Positions 1 through 64,000 of a DNA stretch of 64,000 bases are shown here, one piece after another. The position numbers were made by a program, and so were the translations under genes. Positions within the stretch are counted from its first letter, which is position 1. Each line of letters begins with the position of its first letter. The stretch is taken from NCBI GenBank assembly GCA_021787595.1, contig JAJYLQ010000001.1:124001-188000 (forward strand), written 5' to 3'. This stretch comes from Chloroflexota bacterium (GTDB taxonomy: Bacteria > Chloroflexota > Anaerolineae > Anaerolineales > Villigracilaceae). The notes under the pieces are model-generated. The model had not been told where the DNA came from. It was given only the letters and a program-made list of their open reading frames with translations, and made no database searches.

Positions 1-653
1 TGAGCGAGTTTATGAAAGTTGTTTTCATCCGGTTCAAATGCGGCGACCGCCTCAAGAGGAATATCGGCGTTGATAAAGTTTCTTAGTGTGTCACCATCGA
101 ATGCGCCGCAATCAACGAAGCGCAGTGGCATTTTCCATAGTGGAATATCAGGCGGAAAATATTGATGTTCCAAATCAGGTTGAGGCAGGATGGAATAATC
201 ACCACTCAAACGAAATTGAATCAATTGGTTGTAAAGATCGCGGCTGGTCACATCTTCAAAAAGATTTGCCGTTGAATTTAATTCTTCTTTATAGCCGTCA
301 TAAAATGTCCGCTTGGTCAGCCAGTAGCGTGTTCCAAGTTTGTCGGCAAATTCATCATATAAATCAATGGGAGTAATGATCTGCTTGAAGCCTAATGAAT
401 TCAATCGCGAAATAATAGCGGCAATATTTGCATCGCGGTTGTGAATACCGATGACGACCGCGGAGTTGGGACGGATATCCATTGGGATTGTGTCAGGCTG
501 TTGAATTTGCAATTCTTGTATTGTAATTTGACGAGGATAATGATTGAGAAAACCACTCACAGTTAAGTGGTGCCGCGTTAAAACATCTAGTACATCGCGG
601 GCGAATGTGCCGGTGCCATAAATAAAAACTTTCTTGTTGCCGATGTCTCGCAT
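1..653 (-). CDS. FkbM-family methyltransferase, 3' end beyond the window
   Basis: The reading frame is open from an ATG at 653 to the left edge, so the C-terminus is missing. The N-terminus (MRDIGNKKVFIYGTGTF) is a Rossmann-like GxGxF nucleotide-binding segment. A later LRFVDCGAFDGDTL segment matches the SAM-binding motif I of FkbM-type methyltransferases. Proteins of this shape O-methylate sugars in surface glycans, which fits its place as the last visible gene of the polysaccharide operon. The same frame is also open upstream to 854, inside the previous gene, but has no ATG, GTG or TTG there, so 653 is the only sensible start. Sugar target unknown. Confidence 0.8.
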   Translation of the reverse strand, partial: MRDIGNKKVFIYGTGTFARDVLDVLTRHHLTVSGFLNHYPRQITIQELQIQQPDTIPMDIRPNSAVVIGIHNRDANIAAIISRLNSLGFKQIITPIDLYDEFADKLGTRYWLTKRTFYDGYKEELNSTANLFEDVTSRDLYNQLIQFRLSGDYSILPQPDLEHQYFPPDIPLWKMPLRFVDCGAFDGDTLRNFINADIPLEAVAAFEPDENNFHKLA

Positions 654-697
654 ATCAGTACCGATCTTTAAACTTTCGATTCGTTTTAGAATTTTAG

Positions 698-1885
698 TCA
701 GTCGGTTCTGCGTTGTGTCTTCAACGGGATTGAGACGATAATCAGCAAAATCGTCAAAAGCATGGGGTTTAGTATAATTCCAATGTTGACATCGGAATAA
801 AACACATAATAAGCTTTTGGGATAAGGATTAAGCCCAGTAATATTGTGGTTACCTTATCTATGGAAGATTTTTCGTTTTGTGCGAGAAAGAGTAATAGCG
901 GCGGATAAAGCATTAATAACCGATAATCTCCCGATGATTGGGGAAATAAGATCATCATGAGCGTTATGATCAACAGCCTGCGCCAGAAGGGATAGTTGTT
1001 TTTGTAGATTACGAATGTAATTATAAAAAAGAATGCGGTTACTAAGAGCACGTATGCGCGATTGAACCACGATGAGGTAATAAGAGATGGTTTAAGGAAT
1101 AGTAGAAGTGTGAAGAGAGAAGAATTAAAACGTACTAGACTTCCGCTTCCGAATGCAATTGAATAGGATGTGCCAAAAGAAGCTAACATTTTGCTAAATT
1201 CAATGGCTAATCCGCCTTTGAACACTGCAAGGCTGACAATTTCCAGGGCAAAAGTTAATCCGCCAGTTAGAAGAATATCCCGAATGCGCTTATCAAGCAG
1301 GGGAATGGTCAATAAAACTAATGGATATCCTTTCATCGCGATTGGAAATGCTAAAAGCAGGACGGCGAGTGTCAACCGGCCGCGTTGATAGAGGTAAACA
1401 AAAAGAGAAATAAAGATAAATACGATAATATCAAAATTGGCGCGGTCCAAAATAAACAAAATGGGATATGTCAGTAATACTAATGTGAGAGCATTTAATC
1501 TTTCGGCGAAATTTAGTTTCTTGTTTCTGTAAAGCGTGTTGATGATGTACCATATTAAATATGTAATGAAAAGTGTAATAAATATAGCAAGAGAAATTAT
1601 CCATGGTCGAGTAAGTGAGAAAAGAAATGAAACCAGATACCCAAACGGAAGATAACCGCCGATATAATTAATTCGCGCAGGGTTATAGGGATCAAGATCG
1701 GAGGAACCTCGAAGCGGATTGAAAAAATCCATGAAGCGGTCGTCTGAACGGAAGAGGAATGTGTCGTAGGGATAACCTCGTCCCATAAAATGGTTTGCCA
1801 AGTGAAAGACAACCGCACAGATAAATCCTGTGAAAATTACAAGCACAAGGAGTTCAATCTTTTTTTCTTTTTCCATTGGATTCAT
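698..1885 (-). CDS. Polytopic membrane protein, GT-C/GT87-like (DUF2029 style)
   Basis: This 395-residue protein has about ten hydrophobic segments. After TM1 comes an extracytoplasmic loop with acidic and aromatic residues (RSDDRFMDFFNP), the kind of loop that holds the catalytic Asp in GT-C polyprenyl-phosphate-sugar glycosyltransferases. It sits 1 bp after the SDR-GT2 fusion gene and is AT-rich like its neighbours. By position it probably adds a sugar to, or helps assemble, the lipid-linked glycan outside the membrane. Family assignment rests on topology and the loop, not on a diagnostic motif; an O-antigen polymerase-like role is the alternative. Confidence 0.6.
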   Translation of the reverse strand: MNPMEKEKKIELLVLVIFTGFICAVVFHLANHFMGRGYPYDTFLFRSDDRFMDFFNPLRGSSDLDPYNPARINYIGGYLPFGYLVSFLFSLTRPWIISLAIFITLFITYLIWYIINTLYRNKKLNFAERLNALTLVLLTYPILFILDRANFDIIVFIFISLFVYLYQRGRLTLAVLLLAFPIAMKGYPLVLLTIPLLDKRIRDILLTGGLTFALEIVSLAVFKGGLAIEFSKMLASFGTSYSIAFGSGSLVRFNSSLFTLLLFLKPSLITSSWFNRAYVLLVTAFFFIITFVIYKNNYPFWRRLLIITLMMILFPQSSGDYRLLMLYPPLLLFLAQNEKSSIDKVTTILLGLILIPKAYYVFYSDVNIGIILNPMLLTILLIIVSIPLKTQRRTD

Positions 1886-1886
1886 T

Positions 1887-3617
1887 TCAATTGTGAACGT
1901 AGAAAAGATAAAATAACCTGCGTGCTATTCCAAGAAATTTGCTTGTAAGAATCCCTTGTTGACGATCCTTCCACTGGATGTTGAAGCGCGGATCATTTGC
2001 AAGTTGGTTGATAAACATGGCATAGTGTTTACTTTGGATAGTGGCAAGTTCCAAGCTAGCTGATCCGGATGACAAACGGAACGCACAAAGTGTTTGAGGA
2101 AGTGTGTATAAATCGCCATATAGAAGAATCCGCGCCCATAGATCTATATCAATAACATAGCCTATCGCACCATTGAACTTGCCGGTTCTTTCTAAAAATT
2201 GACGTTTGAAAAGTATCGCTGCAGGCTCTCCTAACAGATTGGTTCCAGCGCGCACGAGACGATTGATTGCACTTTGACTCTTGAACTTGCGTTCACCTCC
2301 TAGAAATTTCCTTATTACCACTTCTTTTCCGCGCGGGTCAACAATTTGACGCGCACAAGTAACCAACGATACCGATTTGTTGTCAGGCGCTTCAAGAACT
2401 TTGATTTGGCGTTCCAGGCATTCTGGATAAAGGAAGTCATCCGCTGGGAGCAGTTTGACGTACTCTCCGCGCGCTTCGGTGACGGCTTTATTCCAATTTC
2501 CTTCGACACCGATATTGCTTTTGTTGCGTAATAATCGGATACGCGGATCCGTATATCGCGCGATCACACTTAACGTTTCATCTGTAGATGCATTATCTAC
2601 AATGAGCAATTCGAAATCCGAAAAGGTTTGTTGAAGCACAGAGTCAATCGCTTGAGCGATAAACTCTTGACAGTTGTACACCGGTATACATACAGAAACT
2701 TTTGGTTGAGAATTTTGCGCGGCGCGTAGATTTTTGCAATTTGTGATTCCTTCCGTCAAGCTGACTTTTGGCTTCCATAGGGGTAAATGTTTTCCGCCTT
2801 TCCATGGAATCATAACTTCCCGGTTGCGATATGGTCTTCCTCCCCAAACGATGTCAATTTCATATCCCGTAATGGATTTATAGAGTTTCACCAAATCGCG
2901 TAACCGGATCGGTTGACCGGAAGATATAGAGTAGATTTCATGATGCTTTACTCTTTTATCGAATAATCTGCGAGCCGCGACTATAAACGCGTTTACCACA
3001 TCGTCAATATAAACAATGTCAATAAGTTGTTCTCCCGGCGACATACTTAATGGCGTTTTTTCTAGAGCGGCGCGCTGGAGTGCATTAAATAATTTGGGCC
3101 GCTGATCTCCTGGACCGTAGGTATCAAAGAGCTTTAGGGTGATTGCTTTAAGCGGTGTTGCTTTTAAGTAATATCCTAAAATATCCTCAAACGCTTGTTT
3201 GGTTGCGGCGTAGAGATTGACAGGATTATATTCGTCGTTTTCAAAATGCTGCCAGGATGTTCCGGTATTAATTAAATAAGGTGCCTTGAGCTGCGCCATT
3301 GATTCAAGAAGTTGAGCGCCGAATGCTATGTTTGAATTAATAAGTGTAGAAACATCGTCTGCTTTATGGTTGGCGATGAACACAGAAGCCAAATGGAACA
3401 CTAAATCAGGATTAAACTTTGTAATGATGTCAAATACTTCGTTGCGTTTGCCGATCACTGGGTAAGCTTCTATTTTCGGAAGAATATCTATAATCTGTGT
3501 TAGCCCATTCTCTGGTTGATAGATAATACCTACTTCGTAGTTTTTTTTAAAACAAGCGCGGGCTAAATTTGAACCGATGAATCCTGCGCCGCCTGTGATA
3601 AGAACTCTTTTCTGCAT
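1887..3617 (-). CDS. Fusion: SDR sugar-nucleotide reductase/epimerase + GT2 glycosyltransferase
   Basis: Residues 1 to about 290 form an extended SDR: GGAGFIGSN at 9-17 binds NAD(P), a Thr/Ser cluster lies at 118-121, and Y136-xxx-K140 is the catalytic pair. From about residue 305 a GT-A family 2 domain begins (KVSVCIPVYN, VDNASTDET, then LPADDF as the metal-binding DxD-like motif). One uninterrupted frame links them, with a short linker (CKNLRAAQNSQ). In this CDP-dideoxysugar operon the SDR half could be the C4-ketoreductase that finishes the sugar, and the GT2 half the transferase that uses it; that coupling is inference. It lies 3 bp after the RmlC-like gene. Confidence 0.85.
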   Translation of the reverse strand: MQKRVLITGGAGFIGSNLARACFKKNYEVGIIYQPENGLTQIIDILPKIEAYPVIGKRNEVFDIITKFNPDLVFHLASVFIANHKADDVSTLINSNIAFGAQLLESMAQLKAPYLINTGTSWQHFENDEYNPVNLYAATKQAFEDILGYYLKATPLKAITLKLFDTYGPGDQRPKLFNALQRAALEKTPLSMSPGEQLIDIVYIDDVVNAFIVAARRLFDKRVKHHEIYSISSGQPIRLRDLVKLYKSITGYEIDIVWGGRPYRNREVMIPWKGGKHLPLWKPKVSLTEGITNCKNLRAAQNSQPKVSVCIPVYNCQEFIAQAIDSVLQQTFSDFELLIVDNASTDETLSVIARYTDPRIRLLRNKSNIGVEGNWNKAVTEARGEYVKLLPADDFLYPECLERQIKVLEAPDNKSVSLVTCARQIVDPRGKEVVIRKFLGGERKFKSQSAINRLVRAGTNLLGEPAAILFKRQFLERTGKFNGAIGYVIDIDLWARILLYGDLYTLPQTLCAFRLSSGSASLELATIQSKHYAMFINQLANDPRFNIQWKDRQQGILTSKFLGIARRLFYLFYVHN

Positions 3618-3620
3618 GAA

Positions 3621-4175
3621 TCAATCTCCTCGCGTGAATATAAATGGACTCTCTATTTCATCCAAAGTTTGGAGCGATGCGTCTCTTGATGAGATAATCG
3701 GCTTCTTTATTCCCCAATCTATGCCAATGGAATCCCAGCGAATCCCGGTATCATTTGTTGGCGCATAGACGCTAGTCACTTTATAAGTTATTAAGGCCAT
3801 TTCGCTTAAAACTAAAAAGCCATGTGCAATCCCTGGAGGCAAATATAGTATGTCGCTCTTTTGGTCATTTAATTCAATAGACTGGTATTTCTTAAATTGC
3901 GGTGAACCCTTTCGTAAATCGACAATCACATCCCGAACATGCCCAAAAAGGCAAGTAACGAGCTTGCAATATTCATAAGGAGGTGTTTGATAATGAATTC
4001 CTCGCAACACATTTTTTGTGGAGCGAGTGTAGTATTCTTCTTCAAATTCAACGGAGAGCTGGAGTTCTTTATATTGTGCGGCAACGAATGTCTTTACGAA
4101 GGACCCTCTGTCATCATTTATTGTTTTTGCGCTTATAAGAAAACAGCCTGGAATTTTTAGTGGTTCAATGTTCAT
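3621..4175 (-). CDS. RmlC-type hexulose 3,5- (or 5-) epimerase
   Basis: This 184-residue cupin has the RmlC signatures: RGIHYQ with the catalytic His, LPPGIAHGFLVLS, and SVYAPTNDTGIRW, the region of the catalytic Tyr. The full length matches the family. No dTDP-sugar genes (RmlA/B/D) are present, while the CDP-3,6-dideoxyhexose genes lie directly upstream, so a role like Yersinia AscE (C5 epimerisation of the CDP-3,6-dideoxy-4-hexulose on the way to ascarylose) is more likely than dTDP-rhamnose synthesis. It overlaps the stop of the upstream SDR gene by 4 bp (ATGA), implying translational coupling. Confidence 0.82.
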   Translation of the reverse strand: MNIEPLKIPGCFLISAKTINDDRGSFVKTFVAAQYKELQLSVEFEEEYYTRSTKNVLRGIHYQTPPYEYCKLVTCLFGHVRDVIVDLRKGSPQFKKYQSIELNDQKSDILYLPPGIAHGFLVLSEMALITYKVTSVYAPTNDTGIRWDSIGIDWGIKKPIISSRDASLQTLDEIESPFIFTRGD

Positions 4176-5218
4176 AATTCATTCTTCTGATACAACTTAA
4201 TTAGATGTTGGATGCTTTCCCGAAGAAAAAACCACTCTTTTAGTTTGAGTTCACTTTCTGCTCTTGTTGTGGATGGCACATATCCTTCTGGTTTTTTATG
4301 CGGATCGGCTTTACCTCGAATTTCAATTTGAGACTCCGGAGAAAAGCATTGTGCCACTTGCTCTGCAACCTCCGCAATTGAAAATGCCTCATCACTTCCA
4401 ACATTATACGGGCGGCAGGACTGACCCTTGAATAAAATCGTCCATAGCCAAATGGTGAGGTCTGCCGCATAAAGATAGGAACGATAAGGTGTGCCATCAC
4501 CCTTAATTATAATGGGTCCGCCGTTCATTGCGTCTCGGATAAAGTTGCCAATGGCGAAATGCGCGTCTAGCGGGAGATATGGCCCGACGAAGGCAAAGCA
4601 ACGGGCGATCTTCATTTCGATATTTGTTTGTTGCGCGTACAGCGCGCATAGATGTTCCGCAATTCTTTTTCCTTGACCATAAGCGGACTTCGGATCCATC
4701 GGATCGGGAGCGCCGGTATAATCTTCGGGGATGTGAGTCAATTCGGGCGGTTGTTTTCCATAGACCGCGCCGGAACTCGTTAACAGAAATTTTTTTGCGC
4801 CGCATGTTTTCGTAAACTCTAAAGTATGACGCGTGCCTTCGATAATGGTATCCAGCATCAACAGCGGATTCTCATCGTTGAGTTTTGCGCTGGATTCGGT
4901 CGCGGCATGGATGACATGCGAGAACGTACCTGCAGGGAAGTCAAAAGTACGGACATCGCCTTCCATAAGGGCGACCGCTTTGTGTCCCGCGAGATGCGGA
5001 GCTTTGACTCGAAAAGCGGCCGGCGAACGAGTCAACACGGTCGCACGAGCATCGAGGTCCAATTTTTCATTTGCCCAGATGAAACTTTCCAACAACCAAC
5101 AACCGAAGAAGCCCGTCCCGCCTGTGATGAAAATGCGCTGGCCGCGCAATTCTTCCCAAAGATCACGCGTATGAACGAGGATATGATCAAGATCGTCGGC
5201 GAGCGGGTTCTTATCCAT
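4172..5218 (-). CDS. NAD(P)-dependent sugar-nucleotide epimerase/reductase (extended SDR)
   Basis: This 348-residue extended SDR has GGTGFFGCWL at its nucleotide-binding site, a catalytic TSSGAVYG segment and a YGQGK (YxxxK) motif. An N-terminal extension of about 28 residues precedes the Rossmann fold. It starts 2 bp after the flavin reductase gene and ends overlapping the RmlC-like gene. It is one of two SDR candidates, with the fusion gene at 1887-3617, for the 4-keto reduction that yields a CDP-3,6-dideoxyhexose (AscF/Abe/Prt role). Which SDR does this cannot be told from sequence alone. Confidence 0.8.
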   Translation of the reverse strand: MDKNPLADDLDHILVHTRDLWEELRGQRIFITGGTGFFGCWLLESFIWANEKLDLDARATVLTRSPAAFRVKAPHLAGHKAVALMEGDVRTFDFPAGTFSHVIHAATESSAKLNDENPLLMLDTIIEGTRHTLEFTKTCGAKKFLLTSSGAVYGKQPPELTHIPEDYTGAPDPMDPKSAYGQGKRIAEHLCALYAQQTNIEMKIARCFAFVGPYLPLDAHFAIGNFIRDAMNGGPIIIKGDGTPYRSYLYAADLTIWLWTILFKGQSCRPYNVGSDEAFSIAEVAEQVAQCFSPESQIEIRGKADPHKKPEGYVPSTTRAESELKLKEWFFLRESIQHLIKLYQKNEL

Positions 5219-5220
5219 GG

Positions 5221-5925
5221 TTATTCCCAGGCATCTATTGCTATCTGTGTCCGCGGGATTCCCCGATTTTCCAGTGCATCGGAAAGTGCCTTTAACATTA
5301 CCGGAGGACCGGACAAATAATATATGACCGACAACGGGTCAGGGATCCTTTGCCAGACAACATCGAGATTGATGCGTCCCTTAACGGATTCGGGGACATC
5401 GCCCTCTTCAACGAGAAAATATGACTTGAGGTTAGCGCAGCGTTCAGCAGCAGACTCGATGAGCGAGCGGTAGATCAACAACTCGGGATTGCGTGCGCCA
5501 TAGAAAACATAGACAGAATGTGGATAATCCGATGCCAGCCCGCCCAAAAATGCTGTAAATGCCGTGACACCGGTTCCTCCTGCCAACAAACAGACATCGT
5601 TTTCAGAATCAACAATGAAATCGCCGTAGGGCAATTTGATCCACACCTGGCAGCCGGGATGCAATTCAGATTCCATGCGCGTCGTAAATTGTCCTTTGAC
5701 CGCGTACGTGATGCGTAAAAGATTGCGATTCGTCGGTGCGCTGGCAATGGAGAAGGCACGCGACTCGGGCCAGAAGTCGCCCGGATTAAATGAGTCCAAA
5801 GCAAGATGCAAAAATTGCCCGGCCGAGAAACGCGGCGCAGGAGAATCAGGTTTCAAAAATACCGAATAAACATGTTCGCCGTGATCTACCAGGTCCACGA
5901 CTTCGCAACGAATCTTCTGCGGCAT
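5221..5925 (-). CDS. FAD/NAD(P)H reductase for the 3-dehydrase (DdhD/AscD-like, no ferredoxin domain)
   Basis: This 234-residue ferredoxin-NADP reductase-type protein has the flavin motif RAFSIAS, the NAD(P) motif LLAGGTGVTAF and an aromatic/acidic C-terminus (DAWE). Yersinia DdhD (E3) is about 330 residues because a plant-type [2Fe-2S] domain precedes these domains. Here the protein begins directly at the FAD barrel, and its few Cys do not form a cluster motif. Its start codon overlaps the stop of the dehydrase gene (TAATG), so the two are translationally coupled and should work as a pair: reductive removal of the C3 hydroxyl of CDP-4-keto-6-deoxyglucose. Confidence 0.82.
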   Translation of the reverse strand: MPQKIRCEVVDLVDHGEHVYSVFLKPDSPAPRFSAGQFLHLALDSFNPGDFWPESRAFSIASAPTNRNLLRITYAVKGQFTTRMESELHPGCQVWIKLPYGDFIVDSENDVCLLAGGTGVTAFTAFLGGLASDYPHSVYVFYGARNPELLIYRSLIESAAERCANLKSYFLVEEGDVPESVKGRINLDVVWQRIPDPLSVIYYLSGPPVMLKALSDALENRGIPRTQIAIDAWE

Positions 5926-7250
5926 TAATTTACTCGTTCTCCCTGCATGAAGCGTTCAAAAACAGAACTGATGTATTCGAGCTGGAACTCATCAATGCCG
6001 GGATAAACACCGATGAAGAAAGTACTGTTCATGATGATGTCGGTGTTGGTCAGATCGCCGACCACGCGGTGCTCGATGTTCATGAAGGCCGGCTGTCGAA
6101 GCAGATTGCCGCTGAAAAGATTGCGCGTCTCGATGCGGTTGGCTTCGAGGAAACGGGTCAGATCATTTCGAGTGAAACCGGCATCTTCGCGGACTGTGAT
6201 GACAAAGCCAAACCACGACGGGTCGGAATTGGGCGCAGCCTGGGGAAGAAGGAGGCGATCCTCATAAGGTTCGAGCATGGCGTGGATGCTTCGGAAGTTG
6301 GCCTTGCGGCGTTCGATGAACCCTTCCAGCTTGGCAAACTGCGCCATGCCGATGGCCGCCTGCATGTCGGTCACTTTCAAGTTATAGCCGATGTGACTAT
6401 AAACATATTTGTGATCGTAGCCGAACGGCAAGGTCCCAAACTGCTGGCTGAAACGCTTGCCGCAGGTATTATTCTCGCCGCCGGCACAATAACAATCACG
6501 TCCCCAGTCGCGGAGGGAACGGGCAATCCGTCCGAGCAGGTCACTGCCGGTTATCACCGCGCCGCCCTCGCCCATGGTGATGTGATGCGCGGGATAAAAG
6601 GATACGGTGGCGATATCGCCGAACGTACCGGTCAACTGTCCGCGGTAGCGCGAGCCGAGCGCATCGCAGTTGTCCTCCACCACCCACAGATTATGCTGCT
6701 TCGCAAGGCGCATCACGGTATCCAAGTCGAACGGAACTCCCATCGTATGCGCCATCGCAATCGCGCGCGTCTTCGGGCCAATCGCTTCTTCGATGCGTGA
6801 AGGGATGGCAGTGTAATCGCCCAAATTGACATCCACGAATACGGGCACAAGTTGGTTTTGCACAAGAGGCGCAACAGTGGTCGGGAAACCAGCCGCGACG
6901 GTAATGACTTCATCGCCCGGAAGCAAACGGCGCTCGCCCAGCTTGGGCGAAGTCAGCGCCGTGATGGCAACCAGATTGGCCGAGGAACCCGAATTGACAA
7001 TGAACGCATTCGACAGCCCGAAAAATTCGGCAAAGTCATTCTCGAACTGGTCCGAATATCGGCTGGCGGTCAGAAAAAAATCGAGGCTGGAATCAACCAG
7101 CTTCACCAGCTCGTCCGCATCGAAGACCCGGCCAGCGTAATGCACAAAATCGGTATCGGGGTTGAAGTCGCGTTTTGCAAAGCGCGCTTCATAATATTCT
7201 TCGACCAGCTTCAAAATATCGGCGCGTAATTGCGCGTCCCGTTTTATCAC
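5925..7250 (-). CDS. ddhC: CDP-4-dehydro-6-deoxyglucose 3-dehydrase (E1, PMP and [2Fe-2S])
   Basis: This 441-residue member of the DegT/aminotransferase fold carries the hallmarks that separate E1 from aminotransferases. The PLP lysine is replaced by His in [13 protein letters not shown] (H222 corresponds to Yersinia H220). Cysteines 195, 253, 255 and 263 give exactly the C-X57-C-X-C-X7-C pattern that binds the E1 [2Fe-2S] cluster. The enzyme dehydrates at C3 using PMP and accepts electrons one at a time from the partner reductase. It overlaps the upstream dehydratase gene by 4 bp and the reductase gene by 1 bp. Confidence 0.95.
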
Positions 7251-8269
7251 TTTGACTCCGTCATCAAAAAATCCTTATACCATGCAATTGTCTTTTCCAA
7301 TCCTTGTTCCAATGTGAACAGCGGCGACCAGCCCAGAACCTGACGCGCCTTGTCCGCGTTCAAAAACTGTTTGCGGATTTCATTGCTGGCTTCATTGCGA
7401 ATTTCAGGCTCCAGGTCAGATCCCATCAAGGCAAGGATACGCCGCGTCAATTCCAACACTGTTACCTGATTGCCATAAGAAAAATTAAATCCTTCCCCGC
7501 GCAGTTCAGGGTACGCGGCCAGCTTCTCAGCCAGCAGCATATAGGCCGCGGCGCCATCTTCCACATAGAAATAATCACGCACGTACTGCCCATCCGAACG
7601 GATGACCGGCCGCAGCCCGCGCAGGATGGAGCGGATCGTACCCGGCACGATGCGGTTCCAGTTCAAGTCGCCGCCGCCGTAAAAATTTCCGCAGCGCGTG
7701 ATCGCCACCGGCAATTCATAACTGACCGCGTAGGTCTTCGCGATCAAATCTGCGGCAGACTTGGAGACATCATAAGGATGCTGTCCCTGGAGCGGCGTGG
7801 TCTCATCATACGGCAGGACCTCCTGATCGCCATACGCCTTATCCGACGACGCGGCCACGATCTGTTTGACCGTCGGACTGCGGCGGCAGGCCTCCATCAA
7901 ATTCCACGTCCCGGCGATGTTGGTCTCGAAAGTCGGGACGGGATTCCGGTTCGCAATCGTGACGATGGTCTGCGCGGCCAGATGGATGACGGTGTCAATC
8001 TCATATTCGCCAAGGCTTCGCTCCAGCACTTCTCGGTCGCGGACATCTCCGCGCACAACCTTGACCTGCTCGATCAGCCCCGCGCGCACAAGTTCGCTCT
8101 GCGGGACCCAATCACGCACGAGACAGACCACGTCCGCGCCGGCTTCCGTTAAACGGCGCACCAGCCACGACCCGACCAATCCCGTTCCCCCGGTGACAAA
8201 GGTGGGACGGTCCTGCCAGAAAGCGCGGCCTGCCCCGATGCTTTTAGCGGGGTTCACCAGATTTTCCAT
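7247..8269 (-). CDS. ddhB: CDP-glucose 4,6-dehydratase
   Basis: This is an SDR of about 340 residues with [12 protein letters not shown] at the N-terminus, a catalytic AASSDKAYG segment and PYDVSK (YxxxK). Converts CDP-glucose to CDP-4-keto-6-deoxyglucose, the substrate of the next gene's product. The start at 8269 (MENLVNPAK) is preferred over the longest frame at 8332, which would overlap the upstream gene by 79 bp; even so 16 bp overlap. Identity as the CDP enzyme rather than another hexose dehydratase rests on sequence style plus adjacency to the cytidylyltransferase and E1 genes. Confidence 0.92.
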
Positions 8270-9021
8270 GGGGCATTTCCTTCCTGCCACAGTTTGTTGA
8301 GCAGGTGAACGTCGCGCAGTGTGTCCATGCACTGCCAGAAAGAATCGTGCTGATAGGCACTGACTTGTCCCTCGGCGGCCAATTGTTCGAGCGATTCGAA
8401 TTCCCAGGCGGTGCGGTCGCTTTCGATGTATTTCGTGATGCCCGGTTCCAACACGAAGAAGCCGCCATTGATCCAGCCTTCACCGATCTGCGGCTTTTCT
8501 TTGAATTCGGTAACATGTCCGTCTTCAATCACCATCTGCCCGAAGCGCGCTGGAGGACGCACTGCAGTAAGCGTAACCAGTGTCTCCTGCCTTCGATGAA
8601 AATCAACCAGAGCTGGTATGTTAATATTACTGACGCCATCGCCATAAGTAAGCATGAAAGTTTCGTCTCCAATGAACTGGGCAATCCGCTTTACGCGCCC
8701 GCCAGTATTGGTATCTGCACCGGTATCGAGCAGATGAATGATCCAATCTTCATGGTTGCCTTCATGAATGGAAACGGAACCAGATTTCAAATCGACAGTC
8801 AGGCTGTAGGCATGATGGCGAAAATTGAGGAAGTAATCCTTTATAAGCTCACCTTTATACCCAAGGGCCACCACAAACTCTTTGAATCCATAGGCGGCAT
8901 AAATATTCATGATGTGCCAAAGGATCGGCTGTCCCCCCACCTCCACCATGGGTTTGGGCTTGATGGTAGTCTCTTCAGAAAGACGGGTTCCCAATCCACC
9001 TGCCAGGATGCCAACCTTCAT
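8254..9021 (-). CDS. ddhA: Glucose-1-phosphate cytidylyltransferase
   Basis: This 255-residue nucleotidyltransferase opens with [13 protein letters not shown] and contains [10 protein letters not shown], the active-site lysine region. Later motifs [16 protein letters not shown] and [10 protein letters not shown] are typical of RfbF/DdhA. It makes CDP-glucose from glucose-1-phosphate and CTP, the committed step of 3,6-dideoxyhexose synthesis. First of six tightly packed sugar genes; 112 bp separate it from the GT2 gene upstream, so the sugar genes could have their own promoter, although none was clear. Confidence 0.95.
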
Positions 9022-9133
9022 ACCAGTTCTCCATTTAGCTTTTTGTCAATTCTACGAGAATCGAGCGCTTCGGGCAAGAAGAAAAAAACATCCCCGTTTC
9101 CCACCGATTGAGAATTTACGGCTTGGAAAGAGA

Positions 9134-10072
9134 TTATTTTTCGTTCAAAAGCCGTGGTCCTGTTTTGACAAACATCCCGTAAGCCTGGAGGGTCTCGATT
9201 AAGTGTTTCCCGGAAAGGTGAACTAAATTCCTGCTTATACGTGCCACAAACTCCAGAGACAACATCGAAACTAGAATCCATTTGGCAGACTGCAGGCCAA
9301 AATGCTTCCTCGTATACTGCAATCTGCTTGTCATCCAATAAAACAACCGCTCCGCCTTGACTTGATCGGACGTGCCTCCGCCCCGATGAAAGGCCTGCGC
9401 GTCAGCAAGATAATAACTTCTCCAGCCCGCCAGCTTTGCGCGAAAAGCAAAATCCACATCTTCGTAATACATAAAAAATCTCTCATCAAAGCCACCTAAC
9501 GCTTCATATACATTCCGCCGCACCAGGAAAAAGGCGCCCTGCACCTGTTCCACTTCCCTGCTTACTCGATGATCCCAGTCGGTCATAATGTAGGGCCGAA
9601 AGCGGGAAGGCCAAAGGCGATCCAAACCGATCATTTGATAAGTCAGAGACCAGGGCGCAGGAAAGCGGGCTGCATTGCGCTGGATATTGCCATTCTCATC
9701 TACAAGTTGAATCCCGAGAATGCCCACCTGTTCATGCTGCGGATCTTCCAAAAACACGATGGATTTGGAAAGACTTTCTGGGAATAATTTAATATCGGGA
9801 TTTAGAAAGAGAATATATTTTCCCGTCCCGATTCCCGCTCCCTGATTGCAGGCTGTTCCAAAACCTTTATTTTCCTGGTTCTTGATTACGATGAGATTGA
9901 ATTTGAAACCGTCCAAACTTTCAGCAGAACCATCAGAGGAGGCATTATCAACAACAATACAGGTTGATAAATGAAAAACGTTCCCTGATGGCAGGCTTTG
10001 AATGGACTTTAAACATTCCAGCAATTGCCCGCCTGCGTTCCAATTGACAATGACGATATCGAGTTTGACCAT
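9134..10072 (-). CDS. GT2 glycosyltransferase (rhamnosyltransferase-like)
   Basis: About 312 residues from the ATG at 10072 (MVKLDIVIVNWN); the longer frame from 10132 adds 20 low-complexity residues and is not preferred. The family 2 pattern is clear: VNWNAGG, VVDNASSDGS, FLNPDI for the DxD-like site, and FFMYYEDVDFAFRAKLAGW as in WcaA/RfbF-type rhamnosyltransferases. It is a cytosolic enzyme acting on the lipid-linked glycan, located between the exporter ATPase and the CDP-sugar genes. The donor sugar cannot be read from sequence. Confidence 0.88.
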   Translation of the reverse strand: MVKLDIVIVNWNAGGQLLECLKSIQSLPSGNVFHLSTCIVVDNASSDGSAESLDGFKFNLIVIKNQENKGFGTACNQGAGIGTGKYILFLNPDIKLFPESLSKSIVFLEDPQHEQVGILGIQLVDENGNIQRNAARFPAPWSLTYQMIGLDRLWPSRFRPYIMTDWDHRVSREVEQVQGAFFLVRRNVYEALGGFDERFFMYYEDVDFAFRAKLAGWRSYYLADAQAFHRGGGTSDQVKAERLFYWMTSRLQYTRKHFGLQSAKWILVSMLSLEFVARISRNLVHLSGKHLIETLQAYGMFVKTGPRLLNEK

Positions 10073-10142
10073 GAAATCTGATTGGGCGGGGTCAGCGGGA
10101 TTTTCCCGGGCGGGGCCGCGCTCAAAAGGCAACTTTCTTTAC

Positions 10143-10922
10143 CTACCCGCCCAGCGATTCGACATATTTTTCCACTACGTCAACAGAAAGCCCGTCCATT
10201 CGGACCTCGCCCTTATCCAGCCAGATGGCGCGTTTGCAGATATCGCGGACAGCCCGATCATTATGAGACACAAAGATGATCGTCGCACCGCTTCCGAGCA
10301 ATTCCTTCATCTTCGCCATGGACTTATGCTGGAAGCTGGAATCTCCAACAGCCAGCACTTCATCCAACAACAGAATCTCAGGCGTTAAGTGAACAGCGAC
10401 CGAGAAGGCAAGGCGCACGAACATGCCGCTGGAATAATACTTCACGGGTGTGTCTATGAATTGCTCGATCTCAGAGAACGCCACAATCTCATCGAATTTC
10501 TGCCTGATCTCGGAGACTCTCATCCCCAGAAAACTGCCGTTGAGAAAAATGTTATCGCGCCCCGAAAGTTCGACATTGAAACCAGTGCCAACTTCGAGCA
10601 AAGAGTTGACATGCTCATAGATCGTGATTCTTCCCCTGGACGGGCGTGTAATTCGGGACAGCATCTTCAGCAGGGTGCTTTTCCCTGCCCCGTTGCGCCC
10701 GATCAATCCCACCGACTCGCCGTGTTCCACATCGAAAGACACTTCCTTCAATGCGAAAAAAGGTTCGGAGCGCTGGATATGTGCATATTTATTCGAGCGC
10801 CTCATCAGCCAGTTAAACGGCGCATTGACGACCGCCTTGAAGGAGGTCTGCGGGCCCTCGAGTGTATGGCGGATCTGGTATTCCTTCCAAATGCCTTCGG
10901 CTTTGACGGCTAAGCGGCTCAT
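10143..10922 (-). CDS. Polysaccharide ABC exporter ATPase (Wzt/TagH type, short form)
   Basis: This 259-residue ATPase has Walker A GRNGAGKST, signature YSSGMFVRLAFS and Walker B ILLLDEVLAVGD. The sequence FALKEVSFDVEHGESVGLIG is characteristic of glycan exporters. It ends soon after the ATPase fold and so lacks the C-terminal carbohydrate-binding domain that lets some Wzt proteins select end-capped chains. It starts 1 bp after the permease gene and forms the exporter with it. Expected role: moving the lipid-linked polysaccharide across the cytoplasmic membrane. Confidence 0.92.
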   Translation of the reverse strand: MSRLAVKAEGIWKEYQIRHTLEGPQTSFKAVVNAPFNWLMRRSNKYAHIQRSEPFFALKEVSFDVEHGESVGLIGRNGAGKSTLLKMLSRITRPSRGRITIYEHVNSLLEVGTGFNVELSGRDNIFLNGSFLGMRVSEIRQKFDEIVAFSEIEQFIDTPVKYYSSGMFVRLAFSVAVHLTPEILLLDEVLAVGDSSFQHKSMAKMKELLGSGATIIFVSHNDRAVRDICKRAIWLDKGEVRMDGLSVDVVEKYVESLGG

Positions 10923-10923
10923 A

Positions 10924-11778
10924 TTACATAACGTCCGCTATTTTATTTTCCATGGCGCGGAAAGCGATGGCGCCGCTGAGCCAGATAATCACTGCGACCA
11001 CGAGTGAAATCAACAGATAATTAATTCTGGGCAGGCCGCCGGCATCCCCCAAAAACACCCAGCGATAGGCATCCACCAGGCTGGTCATTGGATTAATATA
11101 AAAGAGGATCCGGTATTTTTCCGGCGCGATGGAGACGGGGTACATGATGGGCGTAACATACATCCAGATCATGACGATGAAGTTCAACAGGTTCTTCATA
11201 TCCCTGAAGACCACCATCATTGCGCCGAAGAGCAGCCCCACCCCGGATGAAAAAATGGCGGTCAATATAAGCAGAATCGGAAGCAATAGATAACGGAACG
11301 TAATGGGATACCCGCCATTGACCAGCAGGAAAACCATCAGGACGACAAAGGAAACCCCGAAGTCCACGAACGCGCTGGCCACAGTGGAAAGCGGCAGGGC
11401 AAGCCGGGGAAAATAAGATTTGATGATGATGCCAATATTCCCCACCAGACTCATGGCGCTGTTGTTGACAACCTGGGTAAAAAACTGCCAGACCACAAAG
11501 GCGGACAGGAAGAAAAGAGTGTAGGGAACGCCGTTGGTCGGAATCTGGACCAACAGGCCAAAAAGCACATAGAAAATCAGCATCTGGATCAACGGCTGGA
11601 AGATGATCCACAAAAAACCTGCGACCGTTTGCTGAAAACGCAGCATGATATCGCGGCGCACCAGGAAGAACAATAGTCCTTTATACTCCCAGAGTTCGCG
11701 GAAATCCGGCAGTTCCAGCCGGGCCGGCGGTGTGATGACAACCGGAGTAAAGCTTTTTCCTTTTTTGAGAATTTCCAT
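10924..11778 (-). CDS. Polysaccharide ABC exporter permease (Wzm, ABC-2 family)
   Basis: From ATG 11778 (MEILKKGKSF) this gives 284 residues, the usual size for ABC-2 glycan permeases; the open frame runs up to 11919 but the extra 47 residues look non-coding. Typical features are the amphipathic LLFFLVRRDIMLRFQQT segment before TM1, about six TM helices, and the sequence YVTPIMYPVS. An AAGG sits about 5 bp before the chosen start. First gene of the minus-strand glycan operon. Confidence 0.88.
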   Translation of the reverse strand: MEILKKGKSFTPVVITPPARLELPDFRELWEYKGLLFFLVRRDIMLRFQQTVAGFLWIIFQPLIQMLIFYVLFGLLVQIPTNGVPYTLFFLSAFVVWQFFTQVVNNSAMSLVGNIGIIIKSYFPRLALPLSTVASAFVDFGVSFVVLMVFLLVNGGYPITFRYLLLPILLILTAIFSSGVGLLFGAMMVVFRDMKNLLNFIVMIWMYVTPIMYPVSIAPEKYRILFYINPMTSLVDAYRWVFLGDAGGLPRINYLLISLVVAVIIWLSGAIAFRAMENKIADVM

Positions 11779-11971
11779 ACCAGCCTTTATAGATTCGAGA
11801 TCAGGGAATGGGGCATACAGCCGTAGGATATTGCCATAAAGATACCCGTGCGTCAAGGGACGAACAGCTCGCTTATTTCCAATTGGAAGAACAGTGGGAG
11901 CAAATTCAACGCGAAACATCGTTCAAACGCTAAAACTCACAGTTCTTTCATGCCTGCCCGGTCCAGAGAGT

Positions 11972-11977
11972 TATAAT
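11972..11977 (+). promoter_or_regulatory. -10 element for the 12006 gene
   Basis: A perfect TATAAT lies 28 bp before the start codon of the plus-strand membrane protein gene. A small CCCC-TTC-GGGG hairpin (11987-11997) lies between it and the start. No good -35 is seen at 17 bp. This divergent gap (11779-12005) must also drive the glycan operon, but no convincing minus-strand promoter was found. Confidence 0.45.
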
Positions 11978-12005
11978 CAAAGCCACCCCTTCGGGGAAAT
12001 AAGTT

Positions 12006-14108
12006 ATGCAACCCAGACCTAATTTTCAGGCGAGCGCGCAGTCCATCAACTCAGCCATCACTTCTTTGCGAGGGATTTGGAGACGGCAACATATCCTCAT
12101 TTCGATTCTGTTTCTCGGCCTGCTTCAGGGAATTATCTATGCCATCATCATCCCTCCCTGGTGGCACTACGACGAACCCGGACACTTCGAGTACGCCTGG
12201 CTGGTTGCCAATCTTCCAACCTGGCCCAAGGCGGGACAATACAACCAGGAGATGCGCCGGGAAGTAGGAAACTCTTTGATGAAATTTGGATGGTATCAGA
12301 TCCGGAATTTCCATCCCGATCTTTCCGGCTCCGGGCCGATCGTCATTGGCGTGCCGCAGGTGGGAGATCCGCCCGGGTATTATTTTCTCGCGTCTCTCCC
12401 ACTTCGATTTTTGCATGGAGCGGACATTCTTGTCCAATATTACGCGGCGCGCTCAATATCATTCATGCTCTATCTGCTAACTATTCTTGCTGCCTGGTAC
12501 GCGCTCGGCGAAGTCGTTCCCATAAACCATCCATTACGCTGGATGGTTCCCGCATTCCTCGCCCTGCTGCCTGCTTTCGTTGACACAATGACTGCTGTAA
12601 ATAACGATGTCAGCGCAGTTCTGGCGGCCTCTTTCTTCTTGTGGGCCGGCTTGAGGTTGATGAAACGCGGTTATTCAGTCGGAAGAATCATCTTTTTGGC
12701 CTTCACTCTTGTCCTGTGTTATCTGAGCAAGAACACAAGCTGGTTTGCGTTTCTGCTCACGCCATTTGTGTTGGTATTTGCCATTCGACCCGGCAAGTTC
12801 ATGCGGATAAAGTTGGGATTGACCGCAATAATCTTTCTGCTTACAGGATTTGCAATTCTTCAATGGGGAAGCCCGTTAGCCTGGTATCAGACGCCATCAA
12901 TGTCATCACTGCCGCGTGTCGAAACGACGGCCTCGCCCGCGAGTAATTACGCGTTTCAGATTGGCGGTGCGGGCACAGACTCTGGCGGGCAGGTTTTGCA
13001 ATTCATACCGCCGCAAGATGTTCAATCCCTGCAGGGCCAAACTGTCACACTGGGATTCTGGATCTGGGCCGATCACGATATGCAACTTGGATCGCCGTTT
13101 GTCAGCTTCCTGACGGATCAAAACAGCTTTGTGAATTCGCCTCCTGTTCAATTGGATGTAACCAGCCAGCCCATCTTCCATCGCCAGACGATTTCTGTGC
13201 CATCGAATGCCGCCAACGCGGCAATCTACATCCAATATCCGTCCCTCTCGACCAACCGGATATATTTCAACGGCACGGTGCTCACTGCCGGAGAATTTAG
13301 CGGGAACCCGCCCCAATTCATGGACCCGAATGGGACCACCGGCAGATGGGATGATTACCCGTTTCAAAACCTGATCCGGAACGGCTCGGCGCAGCAGGCT
13401 GATTTTAGATTCCGCCCGTGGCTGGACCGCCTCACGACAAGACATTTATCAATTCGCGGATTCAACCCTCCGCTCATCCTGGCAACCATTCAAGATTGGC
13501 CGGGAACCGGCTGGTATTACCAGGAATCCTTCAGCACAATGTTCAGAACGTTTTGGGCCAGCCTGGCCGGAGATAAAGTTCCCATTCCATGGCGTCCCGT
13601 AAACCTGCTTCTGACATTGATAACCATTCTTGGAATCGGCGGCACCATCCTCGCATTATGGAGCAAACGCAAAAGCATCCGGTGGGATATCGTCTTTGTC
13701 CTGGGGCTGGCGCTGGTCATCCCGTGGGTCGTCGCATGGACGAGAGGCGCGTCAGATTTTGAGAGGCTAAGGCCCTTATACCCCTGGGCGCGTTACGCTT
13801 ACCCGGCGATATGGCCGACAGCCTTGCTGCTCTGCGCAGGCTGGCTGGAGTTGCTGGAATTCTTCAAGGCCCGCCTGAAATTCACAGACAGGGCACAAAA
13901 TGCAATCTTCCTCAGCGTGATGTTCGCGCTTTCAGGGATCGCGGCCTTTGATTCCGTTCAGGCCTTTGTTCACGGCTTGCGCGATCATTGGATCTTACTG
14001 ACGGTTTTGCTTTTCCTGGAGGCAGCAGCATTGCTGATCATCGTTCAGCTGGCACGCCGGCCACAAAAGGCTAATTCAGCGGCAAAGGATGTATCTCAGC
14101 TTTCCTGA
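12006..14108 (+). CDS. Large polytopic membrane protein (DUF2142/GT-C-like)
   Basis: 700 residues with about 11 hydrophobic helices. TM1 is followed by a WHYDEPGHFEYAW segment, an acidic first loop like that of GT-C or DUF2142 proteins. A soluble region of about 200 residues (roughly 310-500) sits between two sets of helices and looks like a beta-rich jelly-roll domain facing outside. Proteins of this kind transfer or process sugars from polyprenyl carriers at the outer face of the membrane. It is divergent from the glycan operon and convergent with the next gene, whose 3' end it overlaps by 38 bp. Confidence 0.6.
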   Translation: MQPRPNFQASAQSINSAITSLRGIWRRQHILISILFLGLLQGIIYAIIIPPWWHYDEPGHFEYAWLVANLPTWPKAGQYNQEMRREVGNSLMKFGWYQIRNFHPDLSGSGPIVIGVPQVGDPPGYYFLASLPLRFLHGADILVQYYAARSISFMLYLLTILAAWYALGEVVPINHPLRWMVPAFLALLPAFVDTMTAVNNDVSAVLAASFFLWAGLRLMKRGYSVGRIIFLAFTLVLCYLSKNTSWFAFLLTPFVLVFAIRPGKFMRIKLGLTAIIFLLTGFAILQWGSPLAWYQTPSMSSLPRVETTASPASNYAFQIGGAGTDSGGQVLQFIPPQDVQSLQGQTVTLGFWIWADHDMQLGSPFVSFLTDQNSFVNSPPVQLDVTSQPIFHRQTISVPSNAANAAIYIQYPSLSTNRIYFNGTVLTAGEFSGNPPQFMDPNGTTGRWDDYPFQNLIRNGSAQQADFRFRPWLDRLTTRHLSIRGFNPPLILATIQDWPGTGWYYQESFSTMFRTFWASLAGDKVPIPWRPVNLLLTLITILGIGGTILALWSKRKSIRWDIVFVLGLALVIPWVVAWTRGASDFERLRPLYPWARYAYPAIWPTALLLCAGWLELLEFFKARLKFTDRAQNAIFLSVMFALSGIAAFDSVQAFVHGLRDHWILLTVLLFLEAAALLIIVQLARRPQKANSAAKDVSQLS

Positions 14109-15834
14109 AATCCCGGGAATAATTCAACGTGAACAAAACTCCGGGGATGAAGAGGATCGCCTGTGGCACAAGGAATAACCGCGTCTCGCCGACCACGCTG
14201 AGGACGAAATGAATCGCAAACCAGGCGGGAACCATGATCAAAAAGAAATACTGCCACAAGCGCGGCCAATTGAAGATAAACAGCAAGCCGATGATGGGAA
14301 CAAGTCCCAGCGTGTAATACAGCTGATCCCATGTAAAGGAGCGAGTTACGTTATAGGTCAGCAGCGGGGAGCCGGGCATTTGCTGATACGGAACATAAAG
14401 CGGGCGGGCGGGATAGAGAATGTGAAGCCCGAAAAATACAACTGCGAAGGCGAAAATAGATAAGAGAAACGGCAGGAACTTCTTCCAGGATGACTGCTCA
14501 TTGACCGCGGCCGCGAGCAGCAGAAAAGGAATCAAGCCGCTGGTTTCCCGGTTGAGCGCCGCAAAGAACGTCACGAGAACGACCCAATAATATTTTCGAT
14601 TCAGGATCAGGATGACAGCGAGCAGATAGAAGATCAAATCAAAATAGGTATTGAACGAAAGGTCGTTATCATAAAACGCATTCTTCATGCTGCTGGCAAA
14701 CAGGAGAAAGCCGGCCAGCGCAATCCATTTTGAGTTGGAAATTTTTTGATATAAAGCAAATGCCAGTAGAAAGATGGCAATGTTCTGCAAGACTCGAAGG
14801 GAAATAAAGCCAAAGCTCACCGGGTCTTGAATTTTCAAAAATTGAGAAAAGCGAATGGAACCTTCCGCGACAAATTCCGATAGAACGCGGTACTGCCAGG
14901 GATTTGGCGCCTGGCCCTGTAAAACAGCATTGTGTCTTTCCAGTTGTTCGCCGTGGATATAATTATCCGCGCCGCCGTTGAGACTGTCGAGTTGAAGCTT
15001 GACGGTGACAGCCGCCAGGACGATCGCAAGCAAAATAATCAAAGCGCGTGAACCCGCTGCGCGCTCGATCCATCGAGCAAATTTGATTCTCCCATCGAAC
15101 AAAACTGCGATCAAAAATAAAAACCACACAAGAAGAATGTAAAAGGACAAAAACAACAGCGCGCTGACGCCAAACGGTGCGGCGAATTTTTTGTTCAAAC
15201 TGATTTGCTTCGGCGCATCTGGCGATAATTCGAAAGTACTGCGCGATTGATCCCAATAAACGGTCACGGTTCCGCTGGCGGCCGGGGCTCGAAGCGTCAG
15301 GGACATGGAATCAGTCGCCGCGCCAACCCAATGAAGCGAGGCGCCCGTTCCCGGATCCAGAATGAACGTATCGCCGGTTGATTTCCACGTTCCAACCACG
15401 CGGAAAGAGCGCGCATCCAAAACATCTTTCCCCATCTGCAATCGAATATCAGATTTTGAAAAACTTAGTGGATGCGAATCCGCATTGACATCGTATTGCA
15501 CAGCCACATCCGTCCACTGGCGCAAAAGCGGATGGACCGGATACGCGGGCAGTGTATAGAACAACGGCAGAAATAAAAGCGGCAGAAGAAAACAAAGACT
15601 GATAACCGGCTTGCTCGAAATGGTCCCCAGTCTTGCCCTCAGATGAAAAGCGGAAAAATAATTTGCTGCTGCAAAAGCAGCGAACAGGATAAACGCAATC
15701 GCAAGCCTGCTCAAACTGATGACAGAAGTTTGAAGAAACAAAACAAAGGCGGCATACGCAAAACTCAATCCCGCCAGGATGCTCGAAGTAATAGCGATCT
15801 GAAAGATAATCTCGTCGTTGTTTTTTTGCTGCAT
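14071..15834 (-). CDS. Polytopic membrane protein with central soluble domain (GT-C-like)
   Basis: About 587 residues from ATG 15834 (MQQKNNDEIIF), which overlaps the stop of the PIG-L gene; a longer frame to 15924 would run through that gene. Four N-terminal TM helices, an extracytoplasmic domain of about 100 residues (near 110-230), then eight or more helices containing NRETSGLIPFLL, a motif seen in bacterial GT-C-like proteins. Probably a partner in surface glycan assembly; no catalytic residues can be named with certainty. Its 3' end overlaps the convergent 12006-14108 gene by 38 bp. Confidence 0.6.
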   Translation of the reverse strand: MQQKNNDEIIFQIAITSSILAGLSFAYAAFVLFLQTSVISLSRLAIAFILFAAFAAANYFSAFHLRARLGTISSKPVISLCFLLPLLFLPLFYTLPAYPVHPLLRQWTDVAVQYDVNADSHPLSFSKSDIRLQMGKDVLDARSFRVVGTWKSTGDTFILDPGTGASLHWVGAATDSMSLTLRAPAASGTVTVYWDQSRSTFELSPDAPKQISLNKKFAAPFGVSALLFLSFYILLVWFLFLIAVLFDGRIKFARWIERAAGSRALIILLAIVLAAVTVKLQLDSLNGGADNYIHGEQLERHNAVLQGQAPNPWQYRVLSEFVAEGSIRFSQFLKIQDPVSFGFISLRVLQNIAIFLLAFALYQKISNSKWIALAGFLLFASSMKNAFYDNDLSFNTYFDLIFYLLAVILILNRKYYWVVLVTFFAALNRETSGLIPFLLLAAAVNEQSSWKKFLPFLLSIFAFAVVFFGLHILYPARPLYVPYQQMPGSPLLTYNVTRSFTWDQLYYTLGLVPIIGLLFIFNWPRLWQYFFLIMVPAWFAIHFVLSVVGETRLFLVPQAILFIPGVLFTLNYSRDFRKAEIHPLPLN

Positions 15835-16574
15835 CAACCTTTGTCTTCCTCGTTCTCCAAAATCATCACGCGATACGCCTCGGCATATCTGATCCCTTTT
15901 TGCCTGCCCGACTCTTCGGCCCATTCATAGATCCATTTGTCCACTTCGTACGTGTCGAGCTGGCTGACGTGTTTCTTCAGCGCTTCGATCTTTGTTTCGA
16001 TGGTCGTGCCGATGTCAACCCACGTATCGGCCTTTTCATTTTCATGGATGTACAAACGTTTGACGTTGTGCGGCTCGTACCCCGCCGCCAGCAGGTCCGG
16101 AAAAATGAGCCGCGTCCCCGCTGACGGAAAAACCGCGTAGGCTGCCGCTTCGGCCGCGGCGCGGTGATCGGGATGATTGATGTAATCGCTTCCGTAAAAC
16201 CAGCCTTCGGGACTGCCCGTCAAAACAACCTCCGGTTTGTATTGACGAATGAGCTTCGTCAACTCTTTGCGAAGGCCAATGGTCGGAACCAATTCGCCAT
16301 CCGGATAATGCAAGAAGATCGTTTCCTTCACACCTAAAACTTTATTGGCCGCGCGTTGTTCGCCTTCGCGTAATTCGGCTAGAACCGGTTTATAAGCGCC
16401 ATCTTTCGTTGGGTCGTTCGAACCCGAGTCGCCGCTGGTGATGACCACCGATACGATTTCGCATCCAGCCTTCGACCATTTGGCGAGCGTGCCGCCGACT
16501 GAAAACTCCTGATCGTCCGGGTGAGCCTGGATGGACATGGCGCGCTGTGGAAGATATTCTTTTTCCTCTGGCAT
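15834..16574 (-). CDS. PIG-L (LmbE) family zinc N-deacetylase
   Basis: This 246-residue protein has the metal-binding AHPDDQE motif near residue 17 and a second metal/catalytic motif HPDHR near 134, as in GlcNAc-PI de-N-acetylases, MshB and BshB. It removes N-acetyl groups from glycans or glycoconjugates. Gene order (first of a two-gene unit with the membrane protein) and proximity to the polysaccharide operon suggest a glycan substrate, but thiol biosynthesis or small-molecule deacetylation cannot be excluded. Confidence 0.88.
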   Translation of the reverse strand: MPEEKEYLPQRAMSIQAHPDDQEFSVGGTLAKWSKAGCEIVSVVITSGDSGSNDPTKDGAYKPVLAELREGEQRAANKVLGVKETIFLHYPDGELVPTIGLRKELTKLIRQYKPEVVLTGSPEGWFYGSDYINHPDHRAAAEAAAYAVFPSAGTRLIFPDLLAAGYEPHNVKRLYIHENEKADTWVDIGTTIETKIEALKKHVSQLDTYEVDKWIYEWAEESGRQKGIRYAEAYRVMILENEEDKG

Positions 16575-16691
16575 GATTATCTCTCTCCTGTAAAATGATA
16601 AATGATGTTGTTGATTTTACACCGCGATGCAACGACTAACCAAATTGCATTACTCTTCGCCTTAGAGAGTGTTTTAGGACTCGTTCTCACA

Positions 16692-16808
16692 TGTCATTCT
16701 GAGTGGCACTCCCGCACACGCGGGGGCGCCACGAAGAATCTCAAATTTTGATGGAAAACTGGCTTGAAAAGCGAGATTCTTCGCTCCCTGCGGTCGCTCA
16801 GAATGACA
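16692..16808. repeat. Inverted-repeat element (TGTCATTCTGAG ends)
   Basis: The 117-bp segment has perfect 12-bp terminal arms (TGTCATTCTGAG at 16692-16703, CTCAGAATGACA at 16797-16808) and perfect inner arms GAAGAATCTC / GAGATTCTTC. It can fold into one long hairpin and contains no ORF. It resembles widespread MITE/REP-like intergenic elements. It fills most of the gap 16575-16843. Confidence 0.8.
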
Positions 16809-16843
16809 GGACCCAGCGGGTTCATGACTTTCAAAACAGTCTC

Positions 16844-17263
16844 TTACAGCTTTGCGACCACGATGGTCACTGAAAAATTGCCATCTTTCAATACGCACTG
16901 ACCTTCCGCCGCGGCTTCGAACATGATTGGATACTTATTTGGCCCCCGGAGTGAACCGTTGGAAACATAACCGATAATGCCATCCGGTGTGCAGGTCAGA
17001 TTCTTCACGGGATAATTTGTGTCGTCGAGAAAGACGGAGAACCGATCCGTGAGATGATACGTGAACGTTTTTCCGTTATCGCTCAATTTGATCTGCGCCG
17101 CGTTCTGCATTTGCGCGGCTTGCGTAGCGGCGATGTCAGGCGTGGGTAACTGGGCAGGCGTTGGCTGTATGGCGGTTGGTTGAACGGGCGCAACCGCTTG
17201 GCAGGCCGACGCCAGAGCCAGAATCAGCAGGGCAAAGACGATAAAGTATTTCCGTGTTTTCAT
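16844..17263 (-). CDS. Small secreted lipoprotein, unknown
   Basis: About 139 residues from ATG 17263 (MKTRKYF). The signal peptide ends in a lipobox (LALASAC), followed by a Pro/Thr/Gln-rich linker (about residues 25-45) and a compact C-terminal domain of about 85 residues containing CTPDG and EGQCVL, two Cys that could form a disulfide. No family recognised. Neighbouring gene 17359-17904 also encodes a lipoprotein in the same direction. Confidence 0.75.
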   Translation of the reverse strand: MKTRKYFIVFALLILALASACQAVAPVQPTAIQPTPAQLPTPDIAATQAAQMQNAAQIKLSDNGKTFTYHLTDRFSVFLDDTNYPVKNLTCTPDGIIGYVSNGSLRGPNKYPIMFEAAAEGQCVLKDGNFSVTIVVAKL

Positions 17264-17358
17264 AGTGATCAACGCGTGATTCTACTTGAAATTAAAATCT
17301 CCGAGTCCCTCTACTCGGAGATCTCGCAAAGAATGTTCAAGATGGCGATTTTCATCGC

Positions 17359-17904
17359 TTATTGCGTCGGCACCGGTGTAGGCGATTCTTGAAGACGCAG
17401 GAAGAAAACGTTGGTTTGCTTGGTGGTTGTATCCTGCGTAACAATGATGGCAAGCTGGATGTTTTCCTTCTGTTTTTCAAAGGCGCAGAACATGCCCACC
17501 TGGGAGGAAGCGGAGTCACTGCCGCTCACGCACGTGGATGCCTGCCCGGCGTCATCCCAGCCGCTGGCCGTCATGCGCGCATTGGTATAAAAGTTCTGGA
17601 CATCCTGTGGGGATTGGGCAGTGGTGAAGACGATCCAGTCAATATTACCGGTGGTTTGATTTTCGCCTTGCGGGTTGAGGCGGCCCAGGTTGCCGATGAT
17701 CGTACGCATGACCAGTTTGACGGGCAGAGGCAGATCCGCTTGCGAGGGCTGCAAGCCGTCCATGCGCGGGACATCGCTCCACAGGTCTGAGACGGTTTGG
17801 TAATTCTCCCCTCCACCCACGGCCTGATTGACAGCGTTGTTGAGCAATCCGCAGGCAAGCGATGCAAGCACGACTAAGGTAAGCAATCCAAATTTAACTT
17901 TCAT
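17359..17904 (-). CDS. Lipoprotein, unknown function
   Basis: 181 residues; the signal peptide ends in LASLAC, a lipobox. The mature part contains a possible fold seen in many Chloroflexota lipoproteins (IDWIVFTTAQSPQDVQNFYTNA), where a region of about 100 residues follows the pattern of sensor-like or pilotin-like small domains. The protein ends with a Pro/Thr tail. A clear GAAAGGAG ribosome-binding site precedes ATG 17904. No function assigned. Confidence 0.75.
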   Translation of the reverse strand: MKVKFGLLTLVVLASLACGLLNNAVNQAVGGGENYQTVSDLWSDVPRMDGLQPSQADLPLPVKLVMRTIIGNLGRLNPQGENQTTGNIDWIVFTTAQSPQDVQNFYTNARMTASGWDDAGQASTCVSGSDSASSQVGMFCAFEKQKENIQLAIIVTQDTTTKQTNVFFLRLQESPTPVPTQ

Positions 17905-18090
17905 AGGTTTCTCCTTTCATTAATAAAAGCACCAACCGATAAGGATCGTGACTGACCGATACTATATTGCAAGGCCGGAATAGACACAATAGGAAAAAGA
18001 TACTAACGCGGCAGCGTCCGATTGGGCGCAATATTCTGGTCTTTCGCCTTTAGAGTAAAATAACGGCATTCACATTCAAGGAGAATGCTC

Positions 18091-19614
18091 ATGACCATCA
18101 CTCTCGACGGTTCATCGCTTACGATTGAAAAACTCGCTGCGATTGCACGCGATAACGAGAAAGTTGAATTGGCTCCGCAGGCATTGGAACGTATCAAAGT
18201 CTGCCGCGCGATGCTGGAGGAAAAACTTGCGGCGAAAGAAATCATGTATGGTACGAATACCGGCATCGGGGAATTTTCGGAAAAAGTTTTGAACGATGAG
18301 CAAGTCAAGGAATTTCAGAAGTATCTTATTTACAATCATGCGGCCGGCATCGGCGAGCCATTGCCGATTGAAAACGTCCGCGCGGCATTGGCGGGACGGA
18401 TCAACGTCCACGCACACGGCAATTCGGGTTGCAGACCTGTGATCACACAAACGCTGGTGGAGATGCTAAACAAAGGCGTCACGCCGGTTGTTTGTCAAAA
18501 AGGATCGGTCGGCGCGAGCGGCGACCTCGCTCCGATGGCGCAAGCCGCGCTGCTGCTGATGGGCGAAGGCGAAGCATTCTTTAACGGTGAGCGGTTAACG
18601 GGCCGAGAGGCGATGCGGCGCGCTGGAATCGAAATCCCCGGCTTGCAAGCGCGCGACGGTCTGGCAACGATCAATGGATCGAATGTGTTGACTGCGATGT
18701 CCGCGCTTCACATTTACGATATGGAAAGATTCTTGAAGCAGGCTGAGATCGCGGCGGCGATGTCCATTGAAGCGCTGCTGGGAAACATGAAGCCTTACAC
18801 TGCCAAGCTTCATGAACTGCGCGGCTTTAAAGGCGCGATCACATCGGCAAATAACATTCGAAAAATTGTCGAAGGCTCGGACTTGACAACGGGCAAAATG
18901 AAAACCAAAGTGCAGGACGCCTATTCGATGCGCTCGACGCCGCAAGTGATCGGCGCGGCGCGTGATGCGATTGCGTACGCGCGCTCGCAAGTCGAGATCG
19001 AATTGAACGGCGTCGGCGATAATCCGATCTTTGTTCCCGAAATGAAATTGACTCTGACCGGCGCGAACTTTCAAGGCTCGCCCGTTTCATTGCCGATGGA
19101 CATGGCGGGCGCGGCCATCACGATGATTTGTGTTTTAGCGGAGCGGCGACTCAATCGTTTAACGAATCCCGCTCTTTCTCAGGGACTTCCGGATTTTCTC
19201 GCGCACGAACCGGGCTTTTATTCGGGCTTGATGCTCTCGCAATACACCGCCGACCATTTGATCGTCGAGCAAAGAATTTTATCCGCGCCCGCCTCGATTC
19301 AATCCATCCCGGCCGCGGCGGATCAGGAAGATTTCGTTTCGATGGGCATGAACACCGCGTTGAAGAATGGACAGATTTTGGATAACGCGTACGGCGTGTT
19401 GGGTATCGAATTTATGGCGGCCGCGCAAGCTTTGGACTTCCGTCAATTCACGCCGGGGCGCGGCACGCAAAGAGCGCGTGAAGTGATCCGCAAACATGTG
19501 GAGCATCTCGAAGTGGATCGCCCGCTGTATAACGATCACAACAAGATGAAAGCGCTGGTGAAGTCGGGAGAGATTTTGGAGGAAGTGGAGAGGGCGGTGG
19601 GGAAGTTGGGATAA
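18091..19614 (+). CDS. hutH: Histidine ammonia-lyase
   Basis: About 507 residues, the usual HAL size. The MIO cofactor triad A142-S143-G144 lies in GSVGASGDLAPM, and H83 in YNHAAGIGEP; both carry exactly the numbers of Pseudomonas putida HAL when translation begins at 18091. That ATG also has AAGGAG 7 bp upstream, whereas the ATG at 18085 is only 1 bp from it. The enzyme deaminates L-histidine to urocanate. No other hut genes are nearby, so it may act outside a complete Hut pathway. Other aromatic amino acid lyases share the fold, but the residues favour histidine. Confidence 0.93.
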   Translation: MTITLDGSSLTIEKLAAIARDNEKVELAPQALERIKVCRAMLEEKLAAKEIMYGTNTGIGEFSEKVLNDEQVKEFQKYLIYNHAAGIGEPLPIENVRAALAGRINVHAHGNSGCRPVITQTLVEMLNKGVTPVVCQKGSVGASGDLAPMAQAALLLMGEGEAFFNGERLTGREAMRRAGIEIPGLQARDGLATINGSNVLTAMSALHIYDMERFLKQAEIAAAMSIEALLGNMKPYTAKLHELRGFKGAITSANNIRKIVEGSDLTTGKMKTKVQDAYSMRSTPQVIGAARDAIAYARSQVEIELNGVGDNPIFVPEMKLTLTGANFQGSPVSLPMDMAGAAITMICVLAERRLNRLTNPALSQGLPDFLAHEPGFYSGLMLSQYTADHLIVEQRILSAPASIQSIPAAADQEDFVSMGMNTALKNGQILDNAYGVLGIEFMAAAQALDFRQFTPGRGTQRAREVIRKHVEHLEVDRPLYNDHNKMKALVKSGEILEEVERAVGKLG

Positions 19615-19620
19615 GAATGA

Positions 19621-19652
19621 ACAGGACTGGCTTTTGTCAGTCCTGTTTTTTT
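19621..19652 (+). terminator. Rho-independent terminator after hutH
   Basis: ACAGGACTG (19621-19629) pairs perfectly with CAGTCCTGT (19638-19646), followed by a T run. It starts 7 bp after the hutH stop. Confidence 0.9.
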
Positions 19653-19738
19653 GTTTCTTGTTCGTCTTGAAAGCAATGCGCGAGTGTGTGGAAGGAGGAG
19701 AAATTGGAAGCATCAAGCTCGATTGGATATTTTTGCCG

Positions 19739-19789
19739 AAAAGTAGTACTTTTACAAGTATTGACTTACTTTTTGTTTTGTAGTAGGAT
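19739..19789 (+). promoter_or_regulatory. Promoter and operator of the AbrB/PIN toxin-antitoxin pair
   Basis: TTGACT (19761-19766), 17-bp spacer, TAGGAT (19784-19789). Just upstream is a perfect palindrome, AAAAGTA-G-TACTTTT (19739-19753), a likely binding site for the AbrB-fold antitoxin. Start codon lies 27 bp past the -10. Confidence 0.65.
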
Positions 19790-19815
19790 GTTTCCATAAT
19801 AAGGAGATTATTGAT

Positions 19816-20046
19816 ATGGAAACTTACGCAACGATAAAAGGTCAGATCGTCATCCCCGCCTCCCTGCGCCGGAAGTACGGAATAAAAAATGGCACCAAGA
19901 TTATCGTTACGGATATTGGGGATGCCATCATTTTGAAACCTGTGACTGAACAATATCTCAAGAATTTGCAAGGCTCGCTAAAAGGTAAAGGCGGGCTGAA
20001 AACGCTGATGGATGAACGCCGCAAAGATAAGGAAAGGGAAAAATAA
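19816..20046 (+). CDS. AbrB/MazE-fold antitoxin (VapB type)
   Basis: 76 residues. The N-terminal 45 residues are a SpoVT-AbrB DNA-binding domain (KGQIVIPASLRRKYGIKNGTKI), and the basic C-terminal tail should wrap the toxin. Start has AAGGAG about 9 bp upstream. The toxin gene follows after 2 bp. It should neutralise the PIN toxin and repress the promoter at 19739-19789. Confidence 0.9.
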   Translation: METYATIKGQIVIPASLRRKYGIKNGTKIIVTDIGDAIILKPVTEQYLKNLQGSLKGKGGLKTLMDERRKDKEREK

Positions 20047-20048
20047 GC

Positions 20049-20447
20049 ATGGCAGCTAAAGTTCTTGACTCTTACGCGCTGATGGCTTTTTTTGAAGATG
20101 AGCCGGGCGCTGACTTTGTGAGGGGATTGATTCAAAAGGCGGTGGAAAGTGATACCAATCTTTTAATGAGCGTCGTCAATTTGGGAGAAGTCTGGTATTC
20201 CATTGCCCGCAACAACTCTCCCGAGATTGCAGATCAGTACATCCACGAAATTAAAGGGATGGGAATTGAGATCATAGAAGCAGACTGGACGTTGACGCGC
20301 CAAGCCGCTGCATTCAAAGTAAGTGGAAATATCTCTTATGCCGATTGTTTTGCCGCGGCATTGGCAAAGAGTCGCAAAGCGGAGTTGGTTACGGGAGATA
20401 AGGAGTTTAGAACATTAGAAGATGAGATAAAGGTTTCATGGATTTGA
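20049..20447 (+). CDS. PIN-domain ribonuclease toxin (VapC)
   Basis: 132 residues with PIN acidic residues visible: D in VLDSYALMAFFEDE at the start, E in NLGEVWYSI, D in YADCFAAALA and D in TGDKEF. These coordinate Mg for single-strand RNA cleavage. It overlaps no other gene and is 2 bp from its antitoxin. Target RNA unknown. Confidence 0.92.
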   Translation: MAAKVLDSYALMAFFEDEPGADFVRGLIQKAVESDTNLLMSVVNLGEVWYSIARNNSPEIADQYIHEIKGMGIEIIEADWTLTRQAAAFKVSGNISYADCFAAALAKSRKAELVTGDKEFRTLEDEIKVSWI

Positions 20448-20464
20448 GGGGAAAAAGATTCCAA

Positions 20465-21367
20465 ATGGATATTGACCTTCAAGTTCGAATTGCTGCATTC
20501 AATTGGCTTTCCGAGCAAGTCAATTCATATGGCGATGTTCTGTCGCGTAAATTACTCGAACAAGGTTTTGAGTTTCAAGGTCAGCGTATTCCATTGGTTG
20601 CACCTCAAGGAATTTTCAAGCCTCAGATTCTTGAATTACCGATTTCAATTACAACAGCACCAAAAGGCCACTATGACGATTATTTCGGAAAAGACAATTT
20701 TCTAATCTATCGATATAGAGGAAAAGATCTGAATCATAGAGACAACGTAGGATTGAGAAAGGTTTTTGAATTGAGACGTCCTTTGGTCTATTTTCACGGC
20801 ATTGACCCGGGTAAATATTTGGCTGTCTGGCCGGTTTACATCGTTGACGATGATTCAAATAATCTCTCTTTTAAAGTAGCTGTGGATGAATTGTCTTCTT
20901 TAGAGATGACAACCAATGCTCCGGCGCAAATCGGAGATAACTCTTATGCTCGTCGAGCGTATCTTACGGCGACAGTAAAAGTACGATTACACCAACGCAG
21001 TTTCCGTGAGAGAGTTCTTGACGCTTATCAATCTCAATGTGCATTTTGCCGCTTACGCCATAGAGAATTGCTTGATGCCGCACACATTATTCCTGACAAC
21101 TTACCGAATAGCCAACCAACAATAAATAATGGTATCGCTCTCTGCAAATTGCATCATGCGGCTTTTGACAGTTTCATGTTGGGCATAACGCCAGATTACA
21201 TAATCAAGGTTCGAGCTGATATTTTGACAGAGGAAGACGGCCCTATGTTGCGACAAGGATTACAGGGTATCCATAATGCTAAATTATTACTGCCCTCTTC
21301 ACAGAGATATTGGCCCAGCAAAGAAGCACTTGAATGGAGATATGATAGATTTACCCAAGCGGCTTGA
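20465..21367 (+). CDS. HNH endonuclease, restriction-like
   Basis: About 300 residues from ATG 20465 (MDIDLQVRIAAFNWL) with an AGGGGAA ribosome-binding site; the in-frame ATG at 20438 would overlap the toxin gene. The C-terminal part is an HNH/Zn-finger nuclease: CAFCRLRHRELLDAAHIIP then NGIALCKLHHAAFD. The N-terminal 190 residues may recognise DNA. AT-rich compared with hutH, suggesting acquisition. Type IV or solitary defence nuclease is plausible; no methylase is adjacent. Confidence 0.85.
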   Translation: MDIDLQVRIAAFNWLSEQVNSYGDVLSRKLLEQGFEFQGQRIPLVAPQGIFKPQILELPISITTAPKGHYDDYFGKDNFLIYRYRGKDLNHRDNVGLRKVFELRRPLVYFHGIDPGKYLAVWPVYIVDDDSNNLSFKVAVDELSSLEMTTNAPAQIGDNSYARRAYLTATVKVRLHQRSFRERVLDAYQSQCAFCRLRHRELLDAAHIIPDNLPNSQPTINNGIALCKLHHAAFDSFMLGITPDYIIKVRADILTEEDGPMLRQGLQGIHNAKLLLPSSQRYWPSKEALEWRYDRFTQAA

Positions 21368-21448
21368 CTATAAAACTTGATGCCATCCAGTGATGTTATT
21401 TATTTCTTCTCCCCGCCAATCAACCCTCATAGAAATTAAATGGCAAAT

Positions 21449-21492
21449 CCATTCCACTCACAAACCTTCTCGATCATCTCGTTTGCATCTGT
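21449..21492. repeat. Direct-repeat copy A: fragment of the deacetylase gene 3' end
   Basis: 44 bp matching 22114-22157 with 2 mismatches. On the minus strand it still reads TDANEMIEKVCEWNGFAI followed by a stop, whereas the intact gene reads TDASEMIEKVCEWNGFLK followed by a stop. It is thus a displaced or duplicated terminal piece of the histone-deacetylase gene, lying beyond the DUF2283/DUF4258 pair. Confidence 0.85.
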
Positions 21493-21507
21493 TAATTGAA
21501 GGAAATT

Positions 21508-21542
21508 AAGAACTCGGAGGTTTATCAAACCTCCGAGTTCTT
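21508..21542. terminator. Bidirectional terminator
   Basis: Perfect 16-bp arms AAGAACTCGGAGGTTT (21508-21523) and AAACCTCCGAGTTCTT (21527-21542) with a 3-nt loop. It separates the HNH gene from the convergent DUF2283 gene. Confidence 0.85.
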
Positions 21543-21551
21543 GTATCACGC

Positions 21552-21758
21552 TTATCCTGTCGTCGGCGAGACTTGATATTCTATCTTGCTCGGCACATTG
21601 ACTCGCTGTGAGGCATCCAATATTTCCAATGAAACGAGATTGCCTTTATTGTCGTAATCCAAGATCACACCAGGCTTATCCTCATCGCTTTCCGCAACGG
21701 GAGTCTCGGCGAAAATAATAGTAAGCGTATCCGTCCCGCGATCATAAATGACTTTCAT
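21552..21758 (-). CDS. DUF2283 small protein (antitoxin-like)
   Basis: 68 residues (MKVIYDRGTDTLTIIF, then GVILDYDNKGNLVSLEILDAS) match the DUF2283 pattern of a small beta protein. The upstream gene, 3 bp away, encodes a DUF4258 protein; such pairs are widespread and behave like toxin-antitoxin modules in arrangement. Role in this organism untested. Confidence 0.8.
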   Translation of the reverse strand: MKVIYDRGTDTLTIIFAETPVAESDEDKPGVILDYDNKGNLVSLEILDASQRVNVPSKIEYQVSPTTG

Positions 21759-21761
21759 AGC

Positions 21762-22040
21762 TTATCTCCAATACTTTTCGATCTTACTGGTTCGGTAAAC
21801 AGTGACAACATAAGGCGGTCTGCGGTCAATATCTACGAAGACACGCAGAAGATAAATCCTTGGCGGTTCGCCTATTTCAGATCGCGATTGATACACGGCT
21901 CGTCCTTCTCGCATCATTTCCATCTGTTCAGGCATTGCCAACACTTTTCTGACATCTTCTCTGCTGATATTGCGCCGCGCCATTTCAGTTAACGCATGGT
22001 CGGTAAAAACAAAATCATAAATAGGCTTGATGTCGGGCAT
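21762..22040 (-). CDS. DUF4258 protein (RelE-like toxin candidate)
   Basis: 92 residues. FTDHALTEMARRNISREDVRKVL is the DUF4258 signature, and the C-terminal half (RIYLLRVFVDIDRRPPYVVTVYRTSKI) has the beta-sheet and basic ending typical of BrnT/RelE-like small RNases. Paired with the DUF2283 gene just downstream. Together they lie between the two copies of a 44-bp repeat. Confidence 0.8.
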   Translation of the reverse strand: MPDIKPIYDFVFTDHALTEMARRNISREDVRKVLAMPEQMEMMREGRAVYQSRSEIGEPPRIYLLRVFVDIDRRPPYVVTVYRTSKIEKYWR

Positions 22041-22100
22041 GTCTGTTCAAAGTATAGCATAATCCAATTCTTATTGATTTATCAACTTCACGCCTAACGA

Positions 22101-23123
22101 TTATTTGAGGAACCCATTCCACTCACAAACCTTCTCGATCATCTCGCTTGCGTCTGTCTCTTTGCGCGGCGAAGCATCACCGGGATCAATAAAAGGTTTA
22201 TTCGTCAACGCGGCAAAGACTGCCGCCGTGCCATTGGCAAGATTGGCTGGGTCATATCCACCTTCGAGCACGAAGACAATTCTGCCGCCGCAATGCTCTT
22301 CGGCTAAGTCAACCAGTTTCTTCGAGAGCATGTAAAAGCCTGCGCTGGTCAATCCAAGCGTGGTGATGGGATCATTCCAATGCGCGTCGAAGCCGGCGGA
22401 GACCAAAATCAATTCGGGTTTGAATGTTTGAATGAATGGCACAAAGATTTCATTTGCAATTCGTTCAAAACTTTTATTGCCTGAAACGGCAGGCAGTGGC
22501 ACATTGACGATTCTTTTCCTGGCATGCGGCGCTTCTTCATACCAGCCTGTGCCGGGATAGATTCCCCATTGATGTGTTGAGCAATAAGCCACGCGTTCGT
22601 CGTCCATGAACGCGGCTTGTGTCCCATTGCCGTGATGCGCGTCGTAATCCACGATGGCAACGCGCTGTCGGGGTGACTGGCCAGTCGCCCCGACAAGTGC
22701 ATCACGCGCCGCGATGGCGATGTTGTTGAAGATGCAGAATCCCATCGAACGATCCGGTTCGGCGTGATGCCCTGGCGGGCGGACGAGGGCAAAAGCATTC
22801 CGGGCGGATCCGCTCAAGACGGCGCGCACACAGCTCAAGGTCCCGCCCGCGGCGAGGAGCGCATCCTCGAACGAGGATCGAGTCACGAACGTCGGAGCAT
22901 AATCAATGACCGCGGGTCCCTCCCTGCAGATCTCTTCCAACGATGAGATCAACTTTGGATGATGAACCCGTGCAACTTCATCGCGTGCTGCGGGTATCGC
23001 ATTTAATCTTTGTGCATCAAATGAATCGAGTCGAGGAGTTAATAGATCAAAGCGGCTGGGTTGTTCAGGATGATCGGAATAAAAATGCAATGGAGAAGGA
23101 ACAAATGTATACGCGGTACTCAT
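22101..23123 (-). CDS. Histone deacetylase-family amidohydrolase
   Basis: This 340-residue class II HDAC-like zinc enzyme has RPPGHHAEPDRSMGFCIFNN, DYDAHHGNGTQ, SAGFDAHWNDP and EGGYD, giving the paired His and the Asp/His/Asp zinc ligands. Bacterial members act on acetylpolyamines, acetoin-related acetyl groups (AcuC) or acetyl-lysine. No acuA/B nearby, so substrate is open. The final 14 codons are the ones duplicated at 21449-21492. Confidence 0.93.
   Translation of the reverse strand: MSTAYTFVPSPLHFYSDHPEQPSRFDLLTPRLDSFDAQRLNAIPAARDEVARVHHPKLISSLEEICREGPAVIDYAPTFVTRSSFEDALLAAGGTLSCVRAVLSGSARNAFALVRPPGHHAEPDRSMGFCIFNNIAIAARDALVGATGQSPRQRVAIVDYDAHHGNGTQAAFMDDERVAYCSTHQWGIYPGTGWYEEAPHARKRIVNVPLPAVSGNKSFERIANEIFVPFIQTFKPELILVSAGFDAHWNDPITTLGLTSAGFYMLSKKLVDLAEEHCGGRIVFVLEGGYDPANLANGTAAVFAALTNKPFIDPGDASPRKETDASEMIEKVCEWNGFLK
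22114..22157. repeat. Direct-repeat copy B within the deacetylase gene
   Basis: 44-bp partner of 21449-21492, with 2 mismatches, at the last codons of the intact deacetylase gene. The two copies are about 665 bp apart and bracket the terminator and the DUF2283/DUF4258 pair. Confidence 0.85.
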
Positions 23124-23135
23124 GCAATCATTTTA

Positions 23136-23231
23136 CCCTCTCCTTTCAGGAGAGGGCCGCGAAGCCCGCAAAGCGCTAGAGGTGAGGTCTGCTTAAACGA
23201 TTGTCAGTGGCGCCAATGGCGCCACTGACAA
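23136..23231. repeat. Two intergenic hairpins
   Basis: CCCTCTCCT-TTC-AGGAGAGGG (23136-23156) and, farther on, TTGTCAGTGGCGCC-AAT-GGCGCCACTGACAA arms (23201-23231, 14 bp perfect). The rest of the gap up to 23413 has a G-rich stretch near 23232-23280 but no gene that I can support. Confidence 0.8.
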
Positions 23232-23413
23232 CCTTGAGGGGGGAGGGACACCACCGTCAGTCAACATGGGGGGGGCATGCGGACCGAGTATCGGTGGTTG
23301 ACACCTTTAATACCAGTAAAAGGGAGGGCAGGTGTCGTGTGCCTAATATACATCCAATTTATCCATATAACATTAAACTCGCATTAGAGAAACAAGATAC
23401 AAACTGTCCGAAT

Positions 23414-23875
23414 TTATTCTTTTCTGCCAAACAGCTTTAACCAGCCCTCCAATTCTTCCTGTGACATCTCGCTTTCCCTGCTTGAACCCGAAGCTGACGG
23501 CCTGGTTCCTTTTAGCAGCCCTGCAAACCTATCGGAGGAAGTGACGCTCACATGTGCGGCCCGCGCCGCATCCCGCACTTCATGATCCGAACTGACTACG
23601 ACCCAGTTCCGCGCGGCGCGCCCCATTTGTTGGAGCCGCGCTTTGATGGCGGAGTCCGCGGTCGTTCCAAGCCGGACAAAATGTGTGATCACCACGCCGA
23701 ATTTCCGCATGCCCGATTGGCCTGCCGGCGCGCCATCGAAATAAACTTCGACCGTGTGACGCGATAGCCGCGAGAATTCCTGAAGGATCGCGACCAATTC
23801 CATTTCGTCATCGGGCGAATCCAAACGCAGGCCAAGCTTGGGGATCAGGTTATGACCGTCAATCAAGTAAGGCAT
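23414..23875 (-). CDS. NYN-domain (YacP/Rae1-like) RNA-binding or nuclease protein
   Basis: 153 residues from ATG 23875 (MPYLIDGHNLIPKLG). LIDGHN at the start, VYFDG near 46 and VVVSSDHEVRDAARA near 93 are the acidic PIN-like motifs of NYN/YacP proteins. The open frame runs on to 24190 but the upstream 105 residues are translated from an intergenic repeat. Likely cleaves or binds RNA. Confidence 0.82.
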   Translation of the reverse strand: MPYLIDGHNLIPKLGLRLDSPDDEMELVAILQEFSRLSRHTVEVYFDGAPAGQSGMRKFGVVITHFVRLGTTADSAIKARLQQMGRAARNWVVVSSDHEVRDAARAAHVSVTSSDRFAGLLKGTRPSASGSSRESEMSQEELEGWLKLFGRKE

Positions 23876-23994
23876 TTTCTCGATTATACGCGCAGAAGCG
23901 TTGATTCCCCGCCACTGTAAGGATTGTGTTTTCGTATGTGAATTAGTATTACAGCGCAAAGTTAGAGTTTTGAGGGTTCTGCTCATGGCTTTTC

Positions 23995-24085
23995 TACCGT
24001 TTTCGCCCTCATCCCCAACCCTTCCCCCGAATGGGGAAGGGAGTCTCCTCTCCCTTTGGGAGAGGGAAAGGGTGAGGGAGAATTG
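23995..24085. repeat. Compound hairpin repeat
   Basis: Contains CCCTTCCCC..GGGGAAGGG and CTCTCCC-TTT-GGGAGAG stems inside an outer CCCTCATCCC / GGGTGAGGG pairing, so it can fold as a cruciform. The second stem is shared with the element at 52469-52491. It fills part of the 427-bp gap 23876-24302, where I see no other gene. Confidence 0.75.
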
Positions 24086-24302
24086 GCAGGGAACGATTGC
24101 TTGACTTTGCGCTGTAATGTTAGGCTCTCTGGGATTTGCCGTGGTACGCTGTTGGCCGTAGGTCAAATTACCAATTTTGACCCACATCATGCCGCCAAAT
24201 ATGCTGGTTCATCAAGGCAATTTCCAATGAACCGTGAATTAACACGGCGGGTGCAGAAATTTCCGCGTGTATAATTTACTTCCTCCATGAAAGGAACGCG
24301 AT

Positions 24303-24671
24303 ATGGCTCCTAAAAAAGGTTCGATCATTCCGCCGCAGGGAGGCATGATGCGCGACTTCATTTTGCGGGTCAAGCTGATTCTGCGTTTGATCGGCGACCG
24401 GCGCGTCAGTCCCTGGCTGAAAATCCTTCCCATCGGCGGATTGCTCTATCTAATCTCGCCGATTGATCTCATTCCCGATATTGCGCTTCCCATCATCGGC
24501 GAACTGGACGATGCCGCGGTTCTCTGGCTCACCAATTATTTGTTCATCGAACTTTGTCCGCCCGACGTTGTGCAGGAACATGTCAGGAAGTTGACCAGCA
24601 ACATGGACATCGTAGAGGACCAGGATGTGGTTGACGCCGACTCGGTGGAAGTCAAAAACGAAAAGAAATAA
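24303..24671 (+). CDS. DUF1232 (YkvA-like) small membrane protein
   Basis: 122 residues. KLILRLIGDRRVSPWLKILPIGGLLYLISPIDLIPD is the DUF1232 signature: a hydrophobic hairpin with the SPIDLIPD motif, then an acidic C-terminal tail. Membrane-associated, function unknown in the family. It ends 4 bp before the sugar dehydrogenase gene, suggesting a shared transcript. Confidence 0.88.
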   Translation: MAPKKGSIIPPQGGMMRDFILRVKLILRLIGDRRVSPWLKILPIGGLLYLISPIDLIPDIALPIIGELDDAAVLWLTNYLFIELCPPDVVQEHVRKLTSNMDIVEDQDVVDADSVEVKNEKK

Positions 24672-24675
24672 GACA

Positions 24676-25923
24676 ATGAAACGCACCCTGACATTTTTAT
24701 TGGTAAGCTTCTTGACAGCCTGCGCGAGTCTGCCAGCAAATACGCCTCCTGCTTCGACTTCGTTACCGGCCCCCGTTACCGAAACTTCTGCCCCGCTGAA
24801 GGCGACTCCCGCCAACCCGCCAGCGACGGTACCCATCACGCAGACAATCGCGCCGTTCAACGCCAGCGCATTTCCAAATCCATCGAATTATCATTGGACG
24901 TCCGTCATCACCGGCATGGCCTCGCCGATTGGCCTTGAGTTCCCCGATGACAGCTCGGGGCGCATGTTCGTCATCGAGCAGGAAGGACGCATTCGGATTA
25001 TCGAAAATGGACAAATGCTCGACCCGCCATTTCTCGACATCATTCCCAAAGTGGACAGCCAGGGCAACGAACAGGGATTGCTGGGTTTGGCCTTTCATCC
25101 AAACTTCAAGCAGAATCCGTACGTTTACGTCAACTATATTGATGTGAATGGAAATACCGTGATCGCGCGTTTCACTGCCAACGGGAACATTGCCGATCCG
25201 AACAGCGAAAAGGATTTGCTTCGCGTCCAGCAGCCGTTTTCCAATCACAACGGCGGTCAGATGGTTTTCGGTCCCGATGGTTATCTTTACATGGGACTCG
25301 GCGACGGCGGCTCGGAGGGCGATCCGCACGGCAATGGCCAGAATAAAAATGTCCTGCTCGGAAAAATTTTACGCATTGACGTGGATCACGGCGATCCATA
25401 TTCGATTCCCGCAAACAATCCATTCGCCAGCGGCGGAGGCAGGCCCGAGATCTGGGAATACGGCTTGCGTAATCCGTGGCGCTTCTCGTTCGATGTTCCA
25501 ACCGGCAATCTGTACATCGCCGATGTTGGAGAGAGCACCTGGGAGGAAGTGGATGTAGTTCCGGCCAATGCCGGCGGCCTGAACTTCGGCTGGAATTATT
25601 ACGAGGGAATGCATCCGTACGCGGGACAGCCTCCTGCGGGTGTGAACTTTACATTTCCCGTAACAGAATACAGCCACGCGGCTGGCGGCTGCGCCATCAT
25701 CGGCGGACACGTTTATCGCGGCGCAATGACCGAATGGCAGGGAGTCTATTTTTACGGCGATGAGTGCAGTGGAAAAATTTGGGGGCTGATCCGCTCGAAT
25801 AGCGGCTGGCAGTCACAACTCCTGTATGAGACGGGAGCGAATATCACTACATTCGGACAGGATCCATCGGGCGAAATTTATTTCGCCGATAGGCGGGGCG
25901 TCATCTATCGCCTCACAAAATAG
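24676..25923 (+). CDS. PQQ-type soluble aldose sugar dehydrogenase, lipoprotein
   Basis: 415 residues from ATG 24676 with a lipoprotein signal peptide (FLTACAS) and a Pro/Thr/Ala linker (to about residue 55). The glucose/sorbosone dehydrogenase beta-propeller follows: ITGMASPIGLEFPDD, LLGLAFHPNF, NHNGGQMVFGPDGYLYMGLGDGG, YGLRNPWRFSFD and GGHVYRG. It oxidises aldoses outside the membrane, using PQQ in characterised relatives. No PQQ synthesis genes are in the window. Confidence 0.9.
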   Translation: MKRTLTFLLVSFLTACASLPANTPPASTSLPAPVTETSAPLKATPANPPATVPITQTIAPFNASAFPNPSNYHWTSVITGMASPIGLEFPDDSSGRMFVIEQEGRIRIIENGQMLDPPFLDIIPKVDSQGNEQGLLGLAFHPNFKQNPYVYVNYIDVNGNTVIARFTANGNIADPNSEKDLLRVQQPFSNHNGGQMVFGPDGYLYMGLGDGGSEGDPHGNGQNKNVLLGKILRIDVDHGDPYSIPANNPFASGGGRPEIWEYGLRNPWRFSFDVPTGNLYIADVGESTWEEVDVVPANAGGLNFGWNYYEGMHPYAGQPPAGVNFTFPVTEYSHAAGGCAIIGGHVYRGAMTEWQGVYFYGDECSGKIWGLIRSNSGWQSQLLYETGANITTFGQDPSGEIYFADRRGVIYRLTK

Positions 25924-26050
25924 GAGAGTCACAATAAACTCGGTCGTTTTAGTCTTAAATTAGGGCGGTTTGTCACAAATGCTTGTGACGCGTGTCACTG
26001 GCAGGCACGTCTGACATCCCGTACACTTGGGGCATAATCTGGAGGTTCAA

Positions 26051-26269
26051 ATGGCCTTCCGTACCTGGCAAGTGAGCAAGATCCAGTACTGCGAACATGT
26101 GAGGCACGAAATCGCACTGGAAACCGAAGTGGTTTATCCAGCCGAGCAACTGCCCGACCAGCCTCCCAGAGTGGTCGCCCGCCGCTGTTCCAACGCAATG
26201 GTTTGCAACCAGTTCGATCAGCAGGCTTGCGTGTGGTGCGGCACGAACCCCGACCACGATCCAATCTAG
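26051..26269 (+). CDS. 72-residue cysteine-rich protein, unknown
   Basis: A perfect GGAGG lies 5 bp upstream of ATG 26051 (MAFRTWQVSKIQY). Five Cys occur as YCEH, RRCSN, MVCN and ACVWCG; with His residues near the first and last they could hold a zinc ion. No family recognised. It stands alone between a sugar dehydrogenase and the tungstate transporter. Strong start signals make it a real gene. Confidence 0.7.
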   Translation: MAFRTWQVSKIQYCEHVRHEIALETEVVYPAEQLPDQPPRVVARRCSNAMVCNQFDQQACVWCGTNPDHDPI

Positions 26270-26340
26270 AAAACCTCGTTGGGCTTATCCAAGCCCACTT
26301 GGCAGACTCTCTCTCCTCCCTCTGAGTTGGTCTTTGGCTA

Positions 26341-26360
26341 CCCCGCGAGCGATCGCGGGG
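26341..26360. terminator. Hairpin between convergent genes
   Basis: CCCCGCG-AGCGAT-CGCGGGG, a perfect 7-bp stem, sits between the Cys-rich gene and the 3' end of the transporter ATPase gene. No T run, so it may be an mRNA-end hairpin rather than a strong terminator. Confidence 0.5.
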
Positions 26361-26378
26361 CAAGCCGTTAAATAGCCA

Positions 26379-27431
26379 TCAGCGGGCGATCAGATGAATG
26401 GCAGTTGCGTCAATGGATGCGGTGACGGACGCGCCGGGGGATAATTTCAGGTCGAGATACAACTGTTTGGCGGCATACGCCACAAGAGGAAAGCCGGCGT
26501 CGAGAGCAATCTTGAAGAGCGGTCCGAGTGTGGAGACAGAGACCACGCGTGCTGTGAATTGATTGCGCGCGCCGGCGTCGGATGATGGGCTGTGCGAGAG
26601 CGCAACATCTTCGGGACGGATGCAGGCTAATACCGAGCGCAATGTTCTATCTACACCGCGGTCAAGCGCATACAACGTTTTATCACCAACAGTCATGCTC
26701 ACAAAATTGTCGGACACCTTCATGATCTGCGCCGGAAGCATCGTCTCCACGCCAACGAAATTGGCCACGAACTCATTGGCCGGCGCATTGAAAACTTCTG
26801 CTGGCCTACCGGTCTGCTGCAACCGCCCATCGCGCAAGACCGCGATGCGGTCGGCCAGCACCAGCGCTTCGGCTTGATCATGCGTCACGTAAATCGCCGG
26901 AACGCCAAGCTGGCGCAGGAGCGTTTTCAGTTCTTCGCGCAAGGTGTCACGCGTGCGGGCATCGAGCGCCGAAAGCGGCTCGTCGAACAAAAACAGCGCG
27001 GGGTCCGCGGCCAGTGCGCGGGCCAGTGCGACGCGCTGTTTCTCGCCGCCGCTCAAGTTCACGGGTTTGCGATCCGTGAGATGTTCCAAACCCAGCCGCG
27101 CCAGCACTTCGCGCACGCGGGATGGATCCGCCCGCTGCGGGAATTGAACATTCTGCATGACAGTGAGATGCGGGAAGAGAGCATAATCCTGGAACATAAA
27201 ACCAATGCGGCGCGCTTCCGGCGGCATGGTCGTCACATCGCGCCCGCCGATTCGGATCTGACCCGCATCGGGATGATAGAAACCGGCCAGCGTTTCCAGC
27301 AGGACCGATTTGCCCGCGCCGCTGGGACCGAGAATGACGAACGTCTCGCCCGAATCGAATTCAAAAGAAATATCGTGCAGCGCGAACGCGCCCAAATTCA
27401 ACGAGATATTTTTGACTACGATGCCGTTCAT
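26379..27431 (-). CDS. Tungstate/molybdate ABC transporter ATPase
   Basis: 350 residues from ATG 27431, which overlaps the permease stop by 4 bp; an open frame reaches 27707 but only through the permease gene. Walker A GPSGAGKS, signature LSGGEKQRVALARAL and Walker B LFLFDEPLSALD are clear. The C-terminal 110 residues form a TOBE-like domain (QFTARVVSVSTLGPLFKIALDAGFPLV) that may bind oxyanion. Powers import with the next two gene products (WtpC/ModC role). Confidence 0.9.
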   Translation of the reverse strand: MNGIVVKNISLNLGAFALHDISFEFDSGETFVILGPSGAGKSVLLETLAGFYHPDAGQIRIGGRDVTTMPPEARRIGFMFQDYALFPHLTVMQNVQFPQRADPSRVREVLARLGLEHLTDRKPVNLSGGEKQRVALARALAADPALFLFDEPLSALDARTRDTLREELKTLLRQLGVPAIYVTHDQAEALVLADRIAVLRDGRLQQTGRPAEVFNAPANEFVANFVGVETMLPAQIMKVSDNFVSMTVGDKTLYALDRGVDRTLRSVLACIRPEDVALSHSPSSDAGARNQFTARVVSVSTLGPLFKIALDAGFPLVAYAAKQLYLDLKLSPGASVTASIDATAIHLIAR

Positions 27432-28240
27432 TGACGACCGCCCGGCACCACGCGTCCATAGGCGAGATGGCGGAAGAGGATAAAGAGCGAAAGCGCCACG
27501 AGCAGATAAAGTGCCGCCATGGCGGAGGAATCCCCCAAGCCGAACTGCAGGAAGAGATCGTAGATTTTCACCGGTGCGGTCATCGGATAATAGGTCAGGA
27601 TGATGACTGCGCCAAATTCGCTGATCGAGCGTGCGTACGTCAGCGTCAGACCGGTGAGAATGCCGCGGCGCGCCAGTGGAAGCGTAACGCGGCGAAAGAC
27701 CGACCACGGGTTCGCGCCGAGCGTGCGCGCCACTTTCTCCAGCCGCGGGTCAACTGATTCGAAGCCGACGCGTGCGGCGTTGACCGTGTACGGTGCGCTG
27801 ACGTACAGCATCGCGATCACCACGCCGCCGATCGTGCCCCAAAACTGAAAACCGGTCAACGCGCTGACCGGGCCGCCGATCACACCCGTCCGCCCAAAGA
27901 CGAACAGGAGCGCGATGCCGGCAACGGTATGCGGCACGGCGAGCGGCAGGTCCACGATCACCTCGACCAGCGCTTTGCCGGGGAAGGCCGTGCGTGCCAG
28001 CAGATACGCCAGCGGCACGCCGAAGATCCCGGCGAAAGTGGCCGTAAAAAACGCAGCCACCAGGCTCAGCCAGATGGCATCCCGCACTTCTGCCATGCCC
28101 GCGACGTGTGCCAGACTCGCCGGGGTTTGGGCGGCATACAGCTGCAAGAGCGGTATCAAAATGAAAGCCAGCAAAATCCCGCCGATCAACCAGAACGTCA
28201 GGAGCAGGCCGCGCGAAGGCACAAGAGTTTTGGGCGTCAT
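27428..28240 (-). CDS. Tungstate/molybdate ABC transporter permease
   Basis: 270 residues with about six TM helices and the binding-protein-dependent EAA-type loop (EKVARTLGANPWSVFRRVTLPLARRG). The SISEFGAVIILTYYPMTAPV segment is typical of ModB/WtpB. Translationally coupled to the ATPase gene. Confidence 0.9.
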   Translation of the reverse strand: MTPKTLVPSRGLLLTFWLIGGILLAFILIPLLQLYAAQTPASLAHVAGMAEVRDAIWLSLVAAFFTATFAGIFGVPLAYLLARTAFPGKALVEVIVDLPLAVPHTVAGIALLFVFGRTGVIGGPVSALTGFQFWGTIGGVVIAMLYVSAPYTVNAARVGFESVDPRLEKVARTLGANPWSVFRRVTLPLARRGILTGLTLTYARSISEFGAVIILTYYPMTAPVKIYDLFLQFGLGDSSAMAALYLLVALSLFILFRHLAYGRVVPGGRQ

Positions 28241-28260
28241 ATTAGAACGATTGAATTACA

Positions 28261-28299
28261 GGAAAGCCATCTCTCCATTGCAAGTCAGAGATGGCTTCC
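28261..28299 (-). promoter_or_regulatory. Hairpin between binding-protein and permease genes
   Basis: GGAAAGCCATCTCT (28261-28274) pairs with AGAGATGGCTTCC (28287-28299). It lies in the 96-bp gap after the binding-protein gene, where a 3' stem usually protects the upstream message and lets more binding protein than permease be made. Confidence 0.6.
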
Positions 28300-28336
28300 T
28301 GACTACATCACATTGCAATAACGTGCGAAACGTTTT

Positions 28337-29392
28337 TTATTGGCCGGGCCACGGCGCGACAAGCGATTGAAGGTCAGCGGGCACCTTGCTGACATCGTTC
28401 GCGTATGCAGGCGCCAGCGTTCCGAAGCCGCTGCTCTTCATTGCATTCTGTCCATCAGGACCGAGAAGGAATTGCAGATACTTCGCTGCCCAATCGGGAT
28501 GCGCGGCGTTATTCGGCAAGGTCACGGCATAGACAATGGGCGAACCGGTCAGCGTGCCGTTCGCGGTCTGGACCGAGGCTTGCGCATACGACGAAGAATA
28601 TTTCGCGTCGCTCAGATTGATCTGCGGCGGAAGATCCAAATATTTGAAGCCGTGCTGGCGCGCGTCGGAAAGATAAATGGCGAGATAATCAATCTGGCCG
28701 GATTGCAATGCGGCGATGAGTTCCGTCTCCGTGTCGCGCATGTTCGTCTTGGGCGCGTTGGCGAGAATGGCATTTTCCAAACCAGGTTGGTTGTAGTATT
28801 TCTCGGCGAGGTTGAGCATTTGCACGGTCTGATAACCGGATGGGTCGGTGTCTGGATTTGAACGTCCAATCTGAACACCGGGACGCGAAAGCACCTGGTA
28901 CCAATTCTGCGGCGTGATCTCGCTCGCAAATTTGCTCTTGTCCGTATAAACAAAAGTGATGGCGTTCGTTACAAAACCGGCGTACCAATTGGTGTACGCA
29001 GTCGTGCCATTCGCGCCGAAAAGATACTTTGGGATCACGTTGTAGTCCGCCACCGCGACCACATCGGCGATCTGGTGCAGATCGGTCACCTGCTTGACCA
29101 TCTTGACGCTGCCGCCGAACTGCGCCTGAATGGTGACGTTCGGATACTGTTTCATGAACGCGTCGTCCACCTGCTTGAACGGAGCCGCCAATGTGCCGGC
29201 GCCGAAGATCGTCAGCGTGACTTGCGGCGCGGTGGTCGGCGCAGACGCTGCAGTCGGGGCTTCGGTGGCGGCAACAGCTTGCGTTACCGGAGCCGCTGTC
29301 GGCGCGGGCGTCGCAGCGGATCCGCAGGCTGAAAGCATCAGCGCAACGATCAAGCCGAGTATCAAAAGAACATTACGAGTTGTGTGTTTCAT
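28337..29392 (-). CDS. Tungstate/molybdate-binding lipoprotein (WtpA-like)
   Basis: 351 residues from ATG 29392 (MKHTTRNVLL) with lipobox LMLSACGS and a Pro/Thr/Ala linker. The mature domain follows WtpA: FGAGTLAAPFKQVDDAF, DVVAVADYNVIP, NWYAGFVTNAITFVYTDKS, and GRSNPDTDPSGYQ. These match the WtpA type more than classical ModA. The start at 29506 belongs to a non-coding extension. It captures the oxyanion at the membrane for the WtpB/C pair. Confidence 0.88.
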   Translation of the reverse strand: MKHTTRNVLLILGLIVALMLSACGSAATPAPTAAPVTQAVAATEAPTAASAPTTAPQVTLTIFGAGTLAAPFKQVDDAFMKQYPNVTIQAQFGGSVKMVKQVTDLHQIADVVAVADYNVIPKYLFGANGTTAYTNWYAGFVTNAITFVYTDKSKFASEITPQNWYQVLSRPGVQIGRSNPDTDPSGYQTVQMLNLAEKYYNQPGLENAILANAPKTNMRDTETELIAALQSGQIDYLAIYLSDARQHGFKYLDLPPQINLSDAKYSSSYAQASVQTANGTLTGSPIVYAVTLPNNAAHPDWAAKYLQFLLGPDGQNAMKSSGFGTLAPAYANDVSKVPADLQSLVAPWPGQ

Positions 29393-29512
29393 TGCTTCTC
29401 CTACAAAGGTTAAATTTTGACGGCAGGGCACGCGCGCCAAATGCAGCCAGCGCGTCAGCCATCTGCCGGTCATTCCAAAAATGAAGCGGCTGGCAATGCT
29501 GCCCAATGCAAG

Positions 29513-30235
29513 CTAGTTGGAAAGATTTTTGACACGATCTTTTGGGAGGATGGACCACTCATGATTTTGTTCTTCGACAAAAAGTGTGGCTTGTCCGCCG
29601 CGCAAAACAGGACGCGCCCATTCGCCAACGTCAATCAGAGTTTCGGGCGAAAGGTTTTCATCGTTCAACGTGCAGACTCGGTCCACATTTGCTTTTGCAT
29701 GAATTTCATCAATTCGATATCTGCCTTTTAATTCGCGCAGACCCGGCAGCCACAGAAAACGTCCATCGTTGCCTTCGCGACGCAAGCCGACTCCCGCCAG
29801 CGCGCCGATGATGCCTCCGCCGGTTCCGGTCAAGCCTGCGAGTCGCAGCGCGGACCTCGAGGCGGTTTGCCCGGCCTCGGATATGGCCAACACTTCGAGC
29901 TTGGCGCGGCGCGCAAAAGCGATGACCTCCGCGTTGATCGAATTCCATTCCGCGAGACACAATCCAGCATCCGAGCCCGAAGCGCTTTCCCGCAAAAGAA
30001 ATTCGCTCGATGCCTCCCAGACATCTTCAACATGATCTGTTTCGATGAACATGCAAGCGGAGCTATTGTGAGATGTGTATGGAATGCGCGGATCCACCAG
30101 CAACTGATGGCGCGTGATTCCCCTGGGAACGCCGAGCCGATTCTCCGCCAGCCAATTCGCCAACTGCCGGACGCGGTACCCGGTGCCGCGGCTTTCCAGG
30201 TTATCAGTATCGTCAATGCCAATGAGCAGATTCAT
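29513..30235 (-). CDS. TiaS-like (2-agmatinylcytidine synthetase-like) protein
   Basis: 240 residues. GIDDTDNLESRGTGYRVRQLA at the N-terminus matches the kinase-like domain motif of archaeal TiaS and its bacterial relatives (IDDTD). The C-terminal zinc-ribbon and OB-fold parts of full TiaS are absent. It lies between a regulator gene (9 bp upstream) and the tungstate-binding protein gene. Role in oxyanion metabolism or cofactor work is inferred only from position. Confidence 0.75.
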   Translation of the reverse strand: MNLLIGIDDTDNLESRGTGYRVRQLANWLAENRLGVPRGITRHQLLVDPRIPYTSHNSSACMFIETDHVEDVWEASSEFLLRESASGSDAGLCLAEWNSINAEVIAFARRAKLEVLAISEAGQTASRSALRLAGLTGTGGGIIGALAGVGLRREGNDGRFLWLPGLRELKGRYRIDEIHAKANVDRVCTLNDENLSPETLIDVGEWARPVLRGGQATLFVEEQNHEWSILPKDRVKNLSN

Positions 30236-30244
30236 TGCTTCACC

Positions 30245-31219
30245 TCAAAGGGGAATTTGTTCGCCGCTGTGAATGGTGTTGTAGCCGGTGAGCGAGTCAA
30301 GCTCGGCGCGAAAAGCGGAGGTTTGCAAATAATTCAGCAGCGGAGTCAAATGTTTTTCCTGCTCGCGCGGCAAAATGAGATCATAGCGTTCTTCGAAGAG
30401 CGGAAGAAAATCGAGTCCGTGCTGGTGCGCCGCGGCCTGCAGGCCCAGCGCAACGTCGGCTTTTCCGTTTGCGATCAGCGACGCGGCTTCGCTATGTGTG
30501 TTGACAATGCGGTCATAACCGCGAATCGCTTTTGAAGGAATGCCTGATTTCTTCAACTCATGATCGAACCAAAGCCGCGTGCCCGAACCGGGATTGCGAT
30601 TCACGAATCGAAGGCCGGAATGCGCAAGATCGGAAATTTTTTTGATCCTTTTCGGGTTCCCCACACGGAACATGAGACCCTGCGTGCGGTTGGCAAGCGT
30701 GATGACTTCCACTTCACGGTCGGGGAAGAGACGCCGCACAAAAGGGATGTTGTATTCGCCGTTTTCGTCAAGCAGATGCGCGCCGGAAATGTGACACAAC
30801 TCCTGGCGCAGATTCATCAGTCCATCCAGCGAGCCGACGGGCAGACTGAGCAACAAAATATGTTTGGCAAGATGTTCGGCAATACTTTCCAAAGCAAGAT
30901 CATGGCTGCCCGAAAAAATCACCGCCGGCTTTTTGCCTTTCGGCAGAATCAATTCCTGTAAAAGAAATGCACCCGCTTTCGCTCGATAATATTTTTCGGT
31001 CACGGTGCCGGTCGTGCGGATTTCAGCCAGCTCGATGAGTTTGACGGACTCAAGCAGTTTGATGTGGTGACGAATCCATGCCGGGGACCGCTTCAGCGTC
31101 CGCGCCAGATGCGTGAGCGTTGCCGGTTCCGCCATCAACAGACGCAGGATCATCATCCGGCGCGAGTCGGAAAGAAGTTTGATCTGATCAAAAGCCTGGA
31201 CAGGTTCGACTTTCTGCAT
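30245..31219 (-). CDS. HTH plus PBP-like-domain regulator (molybdate/tungstate-responsive candidate)
   Basis: 324 residues: an ArsR-like winged helix (residues about 8-85, LLSDSRRMMILRLLMAEPATLTHLARTL) and, from about 110, a periplasmic-binding-protein-like domain (NRTQGLMFRVGNP, RFVNRNPGSGTRLWFD, ADVALGLQAAA) as found fused to MoeA or ModE-type proteins. First gene of the five-gene minus-strand unit with TiaS-like, binding protein, permease and ATPase, so it probably senses the imported oxyanion and controls this unit. Confidence 0.82.
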   Translation of the reverse strand: MQKVEPVQAFDQIKLLSDSRRMMILRLLMAEPATLTHLARTLKRSPAWIRHHIKLLESVKLIELAEIRTTGTVTEKYYRAKAGAFLLQELILPKGKKPAVIFSGSHDLALESIAEHLAKHILLLSLPVGSLDGLMNLRQELCHISGAHLLDENGEYNIPFVRRLFPDREVEVITLANRTQGLMFRVGNPKRIKKISDLAHSGLRFVNRNPGSGTRLWFDHELKKSGIPSKAIRGYDRIVNTHSEAASLIANGKADVALGLQAAAHQHGLDFLPLFEERYDLILPREQEKHLTPLLNYLQTSAFRAELDSLTGYNTIHSGEQIPL

Positions 31220-31680
31220 ATCGTTTAAGGAAAAACTTAATTCACTCCGGAATTGTAATTCAAATCATTCCATCACGCCCTATTCAAAAGTTCGGTTTGT
31301 ATCGAAAGTAGATGGGGACCGCCTCTACTTCCGGCCAGGGAAACCAACATGAGAAACGAGCGCTTGTGCGCCGGGCGGGGAGCGTGGGACGCGAAGTGAC
31401 AGTACCTTTCGGGTAAAACTCACATCCCGTTTTCGCATCCGCTGGCGGCCCGGCTCGATCCACATTCGCCACTTCTTCCCGCTGGATCGGCACATCCTTC
31501 TTCTTGCTCTTCTTATTGCCGCTTTCGCGTTTGGCGCCGTTCTGCCTCAGACGAGCGATCCCCTTGATATTCGGCTTCCCTTGTCCCCCTTCAATTCGAA
31601 TTCAGGGTTTGCCATGACCTTTGCCTTCTTAGATTATACCTCGAAGGGATATTCGCCCAAAAATATGCTAAACTCGCCGC
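31220..31680. other. 461-bp gap with a doubtful minus-strand ORF trace
   Basis: The minus strand has an ATG near 31616 (MANPEFELKGDKG), an apparent frame change, then a lysine-rich stretch ending at 31284 (about 69 codons). Codon use is poor and I see no family. A decayed gene is possible; promoters for the divergent 30245 and 31681 genes must also be here. Confidence 0.35.
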
Positions 31681-33333
31681 ATGGAAATCCTTGCATCCAA
31701 CATCAACTCCGATAGCGAAGAATTCAAAGCCAACGCCGAACGTCACCGCGCGCTTGCCAAAGAATTAAAGGAACGACTTGCCCTCGTCCGCGCGGGCGGC
31801 GGCGAGAAGTATCGTAGGCGTCAGGAAGAACAGGGCAAGCTCTTCGTCCGCGACCGAATCGAACGTCTGCTCGATCCGGGTTCGCCGTTCCTTGAACTCT
31901 CGGCGCTTGCGGCGTGGGACTTATATGGTGACCAGGCAAGCAACAGTGAAACTCAAGCGGCACCGGGCGCAGGCATCGTCACCGGCGTCGGACGCGTCAG
32001 CCATCGCGAGGTCATGATCGTCGCCAACGATGCGACCGTCAAAGGCGGATCGTATTTCCCGATGACGGTCAAGAAGCATTTGCGCGCGCAGCAGATCGCC
32101 GAAGAGAATCATTTACCATGTTTATACCTCGTCGACTCAGGCGGCGCGTTTTTGCCGCTGCAGGATGAAGTCTTTCCCGATGTGAATCATTTCGGAAGAA
32201 TTTTCTATAATCAAGCGCGCATGTCCGCCAAAAAGATTCCGCAGATCGCGGCGGTGATGGGTTCATGCACGGCGGGCGGCGCATACGTCCCGGCGATGAG
32301 CGACGAAGCCATCATCGTCAAAGGCACGGGGACGATTTTTTTGGGCGGGCCTCCGCTCGTCAAAGCCGCGACGGGCGAAGACGTTTCCGCGGAAGACCTC
32401 GGCGGCGCAGACGTTCACACGCGGCTCAGCGGCGTCGCCGATCATCTTGCGGATAACGACGATCATGCAATCGAGATCCTGCGCGGGATCGTGGAAACTT
32501 TTCCGGAAAAAGAAGAGAGAGGAAAGACGTGGCTTTTTCCTCTTTCCTCTTTTCCTCCCGAAGAGCCTCTTTATCCGGCGGAGGAGATTTATGGAATTCT
32601 TCCCTCCACCTTCCGCGAGACTTACGACGTGCGCGAGATCATCGCGCGTTTGGTTGATGGAAGCAAGTTCCGAGAATTCAAAGCGCGCTACGGCACGACC
32701 CTCGTTTGCGGCTTTGCGCACATTCACGGATATCCTGCTGGCATCATCGCCAATAACGGAGTGCTGTTCAGCGAGTCCGCACTCAAAGCGACGCATTTTA
32801 TTGAACTGTGCGATCAGCGTGGAATCCCACTCGTCTTCCTGCAAAACATCACCGGCTTCATGGTGGGACGTGAAGCCGAGGTCGGCGGCATCGCCAAGGA
32901 CGGTGCAAAGATGGTTCATGCAGTGGCAGCGACGCGTGTCCCCAAATTGACCGTTGTTATCGGCGGCTCGTTCGGCGCAGGGAATTATGCGATGAGCGGT
33001 CGCGCCTACGGCTCGCGATTCTTATGGATGTGGCCCAATGCGCGCATCAGCGTCATGGGCGGAGAGCAAGCCGCAAACGTGTTGCTCACCATCAAACAAG
33101 ACCAACTCGCGCGCGAAGGCAAACCGCAATTATCGAAAGCCGAAGCCGACGAGTTCAAGCGTCCCATTTTGGAAAAGTACGAGAACGAGGGCAATCCTTA
33201 TCACTCCACCGCGCGGCTTTGGGATGATGGTGTGATTGATCCGGTGGACACGCGTCAAGTTTTGGGATTGGCATTGTCGGTTGCTTTGAATTCACCGATG
33301 GAAGAGCAAGGGTTTGGAGTCTTTCGGATGTAG
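31681..33333 (+). CDS. mccB: Acyl-CoA carboxylase carboxyltransferase (methylcrotonyl-CoA type, beta subunit)
   Basis: 550 residues, the usual size. [37 protein letters not shown] and [14 protein letters not shown] mark the N-terminal CoA-binding half; [11 protein letters not shown] and [16 protein letters not shown] mark the carboxybiotin half. This is the MCC subfamily (also close to geranyl-CoA carboxylase). It transfers CO2 from biotin to an unsaturated acyl-CoA such as 3-methylcrotonyl-CoA. At about residues 275-295 the DNA is an imperfect inverted repeat (32505-32556) read as coding sequence. Confidence 0.92.
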
Positions 33334-33366
33334 GAAAGATGAAAGAAGAAAGAGGAGTCTGCAATC

Positions 33367-33840
33367 ATGAAGTACGCCGAATGGCTCGAGAGCGTTCCTT
33401 GTGAAATCACCAATGATCCAATTTGGAAACTTGAAGTATATCGGCTTGCTTTGTTTGCTGATGACATCGGATGGGAAGATGTTCTGAAATTATCGAAGGA
33501 AAAACTTATGTTCAGTATTGCTGACCAACTCCATCGCTCGCTCGGCTCAATCAGTGCGAATCTGACCGAAGGATATTCGCGAAGCAAGGGCCTCGACCGC
33601 GCTCGCTTTATTGAAATCTCGCTTGGGTCAGCGCGGGAAAGCCGAGACTGGTACTACAAGGCCCGTCATGTTTTATCTGTTGAAGTCATTCAACATAGAA
33701 TGAACTTGATTACCCAAATTATCAGCATGTTAGTTCCTATGATTTCTCATCAGCGAAAGAATGCCATCCGCGAAGAACAGGCTGAATACAACACACAATT
33801 ATCAGACTTCTCGCTTGACGTAGAAATCCCAATGCTTTAA
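33367..33840 (+). CDS. Four-helix-bundle (23S rRNA intervening-sequence, IVP) protein
   Basis: 157 residues with the IVP signature SANLTEGYSRSKGLDRARFIEISLGSARESRDWY. Such proteins form pentameric helix bundles and often lie in insertions; their activity is unclear. It sits between the carboxylase subunits and is bordered by AAGATGAAAG-type sequences on both sides in inverted orientation, so it looks like a gene that moved into the operon. Confidence 0.85.
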   Translation: MKYAEWLESVPCEITNDPIWKLEVYRLALFADDIGWEDVLKLSKEKLMFSIADQLHRSLGSISANLTEGYSRSKGLDRARFIEISLGSARESRDWYYKARHVLSVEVIQHRMNLITQIISMLVPMISHQRKNAIREEQAEYNTQLSDFSLDVEIPML

Positions 33841-33900
33841 CTTTCTTTCCTCTTTCATCTTTCTTTGTGTATCAATACCAATCTCTAAAGGAAATCTTTC

Positions 33901-34389
33901 ATGTCCTTCGAAAAATCATCAGGCAGTCCCCATCACTTTTTCTCCCAGCTCGTCGGCGGCTGGACAGGCAGGACGCTCACCTGGCTCGAGCCTGAAGGCA
34001 CGCCGGTGGAATCGCAAACGCAGGGCAGTATCCAACTCGTGCTGGATGGCCGTTTCGCGCTGTATCTCTATCAAAGCTCAATGGACGGCGAGGCGCAGCA
34101 CGGCATCTTCACCTTTGGCTACAACACCACACTCGACCGTTACGAAGCCAGTTGGGTGGATTCATTTCACAACAACACCGCCATCATGTTTTGTACCGGC
34201 GACACAAAGCAAAAAGGATTCTCAGTCCTGGGCAGTTATCCCGATACCGATGGCGGACCCGATTGGAACTGGCGCACGGAAGTCGAACTTATTGATAAAG
34301 ATCATCTCATCATCACGGCCTACAACATCAGTCCAGAAGGCGGCGAAGCCAAAGCTGTTGAATCCAAATTGACGCGAGTGAAGAGATGA
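33901..34389 (+). CDS. DUF1579 protein
   Basis: 162 residues. FFSQLVGGWTGRTLTWLEPEG, then DGRFALYLYQSSMDGEAQHGIFTFGYN match the DUF1579 pattern, a beta-barrel like calycins that may bind a small ligand. Soluble, no signal peptide. Located inside the carboxylase gene group without an obvious link to its function. Confidence 0.8.
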   Translation: MSFEKSSGSPHHFFSQLVGGWTGRTLTWLEPEGTPVESQTQGSIQLVLDGRFALYLYQSSMDGEAQHGIFTFGYNTTLDRYEASWVDSFHNNTAIMFCTGDTKQKGFSVLGSYPDTDGGPDWNWRTEVELIDKDHLIITAYNISPEGGEAKAVESKLTRVKR

Positions 34390-34462
34390 ATAGGAGAATG
34401 TCAACGCCCTGCGCCCTAAGCCCTTTGCTCTGTGAGGGTTCAGGGTTGCAAGTTACTTGAGA

Positions 34463-34495
34463 TTGCCACGTGGCGCCAAAGCGCCACTCGCAATG
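34463..34495. repeat. Hairpin repeat before the biotin carboxylase gene
   Basis: ATTGCCACGTGGCGC pairs, with mismatches, with GCGCCACTCGCAAT around a CAAA loop. The GTGGCGCC...GGCGCCAC core is shared with the palindrome at 23201-23231. Confidence 0.65.
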
Positions 34496-34509
34496 ACATA
34501 TAAAAAATT

Positions 34510-35994
34510 ATGTTCAAAAAAATTCTCATTGCCAACCGCGGCGAGATCGCCATCCGCATCATGCGAGCCTGCAAAGAACTCGGCATTCGAACCGTCGCGG
34601 TCTATTCCGAAGCCGACAAAAATTCTTTGCATGCCCAATTCGCGGACGAAGCGATTCTGCTCGGCGCGGCCGCGCCGAAAGAATCCTATTTGAATATTGA
34701 CAAAATCATCGCTGCCGCAAAACAGACCGACGCGGACGCAATCCATCCCGGCTATGGATTCTTGTCGGAGAACGCTTCCTTCGCCACCGCAGTGGACTCC
34801 GCCAAATTGGCCTTTATCGGCCCCTCAGCGGACTCCATCCGCGCCATGGGCGACAAAGCCGAATCAAAGATCAGCATGAAAAAAGCGGGCGTCCCGACCG
34901 TTCCCGGATTCGAGGAAATCGAATCAGAAAATGATTTCAAGAAAGCCGCAAAGGAAATTGGTTATCCCGTTTTGGTCAAAGCCGCGGCGGGCGGAGGCGG
35001 CAAAGGCATGCGCATCGTCAACGCTGAAAATGAGATGAAAGAATCGCTCGAAGCTGCGCGTCATGAAGCCTTGAACGCATTCGGCGATGACCGCTTGCTG
35101 ATCGAAAAATATCTTCCCAACGCACATCATATTGAGTTTCAAGTCTTTGGCGACAAGCATGGAAACCTTGTTCATCTTTTTGAGCGTGAATGTTCGGTGC
35201 AGCGCCGTCACCAAAAAATCATCGAAGAGACGCCATCGCCTCTGCTCTCGCCAGAGTTGCGCGAGCAAATGGGACGAGCCGCGGTTACAGCGGCAAAGGC
35301 GGTTGGCTATCACAACGCGGGAACGGTCGAATTCGTCTTCGATCCCAGTCTTTCCACTTTCTACTTTCTTGAGATGAACACGCGCTTGCAAGTCGAGCAT
35401 CCCGTCACAGAATTCGTTGTCGGACTCGATCTGGTTCAATGGCAAATCCGGGTCGCCGCGGGAGAAAAATTCCCATTCCCACAAAAGGATTTTTCGCAAC
35501 GCGGACATGCCATCGAGTGCCGCGTCTACGCCGAAGACCCTGCCAACGGATTCCTGCCAAGCACAGGCAAGTTATTGCAATTCATCGAACCGCGCGGACC
35601 CAACATCCGCGTGGATTCAGGTTTTGCCGCGGGCAGCGAAGTGACGCATTTTTATGACCCGCTGCTTGCCAAATTGATTGTTTATGGGGAAAACCGCGAA
35701 GCTGCCATTCAACGGATGCAAGCCGCGCTGCGAGAATTTGTCGTTCATGGCGTGACAACCAACATTGATTTCATGCAAGCTGTGTTGTCTCATCCTGATT
35801 TTCAAAATGGCGAGGTGACCACGCGCTGGGTCGAGACAAAATTTAATTGGAAGCCAACCGAACCATCGTTTGAAACTCTTATCGCTGCTGCGCTCGCAGA
35901 CCAAACAATCGCAAATCGCAAAACGCAAAACGCAAATTCAAATGAGCCTGACCCATACAGTCCATGGAAAGTGGCAAGTGGGTTTAGAAACTGA
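34510..35994 (+). CDS. Biotin carboxylase subunit of the acyl-CoA carboxylase
   Basis: 494 residues, ATP-grasp biotin carboxylase: AANRGEIAIRI-type start, GGGGKGMR in the ATP lid, HHIEFQVFGDKHGNLVHLFERECS and EMNTRLQVEHPVTE in the active site. It carboxylates biotin on the next gene's product. Shorter than the fused MCC alpha subunit because the biotin domain is separate. The last 20 residues come from a CGCAAAACGCAAA-type repeat (35925-35950). Its TGA overlaps the next ATG (TGATG). Confidence 0.93.
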   Translation: MFKKILIANRGEIAIRIMRACKELGIRTVAVYSEADKNSLHAQFADEAILLGAAAPKESYLNIDKIIAAAKQTDADAIHPGYGFLSENASFATAVDSAKLAFIGPSADSIRAMGDKAESKISMKKAGVPTVPGFEEIESENDFKKAAKEIGYPVLVKAAAGGGGKGMRIVNAENEMKESLEAARHEALNAFGDDRLLIEKYLPNAHHIEFQVFGDKHGNLVHLFERECSVQRRHQKIIEETPSPLLSPELREQMGRAAVTAAKAVGYHNAGTVEFVFDPSLSTFYFLEMNTRLQVEHPVTEFVVGLDLVQWQIRVAAGEKFPFPQKDFSQRGHAIECRVYAEDPANGFLPSTGKLLQFIEPRGPNIRVDSGFAAGSEVTHFYDPLLAKLIVYGENREAAIQRMQAALREFVVHGVTTNIDFMQAVLSHPDFQNGEVTTRWVETKFNWKPTEPSFETLIAAALADQTIANRKTQNANSNEPDPYSPWKVASGFRN

Positions 35995-36470
35995 TGAAAA
36001 CGACTTTTGATGAAAACGCCATTGACTTAACTCCAAGCGGCAAAGGTTATATCGCGACCATTGGAGATAAAACTGTTTCGGTTGAAATCGTCCACGCGGA
36101 AAACGGAAAATTGGATTTGTTGATTGACGGCAATCATGTCATTGCTTATGTTTCATCCGACGGTGCGAAGCGCTGGGCGACGATCAATGGTCAAACTTTT
36201 TTGTTGACCAGATCGTCCGGGACGAGACGAAGCGGCGCGGGCGGCGAGCACGCGTCCGAATTGGCCGCGCCGATGCCGGGTCAGGTACGAAGCGTCAATG
36301 TCAGCGAAGGCGAGGCAGTCAGCAAAGGTCAAACCCTTTTGGTGCTGGAGGCCATGAAAATGGAAATCCGCATTCAAGCGCCGAGGGATGGAGTGGTGAA
36401 AGAACTATTGGTCAAGGTTGGGCAGACCGTAGAGCGAGAACAAATTTTGGTGAAGATGGATCATGGTTAA
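35994..36470 (+). CDS. Biotin carrier (biotinyl-lipoyl domain) subunit
   Basis: 158 residues. The C-terminal 75 residues are a biotinyl domain with the biotinylated lysine in LEAMKMEI; residues 1-70 resemble the BT linker domain of MCC alpha subunits that docks to the carboxyltransferase. Translationally coupled to the biotin carboxylase gene. The final codons and stop (MDHG) are made from the left arm of the inverted repeat at 36463-36540. Confidence 0.92.
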   Translation: MKTTFDENAIDLTPSGKGYIATIGDKTVSVEIVHAENGKLDLLIDGNHVIAYVSSDGAKRWATINGQTFLLTRSSGTRRSGAGGEHASELAAPMPGQVRSVNVSEGEAVSKGQTLLVLEAMKMEIRIQAPRDGVVKELLVKVGQTVEREQILVKMDHG

Positions 36471-36540
36471 TGGATCATGGTTGATGGATCAGGGTTTGTG
36501 GAAATGGTCAAGCCGCGATCAACCATGAACCATTAACCAT
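36463..36540. repeat. Near-perfect 22-bp inverted repeat over a stop codon
   Basis: Left arm 36463-36484 (starting ATGGTTAATGG) and right arm 36519-36540 (ending CCATTAACCAT) pair with a single mismatch. The left arm contains the stop codon of the biotin carrier gene. Each arm is itself a tandem ATGGTT(A/G)ATGG-like word. Confidence 0.85.
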
Positions 36541-36555
36541 CTCCGAAGGAGAATT

Positions 36556-37023
36556 ATGACAGGCAAATATTTTGACGAGCTCGAAGTCGGGATGAAGTTC
36601 AAGCACGGCGGGCGCACCGTGACCGAGATGGATAATGTGCTGTTCTCGGCGCTGACGATGAATACGCAGCCGCTGCACGTCAACGAAGACTTTGCATCGA
36701 AGACCGAATTTGGTCATCGCCTGGTGAACGGCGTGTTTACGTTTGGGCTGGTCGTCGGCTTGACCGTCCCCGATCTGACCGAAGGCACGATTGTGGCGAA
36801 TCTCGGATACGATAAAGTCGTGCATCCGCATCCCGTCTTTCACGGCGACACGATTTACGCCGAGAGCGAGATCATCGAGAAGCGCGAGTCAAAGTCGAGG
36901 CCCGAAGTCGGCATCGTGCGAATCAAATGCTGGGGCAAGAAACCCGACGGTACAATTGTGGTGGAGTTCGAACGAACGGCGATGTTCTTCAAGCGTTCGC
37001 ATGTTGGCAAGTCGGAAGGTTAG
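36556..37023 (+). CDS. MaoC-family acyl-CoA hydratase
   Basis: 155 residues with one hot-dog domain: MKFKHGGRTVTEMDNVLFSALTMNTQPLHVNEDFA holds the D/N...H hydratase motif, followed by GHRLVNGVFTFGLVVGL. Together with the carboxylase and the next gene's lyase it could hydrate an enoyl-CoA (methylglutaconyl-, mesaconyl- or itaconyl-CoA type). GAAGGAGA precedes the start. Stop codon lies in the inverted repeat at 37009-37057. Confidence 0.88.
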   Translation: MTGKYFDELEVGMKFKHGGRTVTEMDNVLFSALTMNTQPLHVNEDFASKTEFGHRLVNGVFTFGLVVGLTVPDLTEGTIVANLGYDKVVHPHPVFHGDTIYAESEIIEKRESKSRPEVGIVRIKCWGKKPDGTIVVEFERTAMFFKRSHVGKSEG

Positions 37024-37057
37024 CACGTTAACTTTCCAACTTTAAACCTTCCAACTT
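37009..37057. repeat. 13-bp inverted repeat over a stop codon
   Basis: AAGTCGGAAGGTT (37009-37021) and AACCTTCCAACTT (37045-37057) pair with one mismatch. The left arm encodes the last codons of the MaoC gene. Confidence 0.75.
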
Positions 37058-37072
37058 TCAAACGGAGAGATC

Positions 37073-37954
37073 ATGCACTCACGACGCGCACTTTTATACA
37101 TGCCCGGCGATGACTGGAAGAAGATCACCAAGTCCATCACGCTTGGCGTGGACTCGATCTGCATGGACATGGAAGACGGCGTAGCCATCACTCACAAATC
37201 CGAGGCGCGCGCCGCGATTGCAAAAGCTTTGCGGGAATTGGATTTCGGTAAGTCAGAAAAACTGGCACGCATCAATCCGGTCGGATCGGGATTTGAGAAG
37301 GAAGATATCGAAGCTGTCCTGCCATTTCATCCTGATGGGATTGTGATTCCAAAACTCGAAGAGCCAAAACAAATTCAATGGGCGAGCGAGATCATCGAAG
37401 CCGCGGAGTTGAGATACGGCTGGCCGGTCCATTCGATTCGGATCCTGGTGATCGTCGAAACCGCAAAAGGAATTTTGAACCTGAAGGAAATTGCATCGCA
37501 TCCGCGCCTGGACGCGATCATCTTCGGCGGCGAGGACTACGCGGCGTCGGTCGGCGCGACGCGCACGAAAGACGCGGTCGAACTGCTTTACGCGCGCGAG
37601 GCCGTTATCGCCGCGTGCGCGGCGTTTGGATTGCAAGCCATTGATATCGTTGCGATTGATTTCAAAGACCTCGAAGCGTTGAGAAAGGAATCCGAGTTCG
37701 GCGCGCAGTTGGGATTCACCGGCAAGCAGATCATCCATCCCGCGCAGGTCGAGCCGGTACAAGCCGCGTTCACGCCAAGCGACGAAGCCATCGCCCATGC
37801 CAAACGAATCGTCGAAACATTCGAAGCCAGTCAAAAAGAGGGCAAAGGCGCGTATGCGTTGGACGGCAGGATGATTGACATGCCGTTATTGAAGAACGCG
37901 CAAAAAGTTTTGGAGCGCGCCAAAGCCGCGGGAAAGGCGGAACGCGGACTTTAG
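37073..37954 (+). CDS. HpcH/HpaI-type CoA ester lyase (CitE-like)
   Basis: 293 residues. RALLYMPGDDWKKI, CMDMEDGV, VIVETAKGIL and IIFGGEDYAASVGA are CitE/malyl-CoA lyase motifs with the Mg-binding Glu/Asp; FTGKQIIHPAQVEPV is the C-terminal hallmark. It cleaves a 3-hydroxyacyl-CoA to acetyl-CoA or similar plus an oxoacid (malyl-CoA, citramalyl-CoA or related). With the MaoC and carboxylase genes it suggests one catabolic route. The last codons and TAG fall in a REP palindrome. Confidence 0.9.
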   Translation: MHSRRALLYMPGDDWKKITKSITLGVDSICMDMEDGVAITHKSEARAAIAKALRELDFGKSEKLARINPVGSGFEKEDIEAVLPFHPDGIVIPKLEEPKQIQWASEIIEAAELRYGWPVHSIRILVIVETAKGILNLKEIASHPRLDAIIFGGEDYAASVGATRTKDAVELLYAREAVIAACAAFGLQAIDIVAIDFKDLEALRKESEFGAQLGFTGKQIIHPAQVEPVQAAFTPSDEAIAHAKRIVETFEASQKEGKGAYALDGRMIDMPLLKNAQKVLERAKAAGKAERGL

Positions 37955-38101
37955 TCCGCAAAAAGTGCAATCAGCGGAGTGAGGCAAGCGGACTGAAGTC
38001 CGCAATCCAGAGTCCGCAATCCAGAGTCCGCAATCCAGAGTCCGCAATCCGGAGTCAGCAATTCGAAGTCAGCAATTCGAAGTCAGCAATTCGAAGTCTG
38101 C
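37944..38101. repeat. REP palindromes and a 14-bp tandem repeat upstream of the RAYT gene
   Basis: Palindromes GCGGACTTTAGTCCGC (37944-37959) and GCGGACTGAAGTCCGC (37988-38003) are followed by seven 14-bp units (AATCCAGAGTCCGC, three exact, then AATCCGGAGTCAGC, two AATTCGAAGTCAGC and one AATTCGAAGTCTGC; 38004-38101), changing stepwise towards the transposase gene. The ribosome-binding site AAGGAG follows immediately. Confidence 0.92.
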
Positions 38102-38117
38102 AGCTCAAGGAGAATGC

Positions 38118-38654
38118 ATGAAATGGTCAACGTCGCCGCACCGCCCGCCGCATCTCTATGCGGATGATGCCTGGTATTTCGTGACTGCCTCCACAGTCAA
38201 CCACGCGCATGTTTTATTCTCCAACGAACATCTCGATCTTTGGACAAAGGCGTTCAAGGAATTGGTTGCAGAATTCAAGGTCAAATTAATCGCGTGGGTG
38301 GCGCTCCCGAATCATCACCATTTCCTCTTCCTTCCCAGTCGCGGCCATGACCTTGCGAGTCTTATGAAGCGTCTCAACGGGCGGACATCGCACCAATTGA
38401 ATGTTCTTGATCAGGCGCGAGGGCGGACGGTTTGGTATAGTTATTGGGATACCTGCATCCGAGGCGAACGCGATTTCTGGACGCGTTTCAATTACATTCA
38501 CTATAATCCCGTCAAACATGGATACACACCGCAGCCGGGAGACTGGCGTTTCTCCAGTTACCATCATTATTTACACGATGATGGCGAGGGATGGTTGGAA
38601 AATTGCATCCAGGATTTTCCAATCTATGATTTGTTTGATGACGACAGGTTTTAA
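38118..38654 (+). CDS. REP-associated tyrosine transposase (RAYT)
   Basis: 178 residues of the IS200/IS605 Y1 family. The HUH-type motif appears as LPNHHHFLF near residue 55-65 and the catalytic Tyr region as RFNYIHYNPVKHGYTPQPGDWRFSSYH, the RAYT signature. RAYTs cut and join single-stranded REP hairpins and are usually domesticated single-copy genes. Bordered by REP palindromes at 37944-38003 and 38668-38712. AAGGAG lies 7 bp before ATG 38118. Confidence 0.93.
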   Translation: MKWSTSPHRPPHLYADDAWYFVTASTVNHAHVLFSNEHLDLWTKAFKELVAEFKVKLIAWVALPNHHHFLFLPSRGHDLASLMKRLNGRTSHQLNVLDQARGRTVWYSYWDTCIRGERDFWTRFNYIHYNPVKHGYTPQPGDWRFSSYHHYLHDDGEGWLENCIQDFPIYDLFDDDRF

Positions 38655-38667
38655 GAAGAAGTGGTGA

Positions 38668-38712
38668 GCGGACTTCATTCCGCCGCGCCGAGAAAGGCGG
38701 ACTGAAGTCCGC
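38668..38712. repeat. REP palindromes downstream of the RAYT gene
   Basis: GCGGACTTCATTCCGC (38668-38683, imperfect) and GCGGACTGAAGTCCGC (38697-38712, identical to the upstream copy), followed by further AATCCGAGTC-like words up to 38730. Confidence 0.9.
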
Positions 38713-38745
38713 AATCCGAGTCACAATCCGAGATCAGGAAATACC

Positions 38746-39078
38746 ATGAAACCAAAAGCCCAGGCTATACTCAACATTGATGAAGGCGAAGAGATCGCCT
38801 GTGCCTGCGCGTCCGCACACATCCCGCAGACGGGCATCTACAAGTTCCTCGCCAAGAAAACCAAGGAAGGAAAATACCAATGGGCGCATTTTGTTCAACG
38901 CGAGAATGGGGTGAAGGAGAAAATCTACCGAGGCGAGACAGAGACACGCGAGCAACTGGATGAGGTGCTTGCCATCATGAATCGTAATCTCAAAAAATTT
39001 TTCGGAACGGAAATGCGGCCGGCGGATTACGATGTCTATTCGCTCGATGGCAAAAAGGCATCCTCGCGCATTCATTGA
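38746..39078 (+). CDS. Hypothetical protein of 110 residues
   Basis: Soluble, no signal peptide or TM helix. It begins MKPKAQAILNIDEGEEIACACA and is rich in Lys and Glu; GIYKFLAKKTKEGKYQWAHFVQRENG looks like a small beta-sheet domain. No family recognised. ATG 38746 follows a weak CAGGAA. Lies between the RAYT region and the EamA transporter gene, whose start is just past its stop. Confidence 0.65.
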   Translation: MKPKAQAILNIDEGEEIACACASAHIPQTGIYKFLAKKTKEGKYQWAHFVQRENGVKEKIYRGETETREQLDEVLAIMNRNLKKFFGTEMRPADYDVYSLDGKKASSRIH

Positions 39079-39098
39079 ATCCACAAAGAGGAAACACG

Positions 39099-39938
39099 TT
39101 GCTTTCCATTCTTCTTGGACTTACATCCGCGATCACTTGGGGCGCGGGCGATTTCACGGGCGGCATCGCCTCGCGCCGAACCGGTACCTATCGCGCCGTG
39201 GTGTTTGGCGAAGCTGTCGGGCTGGTGCTTCTGCTTATCGTTGTATTTGCAACTCCGCAGCCAATGCCTGATTTCAAGTCAATCCTTTTGTCCATCGCAG
39301 CGGGCGCGCTTGGAACCTTCGGCATTGTCTTGTTATATCTTTCGATGACTCAAGGCAAGATGAGCATCGCCGCGCCGGTATCGGCGCTGCTGGCTGCGGC
39401 GCTGCCGGTCATCGTCGGCACGATCACTCAGGGATTTCCCGGTTATCTTGCATTACTGGGATTTGGATTCGCACTCGCCGCCATCTGGCTGATCTCGCAA
39501 AGTGAAGATGGAGTCAAGGATATCTTCACGCATCTTTCGGACTTGAAACTGCCTCTGCTTGCCGGAGTTGGCTTTGGCTTATACTTTGTCCTGATGAACG
39601 CCGCCACGCGCGAGACAACTTTCTGGCCGATGGTTTTTGCGCGCGCGTCTGGATTGATCGTCGTCGCATTGTTCATCCTGATCCGCCGCGATCCGTTCGC
39701 TGTGGTTCGCGCGGCGTGGCCCGTTATCATCTTGAATGGTATTCTCGATGTGGGCGGAAATTTCTTTTACGTTCTCGCCGGACAAGTGGGACGGCTCGAC
39801 ATCTCAGCCGTGCTTAGTTCACTTTATCCCGGTTCGACAGTTGTGCTCGCCTGGATCATTTTGAAAGAACGTTTGACGCGCACGCAATGGACTGGTATTG
39901 CATGTGCACTGATCGCCATTATTCTTTTCACTGTATGA
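39099..39938 (+). CDS. EamA/DMT-family transporter
   Basis: About 279 residues and ten TM helices in two EamA repeats (ITWGAGDFTGGIASRRTG near the start; LSSLYPGSTVVLAWIILKERLTRTQWTGIA near the end). A TTG at 39099 with AGAGGAA 5 bp upstream is the best start; the earlier TTG at 39075 overlaps the previous gene. Probably exports or imports a metabolite; substrate unknown. Confidence 0.88.
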   Translation: MLSILLGLTSAITWGAGDFTGGIASRRTGTYRAVVFGEAVGLVLLLIVVFATPQPMPDFKSILLSIAAGALGTFGIVLLYLSMTQGKMSIAAPVSALLAAALPVIVGTITQGFPGYLALLGFGFALAAIWLISQSEDGVKDIFTHLSDLKLPLLAGVGFGLYFVLMNAATRETTFWPMVFARASGLIVVALFILIRRDPFAVVRAAWPVIILNGILDVGGNFFYVLAGQVGRLDISAVLSSLYPGSTVVLAWIILKERLTRTQWTGIACALIAIILFTV

Positions 39939-39949
39939 TGATGGTACAC

Positions 39950-40018
39950 AGTAGACGAGTACACAGGTAAAGTGAGACTTGTCTACTTGTTTACCTGCAC
40001 ACTTGCATACTTGTCTGC
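39950..40018. repeat. Imperfect inverted repeat after the EamA gene
   Basis: Words such as AGTAGACGAGTACACAGGTAAA and, in reverse sense, TTTACCTGCACACTTG make up two imperfect arms. No coding sequence. The rest of the gap to 40181 holds the short ORF at 40046-40120. Confidence 0.6.
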
Positions 40019-40045
40019 CGACATTCGTCAGTTGAGGAGGCCCGC

Positions 40046-40120
40046 ATGATCGAAGTCCGACCCCGTTACAACGAAGCACGAACGAAAAATCTTCAGCACT
40101 TTCCCATGGCGAATCTATAA
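40046..40120 (+). CDS. 24-codon ORF with strong ribosome-binding site, possible gene remnant
   Basis: GGAGG lies 5 bp before ATG 40046, which opens MIEVRPRYNEARTKNLQ and stops after 24 codons. The good start and short length suggest a truncated gene or leader peptide. No function seen. Confidence 0.3.
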   Translation: MIEVRPRYNEARTKNLQHFPMANL

Positions 40121-40181
40121 ACACGATCCGCATTCGGGAATAAAAATTGGGATTCGGGAGTCGGCAGGCACGGTACACGAA

Positions 40182-40210
40182 TTGACCGTTTCGCTGCCTG
40201 TGATTACAAT
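40182..40210 (+). promoter_or_regulatory. Promoter of the MazEF-like pair
   Basis: TTGACC (40182-40187), a 17-bp spacer and TACAAT (40205-40210), 30 bp before the antitoxin start. Confidence 0.7.
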
Positions 40211-40239
40211 GTATGCACGAATCAGGAAGCGAGGCAGAT

Positions 40240-40497
40240 ATGAATACAATCAGAACGCAAATCGTCAGGGTCGGCAATTCACGCGGGATTCGCATCCCCA
40301 GGTTGTTAATTGATCAGCTCGGGCTGGACAATGAGGTGGAAATCGCAGTCGAGGGCAATCACCTTGTCATACGCTCTCTATCGCGTCCACGCTACGGCTG
40401 GGATGAACAATTCCGCGCAATGGCAATCCACGGAGATGACCGTCTGCTTGATAAACCGGCACCCACAAAATGGGATAGGAAAGAATGGCAGTGGTAG
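40240..40497 (+). CDS. AbrB/MazE-fold antitoxin
   Basis: 85 residues from ATG 40240 with GAGGCAG upstream. TQIVRVGNSRGIRIPRLLIDQLGL is the SpoVT-AbrB swapped-hairpin domain; the C-terminal tail ends DRKEWQW, aromatic residues that probably block the toxin. It overlaps the toxin gene by 13 bp. Confidence 0.92.
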   Translation: MNTIRTQIVRVGNSRGIRIPRLLIDQLGLDNEVEIAVEGNHLVIRSLSRPRYGWDEQFRAMAIHGDDRLLDKPAPTKWDRKEWQW

Positions 40498-40814
40498 TCA
40501 AGCGGTTCGATGTTTATCTGGTCAACCTCGACCCAACCATTGGCCGTGAAATCAAGAAGACGCGTCCTTGCCTTATCATTTCACCCGATGAAATGAATCG
40601 CCATATTGCAACCGTGATCGTCGCTCCAATGACCACGCAGGGGCGCGCTTATCCAACCCGCGTCGCATGCCGCTTTCAGGGCAAAGATGGACAGATTGTC
40701 CTCGACCAGATCAGGACGATGGATAAAACGCGGCTGGTGAAACGATTAGGACAGATCAGTTCAGCGACCCAAAAAGAGGTTCTGGCGCTTCTTGCGGAAA
40801 TGTTTGCTAAGTAA
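40485..40814 (+). CDS. MazF/PemK-type endoribonuclease toxin
   Basis: 109 residues: FDVYLVNLDPTIGREIKKTRPCLIISPDEMN is the MazF start with the catalytic Arg; VIVAPMTTQGR and IVLDQIRTMDKTRLVKRLG hold the Thr and RNA-binding parts. Cleaves mRNA at short motifs. Translation is coupled to its antitoxin. Confidence 0.94.
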   Translation: MAVVVKRFDVYLVNLDPTIGREIKKTRPCLIISPDEMNRHIATVIVAPMTTQGRAYPTRVACRFQGKDGQIVLDQIRTMDKTRLVKRLGQISSATQKEVLALLAEMFAK

Positions 40815-40952
40815 CTCGCTATTCGTTATTCGGGAATCGGCGAAAGTGATATACTCAAATTAATCTTTCGCCGCCTAATGTTCCAATTGGCATTTTTATA
40901 TGGCGACCGTCTAAAGGAAGTTGAAGTTAGCGATAATAAGGAGAAGTAAAAT

Positions 40953-41810
40953 ATGGAACAAAATAAAAAAATCATAGAACCAGATAATACAGCAGTAAGA
41001 ATAGCTTTGTGGAGAGCTTTGCACATTCAAATGGACGCAAAGCCTCATATACTTGAAGATGAAATTGGTTTGAAATTGATAGCTCCACCCGATGATTGGC
41101 AACAACGACCCGATATGGATGTGAACTTTACAAAACGCCTTCGGGCTTCTATTGTGGCTCGTGCCCGTTTTATCGATGATTTGGTTATTGAACAGGTTAA
41201 AAAAGGAATTGGTCAGTATGTCATTCTCGGTGCGGGACTTGACACGTTTGCCCAACGCAGACCGGATATTGCCTCAAACATTCAGATATTTGAAATTGAC
41301 CAGCCTGATACATTGGCTTGGAAACAGCAACGATTAATCGAACTTGGTTTTGGTGTTCTGAAATATTTGCATTTCGTTCCGGTAAATTTTGAAATTTCTT
41401 CTTGGTGGGATCAGTTATTGAAAGCAGGATTCGACACAAAAAAACCTTCTGTTATAGTCTGCGTAGGAGTCAGTGTATATCTCACAAAAGAAGCAATTAC
41501 TTCCATGCTGAAGCAAACTGCGTCACTCGAGCCCGGCTCAAAACTTGCCATGGGGTTTTCCTTACCAACAGAACTCCTTGATGAAGAAGATAAACCTATA
41601 CAAGAATTAGCAAAGAAAGGTACTCGTGAATCAGGTACCCCGATGTTAAGTTATTTTACGCCTGATGAAATACTGGCCTTAGCTCGTGAAGCAGATTTTA
41701 AAAATTCTAATATAATATCAGCAAAAGATATCAAAAAATATTACTTTACGAACAGAACCGATAATTTCTTACCAGCAAGCGGAGAAGTATTTCTATTAGC
41801 AACAACATAA
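40953..41810 (+). CDS. SAM-dependent methyltransferase, PPM1/LCMT family
   Basis: 285 residues. VILGAGLDTFAQRRPD is motif I of the leucine carboxyl methyltransferase-like family, often seen in secondary-metabolism or unknown-substrate enzymes; FEIDQPDTLAWKQQRL is the acidic post-I segment. AAGGAG precedes the start. Markedly AT-rich relative to the mazF and marR genes on both sides, pointing to recent transfer. Substrate unknown. Confidence 0.85.
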   Translation: MEQNKKIIEPDNTAVRIALWRALHIQMDAKPHILEDEIGLKLIAPPDDWQQRPDMDVNFTKRLRASIVARARFIDDLVIEQVKKGIGQYVILGAGLDTFAQRRPDIASNIQIFEIDQPDTLAWKQQRLIELGFGVLKYLHFVPVNFEISSWWDQLLKAGFDTKKPSVIVCVGVSVYLTKEAITSMLKQTASLEPGSKLAMGFSLPTELLDEEDKPIQELAKKGTRESGTPMLSYFTPDEILALAREADFKNSNIISAKDIKKYYFTNRTDNFLPASGEVFLLATT

Positions 41811-42376
41811 GCAACAATTTGAGTAACTACAGAAGAAATATAAAAATATCGCTAACACAGCGTTCTAAGAAACAGAATAAGAGTATTTGCAAAGAAAAAT
41901 TCGATTGCACATTAACCACAAAAAGGGTGTCCCGCCTATTTTGGAAAAACGACGCCATTCATCTATCTCGATTTTTCTATAGGCAGACCCGACCACTTAA
42001 GGGTAATAGCTTTCTAATCGGGGTCGCTCAAGGCGCCACCAGTTGATGGATCATTGCGATCGGAAACCACGGTGCAGCTCGGGACTACGACAAATGCGCG
42101 TCTCTACTGCTGTGTACGGCTTGTAAGTCTGCCACTTGCAGTATACTCCGATTGCGCCTCTGTTTCTTCTGTGAAACATGATGCCCCATCATACGGAGGT
42201 GCAGACGACAAGTGGGACTCGGCGCGATTTGCGAGCCTTTTTCTGGCTCCGGGTTTATACTGCTCCCAAGCCGAATCTCGTCCCACCCACTTGCGGTTAC
42301 CGCAAACCGTTCGGCCCTTATCCTATTCTCTATTCGCTACTTCCTAGTTTCTTACACTTCTCTAACCTCCCCTTAC
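41811..42376. other. 566-bp gap, no gene found
   Basis: Short open frames on both strands have codon use unlike genes and no family features. No tRNA-like cloverleaf or strong terminator was seen. Confidence 0.5.
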
Positions 42377-42419
42377 TTGACAAATCTATAACTCGCGCAT
42401 AAAGTTAAGCCCACTTAAC
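42377..42419 (+). promoter_or_regulatory. Promoter and palindromic operator of the MarR-exporter operon
   Basis: TTGACA (42377-42382), a 17-bp spacer and TAAAGT (42400-42405) are followed by a perfect palindrome, GTTAAG-CCCA-CTTAAC (42404-42419), which overlaps the -10 by two bases. An additional GCTTAACC half-site lies at about 42430. This is the expected layout for autorepression by the MarR protein. Confidence 0.75.
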
Positions 42420-42437
42420 CAAAAAGCAGGCTTAACC

Positions 42438-42887
42438 ATGACCAAATCCGATTCCTTCACACAAGCCGTCCGCTCGTGGGTGGACGTCTCGACGCAGCGC
42501 TCGATGCGCGGCTGGTCGCATCACGCCAAGGCTACCGGCTTATCCATGCCGCAGTTCAGCATCATGATGCAGCTGTATTACCGCGGCGCGTGCGGACTCT
42601 CGGAGATCAGCGAACGATTCGAGATCACGAACGCGGCCGCCAGCCAGCACGTGGACAACCTCGTCCAGGCCGGGCTGCTTGAGCGCAGCGAAGATCCACA
42701 TGACCGACGCGCAAAACACATCCAGCTTTCGGCGAAAGGCAAGTCCATGATCGAAAAAGGAATCGGCGAACGCTATCGCTGGATAGATCAACTGGCAGAA
42801 GGTCTCAGCGAGAAAGAACGCGTCAGAACCGCTGAGGCGCTGACAGTCTTGACCGAAGCGGCACGCAAGCTCGATCAGTCCACATAA
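42438..42887 (+). CDS. MarR-family transcriptional repressor
   Basis: 149 residues with the winged-helix motif GLSEISERFEITNAAASQHVDNLVQAGLLERSEDPHDRRAKHIQLSAKG spread over 52-100. Drug- or metabolite-responsive regulator; binds the 42404-42419 palindrome by inference. The two ABC exporter genes follow in the same direction. Confidence 0.93.
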   Translation: MTKSDSFTQAVRSWVDVSTQRSMRGWSHHAKATGLSMPQFSIMMQLYYRGACGLSEISERFEITNAAASQHVDNLVQAGLLERSEDPHDRRAKHIQLSAKGKSMIEKGIGERYRWIDQLAEGLSEKERVRTAEALTVLTEAARKLDQST

Positions 42888-42940
42888 ATCTGCGAACCAT
42901 TCACAGTCAATTCATATTCAAAATATATAACTCAATTATC

Positions 42941-43032
42941 GCCCTGAGCGGAACGTAGAGAAGTCGAAGGGCGAATCGAAAGCGGCAACGCTTCGACTTC
43001 GTGACGCATCTAGCGTCACTCCGCTCAGCGAG
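42941..43032. repeat. Hairpin element between marR and exporter genes
   Basis: CTGAGCGGAACG... and CGCTTCGACTTC...CCGCTCAG arms fold on each other, and an inner stem GTGACGC-ATCTA-GCGTCAC (43001-43019) is perfect. Resembles widespread CCCTGAGCG/GTCGAAGGG elements. Its place in an operon could alter the exporter message. Confidence 0.75.
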
Positions 43033-43073
43033 ATGATAGATATTTACTATTACCTACTATCGAAAGGATATCC

Positions 43074-45053
43074 ATGCAAGCAACAGCAACACGACCCATG
43101 ACGCGTCAAAACGGAAAACGCCCCGGCGCCGGTTCGGTCGGACGGGCCATCCGATATTTAACGCATTACAAAGGCGACGCGGCACTGCCGTATGTATTCC
43201 TGGTGATCGCCACGCTGGCGCAATTGGCCGTGCCTTCCATGATCGCCAACATCATCAACGCGGTGACGAGTGGTTATGTGGCGAATCAAATTTTACAGGC
43301 GCTCGACCAGATTCCGGCCAGCGTGGTGCCGCAGGCTTTACCGAAAATTCTCTCGGCATTGAATTATCCAACCACGTGGACGAAGGCCCAGCTTGTCGCT
43401 CGATTGAATGCCAACCTGAACAGTGCGCCGCAGGCCCTGATCTGGTCCATCGCTGCCATCGCGATCTTCGCGGCATTTCGCGGCGTCTTCGCGTTCCTGC
43501 AGGCCTTTTGGGCAGAGAAGAATTCGCAATCGGTGGCTTATGATCTGCGCAACGACTTGTACGCCAAGATTCAAAAATTGTCATTCTCGTATCACGATCA
43601 AAACCAGACGGGACAATTGATGATCCGCGCCACGGACGATGTCGAAAAATTGCGCCTCTTTATTGGCCAGGGTTTGCTGCAACTGGTTGGCGCAATCATC
43701 CTGCTGGTGGGCACCATCATTATCTTGTTTTCGACCAATGTCCCGCTGGCCTGGACGGCCATGCCCATCCTGCCGATCGCGCTGGTGATGTTCCTTATTT
43801 TTGGCAATGCCGCCCAGCCGATGTTCACGAAAGTGCAGATCAAGCTGTCCGCGTTGAATACCATCCTGCAAGAAAATCTGGCTGGCATCAAAGTCATTCA
43901 GTCGTTTACGCGCGAGAAGCAGCAGCAAAAGAAATTCCGTGCTGCGGCGGACGATTTGATGGGCCAATCCATTTCGGTTGCCAAGCTGTTCACATTCCTC
44001 TTCCCGGTCATCTTCCTGGTCGCCAACCTCGGACAGGCCGCGATCCTTTATGTGGGCGGCAAGCAAATCATCACCGGCCTGCTGACGCTCGGCGACTGGC
44101 AGGAATTCTCGCTGTATCTGGTTTACCTGTTCTTCCCGGTCGCACAGCTTGGATTCATCATCACGCAGTTCGGCCAGGCCGCGGCCTCAGCGGATCGCAT
44201 CTTCGAAATTCTGGATGCCAGGTCTGACATCGTGGACAAGCCCGAGGCGATCGAATTGCCGTCCGTCAAAGGCGAAGTCAAATTCGAGAATGTGACCTTC
44301 CGCTATTTCCACGGCGGCGAACCGGTTCTAGCTAATGTCACGTTCGAAGCCGCGCCCGGCGAACGCATCGCGCTGCTCGGCGCGACTGGTTCAGGCAAAA
44401 GCACCATCATCAATTTGCTGCCGCGCTTCTATGATCCAACCGAAGGCAGGATCACGGTGGACGGTCATGACCTGCGCGACATCAAAGTTGAATCATTACG
44501 CAAGCAAATTGGAATCGTTTTGCAGGAGACAACATTATTCAGCGGAACCGTCCGCGAGAACATCGCGTTTGGAAAGCCCGATGCGAGCGACGACGAAATC
44601 ATCGCGGCGGCCAAAGCGGCCCAGGCCCACGACTTCATCATGTCCTTCCCCGACGGCTACGACACACACGTCGGCGAGCGCGGCACGACCTTGAGCGGCG
44701 GACAAAAGCAGCGCGTCGCCATCGCCCGCGCCCTTCTGCTCGACCCGCGCATCTTGATCCTCGACGATTCGACCTCCAGCGTGGACCTCGCGACGGAAGC
44801 GTTGATCCAATCCGCCCTCGACAAGCTGATGGAAAACCGCACATCGTTCGTCATCGCCCAGCGCATCAGCACCGTGATGAGCGCAGACAAAATCCTCGTG
44901 CTTGATAAAGGCAAAGTCGTTGCCCAAGGCAGGCACGCAGACTTAATGGAAAATGAACCCATCTATGCAGAAATTTATAACTCACAAATCCTGGCGTATG
45001 AACAGGAACACGGTCACCAACCTTCGGAAGGTTCAAGGAGGGTAAACCTATGA
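43074..45053 (+). CDS. Heterodimeric ABC exporter subunit with degenerate site
   Basis: 659 residues: N-terminal TM domain (six helices) and C-terminal ATPase. Walker A GATGSGKST near 436, signature LSGGQKQRVAIARAL near 540, Walker B ILILDDSTSSVD near 560: the catalytic Glu is Asp, as in the degenerate subunit of heterodimeric exporters (TM287/288, BmrCD, LmrCD). Between TM1 and TM2 there is an unusually long extracytoplasmic loop of about 60 residues (65-125). AAGGA precedes the start; the stop overlaps the next gene by 4 bp. Confidence 0.93.
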   Translation: MQATATRPMTRQNGKRPGAGSVGRAIRYLTHYKGDAALPYVFLVIATLAQLAVPSMIANIINAVTSGYVANQILQALDQIPASVVPQALPKILSALNYPTTWTKAQLVARLNANLNSAPQALIWSIAAIAIFAAFRGVFAFLQAFWAEKNSQSVAYDLRNDLYAKIQKLSFSYHDQNQTGQLMIRATDDVEKLRLFIGQGLLQLVGAIILLVGTIIILFSTNVPLAWTAMPILPIALVMFLIFGNAAQPMFTKVQIKLSALNTILQENLAGIKVIQSFTREKQQQKKFRAAADDLMGQSISVAKLFTFLFPVIFLVANLGQAAILYVGGKQIITGLLTLGDWQEFSLYLVYLFFPVAQLGFIITQFGQAAASADRIFEILDARSDIVDKPEAIELPSVKGEVKFENVTFRYFHGGEPVLANVTFEAAPGERIALLGATGSGKSTIINLLPRFYDPTEGRITVDGHDLRDIKVESLRKQIGIVLQETTLFSGTVRENIAFGKPDASDDEIIAAAKAAQAHDFIMSFPDGYDTHVGERGTTLSGGQKQRVAIARALLLDPRILILDDSTSSVDLATEALIQSALDKLMENRTSFVIAQRISTVMSADKILVLDKGKVVAQGRHADLMENEPIYAEIYNSQILAYEQEHGHQPSEGSRRVNL

Positions 45054-47077
45054 TGGGCGGACCCGGTCGTTTCGGCAACATGCTCAATCAGGATACGCTC
45101 AAGCCGCGCAAGTTGAGCGATACCCTGCTTCGACTCGTCGGTTACTTTGGCCGCTTCGGGTTTGCGGCGTTCCTGGCCATCTTATTCGTGGTGATCGCCA
45201 CCTGGACACAGGTCACAACGCCGGATTTGATCGGCCAGGCAACGGATTGTTTTCTCGTCCCGCTCGGCGCGAGCAACAGCAGCTTCGACGCGTTCCTGTC
45301 CGCGTCCAGCGCGCAAGTCCAGCAATCGGAATCCGCCTGCTGGCTGGTGTCTGATCCGGGCAAACTCGGCGGCACGCAATGGATCGTCGCCAGCGCCATG
45401 CGGCTTGGCGGCTTCGTCCCGGCCGCGTTGACCTCCATGACGAACGCCAGCCGCGTCGCCGGCCTGACGCGCTTGATCGTTATCATTATCGTGCTGTTCC
45501 TGATCGGTTCGGCATTTACAGGCCTGACCTTCTTTACGATGTCGTGGTCGGGACAGCATGTATTGCGCGCCCTGCGCGTGGACGTGTTCGAACGACTGCA
45601 CCAGCTTTCGCTCAGTTTCTATTCGGTGAACGAAGCCGGCGATTTGATGAGCCGCATCACCAATGATACGAGCGCCATCGAACAAGCCATCTCGTTCGCG
45701 CTGGTCAACGTGTTCAGCGGCGTCCTGCTTTTGGTCTGGGTTGCATACAGCATGTTCACCAGCAACGCGCCGTTCGCTTTGCTATCGCTGGCGGTCTCGC
45801 CGATCATGTTCCTCGCCACGCTTTATTTCTCGGATCAGGCGCGCAAAGCCTTCCGCAAGACGCGCACGGAGATCGGCAACGTCAATGCGGAGTTGCAGGA
45901 AAGCATCGCCGCGGTTCGTGAAGTGCAGGCCTTCAATCGCACCGATGAGAACATCGAAAACTTCAAGGAGGTCAACGCCGCCAACCGCGACGCGAACATC
46001 CGCGCCGTGTCCTTTACCGCCGCGCTCTCACCCACGTTGGAAGCGCTTGGTTATATCGCGCTTGCCATCGTCACAGGTGTGGGCGGATGGTTCATGCTGA
46101 AAGGCCAGAGCATGCTTGGCACAACTGTGACCTTCGGTTTGATTGTCACCTTCCTTGCCTACGTTCAGCGCTTCAACCAGCCAATTCAACAGATCGCGGT
46201 TTTGTGGACCAACATCCAGAACGCCATCGCGGGCGCGGAACGGATCTTCGGCCTGCTCGATGAAGTGCCAGCGGTTCAAAACAAGCCCGGCGCCAAAGCC
46301 ATGACCGAGATCAAAGGCAAAGTGGAATTCGATCACGTCTCGCACGAATACGAAGACGGCGTGCCAGTGCTCAAGGATGTTTCGTTCACCGCCGAACCCG
46401 GACAAACCATCGCCATCGTCGGGCCGACCGGCGCCGGCAAGACCACCATCATCAATCTTCTGCCGCGCTTTTACGACGTGACCAGCGGAGCCGTCCGCAT
46501 TGATAATGTGGACGTGCGCGACGTGACGACGGATTCGATCCGCAAACAGGTTGGCATCGTTTTACAGGATACATTCCTGTTCAGCACGACCGTGATGGAG
46601 AACGTCCGCTTTGGGCGGCCGGATGCGACCGACGATGAAGTGATGGCCGCCATCAAACTGGCGCGCGCCGACCAGTTCATCGAACGGCTGCCGCAAAAGT
46701 ATCAGACGATTTTGGGCGAACGCGGCTCGGGTCTTTCCCAGGGACAGCGGCAACTGCTCTCGATCGCTCGCGCCGCTTTGGCCGATCCCCGCATCCTCAT
46801 CCTCGACGAAGCGACCTCCTCCGTTGACACGCGCACCGAGCGCCTCATCCAGAACGCCTTCGACATTCTGCTCAAAGGCCGCACCTCCATCGTCATCGCG
46901 CACCGCTTAAGCACCATCGTCAACGCCGATATGATCCTTGTTCTCAACGGCGGCGAGATCATCGAACGCGGCAGGCACAACGAATTGATGGCGAAACAGG
47001 GTTTCTACTACAACCTGTACATGAGCCAGTTCAAGAAACAGGAAGAAGTGAAGGAAGCGGCGTTTGTGATAGAATAA
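45050..47077 (+). CDS. Heterodimeric ABC exporter subunit with consensus site
   Basis: 675 residues. Walker A GPTGAGKTT near 458, signature LSQGQRQLLSIARAAL near 559, Walker B ILILDEATSSVD with the catalytic Glu. Also carries an extended loop between TM1 and TM2 (about 66-135, FDAFLSASSAQVQQSE and on). AGGAGG lies 9 bp before ATG 45050. With the previous subunit it should export drugs, lipids or peptides under MarR control. Confidence 0.93.
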   Translation: MMGGPGRFGNMLNQDTLKPRKLSDTLLRLVGYFGRFGFAAFLAILFVVIATWTQVTTPDLIGQATDCFLVPLGASNSSFDAFLSASSAQVQQSESACWLVSDPGKLGGTQWIVASAMRLGGFVPAALTSMTNASRVAGLTRLIVIIIVLFLIGSAFTGLTFFTMSWSGQHVLRALRVDVFERLHQLSLSFYSVNEAGDLMSRITNDTSAIEQAISFALVNVFSGVLLLVWVAYSMFTSNAPFALLSLAVSPIMFLATLYFSDQARKAFRKTRTEIGNVNAELQESIAAVREVQAFNRTDENIENFKEVNAANRDANIRAVSFTAALSPTLEALGYIALAIVTGVGGWFMLKGQSMLGTTVTFGLIVTFLAYVQRFNQPIQQIAVLWTNIQNAIAGAERIFGLLDEVPAVQNKPGAKAMTEIKGKVEFDHVSHEYEDGVPVLKDVSFTAEPGQTIAIVGPTGAGKTTIINLLPRFYDVTSGAVRIDNVDVRDVTTDSIRKQVGIVLQDTFLFSTTVMENVRFGRPDATDDEVMAAIKLARADQFIERLPQKYQTILGERGSGLSQGQRQLLSIARAALADPRILILDEATSSVDTRTERLIQNAFDILLKGRTSIVIAHRLSTIVNADMILVLNGGEIIERGRHNELMAKQGFYYNLYMSQFKKQEEVKEAAFVIE

Positions 47078-47103
47078 AAACAAAACGCAAAAGACAAAAC
47101 GCG

Positions 47104-47133
47104 AAGCCCCTTGTTCGATGGAACGAGGGGCTT
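47104..47133 (+). terminator. Terminator of the exporter operon
   Basis: AAGCCCCTTGTTC (47104-47116) and GAACGAGGGGCTT (47121-47133) form a 13-bp stem with one wobble and a 4-nt loop, followed by TTCC. A second inverted repeat precedes gyrA at 47221-47281. Confidence 0.8.
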
Positions 47134-47220
47134 TCCACTTGACGCCGCGCCTCTTTCCCCGTAAGATAGGCACGCAAATAGAACATACATTCACCACCCC
47201 ATTGAGAGAACACAGTACGT

Positions 47221-47281
47221 AGGACACAAAGGAGCACGAAGGTTAAATCTTTTCCTTTGTGTCACGTTGTGTCCTTTGTGG
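47221..47281. repeat. Imperfect inverted repeat upstream of gyrA
   Basis: GACACAAAGGA (47223-47233) pairs with TCCTTTGTGTC (47253-47263), and a second direct copy of TCCTTTGTG lies at 47272-47280. It sits in the leader of gyrA. Confidence 0.7.
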
Positions 47282-47303
47282 TTAAAAAGATTTTGGAGTT
47301 TTT

Positions 47304-49898
47304 ATGGAACTTGGACTCGTTCGCAAAATAGACATTGATAACGAAATGCAGCAGGCGTACCTCGATTACGCCATGTCGGTCATCGTGGCGCGTGCCCTGC
47401 CCGATGCCCGCGATGGACTCAAACCCGTGCAGCGGCGCATTCTGTACGCGATGTACGACATGGGCATTCGCGCCGATTCGCCTTACAAGAAATCTGCTCG
47501 TATCGTGGGCGAAGTGCTTGGCAAATATCATCCACACGGCGACGCGGCAGTGTACGAAGCGATGGCGCGTTTGGCGCAGGATTTCTCGATGCGCACCTTG
47601 CTCGTGGATGGTCAGGGCAACTTCGGTTCGATTGACGGCGATCCGCCTGCGGCCATGCGCTACACCGAAGCGCGTCTTGCATCGCCTGCCATTGATCTGC
47701 TTGCTGACCTTAACAAAAACACGGTTGACTTCACTGCCAACTTCGACGACACGCTGACAGAACCAAGCGTTCTGCCTGCGGCGATTCCGAATCTGTTGGT
47801 CAACGGTGCGACCGGCATTGCGGTCGGCATGGCAACCTCCATCCCGCCGCACAATTTGGGCGAAATCATTGATGCGCTGGTTTATCTCCTCGATCACTGG
47901 GAGAAGATGGATGACATTGACCTCGATACATTGATGGAATTCGTCAAAGGGCCGGACTTTCCCACCGGCGGCGTGATCGTGCAGGAAAAAGGCGAAGAGG
48001 GGATCGAGTCCGCTTACGGGTCCGGGCGCGGACGCGTGACGGTGCAGGCTAAAGTCCACATTGAAGAGATGGAGCGCGGCAAGAGTCGTATCATCGTCAC
48101 TGAATTGCCATATCAAGTCAACAAGTCCAGTTTGATCGAGCGCATCGCTGAACTCGCGCGCGAAGGTCACATGGAAGGGCTGGCCGATCTGCGCGACGAG
48201 TCCGATCGCCAGGGCATGCGCATCGTCATCGAACTCACGAAGAACGCCGAGCCGGATATGGTTTTGCGCGAACTCTACAAACGCACGCCGATGCAGTCCA
48301 CATTCAGCACCATCATGCTGGCGCTCGTGGACGGCGAGCCGCGCATGCTCACGCTCAAGCAGGCTTTGCGCGTTTATCTCGAACATCGCCTGACGATCAT
48401 CAAGCGCCGCTCGGAATTCGATCTGGAAAAAGCGCGGCAGCGCGCGCATATCCTCGAAGGATATCTGGTCGCGCTGAAAAATCTCGACGAGCTGATCAAT
48501 CTCATCCGCAACGCACCGGACGTCGAAACGGCGCGCGCCAAAATGATGAAGCGCTACAAGCTGACGGAGATCCAGGCCAACGCCATCCTCGACATGCAGT
48601 TGCGGCGTCTGGCCGCGCTCGAACGCAAGAAGATCGAGACGGAATACAAAGAGGTCGGCGCGCTGATCAAAGATTTGGAAGGCTTGCTGAAATCTGCGAA
48701 ACGAATGCGCGGCGTGGTGGCCGAAGAATTATTGCGGGTTAAAGAAGCATTTGGTGATCGCCGCCGCACACAAATTGTGAATCTAAAAGGCGGAAAACAA
48801 AAGTCCGCCGCATTGACTGCGACCGATTTGCTTCCCGAACAAATGGTTTACGTTGGCGTCACCGCGGAAGGAATCGTCGCACGCACGCACGAGGACAAAC
48901 CGCCGCGTCACAGCGGCAACGACGCGCCGCGCTGGCTGGTGCGCGCTTCGACCACAGACACGTTATATCTCGCCACCGAAAGCGGGAAAGCCGCGGCGAT
49001 TGCATTGCATGTGATCCCTGAAATCGGCGCAGACGGACATCTTCACGATGGCGCGCCGTTCTATAAAGTCTCGCCGCTGGAAGAGAGCGATGTGCTGGCG
49101 GCCGTGTTCGCGTTCCCGGCGCGCAAAACAGAATATCCCGAAGACACTTGCGTTTTGACAGCGACACATAACGGCATGGTCAAAAAGAGTCTGGTCAGCG
49201 AATTGCCCGGTCCCTCGGCGCAGACGTTTACGCTGGCAAAAGTCAACGAAGGGGATCGCTTGGGCTGGGTCGGATTGACGAACGGCAAGAAGGACATTTT
49301 GCTCGTCACCGCGCAGGGCATGGCGATTCGATTCAGTGAGGAAGATGTGCGCCCGATGGGCTTGGTCGCGGCGGGCGTCAACGGAATCAAGTTGGATAAT
49401 AACGACGAAGTGATCGGCGTGGAGATTTTGCCAACGGAAGGCGAAGTCCTTTTGTTGGCATCGGATGGCAAAGCCAAACGAGTCGAATCGAAAGAGTTCC
49501 CATCGCAGGGACGGTATGGCAAAGGCGTTCGCGTTTGGGTTTTGCCAAAGAAAGTCAAACTGGCAGGAGTCGTTACCGGCAAAGCAAATACAATGGCGAC
49601 GGTTCACTTATCCAAGGGCGCGCCGAAGTCCACGCGGTTGGACGCGGCCAACGTCCGCAAGCGCGCCGCAACCAAAGGCGACGCGGTGGTGGAAGTCAAA
49701 GCTGGCGAGGAGGTTGTGGCCGTCAATGCGGGCTGGACTGTGGATCGATTCGTGAAGAAAGCTGCGGCAGAAGAAGCGAAGGAAGAGAAGAGCAAAAAGA
49801 AGAAAGCGAGAAGTGAGAAGAAAGAAGGAAAAAGCAAGAAGGCAGATTCCAAGCCGAAGAAAAAGGGAAAGACATCGTCCCCGAAGGGGAAGAAATAA
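47304..49898 (+). CDS. gyrA: DNA gyrase subunit A
   Basis: 864 residues. Catalytic Tyr120 in [10 protein letters not shown]; winged-helix region [11 protein letters not shown]; the C-terminal six-bladed pinwheel from about 510 carries a degenerate GyrA box QGRYGKG near 738. The quinolone-interacting positions (E. coli Ser83 and Asp87) are A81 and E85 in [13 protein letters not shown], so low native quinolone sensitivity is possible. A lysine-rich tail of about 45 residues (820-864) extends past the usual end. No gyrB in the window. Start is ATG 47304. Confidence 0.92.
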
Positions 49899-49910
49899 GA
49901 AAGAGTAAAA

Positions 49911-49935
49911 ATCCCGCGCCGGGCGCGGGATTTTT
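49911..49935 (+). terminator. Terminator after gyrA
   Basis: TCCCGCGCC (49912-49920) pairs with GGCGCGGGA (49922-49930), preceded by A and followed by TTTTT. Confidence 0.9.
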
Positions 49936-49942
49936 GTTCAGC

Positions 49943-49993
49943 TTGACGAATATCCGCTGGAGAAGTATGATGTGGTCACACAGGTGACCACAT
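49943..49993 (+). promoter_or_regulatory. Promoter and operator over the Phd-type antitoxin start
   Basis: TTGACG (49943-49948), 17-bp spacer, TATGAT (49966-49971). A perfect 10-bp palindrome ATGTGGTCAC-ACAG-GTGACCACAT (49970-49993) covers the end of the -10, the ribosome-binding site and the first base of the start codon. Repressor bound there would block both transcription and translation. Confidence 0.78.
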
Positions 49994-50267
49994 GAAGAAA
50001 TCGAAAGCCACAACCCGGGAAATCGGCATCCGCGAATTGAAAAGCCGCGCATCCGAAGTGGTACGCACGGTGAGGGAAAAACGCGCCCGTTACGTGATCA
50101 CGCAGCGCGGCAAACCTGCGGCGCTGATCATCCCTCTGGATGCCGACGTCACAAAGCCCTCCGCGGATGAAGTGTGGGAACGATTGATAAAAATCGGCGA
50201 GGAATTGGGCAAAGGCTGGCAAAGCAAGAAGAGCGCGGTGGAAATCCTTTCAGAGATGCGCCGATGA
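49992..50267 (+). CDS. Phd/YefM-family antitoxin
   Basis: 91 residues. IGIRELKSRASEVVRTVREKRARYVITQRGKPAALIIPL is the Phd/YefM DNA-binding fold; the C-terminal 40 residues should bind the toxin. It starts inside the operator and its stop overlaps the toxin start by 4 bp. Confidence 0.92.
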   Translation: MKKSKATTREIGIRELKSRASEVVRTVREKRARYVITQRGKPAALIIPLDADVTKPSADEVWERLIKIGEELGKGWQSKKSAVEILSEMRR

Positions 50268-50677
50268 CTTCGACTGTCACCATTGATGCCAGCGTTTTCG
50301 TAAGCGCGTTTACCCCAACGGAACCTGCCCATAAAGCCAGCAAAGCCTTTATGCTCCATGTTCGCGATGAAGCGATTCCCATCATTGTGCCAATAATCGT
50401 TCTGCCGGAAATATCTGCCGCGTTGTCGCGCGGACAAGGCAAGCCTGAACTGGGTTTAGCCTTTGTGCAGGAGTTACATAATTTTCCCAACACTACTTTT
50501 GTTGATGTGGATACCAGCCTTGCGAACCTGGCTGTAGAAGTTGCCGCGCAGAACCGCTTACGCGGTAGCGACGCAGTCTATGCAGCAGTCGCTTTGCGAT
50601 TTGGAACAGAATTGATCACATTGGATAAGGAACAACTGGAAAGACTGCCGAAGGTTCTGCCTGTACGAAAACCGTGA
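50264..50677 (+). CDS. PIN-domain toxin (VapC)
   Basis: 137 residues from ATG 50264 (MTSTVTIDASVFVSAFTPTE); an earlier ATG at 50174 lies inside the antitoxin gene. Acidic residues for Mg binding: D in TIDASVF, E in VLPEISAAL, D in RGSDAVYAAVAL and D in TLDKEQ. Ribonuclease paired with the Phd-type antitoxin. Confidence 0.92.
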   Translation: MTSTVTIDASVFVSAFTPTEPAHKASKAFMLHVRDEAIPIIVPIIVLPEISAALSRGQGKPELGLAFVQELHNFPNTTFVDVDTSLANLAVEVAAQNRLRGSDAVYAAVALRFGTELITLDKEQLERLPKVLPVRKP

Positions 50678-50688
50678 GCCAAATTTTT

Positions 50689-50713
50689 AGGGGCGGAGTG
50701 ACGCTCCGCCCCT
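50689..50713. terminator. Bidirectional hairpin between convergent genes
   Basis: AGGGGCGGAG (50689-50698) and CTCCGCCCCT (50704-50713) form a perfect 10-bp stem, with a T run on its left that would serve minus-strand transcripts. Confidence 0.75.
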
Positions 50714-50718
50714 ACGCG

Positions 50719-51285
50719 TTATTGAACGTTCCCAACCAAACCCAACTCAGGTGCAATGCGCCGCATGGCGGTGATGACATTCTCAACATGCTCCCACAAT
50801 TCGATTCCAAAATCCTGCGCGGCTTCGGCCATTTCTTCGCGGTCCGTGCCAGCGGCAAAGGCCTTGTCCTTCCATTTCTTTTTAACGGAAGACGGCTCGA
50901 GGTCCAGAAGAGAACGAGAGGGACGAACCAGCGCAACGGCGGTCACGAGTCCGGTAATTTCGTCGCAGGCCATCAGCGCTTTGCGCCGCGGCGTGTCGCG
51001 CGGAACATCCGTCCCACTGCCGTGACTCAAAATATCCTGGATGATGTCTTCCGGCACGCCGCGCTCACGCAGGATCGGCGCGCCTTTGGCGGGATGCTCC
51101 TCGGCTGTTGGGTGAATCTCCCAATCGAAATCATGGATGAGTCCAATCAATCCCCACGCTTCCACATCCGCGTTGAATTTTTCGGCGTAGAAACGCATGC
51201 ACGCTTCCACCGATAACATGTGACGAACGAGACCTTCGTTTTTTACATATTCACGCACAAGAGCAAGAGCTTCATCGCGGGTCAT
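50719..51285 (-). CDS. HD-domain phosphohydrolase-like protein
   Basis: 188 residues from ATG 51285 (MTRDEALALV), which has AGGTGA 5 bp upstream; a GTG at 51294 is the alternative. His-Asp metal motifs: LVRHMLSVE, then LIHDFDWE and ILSHGSGTDVP. Likely cleaves nucleotides or phosphomonoesters; substrate unknown. Last gene of a minus-strand group with the RelE pair and SanA. Confidence 0.85.
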   Translation of the reverse strand: MTRDEALALVREYVKNEGLVRHMLSVEACMRFYAEKFNADVEAWGLIGLIHDFDWEIHPTAEEHPAKGAPILRERGVPEDIIQDILSHGSGTDVPRDTPRRKALMACDEITGLVTAVALVRPSRSLLDLEPSSVKKKWKDKAFAAGTDREEMAEAAQDFGIELWEHVENVITAMRRIAPELGLVGNVQ

Positions 51286-51290
51286 TGTTT

Positions 51291-51551
51291 TCACCTATAG
51301 GCATCTTTGCGGTGGCGAACGCGAATGATTTCGACGATCAATCTTGATTCAAAAATATCGCAGATCACACGATAATCTCCCACGCGAATACGATAGGTAT
51401 GCTCGGAACCAACCAGTTTTCTAACGCCCTGAGGAAATGGATCATTCGATAATTCATCAACTGCCGAGACGATTTTCGGAATGATTTGTCCCAGCAATTT
51501 TTCAAGTTCCTTGACAGCGGAACGTTTCCACTCAACCTGGTAGGACGCCAT
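51291..51551 (-). CDS. RelE/ParE-family toxin
   Basis: 86 residues from ATG 51551 (MASYQVEWKRSAVKEL); the GTG at 51554 is an alternative. KLVGSEHTYRIRVGDYRVICDI and IIRVRHRKDAYR are the RelE core and its basic C-terminus. Overlaps the antitoxin gene by 20 bp. Ribosome-dependent mRNA cleavage is the family role. Confidence 0.9.
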   Translation of the reverse strand: MASYQVEWKRSAVKELEKLLGQIIPKIVSAVDELSNDPFPQGVRKLVGSEHTYRIRVGDYRVICDIFESRLIVEIIRVRHRKDAYR

Positions 51552-51738
51552 CACGTTTCAGCTTTGCAATGACCTCGTCAAAAGAAACCGTTGGCTCATC
51601 ACGTCTTTCGAGCAAGACAGCGAGATCGGCCAAATCCTCCATCAACTCTTCGAACTCTTCAATGGGAAGGATGACGGCAGTCTTCTTGCCGTTTTCATCG
51701 GTAACGTACTGCGCTTGCAGTTCGCGGATTTGAACCAT
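51532..51738 (-). CDS. Phd/RelB-like antitoxin
   Basis: 68 residues from ATG 51738 (MVQIRELQAQYVTDENGKKTAV). ILPIEEFEELMEDLADLAVLLERRD is the antitoxin helix pattern common with RelE partners. A perfect TATAAT on the minus strand at 51765-51760 lies 20 bp before the start. Overlaps the toxin gene by 20 bp. Confidence 0.88.
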   Translation of the reverse strand: MVQIRELQAQYVTDENGKKTAVILPIEEFEELMEDLADLAVLLERRDEPTVSFDEVIAKLKRDGVLPG

Positions 51739-51775
51739 ATCTGCTCGCTTTCGCTGCAAATTATACAACCATCGT

Positions 51776-52435
51776 TCAGAATTTTTCCGGGAAGATCGGT
51801 TCGGGTTTGCCCAGCACCGGCAAAGGTTTGGTTAGATAAACGTCCACGAACGCGCCGACGGTTGCAAGCTGTTCGCGGATGTTCCAGATCCACATCAGCG
51901 GGGGCCAGTAACGATAATTGTTCGCCTCTACGCCGATAGCTTGAACACCGAGCATGTTGCATAAGAACAACGCGCGCGGCAAATGAAACTGCTGCGTGAC
52001 GAGCAAAGCCGAATCGAGTCCGAAGATGGCCCTGGCGCGGTAACAGGTATCGTACGTGCGCCGGCCCGCATAATCGAGGACGATCGCATCTTCCGGGACT
52101 CCGAGGCGGATCGCGTAATCGCGCATGGCACCCGGCTCATTGTAATTCGCGAAGCGGTTGTCACCGCTCATCAACAATTTTTGGACTTTGCCGCTGAAGT
52201 AAAGCTGTGCCGCCGTTTCGACGCGGTCGCGCAAAATCGCAGTCGGAGTCCCATCCCGGTTCAAACCTGCGCCAAAGACGATGGCGACGCGCTCCGCCGG
52301 CGCGTCATTCACCTGGTAAATGCGCGTCCAACTGGAAATCGTCGTAACGATGCGCGGGAGAAAGAATACAAGCAGTCCGGCTGCAATGAATGCCAGAATC
52401 AACCTTCGCAGGAATTTGAGATATCGTTTCCACAT
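51776..52435 (-). CDS. SanA/YdcF-like DUF218 membrane protein
   Basis: 219 residues from ATG 52435 (MWKRYLKFLRR); the open frame continues to 52804 only through the PhnE2 gene. One TM helix (LILAFIAAGLLVFFLPRIV) then a DUF218 domain: AIVFGAGLNRDG, LLMSGDNRFANYNEPGAM, LVTQQFHLPRALFLC. SanA-type proteins affect the cell-envelope barrier; mechanism not known. Next gene downstream, 37 bp away, is the RelE antitoxin. Confidence 0.88.
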   Translation of the reverse strand: MWKRYLKFLRRLILAFIAAGLLVFFLPRIVTTISSWTRIYQVNDAPAERVAIVFGAGLNRDGTPTAILRDRVETAAQLYFSGKVQKLLMSGDNRFANYNEPGAMRDYAIRLGVPEDAIVLDYAGRRTYDTCYRARAIFGLDSALLVTQQFHLPRALFLCNMLGVQAIGVEANNYRYWPPLMWIWNIREQLATVGAFVDVYLTKPLPVLGKPEPIFPEKF

Positions 52436-52468
52436 CGGCAGAATTCTACCAAATTCCCTCACCCCTAT

Positions 52469-52491
52469 CCCCTCTCCCTTTGGGAGAGGGG
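52469..52491. repeat. Hairpin repeat
   Basis: CCCCTCTCCC-TTT-GGGAGAGGGG, perfect 10-bp arms, downstream of the PhnE2 gene. Same core as one stem at 24045-24070. May also end the phn transcript. Confidence 0.8.
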
Positions 52492-52502
52492 TATGCTGCT
52501 GA

Positions 52503-53648
52503 TTACGTATATCGCTTACGCACTTCTGCGCTGAAGAAGTCCATCGCCCACACGACCAAAACAATGGCCCAGATGGCCGTGCCCGCTTTTTGATACTCCA
52601 GCACGTTGATGCGCTGACTGAGATAGAAGCCGATGCCGCCGCCGCCCACGAATCCCAGAATGGTGCTGATGCGGACGTTGATATCCCAGTGGTAGATGAT
52701 GTATGAGATGAAATCCGGGATGATCTGCGGAACCACAGAGAATACCACCACCTGGATCGGCCTGGCGCCCGTGGCGGAGACCGCCTCCAGCGGGCCAGGG
52801 TCAATGCTTTCGACCGCCTCCGAAAACAACTTACCCAGCGAAGCCATCGTGATGACCGTCAGCGCCAGCACCCCGGCAAATGCGCCAAACCCCACCCACA
52901 GCGCGAACACGGTTGCCAGTACCAGCGAATCATAGGAGCGCGTAATGTTCAGGATGGAGCGTACGATCACATAAATGGAAGTTCCCAGCCTGCTGTGCCC
53001 CATGATGTTGCGGGCCGCGAGGAAACTGATGGGCGCGGCGATGATCGTCCCGGCGGTCGTGGCCAGCAGAGCGATGAAGACGGTCACGATGATATTGTTG
53101 ATCACATCCTTGAGCGCCTGGCTGGGAAGCAGCCCTCCGAAGGGGACGGCAGTCAGGGCCTGCAAATGACTTGGGATCCCGCCGGTCGTCGTGTTGATCG
53201 GGCGCACCTGCACCTGCGCCGTAAAATTTCCATGGGCATCCGTCCGAGCTAATTTCGAGAACAGCGCGTTTCCATTCGGCAGAAGCCATTGGATCTTTAC
53301 ATCCGTATCCGGCTGCATTCCTGTGCCGCTCACGCTGACGGTATCGCCGGGATTGGCGCAGGCGACGTTCGCAAAAATGTGCGCCTGGTTATCAGGCAGT
53401 TGAGTCGGCTGTGCCGACCCGCACGGGACCGGGAAAACAATATCGAGAGTGGTGTCGTGAGTCTGGTGGGTGAATAAATCGGGATGAAGCAGGTCATTCA
53501 ATATCGCCTGGCTTTTGCCCAGCGAGGTGATGAGTTTGACGGGGTTGATTTCCGTCTCGCGGTAGCCAATCCCATACGCGGCAGCAACGAGCAGGAGGAG
53601 GAAGCCGGTGACAAACCAGCGGCGGAGGTTGAAACGGCGCGCATCCAT
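52503..53648 (-). CDS. Phosphonate-type ABC permease (PhnE2) with inserted extracytoplasmic domain
   Basis: 381 residues, over 100 more than usual PhnE. TM1 (about 11-28) is followed by an Ig/IPT-like region (about 65-165) with C76 and C97 that could form a disulfide and a VSVSGTGMQPDTDVKIQWLLPNG core. The permease domain follows from about 178 (IAAPISFLAARNIMG, EAVSATGARPIQVVVFSVVPQIIPDF as the EAA loop, ISTILGFVGGGGIGFYLSQR). It pairs with PhnE1 or forms a homodimer. Confidence 0.88.
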   Translation of the reverse strand: MDARRFNLRRWFVTGFLLLLVAAAYGIGYRETEINPVKLITSLGKSQAILNDLLHPDLFTHQTHDTTLDIVFPVPCGSAQPTQLPDNQAHIFANVACANPGDTVSVSGTGMQPDTDVKIQWLLPNGNALFSKLARTDAHGNFTAQVQVRPINTTTGGIPSHLQALTAVPFGGLLPSQALKDVINNIIVTVFIALLATTAGTIIAAPISFLAARNIMGHSRLGTSIYVIVRSILNITRSYDSLVLATVFALWVGFGAFAGVLALTVITMASLGKLFSEAVESIDPGPLEAVSATGARPIQVVVFSVVPQIIPDFISYIIYHWDINVRISTILGFVGGGGIGFYLSQRINVLEYQKAGTAIWAIVLVVWAMDFFSAEVRKRYT

Positions 53649-53649
53649 G

Positions 53650-55053
53650 TTACACCAGCCTGGCCCGGACGCGCGCGCTCACAAAATCGAGCGTAACGAC
53701 GATGACGGCGATGGCGATAAACGAGGAACTCACCGCCTCGAAATCGCCTTTGATGATCCATTGATAGAGATAGAAGCCAATCCCGCCGCCGCCGACGAAA
53801 CCGATGATGGTCGAGGTACGCACATTGATGTCCCAGCGGAACAAGGTGAAGGAGGCAAAAGGCGGCACGATCTGCGGAATGACCGCATATCGAACCATCT
53901 GGATCCAATTTCCGCCGACGGCCCGGATCGCCTCCAGCGGTCCGGGGTCAATGCCTTCGATCACTTCGGAATACAATTTGCCCAGCGCGGCGATGGTATG
54001 CAATGTGATCGCGATCGCGCCCGCGAAGGGACCCAGCCCCACGATCACTACAAAGATGATGGCAATAATCAACGGCTCGATGGAGCGCAGGATGTTCAGG
54101 AGCGTGCGGACAATGACATAAATGGATAACGTAAGCGGATGGCCGCCCATCAGATTGCGGGCAGCCAGGAAACTGATGGGGATGGCGCCCAGCGCGCCGA
54201 ACGTCGTGGAGATCAGCGCCAGAAAAATGGTTTGGATGATTCCCTGAACAACATAGCCGCCGTTTTCCGAAAGTTGGAAGCCGGGCCGTGGACGGCTCTG
54301 CACGAGATAGATGCGATGTTCGAGCGGCAAGGTGGGATCGGGAGCGGCGGAAAGCGCGCTGGGCGGAATATGAATCGTCGTATCGAGATTCCCCTGCGCG
54401 TCGGTTGTCACATAAAGGTCGGTGATAAAACCTTTCCCAAGAGGGAGAATATCCCCGATGGGCGTCGCCCATTGAATATTGGTCGGGGTATCGGGCCACA
54501 GACCGCTGGCTTGCACGGTCAATTCCTGATTCAGCTTGCCGCAATTGGGAGAGATGGCAACGTGAATGCCATTGACGGTGTTGACCGCCTCGGGAGGATT
54601 CGGTCCACAGGGGACTTCGACGGGGGCCCAGGCACTATTCGTCGTTTCGACTCCCGAGAAAAAATCCGGGTGGAACATGGGGATGACGATGGAGGTCGCC
54701 CGGTCCAAGTTCCTGATGAGCGCGGAAAAATCGATGCCCGTAACCTGCCATCCAATTCCATACCCCATCACCAGCAGCGCCAACAGAGGCAGGAACGCCG
54801 AGCGCAGCTTTCCGCGCGCCGCGCCTACCGCGTCCCAAACGTTCCACAGCCAGAGAACCGCCGGCGCCGCATACCACGCTGGGACGCCGTACCAAAACGC
54901 GATCAGGACGGCTAGAAACGCGCCAAAGAGGACGATAACGCCGCGGTATCGCTGCCGCGCATAGATTTGTCCCAAGCCGGGCAGGATCAAAGAAAGCAAA
55001 CCAGCGGTAATCGAGGACCGCTTCGATGGATTGGAAGAAAGCCTGGCCGCCAT
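53650..55053 (-). CDS. Phosphonate-type ABC permease (PhnE1) with N-terminal TM unit and inserted domain
   Basis: 467 residues from ATG 55053 (MAARLSSNPSKR), which begins just past the PhnC stop. An N-terminal hydrophobic part (LILPGLGQIYARQRYRG) resembles TM2-type membrane domains. An extracytoplasmic domain (about 125-255) with C149 and C171 is similar in position and core pattern (GLWPDTPTNIQWATPIG) to that of PhnE2. The permease (from about 270) ends TIIGFVGGGGIGFYLYQW. One bp separates it from the PhnE2 gene. Confidence 0.88.
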   Translation of the reverse strand: MAARLSSNPSKRSSITAGLLSLILPGLGQIYARQRYRGVIVLFGAFLAVLIAFWYGVPAWYAAPAVLWLWNVWDAVGAARGKLRSAFLPLLALLVMGYGIGWQVTGIDFSALIRNLDRATSIVIPMFHPDFFSGVETTNSAWAPVEVPCGPNPPEAVNTVNGIHVAISPNCGKLNQELTVQASGLWPDTPTNIQWATPIGDILPLGKGFITDLYVTTDAQGNLDTTIHIPPSALSAAPDPTLPLEHRIYLVQSRPRPGFQLSENGGYVVQGIIQTIFLALISTTFGALGAIPISFLAARNLMGGHPLTLSIYVIVRTLLNILRSIEPLIIAIIFVVIVGLGPFAGAIAITLHTIAALGKLYSEVIEGIDPGPLEAIRAVGGNWIQMVRYAVIPQIVPPFASFTLFRWDINVRTSTIIGFVGGGGIGFYLYQWIIKGDFEAVSSSFIAIAVIVVTLDFVSARVRARLV

Positions 55054-55054
55054 G

Positions 55055-55825
55055 TTAACCCTCTTCAACGGTGGTAGCGCGCACCTCCTGCGCTTCCTCG
55101 CCATAGATTTCCTTGAACTTGGCGCGGTCAATTTCTTTCGGCAAGCCTTCGAAAACCTTAACTCCCTCCTTGAGGGCGATGACGCGCGTGGCGTAGCGGT
55201 GAACCAGATCCAGAAAATGCAGACTGCAAAGAACGGTGATGCCTTCCTTGTTCAATTGTTCGAGATAGCGGAGGATGGAATGGGAAAGGACCGGGTCCAG
55301 CGATGCGACGGGTTCGTCCGCCAGGATCAGTTTTGGCTCCTGCATCAGCGTCCGGGCGATCCCGACCCGCTGCTGCTGCCCGCCGGAAAGAGCGTCGGCG
55401 CGGTTATCGGCTTTATCGGCAATCCCCACCCGCTCCAGCGCCTTGAGCGCCCGTTCCCGGTCGCTCTTGGACCACAGGCCCAAGACGCTCGAAAAGGAAT
55501 TGACGTATCCAAGCCGCCCCGAAAGCACATTGGTCATCACACTGCTGCGTTTGACCACGTTGAATTGCTGGAAGACCATGCCGACATGGCGGCGGAGCTG
55601 CCGGAGTTCGGCAGGCGAGGCCCGGGTGATGTTGGCACCGTCCCATAGTACCCTGCCCTCGGTCGGTTCGATCAAACGATTGATGCACCGCAATAACGTG
55701 GATTTACCGGAACCGGAAAGACCAATGATGACCAAAAATTCCCCATCCTGAACGGTGAACGTAACATCCTTGAGCGCCACAGTTCCGTTCGGATACACCT
55801 TGGTAAGATGTTCGATTTGCAGCAA
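55055..55825 (-). CDS. phnC: Phosphonate-type ABC transporter ATPase (PhnC)
   Basis: 256 residues. Walker A GLSGSGKST, signature LSGGQQQRVGIARTL and Walker B LILADEPVASLDP, with the N-terminal PhnC pattern HLTKVYPNGTVALKDVTF. Translation starts at TTG 55825, which has a strong GGAGGTG 5 bp upstream. Imports phosphonate, phosphite or a related oxyanion with PhnD and the two PhnE permeases. No C-P lyase genes are in this window. Confidence 0.93.
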   Translation of the reverse strand: MLQIEHLTKVYPNGTVALKDVTFTVQDGEFLVIIGLSGSGKSTLLRCINRLIEPTEGRVLWDGANITRASPAELRQLRRHVGMVFQQFNVVKRSSVMTNVLSGRLGYVNSFSSVLGLWSKSDRERALKALERVGIADKADNRADALSGGQQQRVGIARTLMQEPKLILADEPVASLDPVLSHSILRYLEQLNKEGITVLCSLHFLDLVHRYATRVIALKEGVKVFEGLPKEIDRAKFKEIYGEEAQEVRATTVEEG

Positions 55826-55853
55826 TGAAACACCTCCGCGCGATATTCAAAAT

Positions 55854-55886
55854 GGAGGGGAGGGAAGCCGGGCTTCCCTCCCCTCC
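55854..55886 (-). promoter_or_regulatory. Hairpin between the PhnD and PhnC genes
   Basis: Perfect 16-bp arms GGAGGGGAGGGAAGCC (55854-55869) and GGCTTCCCTCCCCTCC (55871-55886). It lies in the gap after the binding-protein gene, which would stabilise that message or partly stop transcription before the ATPase gene, as at 28261-28299. Confidence 0.75.
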
Positions 55887-55906
55887 ACGGTCTTGGGCGA
55901 TATGGA

Positions 55907-56938
55907 TTACTTGACGAACTGGCTCAAGTCGAGGCCGGAGGCTTGCAGATAGGAGCGGAACTCATCGTAGACGGTATCGTCCGCTTTCACCAATCCGCCG
56001 ATCTGGTACAAGTCGTTGAGGGCTTTTTTGCCAGCATCGGTCCCAGCGATCTGCAGCATGGCGGCTGTGATCTTGTCGCGCAGATCCTGCGGCATATCCG
56101 GCGCGTACGACATGTTGTCGTTGGGGATGATCGCCTTGGTCTGGAAGATCACGACCACTTTGTCGTTCACATCCGGATGATCCTTGGAAATACTGGAGCG
56201 TGCGTCCACGTACGTAGTTCCATAATCGCAGATGCCGCCGTTATAAAGCGCCTGCACCACCTGGGTATGACCGCCCGTGAAAACCGGGTTGGGAATATCG
56301 GCATCCGCCAAGCCGGCCTTCTTCAAGAAGATGAGCGGGATCACATAGCCCGAAGTGGATTGCGGGTCGGCAAAGCAGGCCTTCTTGCCTTTGAATTGCA
56401 GCAGGGTGGAAACCTCGGCATCCGTGGCGGGCGTATCCGCCGCAGGCGTGAATCCCGCGGATTTCGCGGCCAGGAACTGCGCCCCGTAGTGATCGGACCC
56501 GAAGCGGTTGGTGATCAAAGCCACATCGGCGTAGCCCTTTTGATGGGCAATGATGTAACCGAAGGTCGCCATCCAGCCGATCTGGGCGTTACCCGAACCC
56601 ATGGCCTCGGTCAAAGCAGCGTAGGAAGTTGGCACGATGCCCTTGAACGTCAGGCCGGTTTGCTTGGACAGCAAATCCAGGAGTTCCTGTCCGCCGGTGG
56701 TGATTTGCTGCGAAGTGCCGGAAGGCTCGAAGGCCACCACGATGGGATTATTCGCAGTGCCGAATGCGGGGGCGGAAGTAGTGGCGGTGACCGCCGGCGC
56801 CGTGGCCGGCGCGGGAGCCTGCGTTGCCGGAGCCTGCGTTGCCGCTTGTGTGGGCGTGGCCGCCGGGCCGCACGCTGAAAGCGCTATGGAAAAAGCAGCG
56901 ATCAGCGCCAGTAAAGTGAACGTAAGGCGTTTATTCAT
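55907..56938 (-). CDS. phnD: Phosphonate/phosphite-type binding lipoprotein (PhnD)
   Basis: 343 residues from ATG 56938, which has AAGGAG 6 bp upstream; the ATG at 56944 has it overlapping. Lipobox ALSACGPA, then a Pro/Thr/Ala linker, then a PhnD fold: VAFEPSGTSQQITTGGQ, ALTEAMGSGNAQIGW, GYVIPLIFLKK, CDYGTTYVDARSSI. Captures the oxyanion for the PhnC/E complex; first gene of the unit in which PhnC, PhnE1 and PhnE2 follow. Confidence 0.92.
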   Translation of the reverse strand: MNKRLTFTLLALIAAFSIALSACGPAATPTQAATQAPATQAPAPATAPAVTATTSAPAFGTANNPIVVAFEPSGTSQQITTGGQELLDLLSKQTGLTFKGIVPTSYAALTEAMGSGNAQIGWMATFGYIIAHQKGYADVALITNRFGSDHYGAQFLAAKSAGFTPAADTPATDAEVSTLLQFKGKKACFADPQSTSGYVIPLIFLKKAGLADADIPNPVFTGGHTQVVQALYNGGICDYGTTYVDARSSISKDHPDVNDKVVVIFQTKAIIPNDNMSYAPDMPQDLRDKITAAMLQIAGTDAGKKALNDLYQIGGLVKADDTVYDEFRSYLQASGLDLSQFVK

Positions 56939-57106
56939 TTGCATCTCCTTCTACAGAAATTGGGGTTGTATGCGCACGCATACTGAACTCATCATAACCT
57001 GAAAAATTTCTTTCGGCAAGCGATTTGCCTTTGGAAATACAAACAGGTGACTTTCATCATCATTTGGCCGAGACGCTCAAGTCCGAACGCGAACGGGGCC
57101 GGGACC

Positions 57107-57257
57107 TTACTTGATCAAGGAAGCGGGATCAACGCCGGCCTTCTTGAGGAGTGCCGCGAAATCTGCATACATCGTGAAGGTCGAATCGATTTGCTGAAAG
57201 CAGCACAGCAGCAATCAGCAAAACGCAAAATTGCAGGAACGATAAGCGTTCATTCAT
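57107..57257 (-). pseudogene. Relic of a third PhnD gene
   Basis: An ATG at 57257 with GAGGAG upstream opens a signal-peptide-like run (MNERLSFLQFCVLLIAAVLL). The frame then changes by +1 and ends IDSTFTMYADFAALLKKAGVDPASLIK in two short pieces, followed by TAA. That ending matches the C-termini of the two intact PhnD proteins (YDEFRSYLQASGLDLSQFVK and YDEFRKAVKASGLDLNMLVR). So both ends of a PhnD gene remain and about 300 codons between them are gone. Confidence 0.75.
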
Positions 57258-57297
57258 ACTGCATCTCCTCTCGATAGACGGATTATGGGCGATCTTA

Positions 57298-58317
57298 TCA
57301 TCTTACCAGCATGTTCAAATCCAGTCCCGAGGCTTTGACGGCCTTGCGGAATTCATCATATTGTCCATCCCGGATGACGTCCATGGCATTGAATCCATAC
57401 AAGGTCTGCATCGCAGAACTTCCGTCCGGCGTGGACATCAAATCCACAAAGGCACGGGTCAACACACGACTCATATCAACGGTCATGCCGTGCGCATAAA
57501 CCAGCACCTCATAAGGAATGATGGACGGCGTCTGCCAGACAATCATCACTTTTTGATTCACATCCGGGAAACTATCTTCGAGGCCGGGATAGGCGCGCGC
57601 ATCAATGTACGTCGCGCCGAAGTCGCAGATGCCTCCCGCATATACCGCGCGCACGACCGTCGGCTGGCCGGCCACAAAAGCGGGTTCGAGTGTTTTGACC
57701 CCGGCTTCGCCAAGAAATCCAAGCGGGACAACGTAGCCCGATGGAGAAAATTCATCAGCCCAGCATGGTTTCTTTCCATCGAATTGAGCCAGGGCCGCAG
57801 TGACATCCGCCGTGTTTTGGGCTTTGACCGGATCATAATAAGACGTAAAGCCCGCATCGCTCCGGACGATGAACTGGGCGCCGTAAAACGTATTTCCATT
57901 TTGCTGACGGGCAAATGCCGCGGTGACATAGTCCTGGCTGCTCGCCAGCAGGTACCCGAACGGCGTAAGGACTCCGATGTGTGCGCTGCCATTCCCAAAA
58001 GCCCTGACCAGTTCCGTCTCATTTGGAGGAATGACCGAAACAAAACTATAGCCTGTTGAATTCTCCAATGCTGAGGTCAGGACCTTCCCGGCGTTGATTA
58101 CATCCTGCGTTGGGTGCGTGGATGGCGTCAGGGCGAGGATCAAGGGATTTTTAGCGGAACCCAGCGGGATGTCCGGGGAAGGTACGGCCGCTGTCAGCGT
58201 AAACGCAGCGGCTGCGGTAGGCGTGGCTACAGGTCCTGGAGTGGGAATCAAACCACCCTCTACGGGAAGCGTGCAAGCGAAAAGCCCAACGAAAATCAGC
58301 AGGAGGAATTTCTTCAT
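57298..58317 (-). CDS. Second phosphonate-type binding lipoprotein (PhnD paralogue)
   Basis: 339 residues from ATG 58317 (MKKFLLLIFVGLFAC) with a lipobox at FACT and AGGGAACG region upstream; the open frame to 58359 adds 14 residues. Same PhnD pattern (LALTPSTHPTQDVINAGK, GYVVPLGFLGEAG, CDFGATYIDARAYPG), clearly diverged from the first PhnD. Two binding proteins for one transporter suggest more than one oxyanion or affinity. Confidence 0.9.
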   Translation of the reverse strand: MKKFLLLIFVGLFACTLPVEGGLIPTPGPVATPTAAAAFTLTAAVPSPDIPLGSAKNPLILALTPSTHPTQDVINAGKVLTSALENSTGYSFVSVIPPNETELVRAFGNGSAHIGVLTPFGYLLASSQDYVTAAFARQQNGNTFYGAQFIVRSDAGFTSYYDPVKAQNTADVTAALAQFDGKKPCWADEFSPSGYVVPLGFLGEAGVKTLEPAFVAGQPTVVRAVYAGGICDFGATYIDARAYPGLEDSFPDVNQKVMIVWQTPSIIPYEVLVYAHGMTVDMSRVLTRAFVDLMSTPDGSSAMQTLYGFNAMDVIRDGQYDEFRKAVKASGLDLNMLVR

Positions 58318-58392
58318 CCGTTCCCTAACGCGGTTGTATGGTGTTAATGATACAGTCATTGCTATAATTGAACAAGTTCAAGGAGAAAGTTC

Positions 58393-59076
58393 ATGAATAA
58401 CAACCGTGGCTCCAGTATCTTTTCCATTCTAATATTGATCGTGGTAGCCGCCGGGGTCTATTTCATCGTACAAACTGTGCAGCAAACTGCGCAGCAGGCA
58501 CAACAGGCGCTTAACCCGCTTCAACAGGCCAACTCTTCACTGCAAACACAGGTCTCGGATATGATGCATCCCACACCGACGGTCATCCCCGATCCGGTCA
58601 CGTACATCACACAAGTGCGGGCACTGGCGCGGCTCGAGACCATTCAGTACAGCGTCGAGAAAGTCGTCACATGCGAGGTCAATCAAGGGACATTCAGTTT
58701 TGCATTCGGCGATAAGGTACTCTTTGTCGGTCATGGCACTGTGATTGCCGGGATAGATATGTCCAACATCAATCCGGGAGACATGCAGCTGGCAAATGGC
58801 GTGCTGACCGTAAAACTCCCGCCGCCGGAGATTTTCATCGCAACGCTGGACAACGATAAATCCTATGTGTACAGCCGCGATACGGGGGTTCTGGTCAAAC
58901 CTGACGCAACGCTCGAAACCACCTGCCGCCAGTCGGCACAGGATGAAATACAAAAGGCGGCGCTTGGCGACGGCATCCTGAATACCGCGCTCCAAAATGC
59001 GGAGACGTATCTCTCAAGATTCTTCGCGGCACTCGGTTATCAAAACACGATCTTCCAGGTAACGCCCGTGGATTAA
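58393..59076 (+). CDS. DUF4230 membrane-anchored protein
   Basis: 227 residues. A single N-terminal TM helix (IFSILILIVVAAGVYFIV), a Gln-rich coiled-coil-like stretch (30-52), then DUF4230 (ALARLETIQYSVEKVVTCEVNQG ... VLFVGHGTVIAGIDMSNI ... VKLPPPEIF). Function unknown. A GAGAAAG lies just upstream of ATG 58393. Divergent from the PhnD paralogue gene. Confidence 0.88.
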   Translation: MNNNRGSSIFSILILIVVAAGVYFIVQTVQQTAQQAQQALNPLQQANSSLQTQVSDMMHPTPTVIPDPVTYITQVRALARLETIQYSVEKVVTCEVNQGTFSFAFGDKVLFVGHGTVIAGIDMSNINPGDMQLANGVLTVKLPPPEIFIATLDNDKSYVYSRDTGVLVKPDATLETTCRQSAQDEIQKAALGDGILNTALQNAETYLSRFFAALGYQNTIFQVTPVD

Positions 59077-59097
59077 TTGAAAGTCGAAGGCTCCAAT

Positions 59098-59934
59098 CTA
59101 AACCCGCTGCGTCCAATCGTCGTGGGCATATTTCGCCCGAACAAGTTCTTCGGCGCGTTCGAGTTCGCTTCTGGATAATTTCCCTTCCTCGAGACTCAAA
59201 TCCAGTTTTGCTTCGAAGGCCCAGACGAAAGCCTGGGCCGCGTCGTTCCACAGCACCGGGTGCCCAAGCACGGATTCGACCGTCGCAGCGCGCGCCAGCA
59301 GCCTTTGCGCCGCGTCGAGGCGGGATGATTCGCCGGCGTAGACCAACGCGTCGGTTATGCGCGCCAGGTCGCCGGTCAAAGGTAAAGAGCCGTGTTGTAA
59401 CACGCCTTCCCTGCGACGCGCCTGCGCTGATCCAATCAATTTTTTTCCCTTGACTGTGATCTCATACGCGGACGGCACTTCGAAGCAGACGGGATTCGGC
59501 GGTAAGCCCCGCGTTCTTCCAGGGTCGCGATCTGGACCCGAGTCTTCTTTCATCTCGACCGGCAGCCCCATCGCCCTGACGGCTTGCAGCAACGCGCCCG
59601 CCAGGCGGTTGTAACTTTCAAGGATCGAGCCGGCCACACGAGGTTCGTCCTGGGGCGCAATGATGGAATATGTCAATTCGTCGGTGTGCAGGATCGCCCG
59701 CCCGCCGGTTGGACGGCGCACTACATCCCAGCCGCGTTGATTGAGGCGCGCTGCATCCACATCTGCAAATGGCTGGGCATGGCCGAGCGAAAGGCAGGGC
59801 GGTCCCCACGAATAAAGCCGCAGCGTCGGGATCGATTCGCCGCGGCCAATATGTTCGAGGATGGATTCATCCACAGCCATGTTCCACGCGCCGCGCGCGG
59901 GAGATGTGATCAAAAGTCGCCAGTTATCGGGCAT
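59098..59934 (-). CDS. Lipoate-protein ligase / octanoyltransferase-like (LplA/LipM family)
   Basis: 278 residues from ATG 59934 (MPDNWRLLITSP); an open frame to 60390 adds 152 non-homologous residues. AVDESILEH, RRPTGGRAILHTDELTYSI and VKGKKLIGSAQARRREGVLQHGSL (catalytic Lys) match the lipoyl-transferase fold. It attaches lipoate or octanoate to the lipoyl domains of 2-oxoacid dehydrogenase or glycine cleavage proteins, which are not in the window. Confidence 0.9.
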   Translation of the reverse strand: MPDNWRLLITSPARGAWNMAVDESILEHIGRGESIPTLRLYSWGPPCLSLGHAQPFADVDAARLNQRGWDVVRRPTGGRAILHTDELTYSIIAPQDEPRVAGSILESYNRLAGALLQAVRAMGLPVEMKEDSGPDRDPGRTRGLPPNPVCFEVPSAYEITVKGKKLIGSAQARRREGVLQHGSLPLTGDLARITDALVYAGESSRLDAAQRLLARAATVESVLGHPVLWNDAAQAFVWAFEAKLDLSLEEGKLSRSELERAEELVRAKYAHDDWTQRV

Positions 59935-59995
59935 ACAAAAAATCAGATCCAAAGACAGGCAAATTTTACCAGAGCAATTACGCAAAGAGCGGTGC

Positions 59996-60024
59996 TTGCA
60001 TAACGGACAAATGTGTTGTATAGT
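59996..60024 (+). promoter_or_regulatory. Promoter for the 60074 gene
   Basis: TTGCAT (59996-60001), a 17-bp spacer and TATAGT (60019-60024). It argues for a start codon downstream of about 60035. Confidence 0.65.
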
Positions 60025-60073
60025 AAAAAAGAAATACGAATGGACCGGCGGGGAAAAGCAAAACTCGAAAGGA

Positions 60074-60730
60074 GTGACGACGAACCCCGAAAACACTCTT
60101 GCCTCAGTATTTGGCATTCTGGCCCTCCTCGCCGTAATTCCAGCGCTTTGGATGGGCGGGAGGATGTTTTCCCATTTGACAGCCTTTGCGTCGAAGAACC
60201 GCTTGAAGGGACAAAGATTCGATCGGGCTGGAAAAGTGATCTTGTGGATGGCGCTGGGCGGACTTTTCATGCTTCCGTTACTCGACATCCTTTCATGGCT
60301 CCAGTCTCTCCTGGGACTATTTGCGCCGCAGGAAGGCAGAATGGCGACTTCGTGGGGCATCACATCCCCGTTCGTCCTGGCTTTGCTCACACTTTTATTG
60401 ACCGCGATGGTTTATGCGTCGGGCATTTGGTTTGGAAAACGCGCTGTCGCAGCGTCCATTTTCAACAGCGCGGGGACCGCCCAAAATTTATCGAGACTTG
60501 AAAAGACATTCATTCTGCTGGCTATCGCAAGCCTTGTCAATCAGATGGCCCGCGATATCGTTCTGACGTTTGTTCTATTTCGGCTTCCTGACCAAATCCA
60601 ATTGCCCGACTATGGCACGATGGGTTTTCTGGCAGCCTGCTTCATGGGTGTTATTCTTGTTTCCCTGACCGTGATTATTTTATACAATCACCTGCCAGAT
60701 GAAAACGCATCACTTGATCGAATTCCTTGA
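60074..60730 (+). CDS. Polytopic membrane protein, unknown
   Basis: About 218 residues with five or six TM helices (LASVFGILALLAVIPALWMGG, ILWMALGGLFMLPLLDIL, LLTLLLTAMVYASGIWFG and later ones). Start uncertain: GTG 60074 is the first start past the promoter at 59996-60024 but AAAGGA directly touches it; ATG 60011 is in the promoter. No family recognised. Its 3' end overlaps the start of the broken IS66-like gene, so the insertion may have replaced its last codons. Confidence 0.55.
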   Translation: MTTNPENTLASVFGILALLAVIPALWMGGRMFSHLTAFASKNRLKGQRFDRAGKVILWMALGGLFMLPLLDILSWLQSLLGLFAPQEGRMATSWGITSPFVLALLTLLLTAMVYASGIWFGKRAVAASIFNSAGTAQNLSRLEKTFILLAIASLVNQMARDIVLTFVLFRLPDQIQLPDYGTMGFLAACFMGVILVSLTVIILYNHLPDENASLDRIP

Positions 60731-62296
60731 AAAAATGATCCAACCAGGCAGTGCGGATTGTACACTGATGAACCTCAGGACGGGATTGGATCGAAACGAA
60801 CTTGCAGAACTGAAACAGCAGTTGGCCCAGGTACGGGCTGATAATGAACGGCTCCGACAGCAGATAGAACTGTTGCGCGAGCAAAATGAAGGGTTGCGGA
60901 AACAGAATGAACAACTGCAAAAACAGGTTGGGCTTTTTCAAGCGGAAGTGAAAGAATTGCGAAGTGACAGCTCCTGCGTCGAAACGCGCCGGCAAGCGAC
61001 AAGCGACGCCGTTTGCACGGCGGCATTGGGTGGAGCATCCGAAGCATCCGGGGCGGAAAGTGGGACAAGGCCGTTTTGTGCAACACGCCAAGCCGAGTTT
61101 GAAAGAAGTGAACGAGACGAAGGTGGCGGAACTGCCCTGCTGCCCGAAGTGTGGCGGGCGGTTGCGGGAGCGACGGCAACATGAGCAATTTGAGATTGAC
61201 CTTCCGAAAGTGGAGCCGGTGATCACGCACTTTTTGACCTACAGTGGTTATTGCTGTCATTGCCGAAAACGAATGCGATCGTGGCATCCCGATCCAATTT
61301 CGCACGCCACGGGAGCGGCTGGGACTGTGATGGTTGGGCCGCGCTCCAAGGCGCTGGCGAGCGATCTCAAGCATCGTTTGGGTGTTTCGTATGCCAAAGT
61401 GAGTGAAGCGCTGAACGACAGCTTCAGCCTGCAAGTCTGTCGCAGTGGCTGGTGCCGCGCCGATCGCAAATTGGCTGGCATGGCCCGACCCGTGTATGAA
61501 CGATTGATCGAGTTGATCCGTCAATGCAGCGTGGTGCATGCAGACGAGACGGGTTGGCACATCGGGACCTTGGCGGCTTGGCTGTGGGTCTTCACCAATT
61601 GCGAGATTACCGTCTACGATATCCGCACCAACCGCTCCAGCGACGTGGTCATCGATATCTTGGGCGAGCAATTCAAAGGCATTCTGGCAACCGACGGCTT
61701 TCTGGCATACGATGAGCGACGATTGAGGGACTGGCTGAAACAAAAATGCGTCAGTCATTTGCTCACCGACCTGAAGCAGATGCGCGAGAGCAAGACCGGG
61801 CGGGCTTTGCAATTTGCACAGCAGATGACCCCACTCTTGCAAGATGCCCTGCACCTGAAGGCTGAAAAGCCTGCCTTGGATCCATTTACCTTTGCAAACT
61901 GCGCACGAGCGTTTGATTGCTCATCAACGGCGCTTCACCGATCCCGACAACGCTCGCTTTGCCAAACGGCTTCGCAAACACCAACCTCATCTCCTGCGGT
62001 TTCTTTATGTCGAGGCATTGGACGCTACGAACAACCAAGCCGAGCGCATGATTCGTCCCGCCGTCAACGCCCTGCGCCCTTCCAGGGTCATCCGAAAAAC
62101 CAATGGCTGCAACCAAACCCAATCGGGAGCCGAGACGCATGCGATTCTTTCGAGCATCCTGGGGACTGCTCATCAACATTCTGTTCCATTCTTGGATTAC
62201 CTTGTTCAACTGCAACGAGCGGGTCAGGCGCCGCCGCTCGCTTCATATTCTTCCTTTCCATCTCAAGCCTCTGTTGTGTCTCCAACACCACGGTAA
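60699..62296 (+). mobile_element. IS66-like transposase gene broken by two frameshifts
   Basis: Three pieces in successive frames make up one transposase. The first (60699 to about 60965) has a coiled coil of Leu/Gln repeats; the second (60964 to about 61890) has a zinc ribbon (PCCPKCGGR..YCCHCRKRM) and DDE residues in VVHADETGWHIG and ILATDGFLAYD; the third (about 61890-62296) ends EALDATNNQAERMIRP with the last catalytic Glu and IRKTNGCNQTQSGAETHA. +1 shifts lie near 60965 and near 61890. No accessory orfs A/B and no terminal repeats were seen, so the element is not mobile as read. Confidence 0.88.
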
Positions 62297-62359
62297 ACAC
62301 ATACATAAAGCAACCTTAATAAACGAGCGCAACTTACGATTTTTAGAAAGGAAGCTTTT

Positions 62360-62791
62360 ATGGGCAAAAATCTGATCGCCAAAGCATCAATAAGTATCAA
62401 TGCGTCCAGCGCAAAAGTCTGGGACGCGCTGGTCAATCCCCAATCCATCAAACAATATATGTTCGGCACAAATGTTGTCTCGGACTGGCAGGAAGGAAGC
62501 CCGATTTTCTGGAGGGGTGAATGGCAGGGCAAGCCGTACGAAGACAAAGGCAAAATCATCCAACTCAAGCCAGGACAAAAAATTCAATATACTCATTTCA
62601 GTCCCCTTTCCGGCGTTCCCGACAAACCCGAAAACTATCACACGGTAACGGTCGAATTATCAGCCGACGGAAATCAAACTCACGTTTTGCTGACTCAGGA
62701 TAATAATGCCAACGAAGAGGAGCGCTCACATTCCGAAAAGAATTGGGAGATGATGCTCACAGAGTTGAAGAAGTTCATGGAAAACAAATAA
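62360..62791 (+). CDS. SRPBCC/AHSA1-like protein
   Basis: 143 residues. IAKASISINASSAKVWDALVNPQSIKQYMFGTNVVSDWQEGS is the AHSA1/START-like entry; SEKNWEMMLTELKKFM is the usual last helix. Probably binds a hydrophobic ligand or acts as a stress-related protein. GGAAG precedes the start. Confidence 0.88.
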   Translation: MGKNLIAKASISINASSAKVWDALVNPQSIKQYMFGTNVVSDWQEGSPIFWRGEWQGKPYEDKGKIIQLKPGQKIQYTHFSPLSGVPDKPENYHTVTVELSADGNQTHVLLTQDNNANEEERSHSEKNWEMMLTELKKFMENK

Positions 62792-62851
62792 AATCGGATT
62801 CCAGTTTATAGTTAAAAAGATCAAAAATCGAGATTCTTACAGGTGAATGAC

Positions 62852-63412
62852 ATGAGAAAACTGTTTTCGTTCAACATGGTATCGCTCGACGGTTTCTTTG
62901 AGGGGGCGTCAAAATGGGACCTCAGTTGGCACAGCGTGGACGCCGAATTCAATGAATTCGCCATCGCCCAGCTCAACGAAATCGGCGCGCTTCTCTTCGG
63001 ACGAGTGACGTACGAGGGCATGGCAAGTTACTGGTCCTCTCCTGACGCGGCGAAGAACGACCCGGTTGTCGCCGGTCTGATGAATCAAATCCCCAAAATC
63101 GTCTTTTCAAAAACGCTGGACAAAGCCGAATGGAAAAACACGCAACTGGTCAAAGATCACGTTGCCGACGAAATCTCAAAACTGAAAAAGCAGTCAGGCA
63201 AGGACCTTGCCATTTTCGGCAGCGCCAACTTGATGTCCGGGCTGATGCGGATGGATTTGATTGACGAACACCGCGTCATGGTCAATCCCGTGATTCTGGG
63301 CAGCGGCACTCCTCTATTCCAAACAAAAGACAAAATCAATTTGAAACTTCTAAAGACAAGATCATTTAATAACGGGAATATTCTGCTTACCTATCAGTCG
63401 AATGGAAAATAG
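62852..63412 (+). CDS. RibD C-terminal/DHFR-like reductase
   Basis: 186 residues from ATG 62852 (MRKLFSFNMVSLDGFFEG) with AGGTGA 5 bp upstream; GTG 62843 is an alternative. GALLFGRVTYEGMASYW, KIVFSKTLDKAEWKNTQLV, LAIFGSANLMSGLMRMDLIDEH and NPVILGSGTPLFQ match the family, which binds NADPH. Substrate unknown. The next gene encodes a second member. Confidence 0.88.
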   Translation: MRKLFSFNMVSLDGFFEGASKWDLSWHSVDAEFNEFAIAQLNEIGALLFGRVTYEGMASYWSSPDAAKNDPVVAGLMNQIPKIVFSKTLDKAEWKNTQLVKDHVADEISKLKKQSGKDLAIFGSANLMSGLMRMDLIDEHRVMVNPVILGSGTPLFQTKDKINLKLLKTRSFNNGNILLTYQSNGK

Positions 63413-63427
63413 CCAAAGGAGAATGCC

Positions 63428-64000
63428 ATGGGAAAAGTCACAACCGGATTTTCGATGTCGTTGGATGGGTTCGTGGCCGGACCGAACGACAGCCCGGAAA
63501 ATTCCCTAGGCGATGGTGGCGACCGGCTCTTCAAGTGGTACTTCAGCGGCGATGCCACGCACGAAGTCCCGGGCGGCAATCGCACGTTCAAGATGTCGAA
63601 AGAAGGCGCGGACATGATCCAGGAAGCCAGCCAATCCGCGGGCGTATTAGTGACCGCGCGTCGAACATTCGACATCGCCCACGCCTGGGGCGGAAAACAT
63701 CCCATGAATGTGCCGATCGTTGTCGTTACCCATCGCGTCCCGCAGGAATGGGTCAATAAGCCCGGATCACCTTTCACGTTCGTGACGGACGGTGTTGAAA
63801 GCGCCATAGAAAAGGCCAGACAAATTGCAGGCGAGAAGACCGTCGTCGTCGGCGCGCCGAGCGTCGTGAAGCAATGTCTCCAGGCCGGGCTGATGGACGA
63901 AATCCACATTGACCTTATTCCCACGCTTCTCTTTGACGGCATTTCGCTGTTCGATCATTTGGGAATCAAACCTGTGGATTTAGAAATAGTTGAAGTGAAT
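63428..64000 (+). CDS. Second RibD/DHFR-like reductase, 3' end beyond the window
   Basis: The frame opens at ATG 63428 (MGKVTTGFSMSLDGFVAGP) with AAAGGAG upstream and runs to the right edge without a stop (191 codons). GVLVTARRTFDIAHAWGGKHP, VPIVVVTHRVPQEW, VVVGAPSVVKQCLQAGLMDEIHIDLIPTLL is the family pattern. It begins 15 bp after the previous gene's stop and is probably cotranscribed. Confidence 0.88.
   Translation, partial: MGKVTTGFSMSLDGFVAGPNDSPENSLGDGGDRLFKWYFSGDATHEVPGGNRTFKMSKEGADMIQEASQSAGVLVTARRTFDIAHAWGGKHPMNVPIVVVTHRVPQEWVNKPGSPFTFVTDGVESAIEKARQIAGEKTVVVGAPSVVKQCLQAGLMDEIHIDLIPTLLFDGISLFDHLGIKPVDLEIVEVN

Follow-up and report, generated by a model that had tools for sequence, protein, structure and literature searches.

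How does an E1-type sugar 3-dehydrase receive its electrons when the reductase encoded beside it carries no [2Fe-2S] domain? The model for biological C3-deoxygenation is taken from the textbook E1/E3 pair, in which two [2Fe-2S] clusters follow one another. As laid out in a published review, electrons in this classical pair pass from NADH to FAD, then to the [2Fe-2S] cluster of E3 and on to that of E1, a catalytic histidine of E1 replaces lysine, and SpnQ uses ferredoxin or flavodoxin systems (PMC8987622). An earlier note on the DNA analysed here, a stretch of 64,000 nucleotides from a Chloroflexota bacterium (the window), drew attention to an E1 gene followed by a short reductase, and read the pair as a variation of the radical C3-deoxygenation system. 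Such a pair raises the question of whether the cluster of E3 is mechanistically needed.

The E1 gene and its short reductase

The genome that contains the window measures 4.08 Mb, the window being part of contig C41, and the operon runs on the minus strand of the window in the order RfbF, 4,6-dehydratase, E1, reductase, SDR, RmlC-type epimerase and SDR/glycosyltransferase fusion (Table 1). The presence of the RmlC and SDR genes suggests that the product is an L-configured 3,6-dideoxyhexose of the ascarylose kind. E1 scored 698.9 bits against the RfbH model (cut-off 423), and its best match in the PDB was 3bcx, CDP-6-deoxy-L-threo-D-glycero-4-hexulose-3-dehydrase. The closest named relatives of E1 among the matches listed came from Anaerolineae/Chloroflexota assemblies. 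All four cysteines of the cluster site are kept in the arrangement C195-X57-C253-X-C255-X7-C263, the perfect C-X57-C-X-C-X7-C site that had been claimed for this protein; C195 lies outside the cluster loop, at about positions 6666-6668. The four cysteine columns and the H222 column were invariant in 115 of 115 aligned E1s.

The reductase gene is complete and not truncated. Its ATG begins at position 5925, the last base of the E1 stop codon, and this one-base overlap (gap -1) leaves no room for a missed upstream domain, as the earlier note had argued. Pfam returned NAD_binding_1 as the sole match, and the spacing of the cysteines (residues 7, 92, 112 and 163) fits no [2Fe-2S] motif. An AlphaFold model of the protein (mean pLDDT 95.8) could be aligned over its full length with FNR-type reductases, among them the E. 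coli flavodoxin reductase 1fdr (Z 27.5, rmsd 2.3, 222 residues) and the reductase part of the benzoate dioxygenase reductase 1krh (Z 27.5, rmsd 2.4, 226 residues). Identity to FNR-type folds in these structural alignments was about 20%, and the match to 1fdr indicated that the two-domain FNR fold is present. The Pfam result, the cysteine spacing and the predicted fold all agree with the initial description of a 234-residue reductase lacking a [2Fe-2S] domain. We infer that its cofactor is FAD.

Table 1. Features of the E1 operon, with positions in the window.
Feature	Position	Strand	Basis and remarks
SDR/glycosyltransferase fusion, 576 residues	1887-3617	(-)	SDR epimerase domain at residues 5-222, family 2 glycosyltransferase at residues 308-429
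RmlC-type 3,5-epimerase, probable later step	3621..4175	(-)	TIGR01221, 166.6 bits, over cut-off
SDR enzyme, probably a 4-ketoreductase or epimerase acting later in 3,6-dideoxysugar formation	4172..5218	(-)	Domain match; relatives in 16 of 51 short-reductase loci
Short E1 reductase	5221..5925	(-)	234 aa, FAD- and NAD-type domains, no [2Fe-2S] domain
C-terminal IDAWE of the reductase	5224..5238	(-)	Residues 230-234, W233 invariant
Family signature FWPESRAFS of the reductase	5749..5775	(-)	Residues 51-59, invariant W52-P53 before the flavin-binding motif
E1, PMP/[2Fe-2S] sugar 3-dehydrase (RfbH/DdhC), 441 aa	5925..7250	(-)	RfbH model, cysteines, 3bcx
E1 cluster loop	6399..6533	(-)	Residues 240-284 with C253, Y254, C255, C263 and Q269; 7 of 10 diagnostic columns
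Probable CDP-glucose 4,6-dehydratase, RfbG-like	7247..8332	(-)	TIGR02622, 217.7 bits, below the cut-off of 278.45; true start probably inside this interval
Glucose-1-phosphate cytidylyltransferase (RfbF)	8254..9021	(-)	TIGR02623, 381.3 bits, over cut-off

The short reductase as linked partner of E1

We sorted 115 distinct E1 loci by the reductase found near E1. The loci were drawn from the best 80 of at least 579 E1 relatives in a genome collection, 20 Chloroflexota regions (from 25 genomes with an E1 over the cut-off), 15 other regions (from 10 of 11 Marinobacter-class genomes and 5 of 34 plasmid records) and the window itself. Locus L177 repeats L025, and the original 116 loci, 39 of them with no linked reductase, were counted as 115 and 38 in the trees and column counts. 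In this sample, which is biased towards the E1 of the window, a short reductase was found in 51 loci and a [2Fe-2S]-bearing reductase in 5; in 38 none was linked, meaning that a reductase profile matched nothing where each side of E1 was covered for 3.5 kb or more, and the flanks of 21 were too short to judge (13 with 0.7-3.5 kb and 8 with less than 0.7 kb on one side). The best 80 of at least 579 relatives, a choice that biases the share of short reductases upward, contributed 48 short, 2 [2Fe-2S]-bearing, 16 with none and 14 with too little flank.

The short reductase was encoded on the strand of E1 in all 51 loci, downstream in 48 and upstream in 3, and was mostly adjacent to it; of the 44 with an assigned start, 39 begin in the interval from 4 bases upstream to 168 bases downstream of the E1 end. 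Going by the titles of their records, these loci span some 15 phyla, among them Chloroflexota, Acidobacteriota, Verrucomicrobiota, Elusimicrobiota, Bacteroidota, Ignavibacteriota, Spirochaetota, Lentisphaerota, Fibrobacterota and Bdellovibrionota. Almost every one of these records is a metagenome assembly, and single phylum assignments may be wrong. Relatives of the other operon genes were seen, at the score limits used, in fewer of the 51 loci (RfbF in 37, RfbG in 20, SDR in 16 and RmlC in 8).

A profile built from 45 short proteins alone was used for a scan of 400 Chloroflexota genomes, for the reductase tree and for the whole-genome check described below. Four of the 400 genomes (G000, G240, G384 and G357) scored at least 233 bits (233-308), the next best score being 133. 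All four are among the 25 with an E1 over the cut-off, and their reductase adjoins E1. With at most seven candidates scored per genome, no short reductase was seen without an E1 among the 400. The remaining 21 of the 25 E1 genomes lack a short reductase, and E1 thus often occurs without this reductase.

The earlier note had asked whether reductases of this kind are always next to E1. The shared strand in 51 of 51 loci and the position beside E1 in 4 of 4 Chloroflexota genomes are in keeping with this, while strict adjacency holds for most loci and not for all. The view of the earlier note that the system is a variation of the radical C3-deoxygenation E1 system is borne out. What had not been foreseen is that the short reductase is not peculiar to one genome: within a large E1 subfamily it is the partner usually linked to E1.

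No natural fusion of E1 to a reductase was seen, and four long E1 frames (L128, L131, L134 and L137) contained no reductase domain. In L131 (8328-10706, minus strand) E1 shares one frame with an RmlD-like SDR domain that precedes it, and in L128, L134 and L137 long N-terminal open stretches without a Pfam match lie before E1.

The short reductases form one family

Fer2 of Pfam was found in 0 of 45 short reductases. It was found in all four [2Fe-2S]-bearing reductases that were scanned, from Salmonella (L168), Sphingomonas (L170), the Marinobacter class (L173) and Pedobacter (L078), the first three of which are DdhD-type (Fer2 in 3 of 3); the fifth, L084, was judged by motif only. NAD_binding_1 was present in 45 of 45 short reductases, and the FAD-domain model of Pfam matched part of the members only. 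A second-round reductase profile, fnr2 (59 sequences), included L078, L084 and L087, and the scores of these three are therefore inflated. The alignment of 45 leaves out L010 (split), L011, L023 and L060 (contig-end cuts), L016 (fused) and L066.

In a quick tree of 93 reductases, 47 short proteins (the 45 of the survey together with those of L044 and L063) formed one side of a branch with a support of 97.8. The 46 proteins on the other side comprised three DdhD, two Pedobacter-type and 41 general reductases, and the short reductases did not group with DdhD. The start codon lay 31-35 residues before the core motif in 43 of 43 members in which the motif was located (in six more it was not located), and the 45 aligned proteins begin and end at about the same place. 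We considered a ferredoxin domain hidden at the N-terminus by a frameshift or a wrong start, and rejected it in view of the conserved start, end and length across the short family. A sequencing error with the same effect, which the earlier note had regarded as damaging to its reading, is very unlikely, since the other members have the same start.

Two signatures mark the family. A WPxSRxFS-type match was present in 45 of 45 aligned short reductases, whereas the five [2Fe-2S]-bearing reductases lack it in the residues that precede RxYS. At the C-terminus, D-x-W was found at most two residues from the end in 44 of 45 (the remaining one has E-S-W), and was absent from the same five [2Fe-2S]-bearing proteins. 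After the RxFS motif, G78 is invariant and T81 nearly invariant, and these residues presumably resemble the FAD pyrophosphate contact of FAD-holding reductases. In FNR enzymes, the stretch before RxFS is near the ferredoxin-docking edge of the flavin, and a C-terminal aromatic residue stacks on the flavin; by analogy, WPxSRxFS and D-x-W would plausibly mark the docking site for E1 and a flavin cover, respectively.

The distances among E1s and among reductases were correlated (Mantel r 0.79; 0 of 2000 permutations as high), as expected if both were inherited together. At locus L016 (9199-10749), from the same genome as L102, the short reductase runs into an SDR, the C-terminus of the reductase and the N-terminus of the SDR being missing; this looks like a deletion or an assembly fault.

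The cluster loop of E1

In a quick tree of the 115 E1s, all 51 short-reductase E1s fell into one half of 68 rows, and the other half (47 rows) held all five [2Fe-2S]-partnered E1s as well as 29 of the 38 that have no linked reductase; the branch separating the two halves was weakly supported (76). The short label changed 8 times on this tree, compared to 37.7 times in shuffles. Ten alignment columns separate the short-reductase E1s from the rest, and seven of them lie in residues 240-284 around the cluster (hypergeometric 8e-6, calculated with rounded column numbers for a region picked after seeing the result).

At position 254, which is flanked by two of the cluster cysteines, Tyr occurs in 51 of 51 short-reductase E1s and in 5 of 5 [2Fe-2S]-partnered E1s; among the 38 E1s without a linked reductase the residue is Trp in 25 and Tyr in 9. 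Residue 269 is non-aromatic in all 51 and all 5, and is Trp in 26 of the 38. A second Salmonella plasmid locus, with a DdhD frame in its DNA, has Tyr254 and Gln269. Three further plasmid E1 loci, which gave no match to either reductase profile, have Trp or Tyr at 269, and Tyr254 in two of them. These later plasmid loci indicate that residue 269 tracks the partner better than residue 254.

Control splits of the tree were used for comparison. Near the boundary of the halves, 4-7 of 8-12 diagnostic columns fell in the loop (2 of 7 in one direction). Splits wholly inside the short-reductase clade gave 0-1 loop columns, mixed sub-splits of the same half gave 0-3, and splits inside the other half gave 0-7 loop columns among 8-58 (for example 7 of 58, 6 of 17 and 3 of 8). 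The loop thus differs most at the boundary, although it varies in other parts of the tree as well. A descent-corrected test of loop residue against partner had 5 independent pairs only; residues 254 and 269 were never opposite to expectation in these pairs, and the result was not significant. L132 and L136 keep all four cysteine columns, although in their cluster loops the last cysteine is preceded by a longer spacer.

We had predicted that an E1 with a short-type loop, in the same half of the tree, and no short reductase in its flank would keep such a reductase elsewhere in its genome. For the most part this was not observed: of 8 such genomes, 2 (L044 and L063) had a short reductase. Both genes lie at contig ends (G731:C14, up to base 10054 of 10071, and G732:C236, from base 126), and are probably E1 neighbours cut apart by a contig break. 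None was found anywhere in the other six genomes, which include those of L021, L024 and L071 with ample flanks; five of the eight had short flanks, so the true counter-cases are L021, L024 and L071. Either E1s of this type have lost the partner and kept the loop, or the partner is missing from the assembly, or the loop does not strictly demand it. No short reductase was found in 15 genomes with other loop types that were searched (best score 132 bits).

The route of electrons to E1

We consider it rather probable that the reductase is the dedicated donor of the neighbouring E1, and that electrons pass from NAD(P)H to FAD and directly on to the [2Fe-2S] cluster of E1. In this scheme, NAD(P)H would give up a hydride to the FAD bound by the reductase, single electrons would move from FAD straight to the E1 cluster, and the cluster would then reduce the PMP-glucoseen intermediate. 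E1 would thereby take the role of the fused ferredoxin domain of the Salmonella/Yersinia partner. The reductase would dock at the cluster loop of E1, and the pairing would be partner-specific. FNR-type flavoproteins normally exchange single electrons with [2Fe-2S] proteins, and since E1 is itself a [2Fe-2S] protein, transfer directly from FAD to the cluster is suggested.

The short reductase could instead be a ferredoxin reductase, with a general ferredoxin encoded elsewhere reducing E1, for which SpnQ with its ferredoxin or flavodoxin systems offers a precedent (PMC8987622). The characterised E3 uses its own [2Fe-2S] cluster, and the absence of one here could mean that a separate carrier is needed; flavodoxin reductase 1fdr, tied with 1krh, is also among the best folds by VIA-align. 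Nevertheless, no ferredoxin linked to the pair was detected. Across the 51 loci (683,466 bases), 39 ORFs carried either of two cysteine patterns and 0 matched a ferredoxin family, in a scan that applied the two patterns as a prefilter before Pfam to the fetched flanks, some of them short, and would miss carriers without the patterns. A linked ferredoxin gene in relatives, which the earlier note had named as evidence against its reading, was thus not found within these flanks. Some E1s that have no linked reductase do have ferredoxin or ferredoxin-like genes nearby, at distances of up to about 8 kb (L125 14748-15290, by Pfam; L079 10975-11721, by motif only; L172 16866-17069, by annotation), indicating that the scan is able to find them.

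In the genome of the window there are five Fer2 matches, all in frames of 247-950 residues whose sequences by eye resemble NuoG, two molybdenum hydroxylases, an activation protein and a succinate dehydrogenase subunit. No stand-alone Fer2 ferredoxin was found in this genome, and PF00258 found no flavodoxin. The genome is rich in 4Fe-4S domains, including three small frames of 69-82 aa which could be ferredoxins, and a general ferredoxin may therefore be available. However, an exclusive tie to E1 and a divergence pattern shared with it are not what one would expect of a general ferredoxin reductase. We regard a ferredoxin intermediate as unlikely and favour direct transfer, although the sequence leaves some room for a separate ferredoxin.

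A flavin reductase of the Fre/LuxG type, releasing reduced flavin that diffuses to the E1 cluster, would be similar in length, and the Fre and LuxG models were among the better NCBIfam matches, as was the Fre fold among the structures (Z 24.9). The scores of 74.1 bits for Fre and 63.8 bits for LuxG are, however, far under the cut-offs (230 and 340, respectively), the short family keeps G78 and T81 at the presumed FAD contact, and a diffusible donor would leave the tight pairing with E1 unexplained, making this mode of action improbable. It is highly improbable that the reductase serves one of the further redox steps among the operon neighbours and lies beside E1 by chance, given the pairing with E1 across about 15 phyla, the lower frequency of relatives of the other neighbours, and the failure to see the short family without E1 in the 400 genomes.

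Direct transfer can be extended to a broader proposal, which we hold more tentatively: the E1s with a short reductase may represent an old, large subfamily in which electrons run from NAD(P)H through FAD and the E1 cluster to the PMP-sugar, and in which the loop, at residue 254 and above all at residue 269, records the kind of donor. If this is true, the electron source of an E1 could be read from its sequence, and the chain would be shorter than any described for E1.

Comparison with known systems

The E1/reductase pair of the window fits neither the classical E1/E3 scheme nor that of SpnQ. In the open-access literature, covered by titles and the starts of abstracts and with subscription papers mostly outside, we came across no description of RfbH/DdhC accompanied by a reductase that lacks the [2Fe-2S] domain. 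This is weak evidence of absence, and the widespread variant of the E1 system described here is apparently new.

Like DdhC/DdhD and AscC/AscD of Salmonella and Yersinia, the pair includes an E1 with the catalytic histidine and the four-cysteine site, and, as aligned, Tyr254 and Gln269 are shared with the Salmonella and Yersinia E1s. It also resembles DdhD/AscD in having a dedicated FNR-type NAD reductase with FAD- and NAD-binding modules in the gene cluster. Unlike DdhD/AscD, this reductase is short, lacks the [2Fe-2S] domain, falls on a branch of its own within the FNR superfamily and carries the WPxSRxFS and D-x-W signatures. Its gene usually lies directly after E1, whereas the Salmonella reductase gene lies before rfbF. 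On a plasmid of Salmonella serovar India (L233), a DdhD frame is present in the DNA at about 3106-4102 and is missing from the distributed gene table.

Other arrangements were also seen. In Pedobacter (L078 3628-4656 and L084 3610-4656), a reductase with a C-terminal [2Fe-2S] domain lies about 3.3 kb upstream of E1; this arrangement is of a third kind, and the reductase is a putative E1 partner. On plasmids from Desulfobaculum and Methylovirgula, a two-gene transketolase comes after E1 (L171 9334-11132 and L230 9379-11132) and perhaps serves a branched-chain CDP-sugar.

SpnQ, compared by description, is likewise an E1-type enzyme whose partner chain has no fused [2Fe-2S] reductase; unlike SpnQ, the E1 of the window has a dedicated reductase whose gene overlaps its own by one base. 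Its loop is of the CYC type, as opposed to CWC in 25 of the 38 E1s without a linked reductase. In fold and in domain order over the whole protein, the reductase resembles bacterial FNR/Fpr and the reductase modules of flavohemoglobins, in which FAD is the direct electron donor to heme or to a separate ferredoxin. It differs from them in its low identity (about 20%) and in the proposed acceptor, the cluster of a PLP-fold enzyme.

For recombinant E1/E3 of Y. pseudotuberculosis and S. Typhi, one recent study reports that no combined activity was obtained (PMC7851689). The short pair is a simpler two-protein system to try, and its sequence marks may allow E1s to be sorted by electron donor. In our biased survey the textbook arrangement is the rarer one, with 51 of 56 linked reductases being short and many E1s having no linked reductase.

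Follow-up and report, generated by a model that had tools for sequence, protein, structure and literature searches.

Genes and hairpins of the window

The window that we analysed is a stretch of 64,000 nt (G000:C41:124001-188000) in an Anaerolineales genome of 4.08 Mb, and the relatives with which it is compared are Villigracilaceae and Anaerolineales assemblies (Chloroflexota) found through the CitE gene. Immediately 3' of a carboxylase stop codon, on the forward strand like the window's other genes and word arrays described below, stands a heptad array (GAAAGATGAAAGAAGAAAGAGG, 33334-33355). It is followed by a gene for a 157-aa four-helix-bundle protein (33367-33840) and by a second array (CTTTCTTTCCTCTTTCATCTTTC, 33841-33865), in which 33841-33863 is the inverted partner of the first (score 18); together these form a complete element. 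The protein matches Pfam PF05635 (23S_rRNA_IVP; E 3.2e-14, 53.5 bits against a curated cut-off of 33.8) and NCBIfam TIGR02436 (E 2.6e-17, 63 against 24). A sequence-only reading of the window had treated 33334-33362 and 33841-33865 as the repeat of one gap; they occupy two gaps, which flank this gene.

The main hairpin (36463-36485/36518-36540) is, as that reading claimed, a 23-nt inverted repeat of 96%, with a 32-nt loop and an RNA folding z of -5.2. Its left arm, built on the word ATGGTTA, contains the biotin carrier stop codon (36470), and its right arm (ATCAACCATGAACCATTAACCAT) stops just 5' of the Shine-Dalgarno sequence and is missing where the relatives' genes abut or overlap. A PF05635 gene of the genus mate G002 is bracketed by this word. 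A second solo hairpin, claimed at 37009-37057, is real, with arms measured as 37003-37021 and 37045-37063; the left arm (word AAGTTGG/AAGGTTG) continues into the MaoC stop codon (37023), and its partner lies in the array AACTTTCC-AACCTTCC (37030-37063). The hairpin claimed at 47221-47281 was likewise recovered, by inverted-repeat search and RNA folding, at 47221-47275, and consists of GACACAAAGGA/TCCTTTGTGTC words of the kind that brackets GxxExxY genes. At 39950-40018 an ACTTGT-type array is present (words ACAGGTA/TACTTGT), but the hairpin claimed there is weak (z = -2.1). Two more supposed word hairpins, judged against recurrent families, are members of dispersed families: 16692-16808 is of the type TGTCATTCTGAG...GAAGAATCTC, and 42941-43032 belongs to a CCCTGAGCGGA copy that the inverted-repeat search places at 42932-43040. 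No Rfam RNA family was matched in the window.

The window also holds a REP/RAYT unit. REP-like palindromes GCGGACTTTAGTCCGC/GCGGACTGAAGTCCGC (37944-38003) surround the CitE stop codon (37954), which lies in the first of them; a 14-nt tandem array (GAAGTCCGCAATCC, 37995-38102) leads to a gene for a Y1 transposase (38118-38654; PF01797/NF047646, REP-associated tyrosine transposase), and a further REP palindrome lies 3' of it (38668-38712). The end of the upstream gene therefore does fall within the left arm in the three cases that had been named, biotin carrier, MaoC and CitE. As a general statement, that such repeats often include the stop codon found no support: arrays cover it no more than their length predicts (86 against 102 expected under uniform placement). 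Enriched are arrays that begin at the stop codon (-2 to +5), 55 against 23.

Inverted repeats and heptad arrays are in excess in intergenic gaps

In a sample of 1.98 of the 4.08 Mb, with 1782 genes, we compared the best ungapped inverted repeat of each gap with dinucleotide shuffles; genes were called by a simple hexamer caller, which misplaced some start codons, that of CitE among them. Among 840 co-directional gaps, 287 scored at least 10 where 16 were expected, and 168 scored at least 12 where 1 was expected, which bears out the suggestion that real gaps exceed shuffled ones. The excess was also seen in convergent and divergent gaps and was smallest in the latter. Intergenic tandem units of 7 nt, as in heptameric simple repeats of the STRR/LSSR type, are in excess as well: exact 6-mer repeats at lags of 7, 14 and 21 numbered 341, 467 and 162 in gaps, compared with 35, 40 and 28 after shuffling and 55, 40 and 69 in coding sequence. 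Arrays of 7-9 nt units occurred in 118 gaps of this sampled half genome, 97 of them co-directional. An inverted partner with a score of at least 9 was found in 37 of 187 array gaps (5 expected), and many arrays are direct only.

The hairpins fall into several classes, namely intrinsic terminators, dispersed families (including TGTCATTGCGAG...GAAGCAATCTC, GTAGGGGCACAGCG and ATTACAGCGCAAAGT), REPs beside the RAYT gene, and word hairpins of 7-9 nt units. The proposal of a single process was thus correct in seeing one architecture built from different words, but it had pooled dispersed families, the REP/RAYT pair and heptad-word arrays; the word arrays themselves belong to many families and not to one or two standard repeats. 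In the family GTAGGGGCACAGCG...CGCTGTGCCCCTAC, constant arms enclose a variable centre of about 30 nt in many gaps of the same genome (e.g. C21 54506, C63 57874).

An intrinsic terminator consists of a GC-rich stem and a following run of T. In two data sets together, 67 hairpins whose right arm is followed by a T run were excluded as terminators, and 77 word hairpins have no T run 3' of the right arm. Among solo word hairpins, 54 have the G-rich strand as their 5' arm, versus 15.

Such hairpins might have been selected as operon RNA devices, acting in processing, stability or translation coupling, with words free to vary so long as the arms pair. They fill the co-directional gap from stop to start and end before the ribosome site, and in 47 of the 77 the arm is separated from the start by an SD-like motif; their RNA folds are strong, and a translational role has been proposed for TAACTGA repeats (PMC4679880). 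Against this, G.U mismatches in word hairpins show no excess over A.C (48 vs 55), in a test that is weak because the intrinsic-terminator positive control shows no signal either. Furthermore, the junctions of many relatives have no gap, and the many arrays that are direct only have no self-pairing, which argues against RNA devices. We consider this origin quite improbable. Selection for stop codons, or against SD sequences and start codons, within arrays was also considered and set aside, the differences being small (stop codons: 404 sense, 369 antisense, 360 shuffled).

Words are shared among loci and turn over between relatives

To what extent is a word peculiar to its locus? We grouped 242 heptad arrays from 48 genomes into 42 word clusters and found 402 same-word pairs across loci versus 34 expected, so the words are not locus-specific, contrary to the sequence-only reading, and a few families dominate. 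A dozen or so degenerate word families recur over loci and species, frequent words including AAAGTGG, ACTGATC, AAAGAAG, AAAACGC, GTGTCAG, TATTCGA and AACCTTC. Each word is abundant in certain genomes but scarce or missing in others closely related to them: ACTGAT has 236 matches in G021 and 1 in G012, AACCTTC 220 in G063 but 5 in G012 of the same genus, GTGTCAG 104 in G007 but 0 in G130, again a genus mate, and AAAACG 88 in G019, most genomes having none (reversed-pattern controls for these counts are mostly zero, the weakest being that of AAAACG).

Copying of whole arrays between loci was rejected as a source of this sharing: same-word arrays at different loci share no unit order beyond chance, and so did not arise recently by copying from one another. 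A MITE or other dispersed repeat family was rejected as well, with 6 array pairs sharing at least 20 nt versus 5.5 after unit permutation.

A comparison of the same gaps in related strains had been proposed, to see how their arms change together. In orthologous-gap comparisons, which are not independent, are dominated by one junction and have a same-word null of 17%, the word was kept in 68 of 196 at 85-90% flank identity, with another word's array in 76, and in 39 of 91 at 90-100% flank identity, with another word's array in 28. At the MaoC-CitE junction the word differs between species. Loci L060 and L073, whose DNA is 90.4% identical, have CACAAAGG words in one and ATCAGTG in the other, and both arrays are placed between the stop codon and the ribosome site. 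Separately, L104 and L111 have an overall DNA identity of 93.7%, biotin carrier proteins that are only 74% identical, and different gap words; local allele exchange at the biotin carrier gene is likely in this pair.

PF05635 genes are bracketed by inverted word arrays

We screened the flanks of all 3521 genes, seeking inverted repeats that pair the 5' with the 3' side. A score of at least 13 was reached by 54 genes, and by 13 with swapped flanks; the screen recovers RAYT/REP pairs, a known pairing, and the genes with tandem words are mostly PF05635. Among 23 PF05635-like genes identified by HMM, 19 scored at least 13 versus 3.4 with swapped flanks, and 35 of 3498 other genes did so (Fisher p ~1e-32). 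The HMM seeds came partly from flank hits, and 8 of 12 non-seed members also pass; many of the bracketed Anaerolineales genes are orthologs at a single junction and so not independent. The bracketing words are AAAGAAG, AAAGTGG, GTGTCAG (two paralogs), TAGTTCGA, TATTCGA, TATCGC, ACTGATC, AAAACGC, AAAGTGC and, in G002 as mentioned above, ATGGTTA. Since the same kinds of words thus bracket PF05635 genes in inverted orientation, the hairpins look like inserted elements.

Pfam assigned eight of ten proteins to PF05635 and two to PF13366, all over the cut-off, and a PF05635 protein matched the four-helix bundle of PDB 2GSC, the structure for the S23 gene of Xanthomonas campestris, at 1e-11. Homologs of the protein encoded at 33367-33840 are also bracketed in other genomes, by a word that varies with protein clade, and 20 of the 23 PF05635 genes point the same way as the genes on either side. 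The S23/IVP family (PF05635) has been described as without known function, and S23 has been reported to be a homopentamer (PMC4990558). No transposase or nuclease domain was found in the PF05635 proteins tested.

We obtained similar results with loci chosen by protein alone. Six of 12 plasmid PF05635 genes score at least 17, all of them cyanobacterial (Nostoc ATCC 53789 (pC), Calothrix NIES-22, Nostoc edaphicum, Picosynechococcus, Geminocystis and Anabaena 90). The other half have no strong inverted pair: two have upstream heptads and a short downstream match, a Pseudanabaena plasmid has direct arrays, Nostoc HK-01 has a downstream array on one side only, and two have no arrays. The window's own PF05635 protein gave no match among plasmids, and the search succeeded with another clade. 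Among IMG/VR viral contigs, 6 of 7 PF05635 loci score at least 20, with the words TATCGGC and AGTAGGG; the seventh match is partial, L274 and L275 are near-identical, and the swapped-flank nulls are high because five loci have one word in common. Some of the genes on cyanobacterial plasmids (L258, L260, L262) lie within CRISPR-Cas operons, in cas6/cas4 and cmr2/cmr3 intervals.

Word and protein clade agree in the tree. The AAAGAAG group is monophyletic (support 100/100), and the two GTGTCAG paralogs, which lie at different loci, group together (100/95), as do an AAAACG pair (98/88) and a GTCAGGA pair (100/99). Related PF05635 proteins carry related words, and in this the word resembles protein-specific terminal repeats. 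By coordinates, other genomes of the family also have word arrays, at unrelated loci, that are only tens of bases away from a PF05635 gene: GTGTCAG in G007, G361, G354 and G019, ACTGAT in G007, AAAACG in G364, and AACCTTC in G357 and G349. This adjacency carries the argument, because the whole-genome correlation is positive but unspecific to the matching clade. Over 60 family genomes, word count and matching clade give a Spearman coefficient of 0.51 for GTGTCAG (mismatched 0.41) and 0.40 for AAAACG (mismatched 0.40); for ACTGAT, over 13 genomes, it is 0.29 and not significant. G153 has 187 ACTGAT matches and no close matching protein, the matching protein of G019, with its 88 AAAACG matches, is only 36% identical, and several words (e.g. 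GACGGTG, AAAGGTC) have so far yielded no bracketed gene.

Neutral replication errors could in principle fill gaps with such repeats, through 7-nt slippage and quasi-palindrome template switching, leaving the PF05635 genes as unrelated passengers. The signal at lags of 7, 14 and 21 is strong and restricted to gaps, a few near-perfect arms (C13 92912, C33 58895 and 36463 of the window) resemble fold-back copies, and hairpins are known products of template switching (PMC8794818). Slippage alone, however, predicts neither the shared vocabulary (402 vs 34) nor the agreement of word with clade nor the bracketing of 19 of 23 genes, and unit order is in register (p<=0.05) in only 9 of 79 word hairpins, so little above the null that we did not accept the arm-register permutation test as proving that arms were copied by fold-back. 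As a full account this is rather unlikely. It is likely that slippage and template switching contribute to the length of arrays without being the whole cause.

Junctions are found both filled and empty

At the carboxylase junction many relatives have the cassette, and the gap is 2 nt in L047, L049, L052 and L071. At the biotin carrier/MaoC junction the 86-nt hairpin of the window is matched by an overlap of the genes in G002 and by about 0 nt in most others. The arrays might instead be preferred landing sites, into which PF05635 genes insert as cargo between inverted arrays already present. Arrays without a gene are far more numerous than those with one, and the same junctions are also used by other elements, as this would lead one to expect. 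Yet carboxylase-junction relatives that lack the PF05635 gene show 2 nt or another repeat family and no empty array, and the word tracks the protein clade at different loci too; we regard landing sites as very improbable. In L038, L077, L103 and L105 the carboxylase junction holds the TGTCATGCTGAG/TGTCATTGCGAG family, so one junction can house several element types.

A proposed class of small junction elements

The reading that we favour, with a probability of roughly 0.6, is that the heptad hairpins represent a class of small junction elements in which word arms and a PF05635 gene insert as a unit, the solo hairpins being gene-less relatives. The complete form would comprise an array of a 7-8 nt word, a PF05635 gene and the reverse-complement array, lying in host operon direction between one gene's stop and the next start, with the gene in the loop of a long RNA hairpin as in known 23S rRNA intervening sequences. 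Transcription and cutting by RNase III would be expected by analogy. Solo hairpins and bare arrays would stand to the complete form as REPs and REPINs do to RAYT genes. Units may be duplicated, lost and reshuffled within an array, so that the arms keep the word and not the exact order. Our inference is that the gene travels with its arms and that the protein works on its own word, either by spreading it or by synthesising units with a host polymerase or reverse transcriptase.

Several known systems resemble these elements. Like the 23S rRNA intervening sequences (IVS) of Coxiella and Leptospira, they have inverted repeats enclosing an S23/IVP ORF, that is, a PF05635-type gene in sense orientation within a hairpin loop, and they are sporadically present; for the IVS a former mobile element has been suggested (PMC4990558). 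In Coxiella the IVS is a terminal-inverted-repeat hairpin with an S23 ORF preceded by heptamers (GACAGAT) whose number varies by strain (PMC4990558). Unlike the IVS, which occupy helix 9, 25 or 45 of 23S rRNA, the elements described here lie at protein-gene junctions genome-wide, that of the window between protein-coding genes, and come with many words and many gene-less hairpins. The REP/REPIN and RAYT system (PMC3116915), of which the window has a pair at 38118-38712, has the same layout of a gene bracketed by its own repeats with many gene-less copies dispersed. A RAYT, however, is a Y1 (HUH) transposase, as is the protein of 38118-38654, with a fairly fixed REP sequence (PMC3116915), whereas the PF05635 family consists of four-helix bundles that have no known catalytic activity, their genes standing between degenerate heptad arrays. 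The PF05635 element works like both systems and is a member of neither.

Heptameric repeats have been reported as TAACTGA in Beggiatoaceae, Cyanobacteria and Bacteroidetes (PMC4679880), and as GGGAATC in Xanthomonas, where each genome has 70-75 repeat-site pairs in inverted orientation, and GGGGA(C/T)T in Nostoc (PMC4692102). They share with ours the intergenic 7-nt units near start and stop codons, and TAACTGA is the ACTGATA word found here; they differ in that each paper deals with a single word and no associated gene, and neither main text mentions S23/IVP or a four-helix bundle. One word-bracketed protein of the ACTGATC clade matches Pfam bAvd (E 1.3e-12), a link to the Avd of diversity-generating retroelements by protein family only. 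Its closeness to bAvd hints that PF05635 may have an RNA-linked role.

A wider reading, held tentatively and at somewhat less than even odds, makes PF05635 the trans-acting half of a widespread element system. Each clade would have a 7-nt word of its own, which it recognises or makes in the form of RNA or DNA, and would spread word hairpins to junctions, with GxxExxY (PF13366) as a parallel system using 9-nt words. Heptameric repeats in unrelated bacteria have long been described, and we know of no cause given for them. If true, the wider reading would explain those of Cyanobacteria, Beggiatoaceae and Xanthomonas and give the S23/IVP family a role. The link of word to clade joins two puzzles, heptameric repeats and S23/IVP function, and makes both testable, the prediction being that each heptad family has a specific protein-word pair. 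It also suggests where many hairpins inside operons, which one might mistake for regulatory RNA, are likely to come from.

The genes for GxxExxY proteins (PF13366, PD-(D/E)XK fold) show a comparable arrangement. In sampled Anaerolineales DNA, 3 of 3 of these genes have longer-period words on both sides (e.g. CACAAAGGGCACGAAG), one of them weakly; among plasmid genes the pattern is clear in Bacteroides and Bernardetia and partial or absent in others. Sequences of the CTTTGTGTCCTTCGTGG type, which are common, may belong with GxxExxY genes. Inverted words of the 9-nt type, CACAGAGGACGCAGAGG and CACAAAGG, bracket the GxxExxY genes at L080 1035, G4~L247 15382, L266 and L268.
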